Shown here: positions 1 to 50,087 of the stretch, piece after piece | Numbering within the stretch: the first letter of the stretch is position 1 | Layout of the letters: each line of letters starts with the position of its first letter | Assembly: GCA_017531305.1 (NCBI GenBank) | Contig: JAFXLG010000008.1 | Span: forward strand, 1 to 50,087 | From: Alistipes sp. | Lineage (GTDB): Bacteria; Bacteroidota; Bacteroidia; Bacteroidales; Rikenellaceae | Direction: 5' to 3' | DNA: 50,087 nucleotides | Position numbers and translations under genes: made by a program | Notes under the pieces: model-generated | What the model saw: only the letters and a program-made list of their open reading frames with translations | Databases searched by the model: none | What the model was told of the DNA's origin: nothing

Positions 1-1
1 T

Positions 2-502
2 GAGAAATATATCCGCATCCTATTGAGCTCGACCTGCCATAAAAATTGGGTTAAGCCTCGTATAAAACAACTCTCTGCGCTCAGATACGAACCAAAGGTG
101 GAGAATAATCCTGAGAGTGATATCTGGAGTGTATGGCATGGTGAACACCCTGTTGTTATCGAGACCGCAGGTCTGTTTGAGGCTGATCCTACGAATAAAA
201 AGTTGGCGGATGTGTTGTGCTGCGGACTGTTGGCTTCACGTCAGCTGCCTAAGTTTATGAATGTTTTTAATTACGCTTTGGCTAACGCATATAAAGGTAT
301 TAGACATATCCCTATTCATTACGAAGAGGCTCTTTTGCTTGCTTCGCGTCAAGATCCATCGGTGCTTCAGCGATTCCCGATAAGCAGTTTTAAGCAGAGT
401 GAGTTTCAGCGTTTTGCAGCCTTTATGGATAGCGGAAATACCACTCAAGCTGCTAAGGTACATGGAAATACCTATTGGGCGTATCACTTTCTTGGGAGGT
501 AG
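2..502 (+). CDS. DUF6057 family protein, C-terminal part (5' end outside window)
   Basis: The reading frame is open to the left edge, so this is the last ~166 residues of a longer protein; the TTG at 23 is not a convincing start because in-frame sequence continues upstream of it. The tail resembles the end of DUF6057 proteins, a Bacteroidota family of large proteins with N-terminal membrane segments and a soluble C-terminal half: recognisable points are the PIHYEEA stretch near residue 104 and the aromatic end (NTYWAYHFLGR). No catalytic motif is visible and the molecular role of the family is unknown to me. It converges on the antiporter gene and shares a strong hairpin terminator with it. 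Confidence 0.6.
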   Translation, partial: EKYIRILLSSTCHKNWVKPRIKQLSALRYEPKVENNPESDIWSVWHGEHPVVIETAGLFEADPTNKKLADVLCCGLLASRQLPKFMNVFNYALANAYKGIRHIPIHYEEALLLASRQDPSVLQRFPISSFKQSEFQRFAAFMDSGNTTQAAKVHGNTYWAYHFLGR

Positions 503-517
503 TTCAGACAAGGGTAT

Positions 518-557
518 AAAACAAATGGCGCAGACTGAAATCTGCGCCATTTGTTTT
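518..557. terminator. Bidirectional intrinsic terminator between convergent genes
   Basis: A perfect 17-bp inverted repeat (518-534 with 541-557) with a 6-nt loop. The stem core is GGCGCAGA and both flanks are A- or T-rich, so it has a U-run on either strand. It lies between the DUF6057 stop (502) and the antiporter stop (576) and can serve both. Confidence 0.85.
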
Positions 558-575
558 GTATGTAGTCTTGCTCTT

Positions 576-1877
576 TTACAAGAAAATCAGCTGAACGATA
601 ATGTAGATCGGAAGCAATACGATCAACGAGAATTTGGTCATATAACCGAAGAAACTTGGCATCTTGATACCACTCTGCTCTGCGATTGCCTTGACCATGA
701 AGTTTGGTCCGTTGCCGATGTATGTCATTGCTCCGAAGAATACCGAACCCAATGCTATGGCTCTGAGTATATACTCCGATACGCCTGCTACGAGTGGAGT
801 ACCCTCGGCTGTAGGCAAGCCCATGGCTACCGTGTGGAATGCTACTGCGGTAGGAGAGTTATCCAAGAATGCCGAGAGTGAGCCCGATGCGTAATAGAAT
901 TGCCATGGGGCATCTATGCCGAGCGATGCTGCGTTGGCATTGAGGTAGATCAATGCTGGTGTCATCGTAGCGAAGATTCCGATAAAGACGTATGCCACCT
1001 CGAGGATTGGCTCCCATGAGAATTTGTTATCCTTGCGTACACTCTTTTTGGTTGTCAGGAGCGAAAGTCCGCTAAGTGTGATAAGTACAATCTCGCGCAG
1101 GAATCGGATGTATAACGGAGCATGATGGTCACCCATTTCTGGTATGTAAGATGGATTTAGGAAGAGTACCGAAAGTACAATACCTATAAGATACACCACG
1201 TTGATCAAGCCCGAAAACTCGATATTTGTGCGTTCTCTTACGTCTGCCATGATGTTGGCGATAGGCTCCTTTTTGTAGTAAAGATAATGATCCAGAGCAT
1301 AATATACGGCAAGTAGTATGATGCCTACCGTGAGCCACTCTACCCACAACTCTGAGAACCACATAAAGTGCGCCCCACGCAGATAAAGTAGGAACAATGG
1401 TGGATCACCCAGCGGAGTTAACACTCCTCCACAGTTGGCTACCATGGCGATGAAGAATAGAATTGTGTGAGTCCTATATTCGCGCTGCTGGTTGATCTCG
1501 ATAAGCAATCGGATCAATAACATTGCGGCTCCTGTTGTGCCGATAAATGATGCTAAAATGTAACCTATCGTAAGGATTATGGCATTGTTTATGGGGCGAG
1601 CCTGAATATCTCCTTTGATGTGAATTCCGCCCGTTACCACAAACAAAGCCCCAAGCAATGCTATGAATGGGATGTAGTCGAATAGCATCTGGTGCTCAAG
1701 TTGCGCCGCCATGCCGTTGGCGATCAGGTAGATCGAAGCTGGTAGGGCGAGTCCCAAAGCCACGTAAAGTTTGTGAAGATTGCTTTCCCACCAATGCTCG
1801 GCTATGAGTGGCAAAACGGCGATGCTTGCCAACATAAGCCCAAATGGGATAAGTGCCCACAATTCAATTTCTTGCAT
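576..1877 (-). CDS. NhaD-like sodium:proton antiporter
   Basis: A 433-residue integral membrane protein with about 11-12 hydrophobic segments over its full length. The signature is the mid-protein stretch GGVLTPLGDPPLFLLYLRG (about residues 155-175), typical of NhaD/UIT6-type Na+/H+ antiporters of the ion-transporter superfamily; another conserved point is the FLDNSPTAVAFH motif near residue 338. It is expected to exchange cytoplasmic Na+ for protons at the inner membrane. The length matches the family and the ATG at 1877 opens directly into the first membrane segment. It is transcribed alone, divergent from lon. A less likely alternative is a related anion/citrate-type transporter of the same superfamily. 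Confidence 0.85.
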   Translation of the reverse strand: MQEIELWALIPFGLMLASIAVLPLIAEHWWESNLHKLYVALGLALPASIYLIANGMAAQLEHQMLFDYIPFIALLGALFVVTGGIHIKGDIQARPINNAIILTIGYILASFIGTTGAAMLLIRLLIEINQQREYRTHTILFFIAMVANCGGVLTPLGDPPLFLLYLRGAHFMWFSELWVEWLTVGIILLAVYYALDHYLYYKKEPIANIMADVRERTNIEFSGLINVVYLIGIVLSVLFLNPSYIPEMGDHHAPLYIRFLREIVLITLSGLSLLTTKKSVRKDNKFSWEPILEVAYVFIGIFATMTPALIYLNANAASLGIDAPWQFYYASGSLSAFLDNSPTAVAFHTVAMGLPTAEGTPLVAGVSEYILRAIALGSVFFGAMTYIGNGPNFMVKAIAEQSGIKMPSFFGYMTKFSLIVLLPIYIIVQLIFL

Positions 1878-1902
1878 AATATATCTCTTTTGGTTTCGGG
1901 TG

Positions 1903-1910
1903 CAAAAATA
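1903..1910 (-). promoter_or_regulatory. -7 promoter box of the antiporter gene
   Basis: On the minus strand this reads TATTTTTG, matching the Bacteroidota -7 consensus TAnnTTTG. It lies about 26 bases before the ATG, which leaves a short leader. No good -33 TTG is seen at the expected distance. Confidence 0.5.
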
Positions 1911-2201
1911 GAATATTTTTTTTAATTTCCGAACTCTTTTTGTGTTATGGTGGTTACATTTTTGATACCATTTAATTGAACTTGAAGTTTGCTTTTTGGC
2001 TTGTTTAGATTTATTTTAAAATGTTATGTGTGCTTTATTATATTTCAGTTTGGTATGTTTGAGTTGAAATATGTGTCAGAAAATAGTTTTAGTGATAGAT
2101 TTTTGCTTTCGCAGGCATCATTAGTAGGCAGAAATCTTCTTTGGATACCCTATATTTATTAACAATCTATTAAAATTGCTGGTCGGTTGGTTATTTTTTA
2201 T

Positions 2202-2209
2202 TATTTTTG
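2202..2209 (+). promoter_or_regulatory. Probable -7 box of lon
   Basis: TATTTTTG matches TAnnTTTG and lies ~70 bases before the lon ATG. The nearest TTG triplets (2187-2189 and 2176-2178) are 12 and 23 bases away, so the -33 element is poor. A heat-shock type of control cannot be judged from this. Confidence 0.35.
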
Positions 2210-2279
2210 CATTTGGGATTTTTTTGTTTTGATCTGATCGGGATTGCCCGCATGATCAAACCCTAATAAATTTTGACTT

Positions 2280-4703
2280 ATGAGTAAGAAGAAAAATATT
2301 ATTGATTTATCAGATTTGGAGTCATTGCCTGAATTGATCGATGGCAGACATCAGGTAGTGCCTATCATTACAAGCGGAGATGATATAGTGGAGGAGGTCT
2401 CTCTTCCAGAGTCTCTGCCTATCCTCTCGTTGCGTAGCTCGGTGTTGTTCCCAGGAGCTATTACCCCCATTACTGTGGGACGCGAGAAGAGTATCAAGTT
2501 GGTTCGTGATGTAAATGCCGATAAGGGCGTGTTGGGCGCAGTGTTGCAGCGCGAAAGTGAGGTGGAAGTGCCTTCACCCGATGATATGCATAAGGTCGGT
2601 ACCGCCGCCCGTATTATCAAGATTCTGGAGATGCCGAATGGTAATCTTACGGTTATCTTGAGTGGTCTGGAGAAGATCGAGGTGGGTGAGTATCTCCAAT
2701 CGGAGCCATACCTCAAGGCTGCGGTGCGTACCATTCGTGACTCTCAGCCCGATGAAGGTAATGTGGAGTTTCAGGCGTTGGTGGATTCGGTGCGTGAGGT
2801 TGCGCTGAATATCATCAATATCTCGGCTTCGATGCCTAAGGAGGCGGTGTTTGCGCTTAAGAATATCGACTCTCCACGAGGACTCATCAATTTCGTATGT
2901 TCTAACATGGATCTTTCGGATGATGACCGTCAGGCATTGCTCGAAGCACCGGGTTTGTTGGCACGCGCCCGTAAGTTGTTGGAGATTCTGGTGCGAGAGC
3001 AGCAGATGGCAGAACTTAAGAATGAGATTCAGGAGAAGGTTAAGCGTGAGATCGATAAGCAGCAGCGCGATTACTATCTCCAGCAGCAGATGCGCACCAT
3101 CCAAGAGGAGTTGGGCGATACCACCGATGATGAGATTAACCGTATGCGTGAGCGTGCTGCCGAGAAGAATTGGCCAGAGGAGATCGGACAACTCTTCGAG
3201 AAGGAGCTTCAGAAGGTTGAGCGTCTGAATCCTGCCGTGGCAGAGTATTCTGTGCAGATGACATATTTGAATCTGATGTTGGAACTTCCTTGGTTGGATG
3301 TTACTAAGGATAATCTGGATCTTGAGTGTGCCCGTAAGCAACTCGATGATGACCATTTCGGTCTGGAGGAGGTCAAGGAGCGTATCTTGGAGCATTTGGC
3401 AGTCCTCAAGCTCAAGGGTGATCTCAAGTCGCCTATCCTCTGCTTGTATGGTCCTCCAGGAGTAGGTAAGACTTCGCTCGGTAAGTCGGTGGCTACCGCT
3501 TTGGGACGCAAGTTTGGACGAATCTCGTTGGGTGGTTTGCACGATGAGTCAGAGATCAGAGGTCATCGCCGTACATATATCGGAGCTATGCCGGGTCGAA
3601 TCATTCAGACCATCAAGCGTTGCGGATCGTCAAATCCAGTCATCATCTTGGATGAGGTGGATAAAATTACGGTCAGCAATCATGGTGATCCATCGAGTGC
3701 ATTGCTGGAGGTTTTGGATCCTGAGCAGAATACTACTTTCCACGATAACTACCTCGATGCCGAGTATGACCTTTCAAACGTACTCTTTATCGCTACAGCA
3801 AACGATATCAGCGCGATTAACCCTGCGTTGAGGGATCGTATGGAGATGATCAATATCCCTGGTTATATCCTTGAGGATAAGATCCAGATCGCCGAGCGTC
3901 ACCTCTTGCATAAGCAGCGCGAGGCTCATGGCGTGGAGGATGATAAGCTCACAATCTCGCCCGATATGATCCAGAAGATTATTTCGGATTATACTCGCGA
4001 GTCGGGAGTGCGTTCTTTGGATAAGAATCTTGCTAAAATCGCTCGCGCTCGTGCCAAGCAGATCGCTTTTGAGCAGAGCTATGATGCTGAAATTAAGGCT
4101 GATGATATAGAGAAGATGTTAGGCAAGCCTAAGTTCCGTAATGATGAATATGAGATTGCTGGTATGGTAGGTGTGGTTACAGGTCTTGCGTGGACTGCAG
4201 TAGGTGGCGATATCCTCTATATCGAGTCAGTCTTGACCCCAGGCAAGGGCGGTTTGAATCTGACAGGTAATCTGGGTGATGTGATGAAGGAGTCGGCTAC
4301 CATCGCTTATGAGTGGGTGCAGGCTCACCATGAGGAGTTGGGCATAGAAGCTGATATTTTCGAAAAATACAACCTTAATATCCATGTTCCAGAGGGTGCT
4401 ATCCCGAAGGATGGTCCATCGGCTGGTATTACTATGGTTACATCTATCGTCTCGACCTTCACCAAGCGCGAGGTTAAGGAGCGTATCGCCATGACAGGCG
4501 AGATGACCCTGCGTGGTAGGGTGATGCCTGTGGGCGGTATCAAGGAGAAGATTTTGGCTGCTAAACGAGCAGGTATCGTGGAGTTGATTCTCTGCGAGGA
4601 TAACCGCAAGGATGTCGAGGAGATCAAACCAGAATACTTGGAAGGTCTTAGCTTCAATTATGTGAAGCAGATTGATCAGATCTTGAAGTTGGCGTTGAAG
4701 TAA
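2280..4703 (+). CDS. lon: ATP-dependent protease Lon
   Basis: An 807-residue cytoplasmic AAA+ serine protease that degrades misfolded and regulatory proteins. The domains run in the usual order: an N-terminal LON substrate domain (about 45-250), a coiled helical region (250-340), an AAA+ module with Walker A GPPGVGKT (391-398) and Walker B IILDEVDK (455-462), then the protease domain with the catalytic Ser in DGPSAG (S714) and catalytic Lys in GGIKEK (K757), the 43-residue spacing seen in E. coli Lon. The length is normal for LonA. The N-terminus has a ~40-residue lead before the LON domain, common in Bacteroidota. It is followed 14 bases later by kdsB, so it may share a transcript with the Kdo genes. 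Confidence 0.98.
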
Positions 4704-4717
4704 AACTTTAGATAAGC

Positions 4718-5485
4718 ATGGGTAAGGATTTGAAATATATAGCGATTATCCCTGCGCGATATGCCTCTACTCGTTTCCCAGGGAAACCATTGGCTATGCT
4801 CGCTGGTAAGCCCGTCATCCAACGAGTTTGGGAGCAGGTGAGTGGTGTGGTAGATGCTGCTGTGGTGGCTACCGATGATGAGCGCATAGCTCAGGCTGTG
4901 GAGTCGTTTGGCGGTAGAGCTATCATGACTTCGCCCGACCATAAGAGTGGTACGGATCGCTGTTGGGAGGCCTATCAGAAGCAGGGCGAGGAGTTCGATG
5001 TGGTGATCAATGTGCAGGGCGATGAGCCTTTTATTGCCCACTCGCAACTTCGTGCCATCATGGCGTGTTTCGAGGATGAGAATACCGACATCGCCACGCT
5101 GGTAAAGCCTTTTGCCGAGGAGGATGGTTTGGCGGCATTGGAGAACCCAAACTCTCCCAAGGTTGTTTTGGATAATAACTCATGTGCCGTATATTTCTCT
5201 CGTTCGGTGATTCCATATCTGAGGGGTGTGGAGCGTGAGGAGTGGCTGAAACATCATACATTCTACAAACATATCGGCATGTATGCCTTCCGCCGTGATG
5301 TCTTGGGCGAGGTTACATCCTTGCCACAGTCTATCTTGGAGAAGGCTGAGTCGTTGGAGCAGTTGCGCTGGTTGGAGAATGGATATAAAATCGGTGTAGG
5401 CATCTCCGATGTTGAGACTGTCGGCATTGATACTCCCGAAGATCTGGAGCGTGCCGAGGAGTTTCTGGAAAGTCAAAAATTGTAA
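4718..5485 (+). CDS. kdsB: CMP-Kdo synthetase (3-deoxy-manno-octulosonate cytidylyltransferase)
   Basis: A 255-residue cytoplasmic enzyme that activates Kdo with CTP to CMP-Kdo for lipopolysaccharide inner-core synthesis. The N-terminal nucleotide-binding signature IIPARYASTRFPGKPL is at residues 10-25, VQGDEP is near residue 100, and KHIGMYAFRRD, normal for KdsB, lies in the C-terminal third. Full length for the family. It sits 14 bases after lon and 19 bases before kdsA, so lon-kdsB-kdsA-kdsD look like one transcription unit. Confidence 0.97.
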   Translation: MGKDLKYIAIIPARYASTRFPGKPLAMLAGKPVIQRVWEQVSGVVDAAVVATDDERIAQAVESFGGRAIMTSPDHKSGTDRCWEAYQKQGEEFDVVINVQGDEPFIAHSQLRAIMACFEDENTDIATLVKPFAEEDGLAALENPNSPKVVLDNNSCAVYFSRSVIPYLRGVEREEWLKHHTFYKHIGMYAFRRDVLGEVTSLPQSILEKAESLEQLRWLENGYKIGVGISDVETVGIDTPEDLERAEEFLESQKL

Positions 5486-5504
5486 ATCGTAAATAGACTA
5501 TCAT

Positions 5505-6254
5505 ATGGTGAAATTTGTTGCAGGACCATGTGTCATCGAGTCGGCTGAGTTGCTGGATCAGGTTGCCGAGTGTCTGGTGGGTATTAATCAGCGTCTTGGA
5601 ACCGAGATTATCTTCAAAGCCTCGTTTGATAAGGCTAATCGTACATCTCTATCGTCTTATCGCGGTCCAGGACTGGAGAAGGGTTTGCAGATGTTGTGGG
5701 ATGTGAAGCAGAAGTGGGGCTTGAAGCTTTGTACAGATATCCATGAGTCGCATCAGGCTGCACCTGCGGGTGAGGTGGTCGATGTGATTCAGATCCCTGC
5801 TTTCCTGTGCCGTCAGACCGATCTGTTGGTGGCAGCAGCCAAGACTGGTAAAATTGTAAACATCAAGAAGGCTCAATTCCTTTCGGGTGAAGATATGCTC
5901 TTCCCATACGAAAAGGCTGTAAAGTCGGGTGCTGCGGAGGTTTGGCTCACCGAGCGCGGAAATATCTATGGATATAACAATCTTGTGGTCGATTTCCGCA
6001 ATATAGCCGATATGTTGAAAATTTCACCTACCGTCATGATGGATTGCACTCATAGCGTTCAGCGTCCTGGTGCTGCGGGTGGTAAGACAGGCGGCAATCG
6101 CGAGTTTGTGCCAGCTATGGCTAAGGCTGCTAAGGCTTTTGGTGCCAATGCTTTCTTCTTGGAGGTGCATCCCGATCCAGATCAGGGTTTGAGCGATGGA
6201 CCTAATATGCTTAAGTTGGATAATTTGGAGCAACTTGTCGGTGAGTTGCTGTAA
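5505..6254 (+). CDS. kdsA: Kdo-8-phosphate synthase, probably metal-dependent class
   Basis: A 249-residue enzyme condensing phosphoenolpyruvate with arabinose-5-phosphate to Kdo-8-phosphate. Motifs include AGPCVIES at the very N-terminus, KASFDKANRTS, TDIHES, PAFLCRQTDLL and EVHPDPDQ. Cys9 in AGPC matches the metal-ligand Cys of the Aquifex-type (metal-dependent) synthases, where the E. coli-type enzyme has Asn, so I infer the metal-dependent class. It is somewhat shorter than the usual 265-284 residues, mostly at the termini. It lies between the genes for the enzymes that use its product (kdsB) and make its substrate (kdsD). Confidence 0.95.
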   Translation: MVKFVAGPCVIESAELLDQVAECLVGINQRLGTEIIFKASFDKANRTSLSSYRGPGLEKGLQMLWDVKQKWGLKLCTDIHESHQAAPAGEVVDVIQIPAFLCRQTDLLVAAAKTGKIVNIKKAQFLSGEDMLFPYEKAVKSGAAEVWLTERGNIYGYNNLVVDFRNIADMLKISPTVMMDCTHSVQRPGAAGGKTGGNREFVPAMAKAAKAFGANAFFLEVHPDPDQGLSDGPNMLKLDNLEQLVGELL

Positions 6255-6265
6255 AAAGTATAAAG

Positions 6266-7231
6266 ATGACTGAATTAACTTCACACGAGATTCTCGAATT
6301 GGCTCGCCGCACGCTCAATGTTGAGGCTGAGGCGTTGCAGAATATGGCAGAAAAGTTGGGCGATGATTTTATCTCTGCCGTAAATCGTATTTTATCGACT
6401 ACGGGTAAACTTATCGTTACAGGCATGGGTAAGTCGGGCTTGGTAGGTCGTAAAATAGCAGCCACTTTGGCAAGTACAGGTACTCCAAGTTTCTACCTCC
6501 ACCCTGGAGAGGCTTTTCATGGCGATTTGGGTATGATTTCTAAGGAGGATGTGATATTGGCACTCTCGTTTTCGGGCGAGACCGATGAGGTGCTTAAGAT
6601 TGTCCCATTTATCCAGAGTAATGGCAACACCTTGATCTCTATGACAGGCAACCCTAACTCTACGTTGGCTAAGAATTCTCACATCCACCTCGATGTGAAT
6701 GTTAAGGAGGAGGCTTGTATCCTGCATCTTGCACCTACCACCTCTACCACCGCGCAAATTGCTATGGGCGATGCTCTGGCGATTGCTTTGATGAAGGCTC
6801 GCCAATTTACCTCGATGGATTTTGCGCGTCTGCATCCTGGTGGCAGTTTGGGTCGCCGATTGTTGATGACCGTGGGTAATGTGATGCGCAAGAGTGATCT
6901 TCCTGTGGTTGCCTCAGATTGTTCTGCTACCGAGATGATCCACAAGGTAAGCCGTGGTGGCTTGGGACTTATCATTATCGAAGAGGGTGGTGAGATAATT
7001 GGCATTGTGACAGATGGAGATATACGCCGTGCTATGGAGTCGCGTCAGGCTGAGTTCTTCTCTATCTCTGCTATTGATATTGCTACCCGTAACCCAAAGA
7101 CCATTAATATGAATGCCAAGCTGATCGAGGCTGAGAAGCTCATGACCAAGCATAAGGTAAATTCCCTCTTGGCTGTGGATGATAAGGGTAAGTTGCAAGG
7201 GGTGATACAGATTTACGACATAAAATTGTAA
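6266..7231 (+). CDS. kdsD: Arabinose-5-phosphate isomerase (SIS + 2 CBS domains)
   Basis: A 321-residue cytoplasmic isomerase that converts ribulose-5-phosphate to arabinose-5-phosphate, the first step of Kdo synthesis. The SIS sugar-isomerase domain covers about 40-175 with GMGKSGLVGRKIAATL and HPGEAFHGDLGM; two CBS domains follow (about 210-320). The length and architecture match KdsD/KpsF. It starts 11 bases after kdsA and ends the four-gene run; the palindrome array follows directly. Confidence 0.95.
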   Translation: MTELTSHEILELARRTLNVEAEALQNMAEKLGDDFISAVNRILSTTGKLIVTGMGKSGLVGRKIAATLASTGTPSFYLHPGEAFHGDLGMISKEDVILALSFSGETDEVLKIVPFIQSNGNTLISMTGNPNSTLAKNSHIHLDVNVKEEACILHLAPTTSTTAQIAMGDALAIALMKARQFTSMDFARLHPGGSLGRRLLMTVGNVMRKSDLPVVASDCSATEMIHKVSRGGLGLIIIEEGGEIIGIVTDGDIRRAMESRQAEFFSISAIDIATRNPKTINMNAKLIEAEKLMTKHKVNSLLAVDDKGKLQGVIQIYDIKL

Positions 7232-7640
7232 TTGTCTAACGATGCTCTTTTGGCATCTGGCTCGATTTCGAATTGCTCACATACCACAAGTATGCTCCGC
7301 ATTCTAAATCATCGACCAGCTTCAAAATAGCTATCGCCATACAATTACAAAAAAACGTGGCAACGATGCTCTTTCGGCATCTGGCTCGATTTCGAATTGC
7401 TCACATACCACAAGTATGCTCCGCATTCTAAATCATCGACCAGCTTCAAAATAGCTATCGTTATACAATTACAAAAAAACGTGGCAACGATGCTCTTTTG
7501 GCATCTGGCTCGATTTCGAATTGCTCACATACCACAAGTATGCTCCGCATTCTAAATCATCGACCAGCTTCAAAATAGCTATCGTTATACAATTACAAAA
7601 GACGTGACAACGATGCTCTTTCGGCATCTGGCTCGATTTT
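7230..7640. repeat. Tandem array of ~124-bp imperfect palindromes (three copies plus a truncated fourth)
   Basis: The unit beginning at 7238 recurs at 7362, 7486 and 7609, giving periods of 124, 124 and 123; the fourth copy stops after about 30 bases. Each copy is itself a long imperfect palindrome: outer arms AATTGTCTAACGAT and ATCGnnATACAATT, a middle stem CTGG-C-TCGAT against ATCGACCAG, then an inner hairpin GAAT...CATAC-CACAA-GTATG...ATTC. Copies differ at only a few positions. This fills the 454 bases between kdsD and the DUF1080 gene; no ORF or promoter is evident there. Confidence 0.9.
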
Positions 7641-7685
7641 GGGTTGTGCCCCGAATAAAATAGACCAAACTAAAAACTATTAAAT

Positions 7686-9008
7686 ATGAAGAAGATTCTG
7701 TTGTTGACCATACTCGCCATAAGTGTGATGTGTACGCCTCAGGCGCGAGAGAAGGATGGATGGACAAAACTTTTCAATGGACGTAATCTTAAGGGTTGGG
7801 TAAAACTCAACGGCAATGCAGAGTATCGTATAGAGAATCAAGAGATTGTAGGTGTTAGCACCCCAAATACCCCCAATACATTCTTGGCTACCGAGAAACG
7901 CTATGGGGATTTTATCCTTGAATTGGAATATAAAGTTGAGGCGGGTGTGAATTCAGGAATTCAGCTTCGTAGTCAGTCTAAGCCAGAATATCAGAATGGT
8001 CGTGTATATGGATATCAGTGCGAGATTGATCCTTCGGCATATAGTGGCGGAATCTACGATGAGGCACGTACAGGTTGGTTGTATGATCTAAGGAATGAAC
8101 CTGTAGCGCAGAAGGCATTTAAGCTTTCGGAGTGGAACAAGCTGCGTGTTGAGGCTGTGGGTCACTCTATCCGCGTATGGCTCAATGGCGTGCCTACTAC
8201 CGACCTTGTTGATGATAAGGATGCCGAGGGTTTTATCGCTTTGCAGGTGCATGAGATTGGCAACGATAAGAGCAAGATCGGCAAGACTATCCGTTGGCGT
8301 AACATCCGTATCAAAACCGAGAATCTGGAGTCGGAATTGTCGGCTCCTATTACTGAGATCTCTCAGCAGAACCATGTTGCCAACTATCTCTCGGAGCGCG
8401 AAGCTGCGGCAGGTTGGAAACTACTGTGGAATGGAAAGGATTTGAGTGGATGGAAGAGCAACTATGGCAATGCCGATTTCCAGAAGGGTTGGAAGGTTGA
8501 GGATGGTACGCTCGTAATCAAACCAAAATCTGGTGCAGGCGATATCGTGACCGTAGAGAAGTATCATGATTTTGAGCTTCAGGTGGATTTTAAACTCACG
8601 CCTGGTGCTAATAGTGGTATTAAATACTTTATCGGTATGAATGGTAGTGTGGGTTGCGAGTTCCAGATTTTGGATGATGAGAAACATCCCGATGCCAAGG
8701 CTGGTCGTGATGGTAATCGCCGATTGGCTTCGCTCTATGATATTATGCCTGCTGAGGGGTGGAAATATGCCGATAAATATGGTTGGAATAGAGCCCGTAT
8801 AGTTGTTAAGGGTAATCATGTCGAGCATTGGCTAAATGGTCATAAACTCATCGAGTATGAGAAGGGCACTAAAGTGTGGGATGAGATGATTGCTAAGAGT
8901 AAATTTGCTAAGGTCAAGAACTTTGCAGGTGGCGATGGCGGTCATATCCTATTGCAGGATCATAACGATCAGGTGTCGTATCGTAATCTGAAAATCAGAG
9001 AGTTGTAA
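7686..9008 (+). CDS. Secreted protein with two DUF1080 (3-keto-disaccharide hydrolase) domains
   Basis: A 440-residue exported protein: a signal peptide (about 1-20, ending near CTPQA) and two tandem jelly-roll DUF1080 domains, ~24-211 and ~238-440. Each opens with a W-x-x-L-(F/W)-NG-(R/K)-(N/D)-L-x-GW motif and contains a NSGI stretch and an N-G turn near its end (WLNGV, WLNGH). The Pfam family (PF06439) is named 3-keto-disaccharide hydrolase; members act on glycosides already oxidised at C3. Duplication within one chain is less usual than single-domain forms. It heads a same-strand run with an ApbE-like protein and a Gfo/Idh/MocA oxidoreductase, fitting a periplasmic 3-keto-glycoside route. 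Which domain is catalytic cannot be told by eye. Confidence 0.85.
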   Translation: MKKILLLTILAISVMCTPQAREKDGWTKLFNGRNLKGWVKLNGNAEYRIENQEIVGVSTPNTPNTFLATEKRYGDFILELEYKVEAGVNSGIQLRSQSKPEYQNGRVYGYQCEIDPSAYSGGIYDEARTGWLYDLRNEPVAQKAFKLSEWNKLRVEAVGHSIRVWLNGVPTTDLVDDKDAEGFIALQVHEIGNDKSKIGKTIRWRNIRIKTENLESELSAPITEISQQNHVANYLSEREAAAGWKLLWNGKDLSGWKSNYGNADFQKGWKVEDGTLVIKPKSGAGDIVTVEKYHDFELQVDFKLTPGANSGIKYFIGMNGSVGCEFQILDDEKHPDAKAGRDGNRRLASLYDIMPAEGWKYADKYGWNRARIVVKGNHVEHWLNGHKLIEYEKGTKVWDEMIAKSKFAKVKNFAGGDGGHILLQDHNDQVSYRNLKIREL

Positions 9009-9026
9009 CCTTTATATAAAGCTACT

Positions 9027-9260
9027 ATGAAGGATAGTATTATTACGGCGGAAGTTAAACGCCGAGAACTGATTATATGGCTGATATGTTTTGCCATAGC
9101 CAATGTGGTGAATTGGTGCGCCATCATAAAGTTCTCCACTCCGTGGTATGAGATTTTTACACAGATGGGCTATGTCATAGTGACTTCGCTGGTTATCTAT
9201 GGCTTGTTGTTGGCTTTGCGAGTGGCATGGTGGATTCTTTCTAAGCTGATGCAGAAATAG
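9027..9260 (+). CDS. Small two-helix membrane protein, unknown function
   Basis: A 77-residue protein with two strongly hydrophobic segments (about 16-36 and 46-70) separated by a short polar loop, and a charged N-terminus. No motif or family is recognised. It lies 18 bases after the DUF1080 gene and 9 bases before the ApbE-like gene, so it is almost certainly cotranscribed. A role as a small membrane partner of its neighbours is possible but is inference. Confidence 0.7.
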   Translation: MKDSIITAEVKRRELIIWLICFAIANVVNWCAIIKFSTPWYEIFTQMGYVIVTSLVIYGLLLALRVAWWILSKLMQK

Positions 9261-9269
9261 TTTTGGCAG

Positions 9270-10139
9270 ATGGCTTTTGAGTTTGAACATAGTGCTAAAA
9301 ATCCGTTGCATCCCGTATCATACCTTAAGATGCTGGCAATGCATAGCCGTCTGGAGATCGTCTGGACGGGGCAGCAGGAGATTTCGGCACAAGATCTGGC
9401 TCAGAAGATCCATGAGTCGATGCTCTCTATGGAGCGAGAGTTCAATCGCTTCAGCGAAAAAAGCCCTCTGTCGGTCGTCAATCTCAAGGCTTCGCGCGAG
9501 GAGGTTTGCATTGGCGAAGATTTGTTTATGGCGTTGGAGTTGTGTGAGGCTTTTCGCCGAGGGACAAGAGGTTATTTCGATGTGGCAACCTCCACCTCAT
9601 GTGGGCGCGATATGGTCAGCTATACGCTCAATCCTAAGTCGCATAGTGTGCGCTTTACGGCTGCGGAAGTGAATTTGGATTTGGGTGGATTTGCCAAGGG
9701 CTTTGCTCTTGAGAGATTGCGCACTCTCTTCACAGAGCAGGGTGTCGAGCGAGCCTTGATGAATTTTGGCAGTAGCTCTATTTTGGCTTTGGGCTCTCAC
9801 CCCTATGGCGAATGGTGGGCTGTGGGTGTGGATCATACCAAGCAACACGGGATCGTTGCCCACGAAGTGCATCTAAGGGATGGCGCAATGTCTGTGTCGG
9901 GGCGGAATTATAAAGGCGAGTACCATATCGTGAATCCTCATACGGGAGCGAGTGTCGCGGGCGAGGATTTGATTTTGGTTGAAGGACGTTCGGCTTTGGT
10001 TTGCGAGGTGTTGTCAACGGCATTGTATGCTGCGCCCAAGTCAGAGCGCGGGGCTATACTCTCGCAATACGAAGGCTATCATGCCAAGCAGATCGCGTGT
10101 GGAGAGTGTGGCTCGGTAGAGATTCATGAAATTGGATAG
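9270..10139 (+). CDS. ApbE-like protein (FAD:protein FMN transferase family)
   Basis: A 289-residue protein with the ApbE fold: an M-x-x-EREFNRFSEKSPLS region (~51-68), FDVATS (~105), LGGFAKGFALE (~135-145, the counterpart of LGAIAKGYAVD), NFGSSS (~162) and a C-terminal VSGRNYKGEYHIVNPHTG region (~207-225). ApbE enzymes attach FMN covalently to Thr/Ser of respiratory flavoproteins, usually in the periplasm. No signal peptide or lipobox is seen, so either it acts in the cytoplasm or the start lies elsewhere. Several metal/FAD-site positions differ from the classic family (for example GSSS in place of GGN-like), so it may be a divergent member. It lies directly before the secreted oxidoreductase gene. 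Confidence 0.75.
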   Translation: MAFEFEHSAKNPLHPVSYLKMLAMHSRLEIVWTGQQEISAQDLAQKIHESMLSMEREFNRFSEKSPLSVVNLKASREEVCIGEDLFMALELCEAFRRGTRGYFDVATSTSCGRDMVSYTLNPKSHSVRFTAAEVNLDLGGFAKGFALERLRTLFTEQGVERALMNFGSSSILALGSHPYGEWWAVGVDHTKQHGIVAHEVHLRDGAMSVSGRNYKGEYHIVNPHTGASVAGEDLILVEGRSALVCEVLSTALYAAPKSERGAILSQYEGYHAKQIACGECGSVEIHEIG

Positions 10140-10177
10140 CTAAAATGTATGCGAAAAAGAGAAAAAAAGATATATAC

Positions 10178-11482
10178 ATGAATAGAAAAGAGTTTTTATC
10201 GGATTGTGGTAAAATTGGGTTTGCGGGTGTGACCTTGTCTTTGTTCCCATGGTTGCAGTCATGTAGCGAGAAGGCAAAGCAGGAGGTGCAGGGCGAGAAG
10301 GCTCGTATCGGTATCATAGGTACGGGATCGAGAGGATGTTTCCATATCAAGCATCTTGTGCAGATGCCAAATGTAGAGGTGGTGGCTTTGTGTGATAACT
10401 ATCGCCCACATTTAGAGGATGCTGCGCAGTATTATCCTCAAGCCAAACTCTATGACGACTATCGCTGTCTGTTGGAGCAGCGCGATGTCGAGGGAGTTAT
10501 CATCGCTACACCTTTGTATCTGCACGCTTCGATGACGCTCGATGCATTGTCGGCGGGTAAAAGAGTCTTTTGCGAGAAGTCGATGGGTTATACCTTAGAT
10601 GAGTGTCTTGACGTATATAACAAACGTAAGGAGACTAATGGTGTACTCTTTATCGGTCAGCAACGTCTGTTCGATCCCAAGTATATCAAGGCAATGAGCA
10701 TGATCCACGAAGGCAAGATCGGAGAGGTTGTCGGCGTAAGAAACTATTGGTATCGTAATAATAATTGGCGCAGAGATGTCCCATCGCCCGAATTAGAGCG
10801 TCATATCAATTGGCGATTGTATAGCGAGTATTCGCGTGGTCTGATGACCGAGCTTGCCTGCCACCAACTTCAGAACGGTTCGTGGGCATTGGGTATGTTG
10901 CCCGAAAAGGTTATGGGATCGGGTAGTCTGGTTCATTGGAATAAGGTTGATGAGCGCGATGTGTATGATTGCGTAACGGCGATCTTCACCTATCCAAATG
11001 GCGTGAATATGACCTTTGAGTCTATTATCTCGAATAAGCATTTCGGTATGGGTGAGCAGATTTTGGGTACTAATGGTACGATAGATCTGGTGACGGGAAT
11101 GTATTATAGCGATGAGCCTGCGCCAAAGGGTAGTGGTATGCATCAGCTGGTGGCTCAGATCGAGAGTGGCGTTATGTCAAATTCGGTCTTTGCAGGTACT
11201 TCATGGGCTGCCGAGTCGAGCCCGCTGGCACCGGGTATGCCGATCATGCCTAATGTGAAGGTTGTAACAGGCGAGAGCACGGTCGGTGCTGAGGCAGATG
11301 GCTCTAAGGAGTTGTTAGAGGCGTTTATCCATGCCACCATCACTGGACGTCAGCCCGAAAAGGTGCTGGAGGAGTCGTATTATGCTACGCAGTTTGCTCT
11401 GTTGGCAGATAAGGCAATGCACCAGAATCAGATCTTGACTTTGGATGAGAAGTATAAGATACCGTATCAACCGCTTAAATAG
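10178..11482 (+). CDS. Secreted Gfo/Idh/MocA-family oxidoreductase (lipoprotein)
   Basis: I take the ATG at 10178 (434 residues) rather than 10145 because it places a signal sequence at the N-terminus: RKEFL, a hydrophobic stretch, and a lipobox-like WLQSC (Cys about residue 28). RKEFL resembles a weakened Tat motif (R-K in place of R-R). The Rossmann domain follows with IGIIGTGSRG (~45-54), then VIIATP and CEKSMGYTLDE (EKS in place of the usual EKP), and a C-terminal alpha/beta domain with the conserved His in ELACHQ. Exported members with tightly bound NAD oxidise sugar hydroxyls, including C3 of glycosides. Context with DUF1080 supports a glycoside 3-dehydrogenase; the substrate is unknown. 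Confidence 0.85.
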   Translation: MNRKEFLSDCGKIGFAGVTLSLFPWLQSCSEKAKQEVQGEKARIGIIGTGSRGCFHIKHLVQMPNVEVVALCDNYRPHLEDAAQYYPQAKLYDDYRCLLEQRDVEGVIIATPLYLHASMTLDALSAGKRVFCEKSMGYTLDECLDVYNKRKETNGVLFIGQQRLFDPKYIKAMSMIHEGKIGEVVGVRNYWYRNNNWRRDVPSPELERHINWRLYSEYSRGLMTELACHQLQNGSWALGMLPEKVMGSGSLVHWNKVDERDVYDCVTAIFTYPNGVNMTFESIISNKHFGMGEQILGTNGTIDLVTGMYYSDEPAPKGSGMHQLVAQIESGVMSNSVFAGTSWAAESSPLAPGMPIMPNVKVVTGESTVGAEADGSKELLEAFIHATITGRQPEKVLEESYYATQFALLADKAMHQNQILTLDEKYKIPYQPLK

Positions 11483-11496
11483 ATTTTTGTTATACA

Positions 11497-11919
11497 ATGA
11501 AGAAAGTGTTTCGAGTTGATTTGTCTATGGCGGTCTTAGCTGCTATGTCGTTGTTTACGGGTATCCAAATACATTATGCAGATCATTTCCAATCTTTTGA
11601 GATATGGCGAATTTGGTCTATTGTGCATGTAATTATAAATATTGCTCTCTTAGTGATGATTTTAATTCATGTTAAACAGCATAAAGCGTTCTTTAAAACC
11701 TTATTTAATAATATAGGTATACGTAAGAAGGTGATAATGTTGTTAATGATGAGTTTTCTTATTGTTTTGATATCGGGCATTATTTTGCTTATGTTTATTA
11801 AAGGTCAAGGATCATCTATAGGTTTAGTACATTGGATATTAGGAGTGATGTTTTGGGGGTTGTGTTTAGGGCATTTGGCAAAACGTTGGAAAGTATTTAA
11901 GAAAGGAGTTATAGGATAG
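11497..11919 (+). CDS. DUF4405-type small membrane protein (possible haem b protein)
   Basis: A 140-residue protein with four hydrophobic helices (about 8-26, 38-58, 76-98, 105-125). His residues lie at helix ends (HYADHF, HVIINI, LIHVKQH, LVHWILG, LGHLAKRW), the pattern of DUF4405/cytochrome b561-like haem proteins. Such proteins pass electrons across or within the membrane. It begins 14 bases after the oxidoreductase gene and ends 2 bases before ubiD, so it is in the same transcript. Its DNA is visibly more AT-rich than its neighbours, partly but perhaps not only because of hydrophobic codons. A link to re-oxidation of the secreted dehydrogenase is inference. Confidence 0.7.
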   Translation: MKKVFRVDLSMAVLAAMSLFTGIQIHYADHFQSFEIWRIWSIVHVIINIALLVMILIHVKQHKAFFKTLFNNIGIRKKVIMLLMMSFLIVLISGIILLMFIKGQGSSIGLVHWILGVMFWGLCLGHLAKRWKVFKKGVIG

Positions 11920-11921
11920 TT

Positions 11922-13775
11922 ATGTATCGCAGTCTGAGAGAATATATCGAGCGTTTGGAGCGCGAAGGGGAGTTGCTTAGGGTTAAAGTTCCCGTATCGA
12001 CTCGTTTCGAGATAGCCGAGATTACCGACCGTATGGCGAAGAGCGAAGGCGGAGGTAAGGCTCTGCTCTTTGAGAATACCGAGTCGGGATTCCCTGTTGT
12101 GACCAATATGATGGGTTCTCGCAGACGTATAGCTATGGCTCTGGGTGTTGAGGAGTTGGATGATATCGCTAAACGTATTGCGGCATTGCTTGGTGATGCA
12201 CTCTCGCCCAAAGGCTCGTTGTGGGAGAAGATGCGGATGTTGCCATTGTTGGCGGATGTTGCTAAGTGGTTTCCGCAGAGCGTTTCGGGACGTGGCGAAT
12301 GTCAGCAGGTGGTTTGGCAGGGCGATGATGTCGATCTGGAGAGGCTGCCGTTGCTTCACTCTTGGGAGTGCGATGGCGGGGCGTTTGTTACCCTGCCGAT
12401 GGTAAATACCGTAGATCCCGAAACGGGAATGCGCAATGTGGGAATGTACCGTATGCAACGCTTCGATAAGCGAACTACAGGTATGCATTGGCATAAACAT
12501 AAGACAGGCGCAAGGCATTATGATGCCTATAAGCGTTTGGGCGAGCGTATGCCTGTGGTGGTCTGCTTGGGCGGAGATCCTGCATACACCTATGCTGCTA
12601 CAGCTCCCATGCCCGACAATATGGATGAGTATCTCTTGGCGGGATTCCTGCGCCGTAAGCCAGTGAGGTTGGTGAAGGCTCTGACGTGTGATATTCGTAT
12701 CCCTGCCGATTGCGATTTTGTCATCGAGGGATATGTCGATCCTGCGGAAGATAAGGTCATGGAGGGTGATTTCGGTGATCATACAGGATTCTACTCGTTG
12801 AAGGATCTCTATCCTTGTTTCCATGTGACTTGCATTACTCATCGCCGCGATGCGATATATCCTGCAACTGTAGTCGGTGTGCCTCCTCAGGAGGATGCTT
12901 ATATAGCCGAAGCCACCGAAAAGATATTTCTTGCTCCGATTCGTTTGGCGGTGCAACCTGAGGTTGAGGATCTGTGGATGCCTGTGGAGGGTACGGCGCA
13001 TAATCTTGCGGTGGTATCTATTGCTCATCGTTATGAGGGACAAGCCCATAAGGTTGTGCAGGGCTTGTGGGGAGCAGGTCAGATGATGTTTAATAAATAT
13101 ATGGTCGTGGCATCGGCTCATGAAGATATACGCTCTTTCGAAAGACTTGGTAGATTGCTCAGGCGTGCCGATCTAAGCACTTCGATCATTAGAGCTGAGG
13201 GTGTGCTGGATGTTTTGGATCATGCTACAGCTACTTGCGGATTTGGCGGTAAGCTGGCGATAGATCTGACGGCTGTTGATCCATCAACCGAGGTCGAGGA
13301 GATTGCCGAGCCCGAAATGCTTGAGCCTAAGGGTGGAGTTGCGTTGTGTGATACGAGCTTGCTGGCAGGGTATGGATTGCTTGTGCTGTTTGCTGATGAG
13401 TTGCGCCCTGTGGAGGTCAATGTGGCGGCATATCTGAATCACAACGGCTTTAAGGGGGTGAAATATGTGGCTTTGTTTGATTATCAGGCGGCATGTGTGA
13501 TGACCATGAATGATCTGCTGTGGCTTGCTATGGCTAATACCGATCCTCGCCGCGATGTACGTTTTGTGGCTGATGGAGCTTTGTTGTTTGATGCTCGTAG
13601 TAAGCACCCAAGTGTTGGCGATAATCCTAAACGCTTCCCTAATGTGGTGATGTCATCGGTCGAAACCATACGTTATGTGGATCAGCGTTGGGCAGAATAT
13701 GGCTTGGGTGAGATGATTCTATCTCCTTCACGCCGTTACCGTAAATTATGGCTTTCGCCCAATGCCGAATGGTAG
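11922..13775 (+). CDS. UbiD family decarboxylase (menaquinone-type)
   Basis: A 617-residue prenylated-FMN-dependent decarboxylase. The N-terminus (SLREYIERLEREGELLRV) and motifs GEC...VWQGDDVDLERLPLLHSWECDGG, GDFGDHTGFY (~282) and ATVVGVPPQEDAYI (~314) are those of the long UbiD forms that Bacteroidota use in menaquinone synthesis; the Glu and Arg residues of the prFMN active site fall in these stretches. It needs prFMN from a UbiX protein, which is not in this window. It starts 2 bases after the DUF4405 gene and is followed by the HhH gene 24 bases later. Decarboxylation of a quinone precursor is likeliest, but other aromatic acids are possible. Confidence 0.85.
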   Translation: MYRSLREYIERLEREGELLRVKVPVSTRFEIAEITDRMAKSEGGGKALLFENTESGFPVVTNMMGSRRRIAMALGVEELDDIAKRIAALLGDALSPKGSLWEKMRMLPLLADVAKWFPQSVSGRGECQQVVWQGDDVDLERLPLLHSWECDGGAFVTLPMVNTVDPETGMRNVGMYRMQRFDKRTTGMHWHKHKTGARHYDAYKRLGERMPVVVCLGGDPAYTYAATAPMPDNMDEYLLAGFLRRKPVRLVKALTCDIRIPADCDFVIEGYVDPAEDKVMEGDFGDHTGFYSLKDLYPCFHVTCITHRRDAIYPATVVGVPPQEDAYIAEATEKIFLAPIRLAVQPEVEDLWMPVEGTAHNLAVVSIAHRYEGQAHKVVQGLWGAGQMMFNKYMVVASAHEDIRSFERLGRLLRRADLSTSIIRAEGVLDVLDHATATCGFGGKLAIDLTAVDPSTEVEEIAEPEMLEPKGGVALCDTSLLAGYGLLVLFADELRPVEVNVAAYLNHNGFKGVKYVALFDYQAACVMTMNDLLWLAMANTDPRRDVRFVADGALLFDARSKHPSVGDNPKRFPNVVMSSVETIRYVDQRWAEYGLGEMILSPSRRYRKLWLSPNAEW

Positions 13776-13799
13776 GGTAGAGCGATAAATCATTAGTCT

Positions 13800-14936
13800 A
13801 TGGATCTCTTTTCGCGTGAGCAGACCAGAGGGTTGTTGTACCTTATCCCGATTCTACTACTGATCGTGATGCTAAGCCTTGTGATCGAGCGCGACAGAGA
13901 TCTTACTCATGACGCGTTGCAAACACTGATGGACGGATCTGGGGCAGAAGGGGCGGCAGAAGATGCAGCGGCTGAAATTCCTCTAAAGGAGTTTAATCCC
14001 AATAGCGATAGTTATGAGATTTTACGTCAAGCTGGTTTACCGACTGATATTGCAGTAGGGATAGTTCGCTGGCGTAACTATGGTAAAATTTTCCGAATCA
14101 AGGAAGATCTGGCTGAGGTGTCTGGCATGAACGACTCAATCTATGCGCAGATTAAACCCTATATCGTAATCGAGGAGCAGTATCGCATCACACCTCGCCA
14201 AGAACGAAATTTCCAACCCCGAAGGACTACCATCTCGGACTCAAATCATAATGCTAATCGAGAAATTATCACTCCAGCAGAGTCATTTACGATTGATACC
14301 GTCTCTGAGGAGTATCTTATGCGTTGGGGACTTTCAAGTCGACAAGCTCAGGTGCTTATAAATTATCGTGATCGCACGGGTGGAATACATAATGAAGAGA
14401 AACTTCGCAGTTGCTATGTGTTGGATTCTGTGGTAGCCGATAGGATGATCGAGTATATAGTTTTCACAAATCCTACGGAGTCTTTGCCCTCTGAACAATT
14501 GCCTCGCAAAGAGGATAAGAGTGAACGCGTAGAGATAAATCGAGCCGATTCGGCAGCACTTGTTTCGGTAGATGGTATCGGTGCAAAGAGTGCTGGAGTG
14601 ATACTGCGCTATCGGGAATTATTGGGTGGATTCTACTCTTTGGAGCAACTTCGAGAGCTTAAAATCATCACAGAGAGCAATTTTGAGCGAATTTTGCAAG
14701 AAATTTCGTGCGATAGTTGTGAAATTAGAAAAATTGATATTAACTTTGCGGGTCTTAAAAATTTAGCCGAGCATCCATACATATCGGATCGGGCTTTGAG
14801 ACGTATTGTTAAACTCAGACAATTGAAAGGAGGTTGGAGTAGGATCGAAGAGATGATCGATGATAAAATATTCAGCGAAGAGGAAGCCAAGCGATTGGTG
14901 CCTTATCTTCGATTCGGGCATTCTGCCACCGAGTAG
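13800..14936 (+). CDS. Membrane-anchored helix-hairpin-helix (ComEA-like) protein
   Basis: A 378-residue protein with one N-terminal membrane segment (about 9-30) and then several helix-hairpin-helix repeats: EFNPNSDSYEILRQAGL (~60-76), a second block near 165-215, EINRADSAALVSVDGIGAKSA (~249-269) and a last one near 315-370. This is the Bacteroidota ComEA-like layout, expected to bind DNA outside the membrane, possibly for uptake. No competence nuclease or channel gene is next to it. It follows ubiD by 24 bases, perhaps only by chance of operon layout. Confidence 0.8.
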   Translation: MDLFSREQTRGLLYLIPILLLIVMLSLVIERDRDLTHDALQTLMDGSGAEGAAEDAAAEIPLKEFNPNSDSYEILRQAGLPTDIAVGIVRWRNYGKIFRIKEDLAEVSGMNDSIYAQIKPYIVIEEQYRITPRQERNFQPRRTTISDSNHNANREIITPAESFTIDTVSEEYLMRWGLSSRQAQVLINYRDRTGGIHNEEKLRSCYVLDSVVADRMIEYIVFTNPTESLPSEQLPRKEDKSERVEINRADSAALVSVDGIGAKSAGVILRYRELLGGFYSLEQLRELKIITESNFERILQEISCDSCEIRKIDINFAGLKNLAEHPYISDRALRRIVKLRQLKGGWSRIEEMIDDKIFSEEEAKRLVPYLRFGHSATE

Positions 14937-14957
14937 ATAGAGTTATAGCGTTTTTTT

Positions 14958-15017
14958 GATCGTAAGTATAGAGAGTCTATACTGATCACAGTAAAGGGCG
15001 GTCGCACCTAAAGCGAC
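14958..15017 (+). promoter_or_regulatory. Two hairpins in the leader region of rpsU
   Basis: An 8-bp perfect hairpin AGTATAGA-GAG-TCTATACT (14965-14983), extended by GATC on both sides with a 3-nt bulge, is followed by GTCGC...GCGAC (15001-15017). They lie 50-100 bases before the rpsU start. They may be leader structure or the transcript end of the upstream run; a short T-run precedes the first. No good TAnnTTTG box is seen here. Confidence 0.4.
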
Positions 15018-15063
15018 AAACATAAAAAGAATAAGTTAATAACAAATAAAAGATTTTAGAATT

Positions 15064-15255
15064 ATGATTATCATGCCAGTTAAGGAGGGCGAGAACATCG
15101 AGAAGGCCCTTAAGAAGTTTAAGCGTAAGTATGAGCGTACAGGTGTATTGAAGGAGCTTCGCCGCCGTCAGTATTTTACAAAGCCATCTATCGCAAAGCG
15201 CGAGGCTATGCAGCACGCTATCTACGTTGAGCACACTTACCGTCAGGAGGAGTAA
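15064..15255 (+). CDS. rpsU: 30S ribosomal protein bS21
   Basis: A 63-residue basic protein of the small ribosomal subunit: MIIMPVKEGENIEKALKKFK at the N-terminus and RRRQYFTKPSIAKRE in the middle. The start at 15064 gives the MII-PVKEGE beginning normal for Bacteroidota S21, so the internal ATG at 15073 is rejected. It contacts the 3' end of 16S rRNA near the anti-Shine-Dalgarno, which is of note in a phylum that hardly uses Shine-Dalgarno sites. It has its own terminator downstream. Confidence 0.97.
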   Translation: MIIMPVKEGENIEKALKKFKRKYERTGVLKELRRRQYFTKPSIAKREAMQHAIYVEHTYRQEE

Positions 15256-15283
15256 TCCTTAGCTCAAACTGGATAAAGTATAT

Positions 15284-15322
15284 GATCCCCATCTAACTTT
15301 TGTTAGGTGGGGATCTCTTTTT
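15284..15322 (+). terminator. Intrinsic terminator after rpsU
   Basis: A 14-bp stem GATCCCCATCTAAC with its partner GTTAGGTGGGGATC (15284-15297 with 15302-15315, one G-T wobble), a 4-nt T loop and a following T-rich run. Confidence 0.9.
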
Positions 15323-15376
15323 GATAAAGATATGGTGTAGAAGTGTTTTAAATTTTTCTGATAGAGAAATATTTTG

Positions 15377-15384
15377 TAACTTTA
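15377..15384 (+). promoter_or_regulatory. Near-consensus -7 box of the HU-like gene
   Basis: TAACTTTA differs from TAnnTTTG at the last base only. It is 24 bases before the ATG at 15408. No -33 TTG at the right distance. Confidence 0.4.
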
Positions 15385-15407
15385 CCCCAAATTTATGAAT
15401 CTAAGAG

Positions 15408-16316
15408 ATGGTAGTAAGTGTTATATATAAATACTTGGAGCGTAATAAGCGTCTTGTAGTGCCTAACCTCGGTGCTTTTATCGTTAAGGTTGCTGGTGAG
15501 AAGGTGCTTTTCTCCAATTTGATTAAGGGTGATGATGGCGTTTTGCGCGAGCTTCTTGTCGAGAATGGACTTACCGAGTTGGAGGCTGCCGCAGCAATCG
15601 ATCGCTTTGTATTTGAGGTGAATTCTCGCCTTGAGGAGAGTGGCGTGTGCGAACTTCATGGATTGGGAAAGTTGAGCAAAGGAGTAAATGGAACTTTGCA
15701 GTTCGCTTTTGATCCTGCCACAAGTGGTAGTGTGCTTGATGGTGGTGCTGCCGAGTATGTAGCTACTAAGAGTGCCGAGTCTGAAGAGATTGAGCCAACG
15801 GTGGAGATCGTACCAGCCGAAGAGGAAGAAGAGGAGGTCGAGATCGTAGTAGAACCTTTGGTAGAGCCTGAAGAGCCTGCAAAGACTCATCAAGAGCCTC
15901 AGCAGCCACCACATGGAGAGGAGGTAGATATCGAAGAGGAGCGATTAATGCAGTACGATAGTCGTGCCGTTGGGGTTGATGTTGATGATCATAAACCACG
16001 CACCGTATCTACCGTTACTCAGCCTGCCGATTATGTCAAGGGACTTCGATATGGTAAAGGTCGCAAGGATCTTAGCGGTAGAGATTATGCCTTGAAGCGT
16101 AAGAAGACTACTGTAGATCTGATCATGCAGATCGCCATCGGTGCTGCCGTATTGGCTACATTGGCATTGGCGTATGGTCTGTTTAATGATTGGCGTAACG
16201 GAAATTTTGGAGGTGGCTATGAGCCAGAATATGAGGAGATCGTAGAAGAGCCTCAGTCTCAGCCCGAAGGCGAAATCCGTAATCCAGACTTAGATTATAT
16301 TACCCCTAAAAAATAG
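15408..16316 (+). CDS. HU/CCDC81-like domain protein with a transmembrane segment
   Basis: A 302-residue protein. The N-terminal ~110 residues (VVSVIYKYLERNKRLVVPNLG, then an EAAAAIDRFVFEVNSRL helix and LHGLGKLSKGVNGTL) match the HU-like CCDC81-type fold of Bacteroidota. A very acidic linker follows (~120-175), then a basic patch and one membrane segment (about 240-262), then an acidic periplasmic tail. Relatives usually end in a SPOR peptidoglycan-binding domain; none is seen here, so this is a shortened form. A role at the inner membrane joining chromosome or cytoplasmic partner to the envelope is inference. Eight bases before the sigma-54 activator gene. Confidence 0.75.
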   Translation: MVVSVIYKYLERNKRLVVPNLGAFIVKVAGEKVLFSNLIKGDDGVLRELLVENGLTELEAAAAIDRFVFEVNSRLEESGVCELHGLGKLSKGVNGTLQFAFDPATSGSVLDGGAAEYVATKSAESEEIEPTVEIVPAEEEEEEVEIVVEPLVEPEEPAKTHQEPQQPPHGEEVDIEEERLMQYDSRAVGVDVDDHKPRTVSTVTQPADYVKGLRYGKGRKDLSGRDYALKRKKTTVDLIMQIAIGAAVLATLALAYGLFNDWRNGNFGGGYEPEYEEIVEEPQSQPEGEIRNPDLDYITPKK

Positions 16317-16324
16317 TTGCCACG

Positions 16325-17542
16325 ATGCAAGATATCGATTTGCAAGATGTAAAACGCCGTTTTCAGATTATTGGACATTCTGAAGCGTTGAATCGTGCGC
16401 TTGCCATAGCGTTGCGTGTCGCCCCTACCGATTTGTCGGTGTTGGTGACAGGCGAGAGTGGTGTGGGTAAAGAGTTTTTTCCGAAGATTATCCACGAATA
16501 CTCGTCTCGCAAACATTCTAAGAAATATGTTGCAATCAATTGCGGCGCAATCCCTGAGGGTACCATCGAATCGGAGTTGTTTGGTCATGAGAAGGGTGCA
16601 TTTACAGGTGCTACCGAGGCTCGTAAGGGTTACTTCGAGGAGGCAAATGGCGGTACTATCTTCTTGGATGAGGTGGGTGAGTTGCCTTTGTCCACTCAGG
16701 TGAAGCTGTTGAGAGTTTTGCAGTCGGGCGAGTATGTGAGGGTTGGCTCTGCTACTGTTCAGAAGACAAACGTGAGAGTGGTGGCTGCCACAAACAACGA
16801 TCTTCAGGATGCTATCGCAAAGGGACGTTTCCGAGAGGATCTTTATTATAGACTCAACACCGTACCGATCTATGTCCCAGCGTTGCGTGAGCGTAAGGAG
16901 GATATTCCTTTGTTGTTCCGTAAGTTCGCTCTGGACGTGGCGTCACAATATATGCCGCCTATCCGCCTTACGGATGAAGCGAGTCAGATGTTGCAGAATT
17001 ACTATTGGCGAGGAAATGTCCGTCAACTAAAGAATGTGACTGAGCAGATCTCAGCTCTTGAGCAGAGTCGTGAGATTACGCCAGAGATCTTGTCGAAGTA
17101 TCTGCATCCAGCACCTCAGAGTCATAAGCCTGCAATGTATCATGCTTCAAGTGCGGGCGATGATTTTTCGGAGCGAGAGTTGCTGTATAAGGTGCTTTTC
17201 GATATGCGTAACGATATAAACGATCTGAAACGCATGGTAGGCGAGTTGATGCATGGCTCATATCCTGCTACGGCTCATGGTCAGTCGGTATCTCATGATG
17301 TGAGAGGTTTGTTGCCTTCATCTTCTATCGTAGAGCCTGTTGAAGAGTATGCCGTGAGTGAGGAGGTTGAGGAGTTGCCACACAAGGAGCTTACTAAAGC
17401 CGATGTTCAGCGTGAGCAGATTTTGCGAGCCCTTAGGAATAATAATGGTCGCCGCCGCGAAGCTGCCAAGGAGCTCTTTATTTCGGAGCGTACACTTTAT
17501 CGCCGAATCAACGAACTCGGCATTACAGATGATGATATTTAG
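16325..17542 (+). CDS. Sigma-54-dependent transcriptional activator without receiver domain
   Basis: A 405-residue bacterial enhancer-binding protein. It starts almost at once with the AAA+ domain: Walker A GESGVGKE (43-50), GAFTGA loop (91-96) that contacts sigma-54, Walker B TIFLDEVGE (~109-117), and the RFREDLYYRL sensor region. A linker of ~90 residues precedes a Fis-type helix-turn-helix at the C-terminus (~367-400, REAAKELFISERTLYRRI). There is no receiver or sensory N-terminal domain, so control must come by another route, such as expression level or the linker. It is followed by lptE after 3 bases; this gene order (activator, lptE, small TPR-like gene, secG) seems conserved in Bacteroidales. 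Confidence 0.93.
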   Translation: MQDIDLQDVKRRFQIIGHSEALNRALAIALRVAPTDLSVLVTGESGVGKEFFPKIIHEYSSRKHSKKYVAINCGAIPEGTIESELFGHEKGAFTGATEARKGYFEEANGGTIFLDEVGELPLSTQVKLLRVLQSGEYVRVGSATVQKTNVRVVAATNNDLQDAIAKGRFREDLYYRLNTVPIYVPALRERKEDIPLLFRKFALDVASQYMPPIRLTDEASQMLQNYYWRGNVRQLKNVTEQISALEQSREITPEILSKYLHPAPQSHKPAMYHASSAGDDFSERELLYKVLFDMRNDINDLKRMVGELMHGSYPATAHGQSVSHDVRGLLPSSSIVEPVEEYAVSEEVEELPHKELTKADVQREQILRALRNNNGRRREAAKELFISERTLYRRINELGITDDDI

Positions 17543-17545
17543 TCA

Positions 17546-18091
17546 ATGGATTTGGTTGTGAAATTACGTAAAATATATAAACGCCTTGCGATGCTCGCAC
17601 TGCTGCTTAGCACTACTCTGCTTAGCGGTTGTATCTTTATGAAGGGAGGTTATTCGCTTTCTGGCGCAAGTATTCCAGAGGGAGCCAAGACCTTCAGTGT
17701 GGCTTATTTCCCCAATAATGCCCCTATGGTTTCTCCTTCGTTGAGTACCACATTGGTTGAGGCGTTGAAGGATCGATTCTCTCGACAGACCAAGCTCAAG
17801 TTAGTCGAGGAGAATGGTGATTTTGCCTTCGAGGGAGAGATTATTGGTTACACCTCTACTACCGCATCTGTGTCGAGCGACAATTATGCGGTGCTTAACC
17901 GTTTGACCATCACCGTTCAGGTCCGCTTTACTAATACGGTTATCCCCGAGAATAGCTTTAATCAGCGATTCACTGCATATACCGATTATGATTCTACTCA
18001 GCTCTTGACTAACATCCAATCGGATCTTGATCAGGAGGTTGTGAAGCAGATTGTGACCGATATTTTCCAAGCTGCGGCATCAAATTGGTAA
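17546..18091 (+). CDS. lptE: LptE family LPS-assembly lipoprotein
   Basis: A 181-residue lipoprotein with an N-terminal hydrophobic stretch and lipobox LLSGC (Cys29). The mature part begins with the GYSLSGASIP motif and carries the family pattern VAYFPNNAP ... LVEALKDRF. LptE plugs the LptD barrel in the outer membrane that delivers lipopolysaccharide to the surface. The start codon is 3 bases after the activator stop. It fits with the Kdo genes elsewhere in the window in showing a complete LPS-type envelope. Confidence 0.85.
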   Translation: MDLVVKLRKIYKRLAMLALLLSTTLLSGCIFMKGGYSLSGASIPEGAKTFSVAYFPNNAPMVSPSLSTTLVEALKDRFSRQTKLKLVEENGDFAFEGEIIGYTSTTASVSSDNYAVLNRLTITVQVRFTNTVIPENSFNQRFTAYTDYDSTQLLTNIQSDLDQEVVKQIVTDIFQAAASNW

Positions 18092-18108
18092 TTTTTTTTC
18101 AGAATCTT

Positions 18109-18564
18109 ATGGCACAGGAAAAAGATAAAATATTTATTCTCGCAAGCGATGTTGAGTATCTGACACAGTCCCGCAGGTGGGGTAGTGAGTCAGATGCTGA
18201 GTCGCACGAGCAGAGTGCAATTTCGGAGTCGCTTAAGGATCTTGTTGCAGAACCTAAGTTAGAATTAAAGAGTGTTGATATAGAAACTCTTACGCGCGTT
18301 ACCTCAAGCGATATTGTAGATAGATTCTTGCGTACCGAACACCACCGAATTGTTGCCGAAGAGGGTGAGCCTGAGGGTGAAATCATCACCTCGGCGGAGC
18401 TTGACGATGAGGATGATTTGGTGAGTGAGGAGTTGGCTGAGGTCTATCTGAGTCAGGGACTTAAAGATATGGCAAAGGAAACTTATCGCAAATTAAGTTT
18501 GCTAAATCCAGAAAAAAGTATTTACTTTGCGGAAATTATTTCGAAAATTGATAGTAATAATTAA
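18109..18564 (+). CDS. Conserved hypothetical protein with C-terminal TPR-like helix pair
   Basis: A 151-residue soluble acidic protein. I choose the ATG at 18109 (MAQEKDKIF); the in-frame TTG at 18085 overlaps the end of lptE and adds a non-conserved lead. The first ~105 residues are low-complexity and acidic; the last ~40 (EELAEVYLSQGLKDMAKETYRKL) form one tetratricopeptide-like hairpin. The position between lptE and secG suggests an envelope or secretion role, but nothing in the sequence proves it. Confidence 0.75.
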   Translation: MAQEKDKIFILASDVEYLTQSRRWGSESDAESHEQSAISESLKDLVAEPKLELKSVDIETLTRVTSSDIVDRFLRTEHHRIVAEEGEPEGEIITSAELDDEDDLVSEELAEVYLSQGLKDMAKETYRKLSLLNPEKSIYFAEIISKIDSNN

Positions 18565-18581
18565 AAACACTTTATAAAGTT

Positions 18582-18938
18582 ATGTTATATTCTATTTGTA
18601 TCGTACTTATCTTGGTTGCAAGTATCATCCTTATTCTTGCAATTTTGGTACAGAACCCTAAGAGCGGTATGGCTGCTAATTTCGGTGCCGCTAATCAGGT
18701 AATGGGTGTTCGTGAGTCTGCCAACATTTTGGAGAAGACTACATGGACTTTGGCAGGTATTATCGTTGCATTGAGCCTTGTTGCTACAATCTCAATGGAG
18801 GATGGTGTCGCTACTCAGTCAACATCTTTGGAGAAGGATGCTGCTGCTTTGATGGAGAAGGCTGCCGCTGCTTCTACTGAGGCTATGCCACAGGCTGAGG
18901 TTCCTGCTGAGACTCCAGCTGAGACACCTGCTGAGTAA
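18582..18938 (+). CDS. secG: Preprotein translocase subunit SecG
   Basis: A 118-residue membrane protein with two hydrophobic segments (3-22 and 56-73) and the SecG loop motif VQNPKSGMAANFG...NILEKTTW between them. SecG assists SecYEG translocation at the inner membrane. The C-terminal ~40 residues are an Ala/Glu/Pro-rich tail ending in ETPAETPAE repeats, common in this phylum. Last gene of its run; a terminator follows. Confidence 0.92.
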   Translation: MLYSICIVLILVASIILILAILVQNPKSGMAANFGAANQVMGVRESANILEKTTWTLAGIIVALSLVATISMEDGVATQSTSLEKDAAALMEKAAAASTEAMPQAEVPAETPAETPAE

Positions 18939-18961
18939 TCCGATAGGGTTTTAGTTATCAT

Positions 18962-18998
18962 GACGCGTTTCACTTCGAGTGGAGCGCGTCTTTTTTTG
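18962..18998 (+). terminator. Intrinsic terminator after secG
   Basis: Stem GACGCGTTTCAC with GTGGAGCGCGTC (18962-18973 with 18979-18990) closed by a TTCGA-type loop and followed by seven T. Confidence 0.88.
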
Positions 18999-19003
18999 TG
19001 TTA

Positions 19004-19119
19004 TTTTGATATCCAGTCACGTCACTCCACCGCACCCGTAACGGGCGTTTTATTAGTGGGGATCGAATCCTGTTAATTTAGTCGCTATTGTTTTGATAGC
19101 CCATCACGTCACTCCACCG
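19004..19119. repeat. Short direct repeat (29 bp, two copies 87 bp apart)
   Basis: A block beginning TTTTGATA and ending CACGTCACTCCACCG occurs at 19004-19032 and 19091-19119. The second copy runs into a full element of the GTCAT repeat family; the first looks like a truncated end of the same family. Confidence 0.7.
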
Positions 19120-19210
19120 AAGCTGTTAGGCTGAGGATTGGAGTCTCTAACGTGAAATCTGAGTGTAGAGATGCCAATCAGCACTCGTTACACTCGGCTG
19201 TGGCATGACG
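19107..19210 (-). repeat. GTCAT-family extragenic element, copy 1
   Basis: About 104 bp. Read on the minus strand it begins CGTCATGCCACAG, continues to GATTGGCATCTCTA, then TAGAGACTCCAATCCTC, and ends CGGTGGAGTGACG. The ends are inverted repeats (GTCA-GCCAC against GTGG-GTGAC) and so is the middle. The same order of blocks is found at 22116-22216 on the other strand. Confidence 0.85.
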
Positions 19211-19267
19211 CTAATATAACAACACAGCACTCTGTAACCGCGTCTTTTTCTTGTCCGTTTTGCGGCT

Positions 19268-19305
19268 AACTAAATTTTTTAGTTAAAAAACTATGAAAAA
19301 TAGTT
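19268..19305 (+). promoter_or_regulatory. Two tandem operator-like dyads before blaI
   Basis: Two 17-bp dyads: AACTAA-N5-TTAGTT (19268-19284) and AACTAT-N5-ATAGTT (19289-19305), centres 21 bp apart (two helical turns). The second overlaps the -33 TTG, and a further half-site TTAGTT lies at 19321-19326. BlaI/MecI repressors bind paired dyads over their own promoter, which is what this looks like. Confidence 0.65.
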
Positions 19306-19333
19306 GCATATGAATTTTTTTTAGTTACCTTTG
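19304..19333 (+). promoter_or_regulatory. Consensus promoter of the blaI-M56 operon
   Basis: TTG at 19304-19306, 19 bases, TACCTTTG at 19326-19333, a full match to the Bacteroidota promoter. The start of transcription is expected about 19337, some 38 bases before the blaI ATG. Confidence 0.8.
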
Positions 19334-19374
19334 CATTAGAAAAGTAAATAAACCACTTAAAACCATATTTCACT

Positions 19375-19731
19375 ATGCAGAAGTTGACCAACAAAGAGGA
19401 GGAGTTGATGCAGCATTTTTGGGCTCATGGGGCGATGTTTGTGCGTGACGTTGTCTTGTTGTATGATGATCCCAAACCTCACTTCAACACCATTTCCACC
19501 ATGGTGCGCACTTTGGAGACGAAGGGTTTTCTTTCGCACGAGGCATTCGGTAACACCTACCGTTATCTGCCCATCATTTCGCAAGAGGAGTTCTCTAAAG
19601 GCGTGTTGGGTAATGTAGTGACCCGTTATTTCGAAAACTCCTACAAGCAGGCTGTCTCGGCTCTTATCGAGGAGGAGAAGATCTCTATCGAGGAGCTGGA
19701 GGAGCTGATCCGCAAGGTACAGAATCAATAA
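19375..19731 (+). CDS. BlaI/MecI/CopY family transcriptional repressor
   Basis: A 118-residue winged-helix DNA-binding protein: LTNKEEELMQHFWAHG at the N-terminus and HFNTISTMVRTLETKGFLSHE (recognition helix and wing) around residues 40-60, followed by a C-terminal dimerisation helix. Members repress their own operon and are released when a partner M56 metallopeptidase is activated. The M56 gene follows 18 bases later and operator-like dyads precede this gene, so the pair forms a self-contained signal switch. No beta-lactamase gene is nearby, so the target genes must lie elsewhere or be the operon itself. Confidence 0.93.
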   Translation: MQKLTNKEEELMQHFWAHGAMFVRDVVLLYDDPKPHFNTISTMVRTLETKGFLSHEAFGNTYRYLPIISQEEFSKGVLGNVVTRYFENSYKQAVSALIEEEKISIEELEELIRKVQNQ

Positions 19732-19749
19732 TCTAATCGCTCGGAAGCT

Positions 19750-22053
19750 ATGTTCGATTTTATTACATATTTAGGTCAGTCGGCTCTCTGTCTGGTGGCA
19801 CTATATATTATATATAAGGCTGCGATGAGTCACGAGACGCTCCATCGACTCAATCGTGTGACATTGCTGATGATGGTTGTTTTATCGGCGGTACTGCCCA
19901 TGTGCAGTATCAAGATCGTGCGCGAGGTGGATGCTGTGCTGACACCGATTGTGGATGAAGAGAGTGTTGTGGCGGTTGCTACAAATGCTGCGCCCGAAAC
20001 CGTAGATTATCGACCCATAATGGAAGACGCTCTGGTTGTGATTTTCCTTATCGGTGTGGCATTTATGGTCGTGCGATTGGTGATGAGTTGGTTGTCGGTG
20101 TGGCGCGTGGTGCGTAGCGGTGAGCATGAGGAGTTGGGCGAGGGTGTACGCCTAACAGTGGTTGAGAAACTTAGTTCGCCATTCAGTTGGTTTCGCCATG
20201 TGGTTGTTTCGCGGACAGATATGGGTGAGAATCGCGATCTGATTCTTGAACATGAGTTGGCTCACGTGCGTTTCGGTCATTCGTGGGATGTGTTGTTTGT
20301 CGATTTGGCGCTCATCGTGTGGTGGTTCAACCCTGCAATGTGGCTTTTGCGCCGCGAGTTGCAGAGTCTGCACGAATACCAAGCCGATGATGCGGTGCTG
20401 AACAGAGGAATAGATGCAAAAACCTATCAGTTATTATTAATAAAAAGAGCAGTTGGCTCAAGACTCCACTCCGTTGCCAACTGCTTGAATCACAGTAATC
20501 TTAAAAACAGAATCACTATGATGTGTAGAAAACAATCTTCAAGGTGGCAGTCTGCAAAGTTGTTGCTCGTACTGCCTATGGTGGCTATTTCGCTCAGCGC
20601 ATTCGCCACAACGGTCTATGTGACTCGCGAGTCACATGACAAAGATAACGAAAATTCCTATAATAACAAAAATTGGAAGAAAGCCGTTATCGAAATTGCA
20701 GGTAGTAAGATACTGCTCAATGATAAGCAGGTGACTCCCGAAGAGTTGGATGCTTGCATCGAGGAGTACATCCTCCAGACTTTGATCTATAATGCTAATG
20801 ACGCTGAGTCTGTTAAGACTTATGAGTCGATATATAATACATTGAAGAAAAATCGCGCCATAGATCAAATCTATCCCAATGGAGAGCGTCCAACATCCAC
20901 AATCCATCTGAACGGTGATAAAATTTATCTTAACGGTGAGTTGATTTCATTGGAAGATATTAAAAAACGTGTGGAGGAGATTAACTCACATACAATTTCA
21001 ATTACGGCTAATGGAGATGCTAACGAGAAGCATATTGCTGAGCTTAAGGAGGCTATACATCACACAGGAAATGTGTTGAAATTGAATTCTACTCAGGATT
21101 CTGATGATCCTACAAAAGCTAAGTTTTATGCTCAGCAGGTCGAGAAAATCGAGGAGCAAATGAAGTTTTTCGATCAGATGAAGTCTGAGTATGAAGCGGT
21201 AATGAAAGAGTTTGAAGCGCTAAAAGATGAGTTTGAGAAGAATGATGAGAAGGCGTATGTAGAGATGCAAAAGCAGTTTACGGAGATGCAAAAGCAGTTT
21301 GCGGAGTTCGAGAATCATTATAGAAGAGAGCTTGAGCCTCTAAATGCCATGCGTATGGCTCTGATTAAGGAGTATAGTAAGAATGGTAACGCAAATATCC
21401 GTCTCGAGGGAGGAAAAATTTATCTCGATGGAAAGCTAACATCAGCCGAGAAGTTGGAAAAGTACTTTGCGGAGAACAAGAAACTTATTAACATCAAAGT
21501 TGCTGATGATAAGAGTGGTGAGGCTCTGGCTAAGGTGAAAGAGTTGGCTCGCCAGAATCAAATCCTCACAATCAATTACGAACAGGTTAGATTCCTGCCA
21601 GCAGAGGAGTCAATTAATCAAGCAAATGAGTCTGCTTCTCGTGCAGCGGAGGCGGTACCTAACTCTCAGTCATCAGAGTCTCAGCAGAAGGATTTGGCTT
21701 ATGTCAAGGTTCAGAAGATGCCAACTTTTCAGGGTGGTGATTTGAATAAATTTATCAATTGGTTGCAAGCTAATGTAAAGTACCCTAAGGATGCATTGGA
21801 TGCCAAGGTCGAGGGGCGTGTTATCTTCTCGTTCGTTGTAGAGAAAGATGGCTCATTGAGTGAGTTTAATGTTTTGCAAACTCCTGATAAGTCATTAGCA
21901 GAAGAGGCAGAGCGAGTATTTAAGGCTTCTCCAAAGGATTGGACTGCTGGAGAGCAGAATGGTAATAAGGTGAGAGTGAAACTTACTGTACCTTTAATCT
22001 TCAAGATGCCAAATGCGGTAATGATGCAAAAAGTGGCGCTTTTTAGTCGTTAA
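19750..22053 (+). CDS. BlaR1-type M56 metallopeptidase with ExbD-like repeats and TonB C-terminal domain
   Basis: A 767-residue membrane sensor protease. Membrane segments are at about 8-24, 36-52, 91-113 and 270-290; the M56 zinc site HELAH is at 168-172 with a downstream LHEYQADD (208-214) supplying the third ligand. After the last membrane helix come three similar ~65-residue periplasmic modules (about 311-370, 382-445, 548-612), each with an I-x-L-x-(G)-K-I-(Y/L)-L-(N/D)-(G/D)-(K/E)-(L/V)-(T/S) strand motif like the ExbD periplasmic domain. A charged coiled coil (about 455-530) separates modules two and three, and a TonB-type C-terminal domain (about 656-753, YPKDALDAKVEGRVIFSFVVEKDG) ends the protein. 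It should cleave BlaI or a partner in response to an envelope signal; the ligand is unknown. Confidence 0.88.
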   Translation: MFDFITYLGQSALCLVALYIIYKAAMSHETLHRLNRVTLLMMVVLSAVLPMCSIKIVREVDAVLTPIVDEESVVAVATNAAPETVDYRPIMEDALVVIFLIGVAFMVVRLVMSWLSVWRVVRSGEHEELGEGVRLTVVEKLSSPFSWFRHVVVSRTDMGENRDLILEHELAHVRFGHSWDVLFVDLALIVWWFNPAMWLLRRELQSLHEYQADDAVLNRGIDAKTYQLLLIKRAVGSRLHSVANCLNHSNLKNRITMMCRKQSSRWQSAKLLLVLPMVAISLSAFATTVYVTRESHDKDNENSYNNKNWKKAVIEIAGSKILLNDKQVTPEELDACIEEYILQTLIYNANDAESVKTYESIYNTLKKNRAIDQIYPNGERPTSTIHLNGDKIYLNGELISLEDIKKRVEEINSHTISITANGDANEKHIAELKEAIHHTGNVLKLNSTQDSDDPTKAKFYAQQVEKIEEQMKFFDQMKSEYEAVMKEFEALKDEFEKNDEKAYVEMQKQFTEMQKQFAEFENHYRRELEPLNAMRMALIKEYSKNGNANIRLEGGKIYLDGKLTSAEKLEKYFAENKKLINIKVADDKSGEALAKVKELARQNQILTINYEQVRFLPAEESINQANESASRAAEAVPNSQSSESQQKDLAYVKVQKMPTFQGGDLNKFINWLQANVKYPKDALDAKVEGRVIFSFVVEKDGSLSEFNVLQTPDKSLAEEAERVFKASPKDWTAGEQNGNKVRVKLTVPLIFKMPNAVMMQKVALFSR

Positions 22054-22060
22054 AAAGTGG

Positions 22061-22095
22061 GCGAGAATCGGATAGGTATTCTCGCTTTTTTTATT
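22061..22095 (+). terminator. Intrinsic terminator after the M56 gene
   Basis: Perfect 8-bp stem GCGAGAAT / ATTCTCGC (22061-22068 with 22078-22085) followed by a T-run. Confidence 0.88.
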
Positions 22096-22115
22096 TAATA
22101 CTTTATATAGGATAA

Positions 22116-22216
22116 CGTCATGCCACAGAGGGCTTTTAAGCCCGATGATTGGCATCTCTAAAGGTAAAATGTTGTATAGAGATTCCAATCCTCGCCAAAG
22201 ACTCGGTGGAATGACA
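22116..22216 (+). repeat. GTCAT-family extragenic element, copy 2
   Basis: About 101 bp with the same block order as the minus-strand reading of 19107-19210: CGTCATGCCACAG, GATTGGCATCTCTA, TAGAGATTCCAATCCTC, CGGTGGAATGAC. Spacer parts differ between copies while the blocks are kept. Together the two copies flank the blaI-M56 operon in inverted orientation. Confidence 0.85.
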
Positions 22217-22234
22217 GGTCTAAGACCTGTTTTA
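22214..22234 (+). terminator. Small hairpin with T-run after the repeat element
   Basis: ACAGGTC-TAA-GACCTGT (7-bp stem) followed by TTTATT. It abuts the right end of the GTCAT element and may be part of it or a back-up terminator. Confidence 0.5.
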
Positions 22235-22280
22235 TTAATTATCTCGTTAAACTATCTTTAGCAAGGTTTGCATCCCACAC

Positions 22281-22302
22281 ATAAAACACCCCTTAGGGGT
22301 GT
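22281..22302 (-). terminator. Terminator of the MATE gene
   Basis: Stem ACACCCC-TTA-GGGGTGT (22286-22302); on the minus strand it is followed by TTTTAT. It sits 14 bases beyond the MATE stop. Confidence 0.8.
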
Positions 22303-22315
22303 GAATTCTCCTTCC

Positions 22316-23635
22316 CTATTCCGCTTGTCGGTAAATCGCCTTCAGCCTATCGGACATGAAGTATTGGAATACACCGCGCAGAGCCATATAGGATGTAAAC
22401 GCCAACCACAAGGCGTTATTGCCCAAGAGTGGTTGCAGTGCAAAAAAGAGCGCAAAATAGGCTACCGAAGCAAACAACATCGAGTTGCGCATGATGCGTG
22501 ATTGGGTGGCTCCAACCATGATGCCGTCCATCATAAATGGCAATGAGCAAACCAACGGAATCATTATTATCCAACCGATATATCGCTCGGCATACTCCAA
22601 TATCAGATCTGCTTCTGTCGCTCCATCCTCTATGAAAAGTCCCAAAAGCTCGCGCCACCAACCTACGTACATGCCCACGTATAGCAGAGCCACCACCATG
22701 CACCAAGCTATACACTTGCGCACGCACTCCTTGAGCGAGCGTAGATCCTTCGCCCCGATGAAGCGACCTGTGAGAGCCTCGGTGGCGTAGGCAAAGCCAT
22801 CGGTCATGTATGAGAATAGGGTGAATAGCTCCATCAGGATGGTGTTGACGGCAAGTATCGTAGCATCGTCCATGCGTGCCGAGGCTGCGGTGAAGAATGT
22901 GTAGGTAGCCACCAAGCAGAGCGTGCGGATGATGATGTCGCGGTTGATTGAGAAGAACTCCTTGAGTGCTTGCCATTCCACCACCTCGTGCCATGTGATG
23001 CGGACAAGCTCACGGCTGTAACGCCACCAAGTGATTATTGCGGTAAGTGCCACACCCGTCCATTGAGCCACCACCGAGGCGTAGGCTATGCCCGTAATGC
23101 CCATATCAAACCTAAAGGCGAACAAGAGACTACATGCGATATGTAGCAGATTGACCACTATGGCAACCACCATAGGTATTACAGCATTCTGCATGCCCGT
23201 AAGCCATCCATTCAGTCCAAACAGCAAGACTCCTGCAGGCACAGCCCAGATGCGGGCAAAGAAGTACTCGGCAACCATCTCGCCGCCGTTCATGATCTTG
23301 AGCGCACCCAAACCAAGCGGTTTTTGCAGTATGAGCATCAGCACTCCCACAGCCAACGATACTGCTATGGCTCGCGCCAACATCAACGTGGTGGTGTGCT
23401 GATCGCCTGCGCCGTAGGCTTGTGCCGTGATGCCGCTGGTACCCATGCGGATGAAGGAGCAATTCCAATAGATGAAATTGAAGATGGTTACACCTATCGC
23501 CAACGATCCTATGGTCGAGACTGTGTCGCCCAAATGACCAGCAATCATCGTTCCCACGATACCCATTATCGGAACGGTGATGTTGGATATGATATTGGGT
23601 ATGGCAATACGAAGTATTTCTTTGTTCATCTTCAT
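22316..23635 (-). CDS. MATE family efflux transporter
   Basis: A 439-residue membrane protein with 12 hydrophobic segments in two similar halves. The N-terminus (EILRIAIPNIISNITVPIMGIVGTMIAGHLG) is the standard start of MATE/DinF-type exporters, and GTSGITAQAYGAGD (about 63-76) is the conserved loop. It exports organic cations or drugs in exchange for Na+ or H+; it is most like the DinF branch. The first of two close ATG codons (23635, MKMNKE) is used; the second (23629) is equally possible. Confidence 0.9.
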   Translation of the reverse strand: MKMNKEILRIAIPNIISNITVPIMGIVGTMIAGHLGDTVSTIGSLAIGVTIFNFIYWNCSFIRMGTSGITAQAYGAGDQHTTTLMLARAIAVSLAVGVLMLILQKPLGLGALKIMNGGEMVAEYFFARIWAVPAGVLLFGLNGWLTGMQNAVIPMVVAIVVNLLHIACSLLFAFRFDMGITGIAYASVVAQWTGVALTAIITWWRYSRELVRITWHEVVEWQALKEFFSINRDIIIRTLCLVATYTFFTAASARMDDATILAVNTILMELFTLFSYMTDGFAYATEALTGRFIGAKDLRSLKECVRKCIAWCMVVALLYVGMYVGWWRELLGLFIEDGATEADLILEYAERYIGWIIMIPLVCSLPFMMDGIMVGATQSRIMRNSMLFASVAYFALFFALQPLLGNNALWLAFTSYMALRGVFQYFMSDRLKAIYRQAE

Positions 23636-23688
23636 TTTCTGACCCCTTTTGGGCTGTAAAGTTAATAATAATCTGGTTTATTGAAGCC

Positions 23689-23696
23689 CAAATATA
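23689..23696 (-). promoter_or_regulatory. -7 box of the MATE gene
   Basis: The minus strand reads TATATTTG, an exact TAnnTTTG match, 53 bases before the ATG. No clear -33 element. Confidence 0.5.
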
Positions 23697-23737
23697 GCTC
23701 GAAGCGTTATTTTATCGTTAAATGGAGTGCTAATTGC

Positions 23738-23767
23738 TTGATAGGAAGAAAAATTAGAGTACCTTTG
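23738..23767 (+). promoter_or_regulatory. Consensus promoter of the pseudouridine synthase gene
   Basis: TTG at 23738-23740, 19 bases, TACCTTTG at 23760-23767; 28 bases before the ATG. Confidence 0.8.
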
Positions 23768-23795
23768 CCACCGCAAAAAAATCAATTTTAAGTAT

Positions 23796-25031
23796 ATGAA
23801 AAACAATAAGCAAGACTCGACATTCGCTGTTTCACGATTTGGTCGCGACAAGCGTCAGCGTATCTCTTCGGCGGAGCAGGTCGAGCGTCGTCCCCGTCCT
23901 CAGCGTGATGCCGACAACGAGGGGCAAAGACCAGCGGGTCATCGTTCGGAGTTTGGTGCCAAGCGTGCATCGTACAATCCTAATTTCTCGGCAGACAATC
24001 GCCTTCGCGGTTCGGAGAGCCGTGGCACAAGAAAGCCTTATGAGCGTTCGGAGCGTGGTTTTGCAGCACGCAAGAACTACAACTCTGAGGAGCGTTCATT
24101 CTCAGGCGAGGAGTCTGGCTCAGAACAGCGCTTTTCGCCACGTTCGGAGTATGGACATCAGGATCGCCGTCAGGGAGGATATAAGCCTGCGTTCAAGTCT
24201 CAGAAGGGTGATTCGGCTCGTGGCGGTTATAAGTCAGGCAATGGTGGTGCGAAGCGTGCGTTCCGTCCCAAGGATGATGCGCAGCGTTCATACCCAAAAT
24301 ATGCAGCCAAGCAGACAGGTGAGATTCGCTTGAATAAGTTTTTGGCTCAGTCGGGACTCTGCTCACGCCGCGAGGCAGATAGCTTTATTCAGGCTGGTCT
24401 GGTGTCGGTAAATGGTGTTATCGTTACCGAGTTGGGTGTTAAGGTAAAGTCATCGGATGAGGTAAAGTTCAACGATTCGAAGGTACAGGGCGAGAAGAAG
24501 GTCTATTTGGTTTTGAACAAGCCAAAGGGATATGTAACCTCTTTGGAGGATCCTCATGCCGACAAGACCGTGATGGATCTTATCAAGGGCGCTTGCGCCG
24601 AGCGTGTCTATCCAGTAGGTCGTTTGGATAAGAATAGTTTGGGCTTGTTACTCTTTACAAACGATGGTGACATCACTCGTCAGCTCACACACCCATCACA
24701 CGAGAAGAAGAAGATCTATCAGGTATCACTCGATAAGCCTCTTACGCGTGCCGATATGGAGCTTATCACCGAGGGTATCACCTTGGAGGATGGCGAGATC
24801 TATGCCGATGAGGTAGCCTATGTGAGCGACTCTAAGACCGAGGTTGGTATCGAGATTCACTCAGGTCGTAACCGTATCGTGCGCCGTATTTTCGAGCATT
24901 TGGGTTACAATGTATTGAAGTTGGATCGAGTATATTATGCTGGTATTACCAAGAAGAATCTCAAGCGTGGTCAGTGGCGTTTCCTTACTCATGAGGAGGT
25001 CGATCGCCTGAAGAGTGGTCGATACGAATAG
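23796..25031 (+). CDS. RsuA/RluB/E/F-family pseudouridine synthase with long RG-rich N-terminal extension
   Basis: A 411-residue protein. The first ~170 residues are a basic, low-complexity, Arg/Gly/Ser/Tyr-rich tail with no fold signature. Then comes an S4 RNA-binding domain (about 176-235, IRLNKFLAQSGLCSRREAD) and a pseudouridine synthase domain with the catalytic Asp in VGRLDKNSLGLLLFTNDGD (about 277-295) and RQLTHPSHEKKKIYQV. It should make pseudouridine in 23S rRNA (RluB-like) in the cytoplasm. The disordered extension is common in Bacteroidota homologues and probably binds RNA. Single-gene unit with promoter and terminator. Confidence 0.92.
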   Translation: MKNNKQDSTFAVSRFGRDKRQRISSAEQVERRPRPQRDADNEGQRPAGHRSEFGAKRASYNPNFSADNRLRGSESRGTRKPYERSERGFAARKNYNSEERSFSGEESGSEQRFSPRSEYGHQDRRQGGYKPAFKSQKGDSARGGYKSGNGGAKRAFRPKDDAQRSYPKYAAKQTGEIRLNKFLAQSGLCSRREADSFIQAGLVSVNGVIVTELGVKVKSSDEVKFNDSKVQGEKKVYLVLNKPKGYVTSLEDPHADKTVMDLIKGACAERVYPVGRLDKNSLGLLLFTNDGDITRQLTHPSHEKKKIYQVSLDKPLTRADMELITEGITLEDGEIYADEVAYVSDSKTEVGIEIHSGRNRIVRRIFEHLGYNVLKLDRVYYAGITKKNLKRGQWRFLTHEEVDRLKSGRYE

Positions 25032-25045
25032 TCGATATGCTTAAC

Positions 25046-25073
25046 AAAAAGAGGCTTCGCGAAGCCTCTTTTT
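25046..25073. terminator. Bidirectional terminator, 28-bp perfect palindrome
   Basis: AAAAAGAGGCTTCG with its exact inverse CGAAGCCTCTTTTT. It lies between the convergent pseudouridine synthase (stop 25031) and C11 peptidase (stop 25079) genes and has a T-run on both strands. Confidence 0.92.
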
Positions 25074-25078
25074 GTTTG

Positions 25079-26308
25079 TTAATGTGTCGCCTTATACCAT
25101 GCCGTCTGTGGGTATGACTCTCTGCAAAGTTGAGATGGAGCAGAGGTTGTGAGTCCCGAAAATACCTCAGTGTTTACAGGGTAGAAGTTGGCATTAATGT
25201 ATGAAGACCAAAATTTATCGAGCGTAAACTTTGTTACAACAGTATTCCTTAGTTGCTGCTCAAACGCCTGCTTGTTTGTCTGATCCTTGCATGCCTGATT
25301 CACATAATCCCCAAGATCGAAGAATAGATGATTTGTTCCGCCATCATATGTCTGGAGTTTGTTCGGCTCTGCAAGATCTTCGACAGCCTGATTTACCTTA
25401 CGCATGGCATTTGCCAAAGCATCCAACTGAGAGCAATCCACGACAGCAATCGAACCTGTGTAAACTCCACCGCTTTGACTTACCTGCTCGTAATATTCAT
25501 AGAAACTCTTGGCAGCCTGAGTCAGATCATAGCTTTTGCCATTGTTCTGCAATAAATATGGGATCGTCTTTTCGTAGGGGAATCCCTTACCCATAATCTC
25601 GCACAGTGAGGCTACGATATATTTACTGCTGTTTCTAAGATCATACAAAGCCTCCACATTTGCCATGAAGCAGGCATCGAAGAGTATGTATTCGAACTTT
25701 TTGCCTGTTGCGCCTATTGCCTCCGCCAATGTGGGGATCTCGATGATGTTCGATGGGGTAGAGCTCTCTCCCAAGAATCGAGTTATAAACTCGCGAGGCA
25801 GCTCTATGTCGAGATGCTTCATCGCGCTCTTCTTCATGCCATTGTATTTGACCTGGCTCTCGAAGTCCGCAAAGGGAATCCAGCCCCAGCCATGTGAGCC
25901 TATGATAAGCCCATAGGAGGTGGCAGGTGCGCGGGATGTGATGTCGCTGAAGATATAACTGAGCGATGATTTGTCCATCTGGATAGGTAGATTGTATGAA
26001 GCAAACTCCTTCTCCTCTATCGTGCCATTCTTATACTCCAACTCAATAGCCTTTAGAGTCTTTTTGTCCGAGTGTCTAACGATTATTACGCGGCTCTGCC
26101 CTTTGATATCCTTGCTTAAGGCTTTTGCTATACCCTCTTCGTTGTAATCGTATGCCCAACTCAGGTCGGTTCCCACCATATATACAATCAGAGTCTGTGG
26201 TGTCGGCTCATCTTCTGGCGTGTGTATCTTCTCGCGGCAGGAGATGAGTGCAACCGATATGAAGCATAGCATCATTAGTCGGATGCTTTTATATGCAAAT
26301 CTCTCCAT
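25079..26308 (-). CDS. Clostripain-like C11 cysteine peptidase, lipoprotein
   Basis: A 409-residue exported protein with lipobox ALISC (Cys24). The clostripain fold follows: LIVYMVGTDLSW (40-51), catalytic His in IIGSHGWGW (H139) and catalytic Cys in LFDACFMANVEA (C213), with the usual FPYEKTIPYL region after it. Clostripains cleave after Arg or Lys and often self-process; gut Bacteroidales members act at the cell surface. Substrate unknown. It is the last gene of a minus-strand run and starts 3 bases after the DUF4919 stop, so the two are likely translationally coupled. Confidence 0.88.
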   Translation of the reverse strand: MERFAYKSIRLMMLCFISVALISCREKIHTPEDEPTPQTLIVYMVGTDLSWAYDYNEEGIAKALSKDIKGQSRVIIVRHSDKKTLKAIELEYKNGTIEEKEFASYNLPIQMDKSSLSYIFSDITSRAPATSYGLIIGSHGWGWIPFADFESQVKYNGMKKSAMKHLDIELPREFITRFLGESSTPSNIIEIPTLAEAIGATGKKFEYILFDACFMANVEALYDLRNSSKYIVASLCEIMGKGFPYEKTIPYLLQNNGKSYDLTQAAKSFYEYYEQVSQSGGVYTGSIAVVDCSQLDALANAMRKVNQAVEDLAEPNKLQTYDGGTNHLFFDLGDYVNQACKDQTNKQAFEQQLRNTVVTKFTLDKFWSSYINANFYPVNTEVFSGLTTSAPSQLCRESYPQTAWYKATH

Positions 26309-26311
26309 TTA

Positions 26312-27052
26312 CTATTTATACTCTCTTGGTTTAAGATTATTGAACTGCCATGTGCGCTTCTTCTTGAATGTAACCTCATCGGGCTTGTTACGATATATGC
26401 GGCTGTAGTCAAAGTAAAAACCTTTTATCTTGCCATCGGGGACCTTGCGAGGCTCGACCAATGGGATGTACTCCACGTTGCGGCTCACGATCTCGGCACG
26501 CTTGCTCGCTACACCCATCGAAGAGACCACATCAACGGCGTGAGAAAACATCAAAATATGCATCGGATATTTCTCCGAGCGACCATCTCCCGAAGACTTG
26601 ATTGTCTCCAAAATTCCTTGCAGATGATAGAAATAGGCTTGCTCCTTCTCTTTGTCAGCCATGGTGCCATAGGCAAATACCATCATGTTTAGAATCGTTG
26701 GGCTGAAGGGGTCTTTATCCAAAGCCTCGGTGCAGAGTGATATGATGTATTCGGCATCTTTCTTTGTCGCCTTGTCAACATCCAAGTTGCTCATCGTGGC
26801 ATATAGATTCTCCAAAGCGGGATTTGTCGCCATGGGAGCGTAATGATCCTGATAGGCATAACCATAATAAAGATAGTGGTACTCCTCCTCCGATAGACGT
26901 TCCAGATTTTTGTATCGCATCATCAGCGAAGAGTGGTAGTATGGTGACTCGTTGTCCATCGTTTTGCGAAGGATATCGTCCTCATCGGGTACCTTAGCCC
27001 ACGCCAAAGTTGGAAGCAAAAACAGTAAAAGTATGAATATTTTTCTCATCAT
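26312..27052 (-). CDS. DUF4919 family exported protein
   Basis: A 246-residue protein with a signal peptide (about 1-19, ending AWA). The start of the mature part (YYHSSLMMRYKN ... YHYLYYGYAYQDHYAP) is typical of DUF4919, a Bacteroidota family of unknown function with an alpha-helical repeat look. No catalytic residues are evident. It is 27 bases after dapA and 3 bases before the C11 peptidase gene, so it may be a periplasmic partner of the peptidase; that is inference. Confidence 0.8.
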   Translation of the reverse strand: MMRKIFILLLFLLPTLAWAKVPDEDDILRKTMDNESPYYHSSLMMRYKNLERLSEEEYHYLYYGYAYQDHYAPMATNPALENLYATMSNLDVDKATKKDAEYIISLCTEALDKDPFSPTILNMMVFAYGTMADKEKEQAYFYHLQGILETIKSSGDGRSEKYPMHILMFSHAVDVVSSMGVASKRAEIVSRNVEYIPLVEPRKVPDGKIKGFYFDYSRIYRNKPDEVTFKKKRTWQFNNLKPREYK

Positions 27053-27079
27053 CTCTCTTTTTAATGGATAACGCCCGAT

Positions 27080-27970
27080 TTAGCACAATTCGTATTCGGT
27101 GATTAACTTTTCCATCTTGCGCATCAGCAGATCTGTGGCAGGAACGAGTGGCAGACGCAGGTTGTTCTCTATCTGTTTCATGATCGTTAGAGCTGCCTTC
27201 ACGCCAACAGGGTTTCCTTGCTCAAAAAGTGCGCAGACTGCCTCGTGAAGTGGGGTGTATGCCTCCTCGGCGCGGTCGAAGAGTCCATTCTTAGAGAGAT
27301 ATACCACGTGCGAGAAACGCTTTGGGAAGGCATTTACCGCAACCGAGATCACTCCGTCACCGCCCTTGCGCATCACATCTACCGTCATACCGTCATCGCC
27401 CGAAAGAACGAGGAATCCCTTAGGACGGTTCTTGATAATCTGCTCAATCTGATCAATTTTGCCCGAAGCCTCCTTTATGCCAATAATATTATCCACCTCG
27501 GCAGCCAAACGGCAGGTGGTGTCGGCACTCATGTTTACGCCAGTACGCCCTGGTACGTTGTATAGAATTACAGGCACGGGCGAGGCTTTCGCGATAGCTT
27601 CGAAGTGGCGATAGAGTCCCTCCTGTGATGGCTTATTATAATATGGTGTTACGCTCAAGATGGCATCCACACCCTCCAGATCCATTGCTCCTAATTGACG
27701 TACCACCTCGGCTGTGTTGTTACCTCCTGCACCGACAACGATTGGGCATCTGCCAGCAACAACTTGCTTTGTGAAGCGCAATACCTCGGCTCTTTCTGGG
27801 TGGCTCAAAGTCGGAGTCTCGGCAGTAGTGCCAAGCGCAACGATGTAATCTGTTCCACCATCCAATACATAATTTATCATTCTCTCCAATGCCTCCCAAT
27901 CAATCGACATATCTGCCCTGAATGGGGTGATCATTGCGGCACCAACGCCTTTAAGTCTATTTCTCATCAT
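27080..27970 (-). CDS. dapA: 4-hydroxy-tetrahydrodipicolinate synthase
   Basis: A 296-residue TIM-barrel aldolase that condenses pyruvate with aspartate semialdehyde in the lysine/diaminopimelate pathway. Visible are GTTAETPTLS (about 47-56), the Tyr in ILYNVPGRTGVN and the Schiff-base Lys in IGIKEASG (about 161-168). Full length. It feeds lysine and peptidoglycan synthesis. It is 27 bases downstream of ligA on the same strand. A related N-acetylneuraminate-lyase-like function is unlikely given the motif set. Confidence 0.95.
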   Translation of the reverse strand: MMRNRLKGVGAAMITPFRADMSIDWEALERMINYVLDGGTDYIVALGTTAETPTLSHPERAEVLRFTKQVVAGRCPIVVGAGGNNTAEVVRQLGAMDLEGVDAILSVTPYYNKPSQEGLYRHFEAIAKASPVPVILYNVPGRTGVNMSADTTCRLAAEVDNIIGIKEASGKIDQIEQIIKNRPKGFLVLSGDDGMTVDVMRKGGDGVISVAVNAFPKRFSHVVYLSKNGLFDRAEEAYTPLHEAVCALFEQGNPVGVKAALTIMKQIENNLRLPLVPATDLLMRKMEKLITEYELC

Positions 27971-27997
27971 CTTAAATCTTTATCTTTTGATTTCACT

Positions 27998-30106
<2,109 letters not shown>

Positions 30107-30123
30107 TTATGGTTTTTAGGGTA

Positions 30124-30131
30124 TAAAGGTA
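30124..30131 (-). promoter_or_regulatory. Near-consensus -7 box of ligA
   Basis: Minus strand TACCTTTA (TAnnTTTG with the last base changed), about 20 bases before the ATG. Confidence 0.4.
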
Positions 30132-30189
30132 CACAATTTGTTTGTAAGAATGGCGAAAAATAAAAAAAAAGCAAAAAAAATATAAACAT

Positions 30190-30220
30190 TTGTTTTGATA
30201 TATAAATTTGCTTATACTTG
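30190..30220 (+). promoter_or_regulatory. Promoter of the small acidic protein gene
   Basis: TTG at 30190-30192, 20 bases, TATACTTG at 30213-30220 (one change from consensus), 18 bases before the ATG at 30239. An alternative exact -7 box, TAAATTTG (30203-30210), lacks a spaced TTG. Confidence 0.45.
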
Positions 30221-30238
30221 CAGAAAATTTCGGGAAAT

Positions 30239-30550
30239 ATGGCACCAAATAGTACAAAAAAAAGATTAGTTACATCATTTAATAACCTCTCTGCCGAGTT
30301 GCAGGGAGAGTTGAAGACACTTTATCCAAGAGGTTTTTCAGAGGTAATGCAGCGCATTGATAAGCCAAATGGCGATTTCTTCTATGTCGTTCCGTTTGAG
30401 ACCGAGGAGGTTTCGTACTTGGTGAAGATTGATGTGAAGATCGATGATTCGGCAGATGATGCTTTGGAGGATGATTTCTACGGTGAGGATGAAATCAAGG
30501 GTGCGGACGAGATTCCAGCCGATGAGGATATGGGTGATGATGATATGTAA
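30239..30550 (+). CDS. Conserved small acidic protein, unknown function
   Basis: A 103-residue cytoplasmic protein. I use the ATG at 30239 (MAPNSTKKRL); the upstream TTG at 30218 falls in the promoter. A basic N-terminus leads into a compact region (ELQGELKTLYPRGFSEVMQR and FFYVVPFETEEVSYLVKID) and then a very acidic Asp/Glu tail of ~35 residues. Similar proteins occur across Bacteroidales, but I know of no function. The acidic tail suggests a chaperone-like, nucleic-acid-mimic or partner-binding role; this is speculation. Confidence 0.75.
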   Translation: MAPNSTKKRLVTSFNNLSAELQGELKTLYPRGFSEVMQRIDKPNGDFFYVVPFETEEVSYLVKIDVKIDDSADDALEDDFYGEDEIKGADEIPADEDMGDDDM

Positions 30551-30610
30551 TCAGGAAGGAATTTATTAACGATTGGAATGTAGCTGTTGCTACGCCGATT
30601 ATTAAGAAAT

Positions 30611-30652
30611 AAGAGTATTGACCATGAGTGGGGTCGATACTCTTGTTTTTTT
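30611..30652 (+). terminator. Intrinsic terminator after the acidic protein gene
   Basis: 13-bp stem AAGAGTATTGACC / GGTCGATACTCTT (30611-30623 with 30632-30644, one wobble) and a T-run. Confidence 0.88.
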
Positions 30653-30735
30653 GTGGTGAGGTAGGAAAAAGGAGAGTGTGAGTAATTTTAGTTGCCGTAA
30701 TAATGGTGAGCAATATGCTTTTTGTTGCCTAATTT

Positions 30736-30767
30736 TTGCATTTTTAGGACTTATAAATTTATCTTTG
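30736..30767 (+). promoter_or_regulatory. Promoter of the DUF5020 gene
   Basis: TTG at 30736-30738, 21 bases, TATCTTTG at 30760-30767. It gives a leader of about 120 bases before the ATG at 30890, long for this window, with no obvious riboswitch fold. Confidence 0.6.
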
Positions 30768-30889
30768 TATTATGATGGATTGTTTTTGTCGAGAAAATTC
30801 ATCTTTTTGGAACTTTGCTGCTGTAATGGATCGTGCCGTTACAGAGCATGAATGATTGGAGAATGATGTTTAACTTAATACCAACCCAA

Positions 30890-31600
30890 ATGAAGTATTC
30901 TAAATTTTTCTTTGCATTATTGTCGGGGCTGATGGTTTTTATGGCATCCGATGCTGTGGGTCAGAATCTGCAGCTGCATTATGATTTTGATCGTAGGTCG
31001 GTAACCTCTACCGTAGAGATGTTTCGTGCCGATGGTAGCGGAAGCACCTTCTTCTTTGTTGATCTGGACTACTCGCCCAAAGTGACTGGAGCCTATTGGG
31101 AGATTGCCCGTGAGTTGTGTTTCTGGAAGGAGAGCAAGGCGAGTTGGTTGTCTATCCATGTGGAGTATAATGGCGGTCTGAATACTCAAGCAGGCTCGTT
31201 TAATAATGCATTTTTGGGCGGTTTGACCTATTCGGGTCATTCTGAGGATTGGAGCAAGACGTGGTCTTTGTCGGCTATGTATAAGTTGATTCCTGGTACA
31301 GTAACTGCTGCGGGTGATAAGCAGGATCATAATTTCCAGATTACAGGAGTCTGGAATCTCGACTTCTTCGATCATTGGATCTCATTTAATGGCTTTGCCG
31401 ATTATTGGCGCGAGGCAAGAGCATGGCAGGGCACCAAATTCATATTCCTTGCCGAGCCTCAGTTGTGGGTTAATCTCAATAAGGTCAGAGGTTGGGATAA
31501 GGTTAATCTCAGCCTTGGTACAGAGGTCGAGCTCTCTAATAATTTCGTGCGCAAAGGCTTTTGCGCGATGCCTACTTTGGCTGCAAAATGGAATTTTTAA
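30890..31600 (+). CDS. DUF5020 (Tsx-like) outer-membrane protein
   Basis: I choose the ATG at 30890 (236 residues), which places a signal peptide (about 1-24, ending AVGQ) at the N-terminus; the upstream in-frame start at 30833 adds 19 residues of non-signal sequence. The mature part has alternating strands with aromatic ends (LQLHYDFDRR, STFFFVDLDY, WISFNGFADYW) and ends in a barrel-like Phe (AAKWNF), the pattern of DUF5020, which resembles the Tsx nucleoside channel. It precedes a purine permease gene by 21 bases, so passage of nucleosides or nucleobases through the outer membrane is a reasonable inference. Confidence 0.78.
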   Translation: MKYSKFFFALLSGLMVFMASDAVGQNLQLHYDFDRRSVTSTVEMFRADGSGSTFFFVDLDYSPKVTGAYWEIARELCFWKESKASWLSIHVEYNGGLNTQAGSFNNAFLGGLTYSGHSEDWSKTWSLSAMYKLIPGTVTAAGDKQDHNFQITGVWNLDFFDHWISFNGFADYWREARAWQGTKFIFLAEPQLWVNLNKVRGWDKVNLSLGTEVELSNNFVRKGFCAMPTLAAKWNF

Positions 31601-31621
31601 CACTCTAATCTAATATTTACA

Positions 31622-32914
31622 ATGCTTAAGAAACTATTCGGATTTGATCCGACACAATCCACGATCAGAAAAGAGATCGTGGCAGGAATCACTACATTCC
31701 TCACCATGTCTTACATCCTTGCCGTAAACCCATCTATGTTTAGCCAATTGGAAGGTATGCCTGGCGGTGCGGTCTTTACCTCTACAGCTTTGGCTGCTAT
31801 CATTGGATGTTTGGTGATGGCGTTTTGGGGCAAATTGCCATTCGGACTTGCTCCTGGAATGGGACTCAATGCCTTCTTTGTTTATAGTGTATGCCTTGGA
31901 ATGGGATATTCGTGGCAGTTTGCGCTTACAGCGGTGTTGCTCGAAGGTTTTATATTCATAATCCTTACCGCAACCAATGTTCGTGAGGCTATCGTTAATG
32001 CCATTCCGTTGAGCTTGCGTAATGCCATAGGCGCAGGTATAGGTCTCTTTATCGCCTTTATCGGCTTGAGCAGTGCGGGTGTGGTTGTGCATGATGACGC
32101 AACGCTTGTGGCTCTTGGAGATATCACATCTGGCTCGGCACTTCTTGCACTCATTGGTTTGGTTATCACAGGATTTATGTACGCTCGCAACATCCCTGGT
32201 GCGATCCTTATCGGTATCCTTGTGACCATGATAATCGGTATCCCTATGGGTGTTACCGAGTTCAAGGGCGTTTTGTCGCATCCTAAATCAATCGCGCCAA
32301 TCTTCTGTCAGTTTGAGTTTGAGAATATCCTCACGCTTGATATGCTTGTTGTGGTGTTTACATTCCTCTTTATTGATATGTTCGATACAGTAGGTACTCT
32401 TGTCGGAGTATGTACCAAGGCTAAGATGGTCGATGAGAAGGGTAATATCAATAGATTGAAGCAGGCGTTCATGGCTGATGCAATCGCAACAACTGCAGGT
32501 GCTATGCTCGGAACATCTACAACTACCACTTATGTGGAGAGTGCAGCGGGTGTAGCTCAGGGTGGTCGCTCTGGTCTTACCGCATTTTCTGTTGCTATGT
32601 GTTTCGTTGTGGCGTTGTTCTTCTCGCCACTCTTCCTCTCTATCCCATCGGCTGCAACAGCTCCTGCGCTTATTATCGTAGGATTGTTGATGATGGAGCC
32701 TGTGGTAAAAATTCCATGGGATGATTTTTCAGAGTCTATTCCAGCATTCGTATGTATAATTATGATGCCTTTGACATACTCTATCTCAAATGGTATTTTG
32801 CTTGGTATGATTGCTTATGTATTGATGAATATCGTTTGCGGTAACTATAAGAAAATTACAATTCCGATGGCTATTATGGCTATTCTGTTTATCCTTAAAT
32901 TTATCTTTATATAG
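31622..32914 (+). CDS. NCS2-type guanine/hypoxanthine (AzgA-like) permease
   Basis: A 430-residue inner-membrane transporter with 12-14 hydrophobic segments. The N-terminus FGFDPTQSTIRKEIVAGITTFLTMSYILAVNP is the hallmark of the AzgA/PbuG branch; other family points are GLAPGMGLNAFFVY (about 80) and TSTTTTYVESAAGVAQGGRSGLTA (about 300-323). It imports guanine, hypoxanthine or adenine with protons. The DUF5020 porin precedes it and purA follows, so the trio looks like purine salvage and interconversion. Confidence 0.92.
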   Translation: MLKKLFGFDPTQSTIRKEIVAGITTFLTMSYILAVNPSMFSQLEGMPGGAVFTSTALAAIIGCLVMAFWGKLPFGLAPGMGLNAFFVYSVCLGMGYSWQFALTAVLLEGFIFIILTATNVREAIVNAIPLSLRNAIGAGIGLFIAFIGLSSAGVVVHDDATLVALGDITSGSALLALIGLVITGFMYARNIPGAILIGILVTMIIGIPMGVTEFKGVLSHPKSIAPIFCQFEFENILTLDMLVVVFTFLFIDMFDTVGTLVGVCTKAKMVDEKGNINRLKQAFMADAIATTAGAMLGTSTTTTYVESAAGVAQGGRSGLTAFSVAMCFVVALFFSPLFLSIPSAATAPALIIVGLLMMEPVVKIPWDDFSESIPAFVCIIMMPLTYSISNGILLGMIAYVLMNIVCGNYKKITIPMAIMAILFILKFIFI

Positions 32915-32950
32915 TTTGGGGCAATATCTTGAAATTTTAAATATTTTGTG

Positions 32951-32990
32951 AGCAGTCTGCTTGCCTTCAGGGTGGCAGACTGCTTGTTTT
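32951..32990 (+). terminator. Intrinsic terminator after the permease gene
   Basis: 10-bp perfect stem AGCAGTCTGC / GCAGACTGCT (32951-32960 with 32975-32984) then TTGTTTT. Confidence 0.85.
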
Positions 32991-33012
32991 AAGAGGTGAT
33001 AGCGCGATAGTT

Positions 33013-33093
33013 GTGGTGGATGGTTATGTCACCGTATGTGGTAAATTAACCACAAAGCGACTCTTTTAACAATCTGTTGAAAAATTCCACCAC
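33013..33093. promoter_or_regulatory. Nested inverted repeats upstream of the purA promoter
   Basis: An 18-bp dyad TGTGGT-N6-ACCACA (33037-33054) sits inside a wider pair GTGGTGGA (33013-33020) and TCCACCAC (33086-33093). Both lie just upstream of the purA -33 element. They could be a regulator site; no matching regulator gene is next to them. Confidence 0.35.
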
Positions 33094-33101
33094 CCGATAG
33101 C

Positions 33102-33130
33102 TTGCAGATGAAAAAAAATATGTAACTTTG
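33102..33130 (+). promoter_or_regulatory. Promoter of purA
   Basis: TTG at 33102-33104, 18 bases, TAACTTTG at 33123-33130, about 40 bases before the ATG. Confidence 0.7.
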
Positions 33131-33169
33131 AGTGCAAAAAATAGTTTTTGTCTAAATTGCTAATAGATA

Positions 33170-34438
33170 ATGAAAAAAGTAGATGTAGTTCTTGGTTTGC
33201 AGTGGGGTGACGAAGGTAAGGGTAAGGTTGTCGATGTGTTGACTCCTAACTATACTGTTGTCGCTCGTTTTCAGGGTGGTCCTAATGCTGGTCACTCGTT
33301 GCACTTTGGTGATAAGAGTTTTGTGTTGCGTACCGTACCATCAGGTATCTTCCGTGATGGGTCGGTTAATATTATCGGTAACGGCGTGGTCGTTGACCCT
33401 GTAAGCCTTACTGAGGAGCTTCGTAATATCGCCGATCAGGGTATCCCTGTTAAGGAGAAGCTCTTTATCTCGAAGAAGGCTCATATCATCCTTCCTACAC
33501 ACCGTATGCTTGATGCAGCCAGCGAGGCGGCTAAGGGTAAGTCTAAGATCGGATCTACATTGAAGGGTATCGGTCCTACATATATGGATAAGACAGGTCG
33601 CAATGGTTTGCGTTTTGGTGATGTCTTGGCTACCGATTTTGTGGATCGTTACAATAAGCTCAAGTCTAAGCATCAGGAGATGCTCAGCCAGTATGCTGGT
33701 TTTGAGTATGATGTTACTGAGTACGAGAAGACTTGGATGGAGGGTATCGAGTATTTGAAGGGATTCCGCTTTATCGATAGCGAGCATGAGGTGAATGAGA
33801 TGATCAAACAGGATGTTGCAATCCTTGCCGAGGGTGCTCAGGGCTCTTTGCTCGATGTTGATTTCGGTACATATCCATTTGTTACCTCTTCAAACACCGT
33901 TTGTGCGGGAGTTTGTACAGGTTTGGGTGTTGCGCCTACTAAGATCGGTGACGTGTATGGTATCTTTAAGGCATATTGCACACGCGTAGGTAGCGGTCCA
34001 TTCCCTACCGAGCTTTTCGATGAGGTTGGCGAGGAGTTGCGCCGCATTGGTCATGAGTTTGGTGCTGTTACAGGTCGTCCACGCCGTTGTGGTTGGTTGG
34101 ATCTGGTTGCGCTCAAGTATGCTGTTATGGTCGATGGCGTTACTCAGCTCATTATGATGAAGTCGGATGTTATGAACGACTTCGAGACTATCAAGGTCGC
34201 TACGGCTTACAAGATCGGTGGCGAGGTGGTTGACCACTTCCCTTACGAGGTTACCGATGATTTAGAGCCAGTATATACAGAGTTCCCAGGTTGGAAGTGC
34301 GATATCTGTAAGGTTCGCCGTTACGAGGACTTCCCACAGGAATTCAAGAACTATGTGGAGTTTATCGAGCGTGAGACAGGAGTACCTGTTAAGATCATTT
34401 CGGTAGGTCCAGATCGTGAGGAGACTATCATTAGATAG
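33170..34438 (+). CDS. purA: Adenylosuccinate synthetase
   Basis: A 422-residue cytoplasmic enzyme joining IMP and aspartate with GTP, the first step from IMP to AMP. The N-terminal GLQWGDEGKGKVVD (9-22) holds the phosphate-binding loop and catalytic Asp; GPNAGHSL (~37-44), IGSTLKGIGPTYMDK (~126-140) and TGRPRRCGWLDL (~302-313) are all present. Full length. The codon use looks optimised, fitting a housekeeping gene. It has its own promoter but lies after the purine permease. The glycosidase gene follows 21 bases later without a visible terminator. Confidence 0.97.
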   Translation: MKKVDVVLGLQWGDEGKGKVVDVLTPNYTVVARFQGGPNAGHSLHFGDKSFVLRTVPSGIFRDGSVNIIGNGVVVDPVSLTEELRNIADQGIPVKEKLFISKKAHIILPTHRMLDAASEAAKGKSKIGSTLKGIGPTYMDKTGRNGLRFGDVLATDFVDRYNKLKSKHQEMLSQYAGFEYDVTEYEKTWMEGIEYLKGFRFIDSEHEVNEMIKQDVAILAEGAQGSLLDVDFGTYPFVTSSNTVCAGVCTGLGVAPTKIGDVYGIFKAYCTRVGSGPFPTELFDEVGEELRRIGHEFGAVTGRPRRCGWLDLVALKYAVMVDGVTQLIMMKSDVMNDFETIKVATAYKIGGEVVDHFPYEVTDDLEPVYTEFPGWKCDICKVRRYEDFPQEFKNYVEFIERETGVPVKIISVGPDREETIIR

Positions 34439-34459
34439 TTTTGCCATAAAGCGTTCTTT

Positions 34460-35713
34460 ATGAATCTCTTGCACCGATTATTTAAAGTGCTTTGTGTGGT
34501 TGTCGCGACCCATGGGGCGGTCTTTGTTGCGGCTCAAGAGTTAAGTGTGGTTAAACCTCGCAAAGCGGGAGATTTCGTCAATTCGATTGGCGTTAATACT
34601 CACTTCGGATATTACGATACGACCTACGGCAAGTATGAGCAGATTTTAAAACCTCGCTTGTTGGAGTTGGGCGTAAAGCATATCCGTGACGGAACTTATA
34701 ACCAAGATGTTGTAAGAAAATATCGAGAGGTTGGGCAGGCAGGCATCAGACTCCTGCTCATCACCTCTTCCGATAGGGCCGTCAGCCAAGCCAAAGCCAT
34801 CGGCGATATGCTATGGGGCGTGGAGGCAGTGAATGAACCCGATATGCGTAGGTATGAAGGCGGATGGGTGAAGTTTGCTTGTCGCGAGCAACAAAACCTT
34901 TATCAAGCCATCAAGCAGGATTCAGAATTGAGCCATCTCCCTGTTGTTGGGCTTTCGCTGGCTAATATCAGACGTAGCCCATCGGAGTTAGGTGATATCT
35001 CTCAGTGGATGGATTATGGCGGTATGCATCCCTATGCTGCTGGCGAGTATCCTTCGAAACATTGGGGATGGGGTATGTCGATGGAGTCGGCACTCGGTGA
35101 GGCTCGTAAGGTAAGTGGTGATAAACCGTTGCTTGTTACCGAGTGTGGTTATCATAATCGCATAGCCGAGAAATCTCATCCTGGTGTGAGTGAGCAGGCT
35201 GCAGCTATTTATCACCTGCATTTGTTCTTCATCTATTTCAATCAGGGCGTTGAGCGTAGCTATAAATACGAGTTGCTCGATTTGAAAGATGATGAGAAAA
35301 TGAGTGATAAAGAGTGCCATTTCGGCTTGGTGCGTAGTGATGGATCGGTGAAGCCTTCGTTTACGGCTATCAAGAATCTGATTTTGCTCTTGGATGATGA
35401 GAAGAAAGATTTTAGATGCCGAGATTTGGAGTACGCCGTTGAGTCGGATGCTGTGATTAGGACTACACTTCTGCAAAAGAGCGATGGCTCTTGGTGGTTG
35501 GCTTTGATGCGAGAGGTCGATGTCTTTGATCTAAAGAGTGGACAGGATGTCGAGGTAGAGCCGATAAAGGTCAGTGTGAAGTTCGCTCGTAAGATGGATG
35601 TTTGTTGTTATAAGCCGAATCATTCGGTAGAGCCGATTGCGGAGTGGCAGTCGGTGCGCTCGGTTGAGTGTATGATGGATGGATGTGTGCAACTTCTCCG
35701 TATTGAGAAGTGA
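34460..35713 (+). CDS. Secreted TIM-barrel glycosidase-like protein (GH-A clan type)
   Basis: A 417-residue exported protein with a signal peptide (about 1-25, ending VFVAAQ). A TIM barrel is suggested by IGVNTHF, VKHIRDG, IRLLLITSS and WGVEAVNEPDM. The NEP triplet (N125-E126-P127) is the acid/base motif of clan GH-A, and LLVTECGYH (E228) suits the nucleophile, ~100 residues later. A C-terminal beta-sandwich-like part (about 320-417) completes it, as in GH39- or GH5-like enzymes. I cannot assign the family or substrate. It lies behind purA with only 21 bases between, apparently by read-through, and has no SusC/D genes beside it. Confidence 0.7.
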   Translation: MNLLHRLFKVLCVVVATHGAVFVAAQELSVVKPRKAGDFVNSIGVNTHFGYYDTTYGKYEQILKPRLLELGVKHIRDGTYNQDVVRKYREVGQAGIRLLLITSSDRAVSQAKAIGDMLWGVEAVNEPDMRRYEGGWVKFACREQQNLYQAIKQDSELSHLPVVGLSLANIRRSPSELGDISQWMDYGGMHPYAAGEYPSKHWGWGMSMESALGEARKVSGDKPLLVTECGYHNRIAEKSHPGVSEQAAAIYHLHLFFIYFNQGVERSYKYELLDLKDDEKMSDKECHFGLVRSDGSVKPSFTAIKNLILLLDDEKKDFRCRDLEYAVESDAVIRTTLLQKSDGSWWLALMREVDVFDLKSGQDVEVEPIKVSVKFARKMDVCCYKPNHSVEPIAEWQSVRSVECMMDGCVQLLRIEK

Positions 35714-35966
35714 GCGCAGAAAAGTGAGAAGGATTGTTTTGCGAGATACTAAAATGTGTTTTTTTACGTTTGGTGTCTGTATTAAAGATATTTTTTTAAG
35801 TGATAGGTGCTTGATATAATAGTCGAGGTATCCAGCTTTGAAAATTGAGAGTGAGTCGCGCTGCTTCAATTCCTGAGTTTGGTGCCATGGTTGTTGTTTC
35901 GAGCTTTTATCGTTTATAAGGGTTTGCAGTCGCGGCATGACCCGATAGTAACCAATATTTTGATAA
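35714..35966. other. Intergenic region before etfB
   Basis: About 250 bases. A TACGTTTG box (35765-35772) is a possible -7 element for the etf operon, though the nearest TTG is 23 bases upstream. No strong hairpin or repeat is evident. Confidence 0.3.
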
Positions 35967-36845
35967 ATGGAAAAAGCATTAAAAATTGTTGTATTGGCTA
36001 AGCAAGTGCCCGATACCCGCAACGTGGGTAAGGATGCTATGACTCCAGAGGGTACGGTCAATCGAGCTGCATTGCCAGCTATTTTTAATCCTGAGGATTT
36101 GAATGCTCTTGAGTTGGCTCTTCGTCTTAAGGATCAGAGAGCTGGTTCTACGGTGCATATACTTACTATGGGACCGTTGCGCGCAGCGGATATTATTCGT
36201 GACGCAATGTTTAGAGGTGCAGATGGTGGTTATCTCTTGACCGACCGCAAGTTTGCAGGCTCTGATACCCTTGCTACCTCTTATGCTCTCTCGTGCGCTT
36301 TGCGCCAGATTGGAGCAGATGTAATCGTTGCTGGTCGTCAGGCTATTGATGGCGATACAGCTCAGGTAGGTCCTCAGGTGGCAGAGAAGTTGGGTCTGCC
36401 TCAGGTGACTTATGCCGAGCAGATTCTTCATGTCAAGGAGTCTTCGCTTGTTGTTCGCCGCCGTTTGGAGCGAGGCGTAGAGAGTGTTGAAACTCCTATC
36501 CCTGCCGTTATTACCGTTAATTCATCGGCTCCTGCGGTGCGTCCTCAGAATGCACGTTTGGTGATGAAGTATAAGCATGCGATGATCCCTACCGAGATCG
36601 CGGCAGATCCAGAGAGCCTTTCAGCTCAACTTTGCGCCAAGAAGGAGTATCTTCAGATCGTGGAGCTTACATCGGCTAATATCGAGTGCGATGAGCAGCA
36701 GTTAGGTCTTTTGGGATCGCCTACCAAGGTGAAGAAGATCGAGAACGTAGTTTTTCAAGCTAAGGAGGCAAAACGCCTTACAGCTTCGGATGAGGATATA
36801 AATAATTTGATGGTTGAACTTATAGCGAGCCATACGCTCGGCTAA
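35967..36845 (+). CDS. etfB: Electron transfer flavoprotein beta subunit
   Basis: A 292-residue nucleotide/flavin-binding protein. The N-terminus KIVVLAKQVPDT and the motif AGRQAIDGDTAQVGPQ (about 118-133) are those of EtfB/FixA. The GDTAQVGP form is the one found in many anaerobe Etf proteins, including electron-bifurcating ones, unlike the mitochondrial type. With EtfA it carries electrons from the acyl-CoA dehydrogenase encoded two genes on. First gene of a tight three-gene operon (16-base gap to etfA). Confidence 0.93.
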   Translation: MEKALKIVVLAKQVPDTRNVGKDAMTPEGTVNRAALPAIFNPEDLNALELALRLKDQRAGSTVHILTMGPLRAADIIRDAMFRGADGGYLLTDRKFAGSDTLATSYALSCALRQIGADVIVAGRQAIDGDTAQVGPQVAEKLGLPQVTYAEQILHVKESSLVVRRRLERGVESVETPIPAVITVNSSAPAVRPQNARLVMKYKHAMIPTEIAADPESLSAQLCAKKEYLQIVELTSANIECDEQQLGLLGSPTKVKKIENVVFQAKEAKRLTASDEDINNLMVELIASHTLG

Positions 36846-36861
36846 TCTAAAACAAGTTGAT

Positions 36862-37881
36862 ATGAATAATATATTTGTATATGTTGAGCTCGAGGAGGGT
36901 AAGATTGCCGATGTGAGTTTGGAACTCTTGACCAAAGGTCGTGAGCTCGCCGATAAGTTGGGCGTAAAGTTGGAGGCTGTGGCTATCGGAGCTTCGCTTC
37001 AGGGTGTTGAGAAGGAGTTGGCTCAGTATGGTGCCGACACGGTTTGGGTTGCCGATAATGAGATCTTTGCACCATTCCGCACTCTGCCTCATACCTCAGT
37101 TTTGTGTGGTTTGATCAAGGCGGAGCAGCCTCAGATCGTATTGTTTGGTGCTACTCCTGTGGGTCGTGATTTCGCACCACGCGTGTCATCGGCTTTGCAT
37201 AGTGGATTGACTGCCGATTGTACTCAGCTTGAGATTGGTCCTCATAAGGATGCTAAGTCGGGCAAGGAGTATGAGAATCTGTTGTATCAGATCCGTCCTG
37301 CATTTGGAGGTAATATCATCGCTACTATCGTTAACCCCGATTGCCGCCCTCAGATGGCTACCGTGCGCGAGGGTGTGATGCGTAAGGAGTTGGCTGCAAC
37401 GGCTGCCGCTGGCGAGGTGAAGCAGATCGCATGGCGCGACTATATCTCGGATAGCGATTTGGCGGTTAAAATTCTGGAGCGTGAGATCGAGGAGCGTAAG
37501 ATCAACATCAAGGGCGCGAGCGTAGTCGTAGCTGGTGGTTATGGTATGGGCTCTAAGGAGGGCTTCAAGCTCTGCTTCGATTTGGCTGAAGTGCTGGGTG
37601 CCGAGGTTGGTGCGAGCCGAGCTGCCGTAGATGCCGACTTCTGTGAGCATGAGCGTCAGATTGGTCAGACAGGTGTTACAGTTCGTCCTAAGCTCTATAT
37701 CGCTTGTGGTATTTCGGGTCAGATTCAGCATACGGCAGGTATGGATGAGTCATCTATGATTATCTCGATCAATACCGACCCTGATGCTCCTATCAATAAG
37801 ATCGCCGACTATGCTATCGTGGGCGATGTGGGAGAGGTTATCCCTAAGATGATTAAGTATTACAAACAAAACTCAAAGTAA
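36862..37881 (+). CDS. etfA: Electron transfer flavoprotein alpha subunit
   Basis: A 339-residue protein. The N-terminal half is the EtfA alpha/beta domain (IFVYVELEEGKIADVSLELL), and the C-terminal FAD domain has AGGYGMGSKEGF, VGASRAAVDADF, IGQTGVTVRPKLYIACGISG and QHTAGM (about 228-297), all typical FAD contacts. No extra ferredoxin domain. It ends 3 bases before the acyl-CoA dehydrogenase start, a sign of coupled translation and a shared complex. Confidence 0.95.
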   Translation: MNNIFVYVELEEGKIADVSLELLTKGRELADKLGVKLEAVAIGASLQGVEKELAQYGADTVWVADNEIFAPFRTLPHTSVLCGLIKAEQPQIVLFGATPVGRDFAPRVSSALHSGLTADCTQLEIGPHKDAKSGKEYENLLYQIRPAFGGNIIATIVNPDCRPQMATVREGVMRKELAATAAAGEVKQIAWRDYISDSDLAVKILEREIEERKINIKGASVVVAGGYGMGSKEGFKLCFDLAEVLGAEVGASRAAVDADFCEHERQIGQTGVTVRPKLYIACGISGQIQHTAGMDESSMIISINTDPDAPINKIADYAIVGDVGEVIPKMIKYYKQNSK

Positions 37882-37884
37882 GAG

Positions 37885-39609
37885 ATGGCTAATTTCTTTT
37901 TAGATAATAAAGATTTGCAGTACCACCTTGAGCATCCGTTGATGCGTAAGATTGTGGAGCTGAAGGAGAGAGGTTTCGCAGAGAAGGATCTCTATGATAC
38001 AGCACCTCACAACTTTGAGGATGCTATGGATTCATATCGCCGCGTGATGTCGATCACAGGCGAGGTGTGTGGCGATGTCATAGCTCCTAATGCCGAGGGT
38101 GTAGATCATGAAGGTCCACGAGTGGTGAATGATCGTGTGAAGTATGCTTCGGGTACGGTAGAGAATATGAATGCCGTAAATGCAGCAGGCCTTAGCGGTA
38201 TTACTTTGCCACGCCGTTTTGGTGGCTCTAATTTCCCGCTGATATGTTTTGTTATGGCAAACGAGATGGTAGCTCGTGCCGATGCCAGCTTCGAGAATAT
38301 CTGGGGCTTGCAGGATTGTGCTGAGACCTTGAATGAGTTTGCTTCGGAGGAGCAGAAACAGAAGTATCTAAGCTGGGTGTGTCAGGGTGCTACCTGCGCT
38401 ATGGATCTGACTGAGCCTGATGCAGGATCTGATTTGGGTGCTGTGATGTTGAAGGCTACATGGTCGGAGGAGCGTCAGACTTGGTTGCTGAATGGAGTGA
38501 AGCGTTTTATTACCAATGGTGATGGCGATGTGTCGCTTGTGTTGGCTCGTACCGAAGAGGGTACTACCGATGCGCGAGGCTTGTCGATGTTGGTATATGA
38601 TAAGCGTAACGGCGGTATGAAGGTGCGCCGTATCGAGAATAAGCTCGGTATCAAGGGCTCTCCAACTTGTGAGTTGGTATTTACCGATGCTCCAGCTGAG
38701 TTGGTGGGTAATCGCCGTATGGGACTTATCAAGTATGTGATGTCGTTGATGAATGCTGCACGTTTGGGTATCGGAGCGCAGTCGGTTGGTCTGTGTGAGG
38801 CAGCCTATCGTGAGGCTTTGAAGTATGCTCATGAGCGTCAGCAGTTTGGTAAGGATATCATCAAGTTCCCAGCTATTTCCGAGATGCTTACAACCATGCG
38901 CGCTAAGTTACATGGCGCCCGTGCTTTGTTGTACGAGACAAGCCGTTTTGTGGAGATCTATAAGCAATATACCCATATCTCTCACGAGCGTTCGTTGGAG
39001 TCAGAGGAGCGTCAGCAGATGAAGTATTACAACCGTTTGGCGGATGCATATACTCCACTAGTTAAGCTCTTCTCTTCGGAGTATGCCAATCAGTTGGCGT
39101 ATGATGCTATCCAGATTCATGGAGGATCGGGCTTTATGAAGGATTATCCATGTGAAAGATTGTATCGTGATGCTCGCATTATGAATATCTATGAGGGTAC
39201 ATCGCAGTTACAGGTTGTAGCGGCTATCAATGGCGTTACTAAGGGTACTTTCATGGAGAATATAGCTCGTTATGAGACTCAGGAGTATGCCGAGTCGATG
39301 CAGGATGTGAAGGCTAAGTTAATTGCTCTTAGAGAGCGTGTCGAGGCTATGGTTGCTCATGTGGAGAATGTAAGCAAGGAGTCGGCTCAGTTTAAGGATT
39401 TCCATGCACGCCGTTTGGTGGAGTCGGTAGGTCATATCATCATCACTCACCTCTTGGCACAGCAGGCTGCTGAGGTTGAGGCTTACGGCTCTGATGCAAA
39501 GGTATTCTTGAAGATGGCAGAGCAATATATCGCTGGTGCTGAGGCTGTGATTCTAAACTCTACGGCTGAGGATGTCGCTCTTTGGTCGGCAGTTCAGGAG
39601 GAGTTTTAG
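37885..39609 (+). CDS. Acyl-CoA dehydrogenase (long form)
   Basis: A 574-residue FAD enzyme that introduces a 2,3-double bond into an acyl-CoA, or reduces enoyl-CoA when run backwards with a bifurcating Etf. The core shows MDLTEPDAGSDLG (about 173-185), FGKDIIKFPAI (~321), QIHGGSGFMKDYPCERLYRDARI (~410-432) and the catalytic Glu in IYEGTSQLQ (E437). The C-terminal extension of ~120 residues past the core is normal for this long Bacteroidales form. Chain-length preference cannot be read by eye. Operon partner of etfBA; a terminator follows. Confidence 0.93.
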   Translation: MANFFLDNKDLQYHLEHPLMRKIVELKERGFAEKDLYDTAPHNFEDAMDSYRRVMSITGEVCGDVIAPNAEGVDHEGPRVVNDRVKYASGTVENMNAVNAAGLSGITLPRRFGGSNFPLICFVMANEMVARADASFENIWGLQDCAETLNEFASEEQKQKYLSWVCQGATCAMDLTEPDAGSDLGAVMLKATWSEERQTWLLNGVKRFITNGDGDVSLVLARTEEGTTDARGLSMLVYDKRNGGMKVRRIENKLGIKGSPTCELVFTDAPAELVGNRRMGLIKYVMSLMNAARLGIGAQSVGLCEAAYREALKYAHERQQFGKDIIKFPAISEMLTTMRAKLHGARALLYETSRFVEIYKQYTHISHERSLESEERQQMKYYNRLADAYTPLVKLFSSEYANQLAYDAIQIHGGSGFMKDYPCERLYRDARIMNIYEGTSQLQVVAAINGVTKGTFMENIARYETQEYAESMQDVKAKLIALRERVEAMVAHVENVSKESAQFKDFHARRLVESVGHIIITHLLAQQAAEVEAYGSDAKVFLKMAEQYIAGAEAVILNSTAEDVALWSAVQEEF

Positions 39610-39633
39610 TCTCGTTAGAAAAATATAAGTAGG

Positions 39634-39670
39634 GTGAGTTGGCTTGTTTTTCGAGCCAGCTCACTTTTTT
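39634..39670 (+). terminator. Intrinsic terminator of the etf-acyl-CoA dehydrogenase operon
   Basis: 11-bp stem GTGAGTTGGCT / AGCCAGCTCAC (one wobble) with a long T-run. Confidence 0.9.
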
Positions 39671-39707
39671 TTGTTGCTTAAGGCAATGAATTTAGCATTT
39701 CAATAGT

Positions 39708-39715
39708 TATATTTG
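39708..39715 (+). promoter_or_regulatory. -7 box of the DUF5106 gene
   Basis: TATATTTG, an exact TAnnTTTG match, 21 bases before the chosen ATG at 39737. It supports that start over the upstream in-frame TTG at 39713, which lies inside the box. No spaced TTG. Confidence 0.55.
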
Positions 39716-39736
39716 TGTAACAAAACCAAGTTTGAT

Positions 39737-40684
39737 ATGAAGTATGTATATTATATAAGTCTGTGGCTACTCTTATGCTCTATGATGGCATGTGGCGGCG
39801 CGGCTCCCAAGAAGGTGACTCCTGCTGCGGATAATGGCGTTAAGGCGGAACCAGCTGCTGTTTTTGTGCCATCGTTGGCTCCGTCAACATTGTCGCAGGA
39901 AGAGAAAATTTTGTATCAGAACGAGCATTATTGGGATAAGTTCGATTTTACGGATACTCTTCTGCTTGAGCGTTTGGATACGGCAAAGATGCTGAGAGCT
40001 TATGCAGTATATGCCGTAGGTTATGTTCCCGATTCTCTGTGCAGCAAGTCTATGCATCGTTTGATGCAAAAGGCATCCACTTCGAAAAAGATGTTCGATT
40101 ACTTTATGATGCTTTCGCAGGAGGTGTTGCATAATCCCAATTCGCAGCTTAGAGATGATGAGCGATATATTCCCGTTCTGGAGGCTGCTATTGCGAGTGA
40201 GTTGTTGGATGAGTATGAGAAGATGCCACTTGTGCATGACTTGCAGATGGCTATGCAGAATCGTGTAGGTCGTGTGGCAAATGATTTTAGCTATACTTTG
40301 GCTTCGGGGCGTAGCGGGCGTATGAGTGCTATTCAGAGCGACTATACTTTGCTTTTCTTTAGTAATCCTGGGTGTCCGATGTGTAGAGATATCAAAGAGC
40401 AGATTATCCAGAGTCCCAAACTCAGCGATATGATTGCGCGTAAGGAGCTCGCTGTGCTGGTGGTATATCCCGATGAGGATCTTCAGGCATGGCAAGAGCA
40501 TTTGGAAGATTATCCAAAGTCGTGGATTAATGCTTATGATAAAGGCACGGTAATCTCGCGCGAGCGATTGTACGATCTGAAAGCTATCCCTGCACTGTAT
40601 CTGCTTGATGGGCAGAAGCGAGTTATGATAAAAGATTGTACCTCGGTGGAGGCAATCGAAGAGCGATTATTGATGATGGATTAA
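39737..40684 (+). CDS. DUF5106 lipoprotein with thioredoxin-like domain
   Basis: A 315-residue protein. The ATG at 39737 gives a signal sequence and lipobox (SMMAC, Cys about residue 18). The N-terminal DUF5106 part is helical (about 55-185, WDKFDFTDTLLLERLDT); the C-terminal part is a thioredoxin fold with a CPMC redox pair in FFSNPGCPMCRDI (about 210-222) and the cis-Pro region IPALYLLD. It is likely a periplasm-facing thiol-disulfide protein. Unlinked to its neighbours, with its own promoter. The partner is unknown. Confidence 0.82.
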   Translation: MKYVYYISLWLLLCSMMACGGAAPKKVTPAADNGVKAEPAAVFVPSLAPSTLSQEEKILYQNEHYWDKFDFTDTLLLERLDTAKMLRAYAVYAVGYVPDSLCSKSMHRLMQKASTSKKMFDYFMMLSQEVLHNPNSQLRDDERYIPVLEAAIASELLDEYEKMPLVHDLQMAMQNRVGRVANDFSYTLASGRSGRMSAIQSDYTLLFFSNPGCPMCRDIKEQIIQSPKLSDMIARKELAVLVVYPDEDLQAWQEHLEDYPKSWINAYDKGTVISRERLYDLKAIPALYLLDGQKRVMIKDCTSVEAIEERLLMMD

Positions 40685-40733
40685 CTATAAGTTGAAGTTA
40701 TAGGCTTATAGAAAATTATGATCGAAAATATAT

Positions 40734-40763
40734 TTGCAAAGCTCGAAAGTTATTTTATCTTTG
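40734..40763 (+). promoter_or_regulatory. Consensus promoter of the rubrerythrin gene
   Basis: TTG at 40734-40736, 19 bases, TATCTTTG at 40756-40763. The leader is about 55 bases. Confidence 0.8.
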
Positions 40764-40820
40764 CAATAGAAAAAGGAAAACACAATTAAAACATAAAACA
40801 AACATTTAAACTTTAAAATT

Positions 40821-41372
40821 ATGGCTAAGTTCCGTTGTACAGTTTGTGGTTATATCCACGAGGGTGATGCAGCTCCTGCAGTATGTCCACTTTGTAAGAA
40901 GGGTGCAGAGGTTTTTGTAGAGGTTAAAGAGAATAATGGCAACCTTGAGTTTGCTACAGTACATAAGTTGGGTGATGGTAAGGGCGCAAGCCCAGAGTTG
41001 TGGCAGGGTCTTCAGGATCACTTCATCGGTGAGTGTACTGAGGTAGGTATGTATCTTGCTATGAGCCGTCAGGCAGACCGCGAGGGTTATCCAGAGATCG
41101 CAGAGGCTTACAAGCGTTATGCATGGGAGGAGGCAGAGCATGCTTCAAAGCTCGCAGAGTTGATCGGTGAGGTAGTATGGGATACTAAGACTAACCTTGA
41201 GAAGCGTACTGAGGCTGAGCATGGTGCATGTGAGGATAAGTTCCGTTTGGCTACATTGGCTAAGCAGGAGAATTTGGATGCTGTACATGATACAGTTCAT
41301 GAGATGGCTAAGGATGAGGCTCGTCACGGTGCTGGTTTCCAGGGGCTTTATAAGCGTTACTTCGGTAAATAA
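40821..41372 (+). CDS. Reverse rubrerythrin (N-terminal rubredoxin domain)
   Basis: A 183-residue iron protein. The rubredoxin-like centre is at the N-terminus ([10 protein letters not shown], Cys6/Cys9, and VCPLCKKG, Cys22/Cys25), followed by a ferritin-like four-helix di-iron domain with [28 protein letters not shown] and DEARHGAGF. This domain order is that of reverse rubrerythrins, which reduce hydrogen peroxide (and oxygen) in anaerobes using NAD(P)H-derived electrons. Codon use suggests high expression. Monocistronic. Confidence 0.93.
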
Positions 41373-41406
41373 TAGGTCTTGGATCTATATTCACTAAATA
41401 AGATGA

Positions 41407-41438
41407 GGGCTGCTGACACTTTTGTCAACAGCCCTTTT
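41407..41438 (+). terminator. Intrinsic terminator after rubrerythrin
   Basis: 11-bp stem GGGCTGCTGAC / GTCAACAGCCC (41407-41417 with 41424-41434) then TTTT. Confidence 0.85.
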
Positions 41439-41443
41439 CGCAT

Positions 41444-41785
41444 CTACTTTTCAGTTTTAGGCGATAGTATCTCTCCAAATACGGAGTTCACCAACTTGAG
41501 TGCCGAATGATAGGCATTGCTGGCTGCTGAGGCTATGTTATAGACAAGATCCAAATGTTGGGTCAACTTCTCGATTGATTGTCGAGCTGCCAAAAAATAG
41601 ATCATCCATGCGATAAGCAATAGCACCGCAGCCACGATTATACACGCCAGAGCTCCCGATCCTATCAACTCTCCGATCCACATCACAGCCGATGCCATTA
41701 ATAATATTACGGCTGACGAGATGGTTATCACGAAGAAGATTATCGAAGAAAAAATCCCTGCGCTCTCTTGATTCTGCTGACTCAT
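41444..41785 (-). CDS. Small two-helix membrane protein (hypothetical)
   Basis: A 113-residue protein with two membrane segments (about 11-34 and 42-66) and a C-terminal amphipathic helix. No definite family; the layout is like small phage-holin-superfamily or YtxH-partner proteins found with YtxH genes in Bacteroidota. The YtxH-like gene lies 28 bases upstream on the same strand, so the two probably act together at the envelope, perhaps in stress. Function unknown. Confidence 0.7.
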   Translation of the reverse strand: MSQQNQESAGIFSSIIFFVITISSAVILLMASAVMWIGELIGSGALACIIVAAVLLLIAWMIYFLAARQSIEKLTQHLDLVYNIASAASNAYHSALKLVNSVFGEILSPKTEK

Positions 41786-41813
41786 TGTTGACGACTCCTT
41801 TGGGGTTTAACAA

Positions 41814-41987
41814 CTACTTCTCCTCGTTGCAATGACAACGGATTTTTTCTGCCTCCTGATCTACGTAGTCACGAATTTTGCTGCGAAGCTCTGGTCCTGA
41901 ATGAGGTGTTACGAGCATGGTTACAACCGAACCAACCAACATGCCTCCAAAGAATGAGACCAATGAGCAAATACCTGTACCTTTCAT
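41814..41987 (-). CDS. YtxH-domain small membrane protein
   Basis: A 57-residue protein. The ATG at 41987 (MKGTGICSLVSFF) is used; the GTG at 42011 gives eight extra non-conserved residues. One glycine-rich membrane segment (about 5-27, FFGGMLVGSVVTMLVTP) is followed by the PHSGPELRSKIRDYVDQ motif of YtxH proteins. The Cys-rich end (CHCNEEK) is unusual for the family. YtxH proteins are linked with general stress in other bacteria; here the role is not known. Confidence 0.8.
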   Translation of the reverse strand: MKGTGICSLVSFFGGMLVGSVVTMLVTPHSGPELRSKIRDYVDQEAEKIRCHCNEEK

Positions 41988-42020
41988 ATTACTTATAGTT
42001 TTAAAATTCACTTCTTAGAG

Positions 42021-42051
42021 TTGCAAAATCCAAGCCAAAAGGGTAATTTTG
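42021..42051 (+). promoter_or_regulatory. Consensus promoter of the SLOG gene, abutting its start codon
   Basis: TTG at 42021-42023, 20 bases, TAATTTTG at 42044-42051. The -7 box ends only 4 bases before the ATG at 42056, so transcription would begin at or within a base or two of the start codon. Confidence 0.7.
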
Positions 42052-42055
42052 TTGT

Positions 42056-42550
42056 ATGGATGAATTGAAAAATATAACAGTCGCTTTTACAGGGCATCGT
42101 TACTACGCCCGTCAATCTGACGCTAAACTTATGTTAACACTACGCCAGCTCTATGCTCGAGGGTATAGTCGTTTTCTGTGTGGTATGGCGTGGGGCTTCG
42201 ATCTGGCGGCAGGCGAGGCGGTGCTTGAGTTAAAGGCAGAACATCCCGAGGTTGAGCTTATCGCGGTGGTGCCTCACCGAGGATTTTTTAAGCTCTTTCA
42301 TGGCGATGATGCGCGGCAGTATGAGCGTGTGGCAGATGGCGCAGATGGTGCGGAGGTTATTTGTGTCGTAGCTTCGGAGAAGAGCTATCTTATGCGCAAT
42401 GACTATCTTGTACAGAATGCTTCAATGGTGGTGGCATGGTGGGATGGTGTGCCGCATGGAGGTACGGCATACACCCTTCGCGAGGCTCGTCATGCCAGAA
42501 TCGGTATCATAAATCTCTATCCTGATCCGCAACTTGATTTTGGATTTTGA
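42056..42550 (+). CDS. SLOG-family (DUF1273/YpsA-like) protein
   Basis: A 164-residue soluble protein with a Rossmann-like SLOG fold: VAFTGHRYYA (8-17), FLCGMAWGFDLAAGEAVLEL (about 40-59), VVPHRGF and a C-terminal VVAWWDGVPHGGTAYTLREA (about 125-144). SLOG proteins bind nucleotides or nucleotide-derived ligands; YpsA-type members affect cell division in Bacillus, and others sit in defence or signalling systems. Here it is a single gene between YtxH and phosphofructokinase genes, with no effector domain or defence neighbour. Its ligand is unknown. Confidence 0.85.
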   Translation: MDELKNITVAFTGHRYYARQSDAKLMLTLRQLYARGYSRFLCGMAWGFDLAAGEAVLELKAEHPEVELIAVVPHRGFFKLFHGDDARQYERVADGADGAEVICVVASEKSYLMRNDYLVQNASMVVAWWDGVPHGGTAYTLREARHARIGIINLYPDPQLDFGF

Positions 42551-42551
42551 G

Positions 42552-42607
42552 TTGGATAAAAATACGCCGCAACTCTCGATTGGGAATTGCGGCGTGAAGT
42601 TATCCAA
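42552..42607. terminator. Long bidirectional hairpin between SLOG and phosphofructokinase genes
   Basis: An inner 9-bp stem ACGCCGCAA / TTGCGGCGT (42564-42572 with 42587-42595) is enclosed by an outer 8-bp stem TTGGATAA / TTATCCAA. On the minus strand the inner stem is followed by TATTTTTAT, making it the terminator of the phosphofructokinase gene; it also ends the SLOG transcript. Confidence 0.85.
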
Positions 42608-42616
42608 ATAAAAGGA

Positions 42617-43849
42617 TTACCAGTTCAAGATCTTCTTGAAATCGTAAGCCTCAGGATTCTCAACGTAAGCCTTAGCAGCCTCGTAGTCCTCCTCAGTGAT
42701 GTAGTGGAGGATGTTGTTGATCACCTGCTGGATCTTGTCAGACTCGATGTTCACGAGACGTGGTGGAATCTTGCCTGTTGTAGGATCCTGCAAATCCTTC
42801 AAGTAGAGTGGTGATACGAAGCCATCCTGTGAGATGTAAACCATGCAGCCAGTCTTACCCTCAGAGAAGAGCTTGTAAACGCCCATACCCAACTCAGAGC
42901 AATATACCAAGTCGTAAGCGATAGGAGTCTGGCAACGTACCTCGTAACCGATCTCTACTGGACGAGACTTAACCTTCAAGCCGATCTGCTTGAGCTTGTT
43001 CTCCAACATCTCGTTGAAGATGTTAGCCTTTGATACCTTACCCAACTCTGGGTGACCGTGGTCATCGTATGTGAAGTGGATACCTGAATTGCGAATCTCC
43101 TCGTCAGAAAGTGCGTGGAATACACCCTCAGAGATCATAGCAACACCATACTCGATACCCATAATCTTACGCTTGATGATAGAAGAAACTACTAAGTTAA
43201 CGATCTTCTCAACAGTGATCTCTGACTTGTTGAACATCTCAGGGATTACGATCATAGGGTAGTGGCAAGCTGAACCGATACCGAATGCAAGGTGACCTGC
43301 TGAACGACCCATAGCTGCTACTACGAACCAGTTAGCCGATGTGCGAGCATCGTTATATACTGCGCGACCGATAACTGTACCGCCCTCCTTAGCTGACTGG
43401 TAACCGAATGTAGGTGAACCTGCTGGCAATGGAAGGTCATTATCGATAGTCTTAGGAACGTGGATGTTAGCGATAGGATACTGCTTAGCCTCCAAGAACT
43501 TAGCGATGCGGTTAGCTGTAGAAGCTGTATCGTCACCGCCAACTGTTACCAACAACTTAACGTTGTTATCCTGGAAGAATGAGAGGTTGAAGTTCTCCTC
43601 GAAATCCTTGTCAGTTGGCTTGAAGCGGCTCATAGTAAGATAAGAACCACCCTGGTTGAAGATGAAGTCAGCCTTTACGAAGTCCAGATCCTCGTGACGT
43701 GGATTTGGGTTGAAAAGACCTGAATAACCATAGTGCAAACCGATAACACGGTAACCCTTAGCAAGGAATGTCTTGGCAACGCTGCCGACAACTGTGTTCA
43801 TACCAGGTGCTGGACCGCCACCTGTAAGAATAGCAATAGCCTCTTTCAT
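42617..43849 (-). CDS. Pyrophosphate-type 6-phosphofructokinase
   Basis: A 410-residue glycolytic enzyme acting on fructose-6-phosphate. N-terminal GGGPAPGMNTVV (10-21), GGDDT (104-108) and PKTIDNDLP (132-140) are visible. The second Asp of GGDD (D107) and the Lys of PKTIDND (K133) are the residues that mark pyrophosphate-dependent enzymes, in place of the Gly residues of ATP-type PFK; the reaction would be reversible. Codon use suggests strong expression. Monocistronic with its own promoter and terminator. Confidence 0.9.
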   Translation of the reverse strand: MKEAIAILTGGGPAPGMNTVVGSVAKTFLAKGYRVIGLHYGYSGLFNPNPRHEDLDFVKADFIFNQGGSYLTMSRFKPTDKDFEENFNLSFFQDNNVKLLVTVGGDDTASTANRIAKFLEAKQYPIANIHVPKTIDNDLPLPAGSPTFGYQSAKEGGTVIGRAVYNDARTSANWFVVAAMGRSAGHLAFGIGSACHYPMIVIPEMFNKSEITVEKIVNLVVSSIIKRKIMGIEYGVAMISEGVFHALSDEEIRNSGIHFTYDDHGHPELGKVSKANIFNEMLENKLKQIGLKVKSRPVEIGYEVRCQTPIAYDLVYCSELGMGVYKLFSEGKTGCMVYISQDGFVSPLYLKDLQDPTTGKIPPRLVNIESDKIQQVINNILHYITEEDYEAAKAYVENPEAYDFKKILNW

Positions 43850-43893
43850 AGTATTTATTATTTAAATTTGAGTTTAAAATGTCTAAATCTTCG

Positions 43894-43901
43894 CAAAAAT
43901 A
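43894..43901 (-). promoter_or_regulatory. -7 box of the phosphofructokinase gene
   Basis: Minus strand TATTTTTG, exact consensus, 45 bases before the ATG. No well-spaced -33 TTG. Confidence 0.5.
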
Positions 43902-43964
43902 CAAAAAATAAGCATATTTCACTATTTATTATCTATATTTTTTCGCCTTACTATGGGCTTAGTA

Positions 43965-43996
43965 TTGTATTTCCTTATCGAAAATTAGTATATTTG
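43965..43996 (+). promoter_or_regulatory. Promoter of the first isomerase-like lipoprotein gene
   Basis: TTG at 43965-43967, 21 bases, TATATTTG at 43989-43996, 25 bases before the ATG at 44022. It argues against the GTG at 43998 as start. Confidence 0.7.
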
Positions 43997-44021
43997 TGTG
44001 GAACTTCAATTTTATGCATTT

Positions 44022-44879
44022 ATGAAACGTCTTTATCTAATTATTTTAGCGGCTATGTTGCTTATCTCGTGTGGCGGTGAAAAGCAGATCGGTATCCAGC
44101 TCTATTCGGTGCATCAGGACTTTGCTGATGTGGAGGCTATGCTTGAAAAAATTGCCGATGCAGGGTATAACACTATCGAGACTCTTTCGTGGCAGGGAGA
44201 TCCTTGTTTGGGACTATCGCCTGAAGATTATAAGTCGCTGTGCGATAGGCTTGGACTCTCAATCACTTCAACTCATACTTTAATTCCGATTCAAGCTGAT
44301 GATATGGAGTCTACAATGGCTGCATGGCGCAATCATTTCTCCATCATGCAACGTCTGGGTGCTAAATATAGCATAATCCCTGGGATGAATTTTGGCTCTA
44401 CGTTGGCAGAGGTGAAATCGACCTGCGACTACTGTATGAAGGTCGGTGAGTTGGCTCAGGAGTATGGTCTGAAGCTCGGCTATCACAACCATCAGGGTGA
44501 TTTTGTTAAGGTCGAAGGTGTGACCTTGTTGGACTATGTGATTCAGAATACCGATCCCGATAAGTTCTTCATCCAACTCGATGTGTGTCCGATGAATATG
44601 GGCGGAGCAGATCCTATGCACTATCTGAAGAGTTATCCAGACCATATCCGAGTTCTTCATCTGAAAGATGAGGGTGTTTTGGGCGAGAGTGGTAAAATTG
44701 ATATTGAGGCTATCTTTAAGCAGTTTTACTCGAATGGCTGGAGCGATTTTTATGCCGAGTATGAGCTTCCGTTCCGCATAGGTGATAATGAAACGGAGAA
44801 CAAGTCTAATCTAAATAAGATGTGGTCGGGCGTAAAGGCGTGTGCTGATTATCTGAAGGAGGCTAAGTTTGTAAAGTAG
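44022..44879 (+). CDS. Secreted sugar phosphate isomerase/epimerase-like lipoprotein (paralogue 1)
   Basis: A 285-residue lipoprotein (lipobox LLISC, Cys about residue 17) with the xylose-isomerase-like TIM barrel (PF01261 type). Likely metal ligands and catalytic residues lie in TIETLSW, LGYHNHQGD, FIQLDVCPMN, VLHLKDEG and YAEYEL. Intracellular relatives isomerise sugars, but exported members in Bacteroidota include enzymes that act on 3-keto-glycosides (1,2-lyases). Exactly as long as, and clearly homologous to, the gene at 46115. The ATG at 44022 is used because it gives the signal sequence and follows the promoter. Function by context: partner of the DUF1080 and Gfo/Idh/MocA proteins. Confidence 0.83.
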   Translation: MKRLYLIILAAMLLISCGGEKQIGIQLYSVHQDFADVEAMLEKIADAGYNTIETLSWQGDPCLGLSPEDYKSLCDRLGLSITSTHTLIPIQADDMESTMAAWRNHFSIMQRLGAKYSIIPGMNFGSTLAEVKSTCDYCMKVGELAQEYGLKLGYHNHQGDFVKVEGVTLLDYVIQNTDPDKFFIQLDVCPMNMGGADPMHYLKSYPDHIRVLHLKDEGVLGESGKIDIEAIFKQFYSNGWSDFYAEYELPFRIGDNETENKSNLNKMWSGVKACADYLKEAKFVK

Positions 44880-44888
44880 CAGTTGGGG

Positions 44889-45006
44889 AAGTTGTCTAAC
44901 AAGGTGATTTTGGCGTCACGCTCGCTCCTAAAATCCTCACATACGCTTAGTATGCTGCGGTTTTAAGCACTTCGCAGTCCTAAAAATCCCTCTTGTTATA
45001 CAACTT
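44889..45006. repeat. Extragenic palindromic element related to the 7.2-kb array
   Basis: A 118-bp imperfect palindrome: outer arms AAGTTGTCTAACAAG and CTTGTTATACAACTT (one mismatch), inner hairpin TAAAA...CATAC-GCTTA-GTATG...TTTTA. It shares with the array units the block CTCACATAC-N5-GTATGCT(C/G)CG and the TTGTCTAAC / ATACAA ends, while other stem parts differ in paired fashion. It lies between convergent genes. Confidence 0.85.
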
Positions 45007-45010
45007 CAAC

Positions 45011-45051
45011 GAAAAGAGGTTGTCCTTCAAAAAAACTTGTTGGACAACCTC
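45011..45051 (-). terminator. Terminator of the alpha/beta hydrolase gene
   Basis: Perfect 10-bp stem GAGGTTGTCC / GGACAACCTC (45016-45025 with 45042-45051), followed on the minus strand by CTTTTC. Confidence 0.75.
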
Positions 45052-45067
45052 AATTTATCTGCATTAA

Positions 45068-45874
45068 TTATTTAGTCATAAATTGTTTGATGACCGATAA
45101 CGACTCTTTTTGTTGTTCGGGGTTGAAACCATGTCCAGCACCCTTGATTACATGCAGGTTAGCACTCTTGTAGAGCTTAATCGCACGCTCCGAGTCTTTC
45201 ATCGAAACAATGTTGTCGGCATCGCCTTGTATGATCTGCACAGGACCTTTGTACTTGCCGATATCTCCGAATACATCTAATGTGCGCAACTCCAAGAAAA
45301 ACTCTCGACTCAGACCTACACCCCATAGCTCTGTTCTCTCAGGGATATCCGATACCGAAGGATAACGTTGCTCCCAATTATCGGGAATACATAGGGCGGG
45401 GAAGATGAGAATCAATTTGTCAATTCTATTTTTGATGTTTGCTGCTGCGAGTGCTGCCACCAGACCGCCTTGACTCTCGCCGACAACCACTATTTTGTTC
45501 TTGTCAACATCGGGTTGCGCTCTGAAATATTCAATTACCGCCTCCAGATCGCTTTGCTCGTTGAGAATCGACATCTTCATGGTGTCATTGTCACCCTTGC
45601 TGTATATCGATCCCGATGGGAAATCTAAGGTATAGCATTGATACCCAAGCGAGTTGAAAAGCTCGAAATATGTCATTCCCGAATAGTGTGTGCCGTTGAA
45701 TCCGTGGGCTATGATTGCCACGCCCTGACGCTTGGCTTCGGTGTCGGGACGGCTTATGATGCCAAAAATGTTGCGCTCGCCGTTTTTGATCCAAAGCTCT
45801 TCTCTCTTTTGCCCGAAGCTATCGAAAATCGAGATCAATAGCACGATGAGCAGTGTGATACTTTTTTTGTTCAT
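45068..45874 (-). CDS. Secreted alpha/beta hydrolase (esterase-like)
   Basis: A 268-residue exported protein with a signal peptide (about 1-21, ending DSFGQ). Alpha/beta-hydrolase fold with IIAHGFNG (oxyanion region, about 54-61), nucleophile Ser in VVGESQGG (about 134-141), catalytic Asp in IQGDADNIV and His in GAGHGF near the C-terminus. It resembles feruloyl/acyl esterases that trim plant or host esters. It lies between the two isomerase-like lipoprotein genes but on the opposite strand. The natural ester is unknown; acylated glycosides would fit the neighbourhood. Confidence 0.85.
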   Translation of the reverse strand: MNKKSITLLIVLLISIFDSFGQKREELWIKNGERNIFGIISRPDTEAKRQGVAIIAHGFNGTHYSGMTYFELFNSLGYQCYTLDFPSGSIYSKGDNDTMKMSILNEQSDLEAVIEYFRAQPDVDKNKIVVVGESQGGLVAALAAANIKNRIDKLILIFPALCIPDNWEQRYPSVSDIPERTELWGVGLSREFFLELRTLDVFGDIGKYKGPVQIIQGDADNIVSMKDSERAIKLYKSANLHVIKGAGHGFNPEQQKESLSVIKQFMTK

Positions 45875-45903
45875 GATATAGCTTTTTTTGTTGATATTTT
45901 AGG

Positions 45904-45934
45904 TAAAGTTACTAATTTTTATAAAGAATTGCAA
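45904..45934 (-). promoter_or_regulatory. Promoter of the alpha/beta hydrolase gene
   Basis: On the minus strand: TTG (45932-45934), 20 bases, TAACTTTA (45904-45911; last base off consensus). About 30 bases before the ATG. Confidence 0.6.
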
Positions 45935-46001
45935 ACCTAAATTAATATGTATGCATTATGCTGAAAAGATGTAAAACAGAAAATCAAATTTTGTTGTAGT
46001 A

Positions 46002-46032
46002 TTGCTAATTAACATAGATTTTATTAAATTTG
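46002..46032 (+). promoter_or_regulatory. Promoter of the second isomerase-like lipoprotein gene
   Basis: TTG at 46002-46004, 20 bases, TAAATTTG at 46025-46032. The leader is about 80 bases and AT-rich. Confidence 0.7.
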
Positions 46033-46114
46033 TACGATTAAAGCCTTGTATGGGGTGAGTGATGCTTTAAGCGATACTTTAGATGAACTAATTAACCAAT
46101 TAAATATTAATTAA

Positions 46115-46972
46115 ATGAAGAAGATTTTTTCTATCGTAGCGGTTGCTTGTGCAACTGTATGTTTGTTCTCTTCTTGCTGTGGTGAGAAGAAGATCGGACT
46201 TCAGCTCTATTCTGTAAATCAGGATATGAAGAATGTTGAGGCATCTTTGCAGAAGGTTGCTGATGCTGGTTACAACGTAGTTGAGACTTTGGGTAGCCCT
46301 AATTGCTTTGGTTTGCCTGCTGCTGAGTTCAAGGCATTGTGTGACTCTAAGGGTTTGCAGATCATCTCTACTCACACTTCTATCGGTATGAATCCAGATG
46401 ATAAGGAGGGCGTGATGAATAAGTGGCGCGAGGTATTCGAGGGTCTTAAGACTATGGGTGCTAAGTATTGCGTTATCCCAGGTTTCAACTTGGGTAGCAA
46501 TCTTCAGGAGTTGAAGGCTGTTTGTGATTACTTCAACGAGGTAGGTAAGCTCGGTAAGGAGTATGGCATTAAGCTCGGTTATCACAACCACTCTCACGAG
46601 TACAACGTGATGGAGGGTAAAGTAATTTGGGAGTACATGATCGAGAACACAAATCCTGAGTATGTATTCTTCCAGATGGACGTATATTGGACAACTCGTG
46701 GCGGAAAGGATCCTGTTGCTTATTTGAAGCAGTATCCAGATCGTATCCAGATGCTCCACATCAAGGATGATATGGTTATCGGCGAGAGCGGCAAGATCGA
46801 CTTCGAGGCTATCTACAAGCAGTTCTATGCTAATGGCTGGAAGGATTTTGTAGTAGAGCAGGAGATGCCACGTGGTCCAGAGGGTGAGACTCGTGAGCAG
46901 CGTATGGCTCGTATGTGGGAGGGTGTTGCCAAGAGTGCAGCATACTTGCAGAATGCTAAGTTTGTGAAGTAG
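46115..46972 (+). CDS. Secreted sugar phosphate isomerase/epimerase-like lipoprotein (paralogue 2)
   Basis: A 285-residue lipoprotein (lipobox FSSC, Cys about 20) with the same TIM-barrel motifs as the gene at 44022: VVETLGS, LGYHNHSHE, FFQMDVYW, LHIKDD and VVEQEMPR. The two align from end to end by eye with the same length. Codons here are more uniform (GGT, CGT, AAG, CTG-poor), like purA and rubrerythrin, which suggests higher expression than paralogue 1. Acts at the envelope; a 3-keto-glycoside lyase or epimerase role is inferred from the family and from the DUF1080/Gfo genes in this window. Confidence 0.83.
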   Translation: MKKIFSIVAVACATVCLFSSCCGEKKIGLQLYSVNQDMKNVEASLQKVADAGYNVVETLGSPNCFGLPAAEFKALCDSKGLQIISTHTSIGMNPDDKEGVMNKWREVFEGLKTMGAKYCVIPGFNLGSNLQELKAVCDYFNEVGKLGKEYGIKLGYHNHSHEYNVMEGKVIWEYMIENTNPEYVFFQMDVYWTTRGGKDPVAYLKQYPDRIQMLHIKDDMVIGESGKIDFEAIYKQFYANGWKDFVVEQEMPRGPEGETREQRMARMWEGVAKSAAYLQNAKFVK

Positions 46973-46999
46973 TATTACTCCCTCTGCGGATAATTTATG

Positions 47000-47032
47000 C
47001 GGGATTACCTTTCGAGGTGATCCCGTTTTTTT
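47000..47032 (+). terminator. Intrinsic terminator after paralogue 2
   Basis: 10-bp stem CGGGATTACC / GGTGATCCCG (one wobble), TTTCGA loop, seven T. Confidence 0.9.
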
Positions 47033-47067
47033 GATGTTTTGTTGCTTTTCGCGTAACCCAATTGTAT

Positions 47068-47104
47068 AATATGTGTACAAAACCGATAATATTGGACACA
47101 TATT
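47068..47104. promoter_or_regulatory. Nested palindrome upstream of the steroid-reductase-like operon
   Basis: A 9-bp inverted repeat AATATGTGT / ACACATATT (47068-47076 and 47096-47104) encloses an imperfect 13-bp palindrome CCGATAATATTGG (47083-47095). It lies just upstream of where the -33 element should be, relative to the -7 box at 47139. It looks like a regulator-binding site. Confidence 0.5.
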
Positions 47105-47138
47105 TGAATAAAAAGGGACTAACAAGCGAAAAAAATTG

Positions 47139-47146
47139 TAATTTTG
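47139..47146 (+). promoter_or_regulatory. -7 box of the steroid-reductase-like operon
   Basis: TAATTTTG, exact TAnnTTTG, 44 bases before the first ATG (47190). There is no TTG at the usual -33 distance, so an activator may be needed. Confidence 0.5.
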
Positions 47147-47189
47147 CCTTGATTATACGTTTTACATTTCTAAATGGGGCGTTAGGCAA

Positions 47190-47957
47190 ATGGAATTAAT
47201 CTCGACATATAATACCTTCTTGGTGGTGATGGCAGTCGCTGCGCTGTTTGTGTTCGTGGCTCTGCAATTTTTTGAGGCTGGCTATGGCTACCTCTTCGAT
47301 CGTAGATATGGACCTCCCGTGCCCAATAAGGTGGGGTGGGTGATGATGGAATCGCCCGTATTTATTGCGATGTGTGTGTTGTGGGCTATGTCGGACAGAC
47401 AATGGGATGTGGTGCCACTTGTGTTGTTTGCAATTTTTCAGTTGCACTATTTCCAACGCTCGTTTATCTTCCCGCTTATGATGCGAGGTAATTCGAAGAT
47501 GCCTCTCGGAATAGTGGCTATGGGTATGCTTTTCAATACGCTCAATGCCTTGATGCAGGGCGGTTGGATCTTTTATGTGGCACCCGAAGGGTATTATGCC
47601 GAATGGTTTGCAAAGCCTTACATCTATATCGGTGTGGCGATATTCTTTGCGGGAATGTTCATCAATCTGCAATCGGATTATATTATACGTCACCTGCGCA
47701 AGGAGGGCGATACGCGACATTATATCCCTCGCGGTGGAATGTTTCGATATGTCTCATCGGCAAATTATTTCGGTGAGTTGTTGGAATGGACAGGATTTGC
47801 CATTGCCTCATGGTCGTGGGCAGGTGTGATTTTCGTGTGGTGGACCTTTGCTAATTTAGCACCGCGCTCAGCTTCGCTCTATAAGCGTTATGAGAAGGAG
47901 TTTGGCGATGAGTTTATCCGCTTGGGAAGAAAGCGTATAATCCCATTTATCTATTAA
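47190..47957 (+). CDS. Steroid 5-alpha-reductase-like membrane protein (DUF1295/SRD5A family)
   Basis: A 255-residue protein with six to seven membrane segments. The C-terminal half carries the 3-oxo-5-alpha-steroid 4-dehydrogenase signature: YIPRGGMFRYVSSANYFGELLEWTGFA (about 177-203, quoted in part) with the conserved N-Y-x-G-E and a final YKRYEKEFGDEF motif that binds NADPH. The EAGYGYLFDRRYGPPVPN stretch after the first helix is also typical of SRD5A1-like proteins. The family reduces the delta-4 bond of 3-oxo-steroids to 5-alpha products. It is followed by OYE-like and SDR genes, matching the gut bile-acid set, so 5-alpha reduction of bile acids or hormones is likely. A role in another lipid cannot be ruled out. 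Confidence 0.85.
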   Translation: MELISTYNTFLVVMAVAALFVFVALQFFEAGYGYLFDRRYGPPVPNKVGWVMMESPVFIAMCVLWAMSDRQWDVVPLVLFAIFQLHYFQRSFIFPLMMRGNSKMPLGIVAMGMLFNTLNALMQGGWIFYVAPEGYYAEWFAKPYIYIGVAIFFAGMFINLQSDYIIRHLRKEGDTRHYIPRGGMFRYVSSANYFGELLEWTGFAIASWSWAGVIFVWWTFANLAPRSASLYKRYEKEFGDEFIRLGRKRIIPFIY

Positions 47958-47977
47958 AACGCAAAACTTTATATACA

Positions 47978-49207
47978 ATGAAGGATCTCAAGGATTCAAA
48001 ACTCTTTACTCCCTATCAGATGGGACCTGTGACTCTGCGTAACCGTACGATTCGTTCTGCGGCGTTTGAGTCTATGGGTAAGGATTTCGGACCGACTCAG
48101 GCTCTGAAGGATTACCATGTGAGTGTGGCACGAGGAGGAGTGGGTATGACCACTTTGGCGTATGCTTCGGTAAATCGTAGCGGAGTCTCGTTTAATAGTC
48201 AGCTTTGGCTTCGTGATGAGATTATACCTCAGCTTCGCGATATTACCGATGCGGTGCATAAAGAAGGTGCTGCGGTGGGTATTCAGATTGGTCATTGCGG
48301 AAATATGACCCATTGGTCAACTGCGGGTTGTTTCCCTGTTTCGGCTTCGAATGGATTTAACCTCTATTCTCCTACCTTCCATCGCCGTTTACGCCGTTCG
48401 GAATTGACGGAGATGGCTAAGGACTTCGGTCAAGCGGTAAAAGTTGCTCACGATGCAGGATTTGATAGCGTGGAGGTGCATGCAGGTCATGGATATTTGA
48501 TTTCGCAATTCCTTTCGCCTTGGACAAATCGCCGCCGAGATGAGTTTGGTGGCTCGCTCCAGAATCGTATGCGTTTTATGAATATGTGTCTGGAGGAGGT
48601 GATGGAGCAGGCTGCGCGATACAAAATGGCGGTGCTTGTGAAACACAATATGGAGGATGGTTTTCGTAGCGGTATTCAGATTCCAGAATCTATCGAAATT
48701 GCCAAGCAGATCGAGAGCTTTGGCGTGAATGGTATAGTCCTCTCTTCAGGTTTTGTGTCGCGTGCGCCGATGGCTGTGATGCGAGGCAGAATCCCAACCA
48801 AGAGTATGGGATATTATATGCCGTGGAGTCAATGGCCTCAGAAAATTGTAGTCTCGTTGTTTGGTCAGTGGATGATCAAGCAATATGACTTTGAGGAGTG
48901 CTTCTTCTTGGAGAATGCCAAAAAGTTCAGAGCAGCTCTGAAGGGTCCGCTTGTTTATGTGGGCGGTATCGTTTCGCGTGAGGGCATTGAGCGAGTTTTG
49001 GATGAGGGCTTCGAGATGGTGCAGATTGCGCGTGCGTTGATTAACGATCCTGCGTTTGTAAACCATATGAAGGAGGCTGATATTACCTATCGCTCGGGTT
49101 GTGACAATAAGGATTATTGTATTGCTCGTATGTATTCTGTCGATATGAAGTGTTGTCACCATTGCCAGAATCTGCCCGAGGTGGTGCGCAAGGAGCTTAA
49201 ATTATAG
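47978..49207 (+). CDS. Old Yellow Enzyme-like NADH:flavin oxidoreductase (candidate 5-beta-reductase)
   Basis: A 409-residue flavoenzyme: an FMN TIM barrel with LFTPYQMGPVTLRNR at the N-terminus, IQIGHCG (~99-105), the catalytic region VEVHAGHGYLISQFLSPWTNRR (~169-190, quoted in part) and GGSLQNRMRF. It ends near residue 409 with a Cys cluster (C-x5-C, then CC-x2-C in the last 40 residues), as if for an Fe-S centre, but lacks the C-terminal FAD/NAD Rossmann domains of 2,4-dienoyl-CoA reductase or BaiCD. Between a 5-alpha-reductase and an SDR, reduction of the delta-4 bond to the 5-beta product is the best guess. Twenty bases after the first gene, 5 bases before the third. Confidence 0.82.
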   Translation: MKDLKDSKLFTPYQMGPVTLRNRTIRSAAFESMGKDFGPTQALKDYHVSVARGGVGMTTLAYASVNRSGVSFNSQLWLRDEIIPQLRDITDAVHKEGAAVGIQIGHCGNMTHWSTAGCFPVSASNGFNLYSPTFHRRLRRSELTEMAKDFGQAVKVAHDAGFDSVEVHAGHGYLISQFLSPWTNRRRDEFGGSLQNRMRFMNMCLEEVMEQAARYKMAVLVKHNMEDGFRSGIQIPESIEIAKQIESFGVNGIVLSSGFVSRAPMAVMRGRIPTKSMGYYMPWSQWPQKIVVSLFGQWMIKQYDFEECFFLENAKKFRAALKGPLVYVGGIVSREGIERVLDEGFEMVQIARALINDPAFVNHMKEADITYRSGCDNKDYCIARMYSVDMKCCHHCQNLPEVVRKELKL

Positions 49208-49212
49208 TTGCG

Positions 49213-50022
49213 ATGCGTAGGGGCGAAGTGTTGGCAGGTAGTAAGACCGCATTGGTTACGGGCGCAAGCAAGGGTATAGGCAGATGCTATGCTTTGCAAC
49301 TTGCTTCGTTGGGTTATAATGTCTTGATGGTGGCTTCGGGCGAGGAGGAGCTGGCGCGCACTTTTCAGGAGGTCAAGAGTGTGAACGGTGGCGTGTGGGT
49401 GCGATATTATACCAAAGATATGGCAACGCCAAGTGCTGCTGAAGAACTGTTTGCATGGACCGAGGCTGAGCAGATCAAGGTGGATGTGCTGGTGAATAAT
49501 GCTGGTATTTTCTCTTTCTGCGATATCTTAGCAACTCCAATCGAGCGTATCCAACGAATTATATATCTGCATGACATTACGGCAACTATCATGTGCCGAC
49601 TCTATGCTGCCGATATGATTGAGCGTGGGGGCGGTTATATCCTCAATATGTCGTCATACTCCATCTGGATGCCTTACCCTGGGCTCTCGCTGTATAGTGC
49701 CAGCAAGGCGTATTTGAAGAGTTTCTCGGTTGCTTTCGCTAAGGAGGTGCGCGATAAAGGTGTTGTGGTGACTGCGATCTGCCCAGCAGGCATCGCTACC
49801 GATCTTTATGGACTCTCGAAGGGTTTGCAACGATTTGGAGTCAAGACGGGTATCTTGATGACGCCCGAAAGTTGCGCTCGCCGAGGATTGAATGGATTAT
49901 TTCGTGGTCAGCGTTGCAAGGTCCCCGATTGGTGGTTTAGGCTCTTTATCCCTATCTGTCAATTGGTACGCGGACCTGTGATGCGTTGGCTGAGGGACTA
50001 TACGATGAAGTTTCAGAAGTAG
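49213..50022 (+). CDS. Short-chain dehydrogenase (candidate 3-beta-hydroxysteroid dehydrogenase)
   Basis: A 269-residue classical SDR: TGASKGIG cofactor motif (about 17-24), VNNAG (~95-99), Ser in NMSSYS (~146-151) and YSASKAYLK with catalytic Tyr/Lys (about 160-168), then ICPAGIATDLYG. The C-terminal ~45 residues are longer and aromatic/basic (WWFRLFIPICQLVRGP), as in membrane-associated 17-beta or 3-beta-HSD-like enzymes. As last gene of the operon it most likely interconverts the 3-hydroxyl and 3-oxo groups of the reduced steroid. Position specificity (3-alpha, 3-beta, 17-beta) cannot be decided by eye. The start at 49213 is 5 bases after the previous stop. Confidence 0.83.
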   Translation: MRRGEVLAGSKTALVTGASKGIGRCYALQLASLGYNVLMVASGEEELARTFQEVKSVNGGVWVRYYTKDMATPSAAEELFAWTEAEQIKVDVLVNNAGIFSFCDILATPIERIQRIIYLHDITATIMCRLYAADMIERGGGYILNMSSYSIWMPYPGLSLYSASKAYLKSFSVAFAKEVRDKGVVVTAICPAGIATDLYGLSKGLQRFGVKTGILMTPESCARRGLNGLFRGQRCKVPDWWFRLFIPICQLVRGPVMRWLRDYTMKFQK

Positions 50023-50034
50023 ATCTATAAAATG

Positions 50035-50080
50035 AAAAAGAGTGTCAGGCGAATGGTTTGCTTGGACACTCTTTTTTTTC
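50035..50080 (+). terminator. Intrinsic terminator of the steroid-reductase-like operon
   Basis: 12-bp stem AAAAAGAGTGTC / GACACTCTTTTT with an 18-nt loop and a T-run, ending the three-gene operon. Confidence 0.88.
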
Positions 50081-50087
50081 GTGGTAA

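Follow-up and report, generated by a model that had tools for sequence, protein, structure and literature searches.

The three genes at positions 47190 to 50022 of the window, a 50,087-nucleotide stretch of an Alistipes sp. contig, probably constitute a module for remodelling the steroid A ring, most likely of bile acids, which would act as a relay from a 5β-reductase-type flavoenzyme (5BR) through a 5α-reductase (5AR) to a short-chain dehydrogenase (SDR). The gene set is of an already known kind, and what differs here is its host, an Alistipes of the ruminant type. A first-pass annotation of this DNA had placed the three families in one tight operon with its own promoter box and terminator, a description that we confirm. 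All three open reading frames lie on the + strand, with spacings of 20 and 5 bases, and encode an SRD5A-type membrane steroid 5α-reductase homologue of 255 aa (47190..47957), a one-domain Old Yellow Enzyme (OYE) homologue of 409 aa (47978..49207), candidate for 5BR or 5β-Δ4 dehydrogenase, and a classical SDR of 269 aa (49213..50022), candidate for a 3β-hydroxysteroid dehydrogenase (3β-HSDH). Their Pfam matches are far above cut-off: PF02544 Steroid_dh for 5AR (E 1.5e-42, 145.6 bits vs a cut-off of 22.6), PF00724 Oxidored_FMN for the OYE (E 2.8e-54, the only other match being a TIM-barrel one below cut-off) and PF00106 adh_short for the SDR (E 2.7e-41).

Upstream of the operon, the + strand carries a TAnnTTTG box (TAATTTTG, 47139..47146), presumably the Bacteroidetes −7 motif, which probably serves this operon as its −7 promoter element. 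When the window is aligned with 24 related loci, this box is exact in 24 of the 25 upstream regions and one base off in the other (L012), and it is the sole conserved block; a −33 element was searched for upstream of the operon and none was convincing. Matches to sigma-70 promoters were set aside, since the host belongs to the Bacteroidales and the sigma-70 scan does not cover TAnnTTTG-type promoters. Downstream, an inverted repeat (AAAAAGAGTGTC / GACACTCTTTTT) followed by T8 was read by eye at 50035..50079 (+) as a likely intrinsic terminator, and a program scan also placed a terminator-like site there, with a different stem (50045-50065). The contig, whose closest named relatives are ruminant Alistipes MAGs, stops at 50087, where the view 3′ of the operon in its own genome ends.

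The steroid reading is carried first by 5AR, for which the nearest solved structure is a bacterial SRD5A (7c83, E 7e-53, residues 7-254), with human SRD5A2 (7bw1) also matching at E 2e-38; no NCBIfam model matches it at E 0.001. Residues M53-E54-Y87 occupy the places of the published Q-E-Y signature, and both E54 and Y87, equivalent to the catalytic E57 and Y91 of SRD5A2, are kept in 121 of 121 aligned sequences. The Gln of the signature is absent and a Met stands there instead, in the operon clade and in seven distant Bacteroidales sequences alike. Because M53 replaces Gln throughout this alignment (121/121), 5AR is, as judged from its residues, an SRD5A-family homologue whose signature is a variant one, and not a canonical Q-E-Y enzyme. 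In human SRD5A2, the changes Q56A/L abolished activity, as reported in the available part of PMC7815742; of the eight NADPH residues named there by Han et al., the 5AR of the window keeps seven. A Leu sits where SRD5A2 has H231, a position that is aliphatic in all 114 operon-clade sequences, and the human enzyme retained activity with the H231A change.

A detailed view of the OYE reveals a less familiar protein, whose closest solved structures are Old Yellow Enzymes of the YqjM type, that is, general ene-reductases. Residues H168, H171 and Y173 are present in 107 of 107 aligned sequences, and four cysteines (C107, C375, C381 and C392) are likewise invariant (107/107). The tail follows the pattern C375-x5-C381-x10-C392, with the Cys at 378 absent from every one of the 107 sequences, and the pattern C-x2-C-x2-C occurs in 16/16 relatives outside the operon clade. 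A profile of this tail matches histamine dehydrogenase, trimethylamine dehydrogenase (TMADH) and 2,4-dienoyl-CoA reductase (DCR), its three cysteines aligning with the Fe-S region of the first. We ruled out a BaiCD-type enzyme, since the protein has no C-terminal FAD/NAD(P) domain and its tail does not follow the cluster motif CX2CX3CX11-13C given for that type in the available excerpt of PMC11574389; with the BaiCD model NF041087 it scored 175 bits, the cut-off being 825. An AlphaFold2 model, made to see whether the four cysteines come together in space and built from a shallow alignment of 54 rows out of 81 (the window and related loci, with 80-97% identity to the first row), gave a barrel with a mean pLDDT of 59.1 and a pTM of 0.70, in which segments 107-135 and 351-409, the spans of all four cysteines, fall below 50.

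The hallmark of classical SDRs is a TGxxxGxG motif, a Ser and a YxxxK, all of which are found in the third protein as TGASKGIG, S148 and Y161-x3-K165, together with NNAG. T16, G17, G21, G23, S148, Y161 and K165 are each conserved in 100 of 100 aligned sequences, and the SDRs of the operon form one clade in the tree (support 100/99). Their nearest solved structures are an assortment of FabG-like and other SDRs; no molecule named 3β-HSDH appears among the best 60 of 578 PDB matches, nor does any NCBIfam model reach its own cut-off among the best 25 of 213. The genome encodes a second SDR of this clade (C19, 39% identical), whose neighbours have no steroid look, so there is no second steroid locus around it. 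As for the question raised by the first-pass annotation of whether the nearest homologues act on steroids, the solved structures answer it affirmatively for 5AR only; the OYE matches ene-reductases, and the SDR a mixed set.

Sato 2021 and Li 2021 are reportedly the primary studies of Bacteroidota clusters comprising 5AR, 5BR and 3β-HSDH. According to the available excerpts of other articles, the 5AR gene of Parabacteroides merdae is clustered with a predicted 3β-HSDH and an NADH:flavin oxidoreductase hypothesised to be a 5β-reductase, and its disruption blocked the formation of alloLCA derivatives (PMC10382948); three-enzyme clusters of Bacteroidetes take 3-oxoLCA to isoalloLCA (PMC12697870); and 5BR has been drawn as oxidising 5β acids to a Δ4 intermediate that is then reduced by 5AR (PMC9645264). 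The steroid and bile-acid reading fits these clusters, so that the operon belongs to a known kind of gene set, as the earlier annotation had claimed from the same three enzyme types; its interpretation is thus supported in part, for the families, the operon and the likeness to these clusters. The reactions proposed here, and their direction, are transferred from those clusters to the families, order, constraint and active-site residues observed in this one. The OYE, as 5BR, would interconvert 3-oxo-5β and 3-oxo-Δ4 steroids, and may run as a dehydrogenase, from 5β to Δ4, feeding 5AR as in PMC9645264. In turn, 5AR would catalyse the irreversible, NADPH-dependent reduction of Δ4 to the flat 3-oxo-5α form, whose 3-oxo group the SDR would reduce, probably to a 3β-OH. 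The net outcome would be the conversion of bent 5β bile acids such as 3-oxo-LCA into flat 3β,5α forms such as isoallolithocholic acid.

It is possible, though somewhat unlikely, that the operon is instead a branch point, as the first-pass annotation proposed, in which 5AR and 5BR both reduce the same Δ4 substrate and the cell chooses between 5α and 5β products. OYEs such as BaiCD and ci2350 do reduce Δ4 in the 5β sense (PMC12238238 and PMC11574389, in the parts available), but the operon OYE is without their FAD/NAD(P) domain, and two competing reductases in a single operon would be less sensible than an oxidation-reduction relay. In the relay that we favour, the least studied of the three enzymes may work in an unusual way. 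A tentative and rather doubtful proposal is that the Bacteroidota "5β-reductase" forms a class of its own among OYEs, a one-domain Fe-S enzyme with a 4Fe-4S cluster held by the three tail cysteines and by Cys107 in replacement of the lost fourth one, which would exchange electrons with a distinct carrier protein or quinone (ETF, ferredoxin or quinone) and not with NAD(P)H, and would act mainly as a 5β-to-Δ4 dehydrogenase. On this proposal the operon would serve as an A/B-ring isomerase, where oxidation by 5BR feeds the irreversible reduction by the M-E-Y 5AR. With a one-domain OYE that conserves Fe-S-like cysteines, both the electron source and the direction of the "5BR" step could be tested directly. 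We looked at the ETF genes at 35967-37881 as an electron partner and rejected them: their set stops at 39609, leaving 7.6 kb before the operon starts, and no evidence links the two. Among homologues of the Sphingobium 5β-Δ4-KSTD1, activity was seen for CasH but not for Nov2c085, Nov2c314 or C211_11427 (PMC8044976, available part), indicating that OYE likeness is no guarantee of 5β-Δ4 activity.

A search for the same gene order in relatives, advised by the earlier annotation, found it with strand kept in 80/80 Alistipes/Rikenellaceae loci (the best 80 of 206 by OYE similarity), with the exceptions that the SDR runs off the contig in L016 and L037, 5AR is cut in L031 and the SDR lies displaced by about 2.3 kb in L076. 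Estimates of dN/dS were 0.02-0.06 in 12 of 18 gene comparisons, the others being saturated; selection on the operon genes is thus purifying in those 12, the comparisons that allowed an estimate of dS. At order level, both reductases occur, at a threshold of at least 49% identity, in 33 of 295 sampled Bacteroidales genomes (our own included), and in 30 of these 33 they share one contig and one strand, with 5AR first. Downstream of the OYE, 18 of 26 order-level loci carry an SDR of the same clade and two another SDR type, and six have neither type beside it; moreover, some genomes or loci hold 5AR without a nearby OYE, or an OYE-SDR pair without 5AR.

Within the genus, both reductases are present in 91 of 101 sampled genomes and a match to the bile salt hydrolase family in 54. 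No such match was found in our own genome (87% complete), which rules out a link between operon and hydrolase in that genome as sequenced; these two observations indicate that operon and deconjugation are not coupled. The excess of the reductases over the hydrolase would suit steroid hormones, or diet or plant sterols, as true substrates, with bile-acid turnover as a side activity, and so would the acceptance of several 3-oxo-Δ4 steroids by SRD5A enzymes and a more distant OYE relative carried on a plasmid by Sphingobium TomTYG65, which we take to be a tomato saponin degrader. That this relative adjoins a gene annotated as a 3-beta hydroxysteroid dehydrogenase counts in favour of the steroid A-ring module. 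We consider hormones or sterols as true substrates distinctly unlikely, given that gut bile acids are far more abundant than hormones and that disruption of 5AR in P. merdae prevented alloLCA derivatives. A non-steroid function, as an enone-detoxification or membrane-lipid operon that merely resembles steroid enzymes, is highly improbable: OYEs and SDRs are broad families, neither protein has a steroid enzyme as its nearest solved relative, and M-E-Y departs from Q-E-Y, but an SRD5A homologue with conserved Glu, Tyr and NADPH residues, next to an OYE and an SDR, matches the published bile-acid clusters.

The available excerpts describe isoalloLCA as an inhibitor of Gram-positive bacteria, C. 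difficile among them (PMC10382948), and credit it with the promotion of regulatory T cells (PMC12697870). Alistipes accounted for 8.7% of MAGs from the large intestine of dairy cows, where isoalloLCA was among the secondary bile acids found to be higher (PMC9750977, excerpt); the term "5AR" is absent from the main text of that article. Together with the prevalence of both reductases in the genus, these data make ruminant Alistipes a concrete and testable source of isoalloLCA. No description of the operon in Alistipes was found in the open-licence literature, among the matches listed.

Compared with PbSRD5A (PDB 7c83), the operon 5AR shares a near full-length match, the catalytic Glu and Tyr and seven of eight named NADPH residues, and differs by a Met for the Q-E-Y Gln and a Leu for the His of the NADPH site. 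The OYE has its barrel in common with BaiCD, the ci2350 5β-reductase, DCR, histamine dehydrogenase and TMADH, whereas it lacks the C-terminal FAD/NAD(P) domain of these five Fe-S flavoenzymes, and the operon clade has lost the Cys at 378 and has an invariant Cys107. Named Bacteroidales relatives were found outside Alistipes in two species. In Parabacteroides distasonis (NZ_OY725754.1; WP_005861966.1, WP_009276610.1) there is an OYE-SDR pair (58% and 43% identical, respectively), but it lies behind a set of RND efflux genes, and 5AR was found neither in the 17 kb that include the pair nor elsewhere in NZ_OY725754.1. Phocaeicola massiliensis (OY726067.1) has the OYE (61%) and 5AR (53%), with a different SDR (25%). 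Finally, the clusters of P. merdae and other Bacteroidota, compared through their published descriptions, gather the same three enzyme types, whereas here the host genus is a ruminant-type Alistipes.

The operon described by the first-pass annotation is real, the positions, strand and gaps of its three genes being borne out by the ORF coordinates and the enzyme families by Pfam matches. All on the + strand, it comprises an SRD5A-type gene (5AR; 47190-47957; Steroid_dh, E 1.5e-42), an Old Yellow Enzyme gene (OYE, the candidate 5β-reductase or 5BR; 47978-49207; Oxidored_FMN, E 2.8e-54) and an SDR gene (the candidate 3β-HSDH; 49213-50022; adh_short, E 2.7e-41), separated by 20 and 5 bases, respectively. 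The window is an entire contig (C61) of a 2.05 Mb genome in 72 contigs, 87% complete. Across 25 upstream regions the sole conserved block was TAnnTTTG, exact in 24 of them, which we take to be the -7 motif of Bacteroidetes promoters. Judged by the OYE, the closest named relatives are Alistipes/Rikenellaceae MAGs, with a top match 97% identical from dairy cattle rectum; among the best 80 of 206 relatives, a ruminant host (cattle, goat, buffalo, deer, sheep, yak) was named for 60 and no host was given for 20. Directly upstream of the operon lies a gene for a xylose-isomerase-like TIM barrel protein (PF01261; 46115-46972), which with a second one (43998-44879) flanks an alpha/beta hydrolase; the 46115-46972 protein was matched in 14 of the 80 fetched loci, not in every case beside the operon.

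Conservation of the operon exceeds chance by far. The gene order in neighbours, which the first-pass annotation had proposed as a check, was 5AR-OYE-SDR on one strand in all 80 fetched loci (the best 80 of 206 by OYE similarity), with an SDR cut at the contig end in two (L016, L037), a 5AR likewise cut in L031 and an SDR about 2.3 kb away in L076. In a genus sample of 101 genomes, the 5AR (at least 67% identity) was present in 91, with weak matches only in 2 more, and the OYE in 92, some as fragments at contig ends; 91 carried both. Among 295 Bacteroidales genomes, own included, matches at ≥49% identity were counted for the 5AR in 35, the OYE in 39 and both in 33; in 30 of these 33 the two lay on the same contig and strand with the 5AR first, 6-107 bases apart in 26 pairs, and in three they lay on separate contigs. 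Neighbourhoods were read for 33 of the 37 order-level places with a 5AR at that identity (L112-L144), and 26 contained the OYE; in 18 of them a same-clade SDR lies no more than 1.8 kb downstream of it, in 2 a different SDR type takes its place, and in the other 6 neither kind was found near the OYE. Purifying selection is indicated by dN/dS of 0.02-0.06 in the 12 of 18 gene comparisons (six pairwise locus comparisons) with estimable dS; dS came to 0.7-1.0 for the nearest locus and to 1.6-3.1 for the remaining ones, which makes those ratios rough.

A single clade (support 100/99) unites the operon SDRs and takes in an unlinked paralogue from the same genome (39% identical; contig C19, 24628-25347; loci L153 and, at 6626-7414, L159) whose neighbour genes have no steroid look. 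SDR residue 120 (49570-49572), presumably the place of the catalytic Asn in classical SDRs, is His in 98 of 100 aligned sequences. The other SDR type, with PRK06197/PRK05854 as the closest NCBIfam models for the two checked, is an extra gene in 4 of the 18 loci with a same-clade SDR (L124, 8498-9337; L120, L127, L128) and replaces the usual one in L122 and L140; a role as an HSDH with a different stereospecificity is possible.

Judged from the sequences, there are two candidates for surprise in the operon, the M-E-Y variant of the 5AR and the way cysteines are arranged in the one-domain 5BR. In the available text of Han et al. (PMC7815742), SRD5A2 has a Q-E-Y motif (Q56, E57, Y91) plus eight NADPH residues, and the human enzyme loses activity in Q56A/L and keeps it in H231A. 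By alignment, the 5AR of the window has M53, E54 and Y87 at the Q-E-Y places; of the eight NADPH residues it retains seven, the exception being H231, whose place is taken by Leu230. The catalytic E and Y occur in all 121 aligned 5ARs, as does Met for Gln; M-E-Y is therefore not peculiar to the operon, since 7 of these sequences are distant non-operon ones. The H231 place is aliphatic in 114/114 operon-clade 5ARs and His in 6/7 distant ones. In P. merdae, disruption of the 5AR stopped alloLCA derivatives from being formed, according to a review (PMC10382948); Met would be compatible with activity provided that the P. merdae 5AR has it as well.

Regarding the OYE, H168, H171 and Y173 are present in 107/107 sequences and align with YqjM residues that we take to be catalytic. 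An FAD/NAD(P) domain was absent from the window OYE in the domain search, and the protein reaches 175 of the 825 bits that the BaiCD model requires. Four cysteines (C107, C375, C381, C392) are invariant in the 107 sequences, all of at least 50% identity, and the last three are among the 26 invariant columns of a 27-sequence set with identities down to 24%. An extra Cys at 378 completes a C-x2-C-x2-C in 16/16 tails of relatives outside the operon clade, whereas it is missing in 11/11 operon-clade tails and in 107/107 of the larger set; the near relatives L178 and L179 have a Cys at 377. In a further set, C107 occurs in all 13 OYEs of ≥49% identity, including 5 whose genomes lack a 5AR match at this threshold. 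Of the 15 outgroups in that set, 11 (L162-L172) have it too and four have Thr; two relatives from sphingomonads carry Ala. The tail profile matched histamine dehydrogenase (E 1.8e-7), 2,4-dienoyl-CoA reductase (E 3e-6) and trimethylamine dehydrogenase (E 5e-6) over stretches including the cysteine region, outranked by four HisF-like barrels on the barrel part alone, and its cysteines align onto the C-x2-C-x2-C...C of histamine dehydrogenase. We infer that the OYE may bind a cluster with C107 as the fourth ligand; the predicted structure is too poor around the cysteines to judge cluster geometry. A stand-alone Fe-S flavoenzyme might obtain its electron carrier from a gene set at 35967-39609, unlinked to the operon, in which an acyl-CoA dehydrogenase gene comes after two genes for electron transfer flavoprotein (ETF).

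As for ecology, the 87% complete genome gave no match to the bile salt hydrolase family, and 54 of the 101 genus genomes have one, which counts against a tight bile-acid lifestyle. On the other hand, isoalloLCA is named among the secondary bile acids at higher level in the large intestine of dairy cows, and Alistipes makes up 8.7% of MAGs there; this counts for an ecological link, with the 5AR missing from the gene list and '5AR' from the main text of that source (PMC9750977, as available).

The first-pass interpretation, an organism choosing between 5α and 5β reduction of bile acids or steroid hormones, is partly supported: three such enzyme families in one operon stand, and the reactions themselves would follow by analogy from literature on other clusters. 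In this line, the P. merdae 5AR gene is described as clustering with a predicted 3β-HSDH and an NADH:flavin oxidoreductase hypothesised to be a 5β-reductase (PMC10382948, in part), clusters turning 3-oxoLCA into isoalloLCA are cited in PMC12697870, and the scheme in PMC9645264 leads from DCA to the 3-oxo-Δ4 acid by 3α-HSDH and 5BR, and then through 5AR and 3β-HSDH. The data on Sphingobium 5β-Δ4-KSTD1, of which three tested homologues were inactive according to the available text (PMC8044976), make an oxidative direction plausible for the one-domain OYE as well. Outside Alistipes, two named relatives come from a plasmid collection. Parabacteroides distasonis (L183, NZ_OY725754.1, 1268-10018) has an OYE-SDR pair (58% and 43% identical to those of the operon) preceded by a TetR regulator gene, TolC-adaptor-RND efflux genes and a small gene of the PG0541 family, in that order, and a 5AR match was not found in the 17 kb read around it; the arrangement may link the pair with efflux of the compound that it uses or makes. 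Phocaeicola massiliensis has a 5AR (53%), an OYE (61%) and an SDR of a different kind (25%). Three-gene clusters of Bacteroidota are already known, and the Alistipes operon is a further case.
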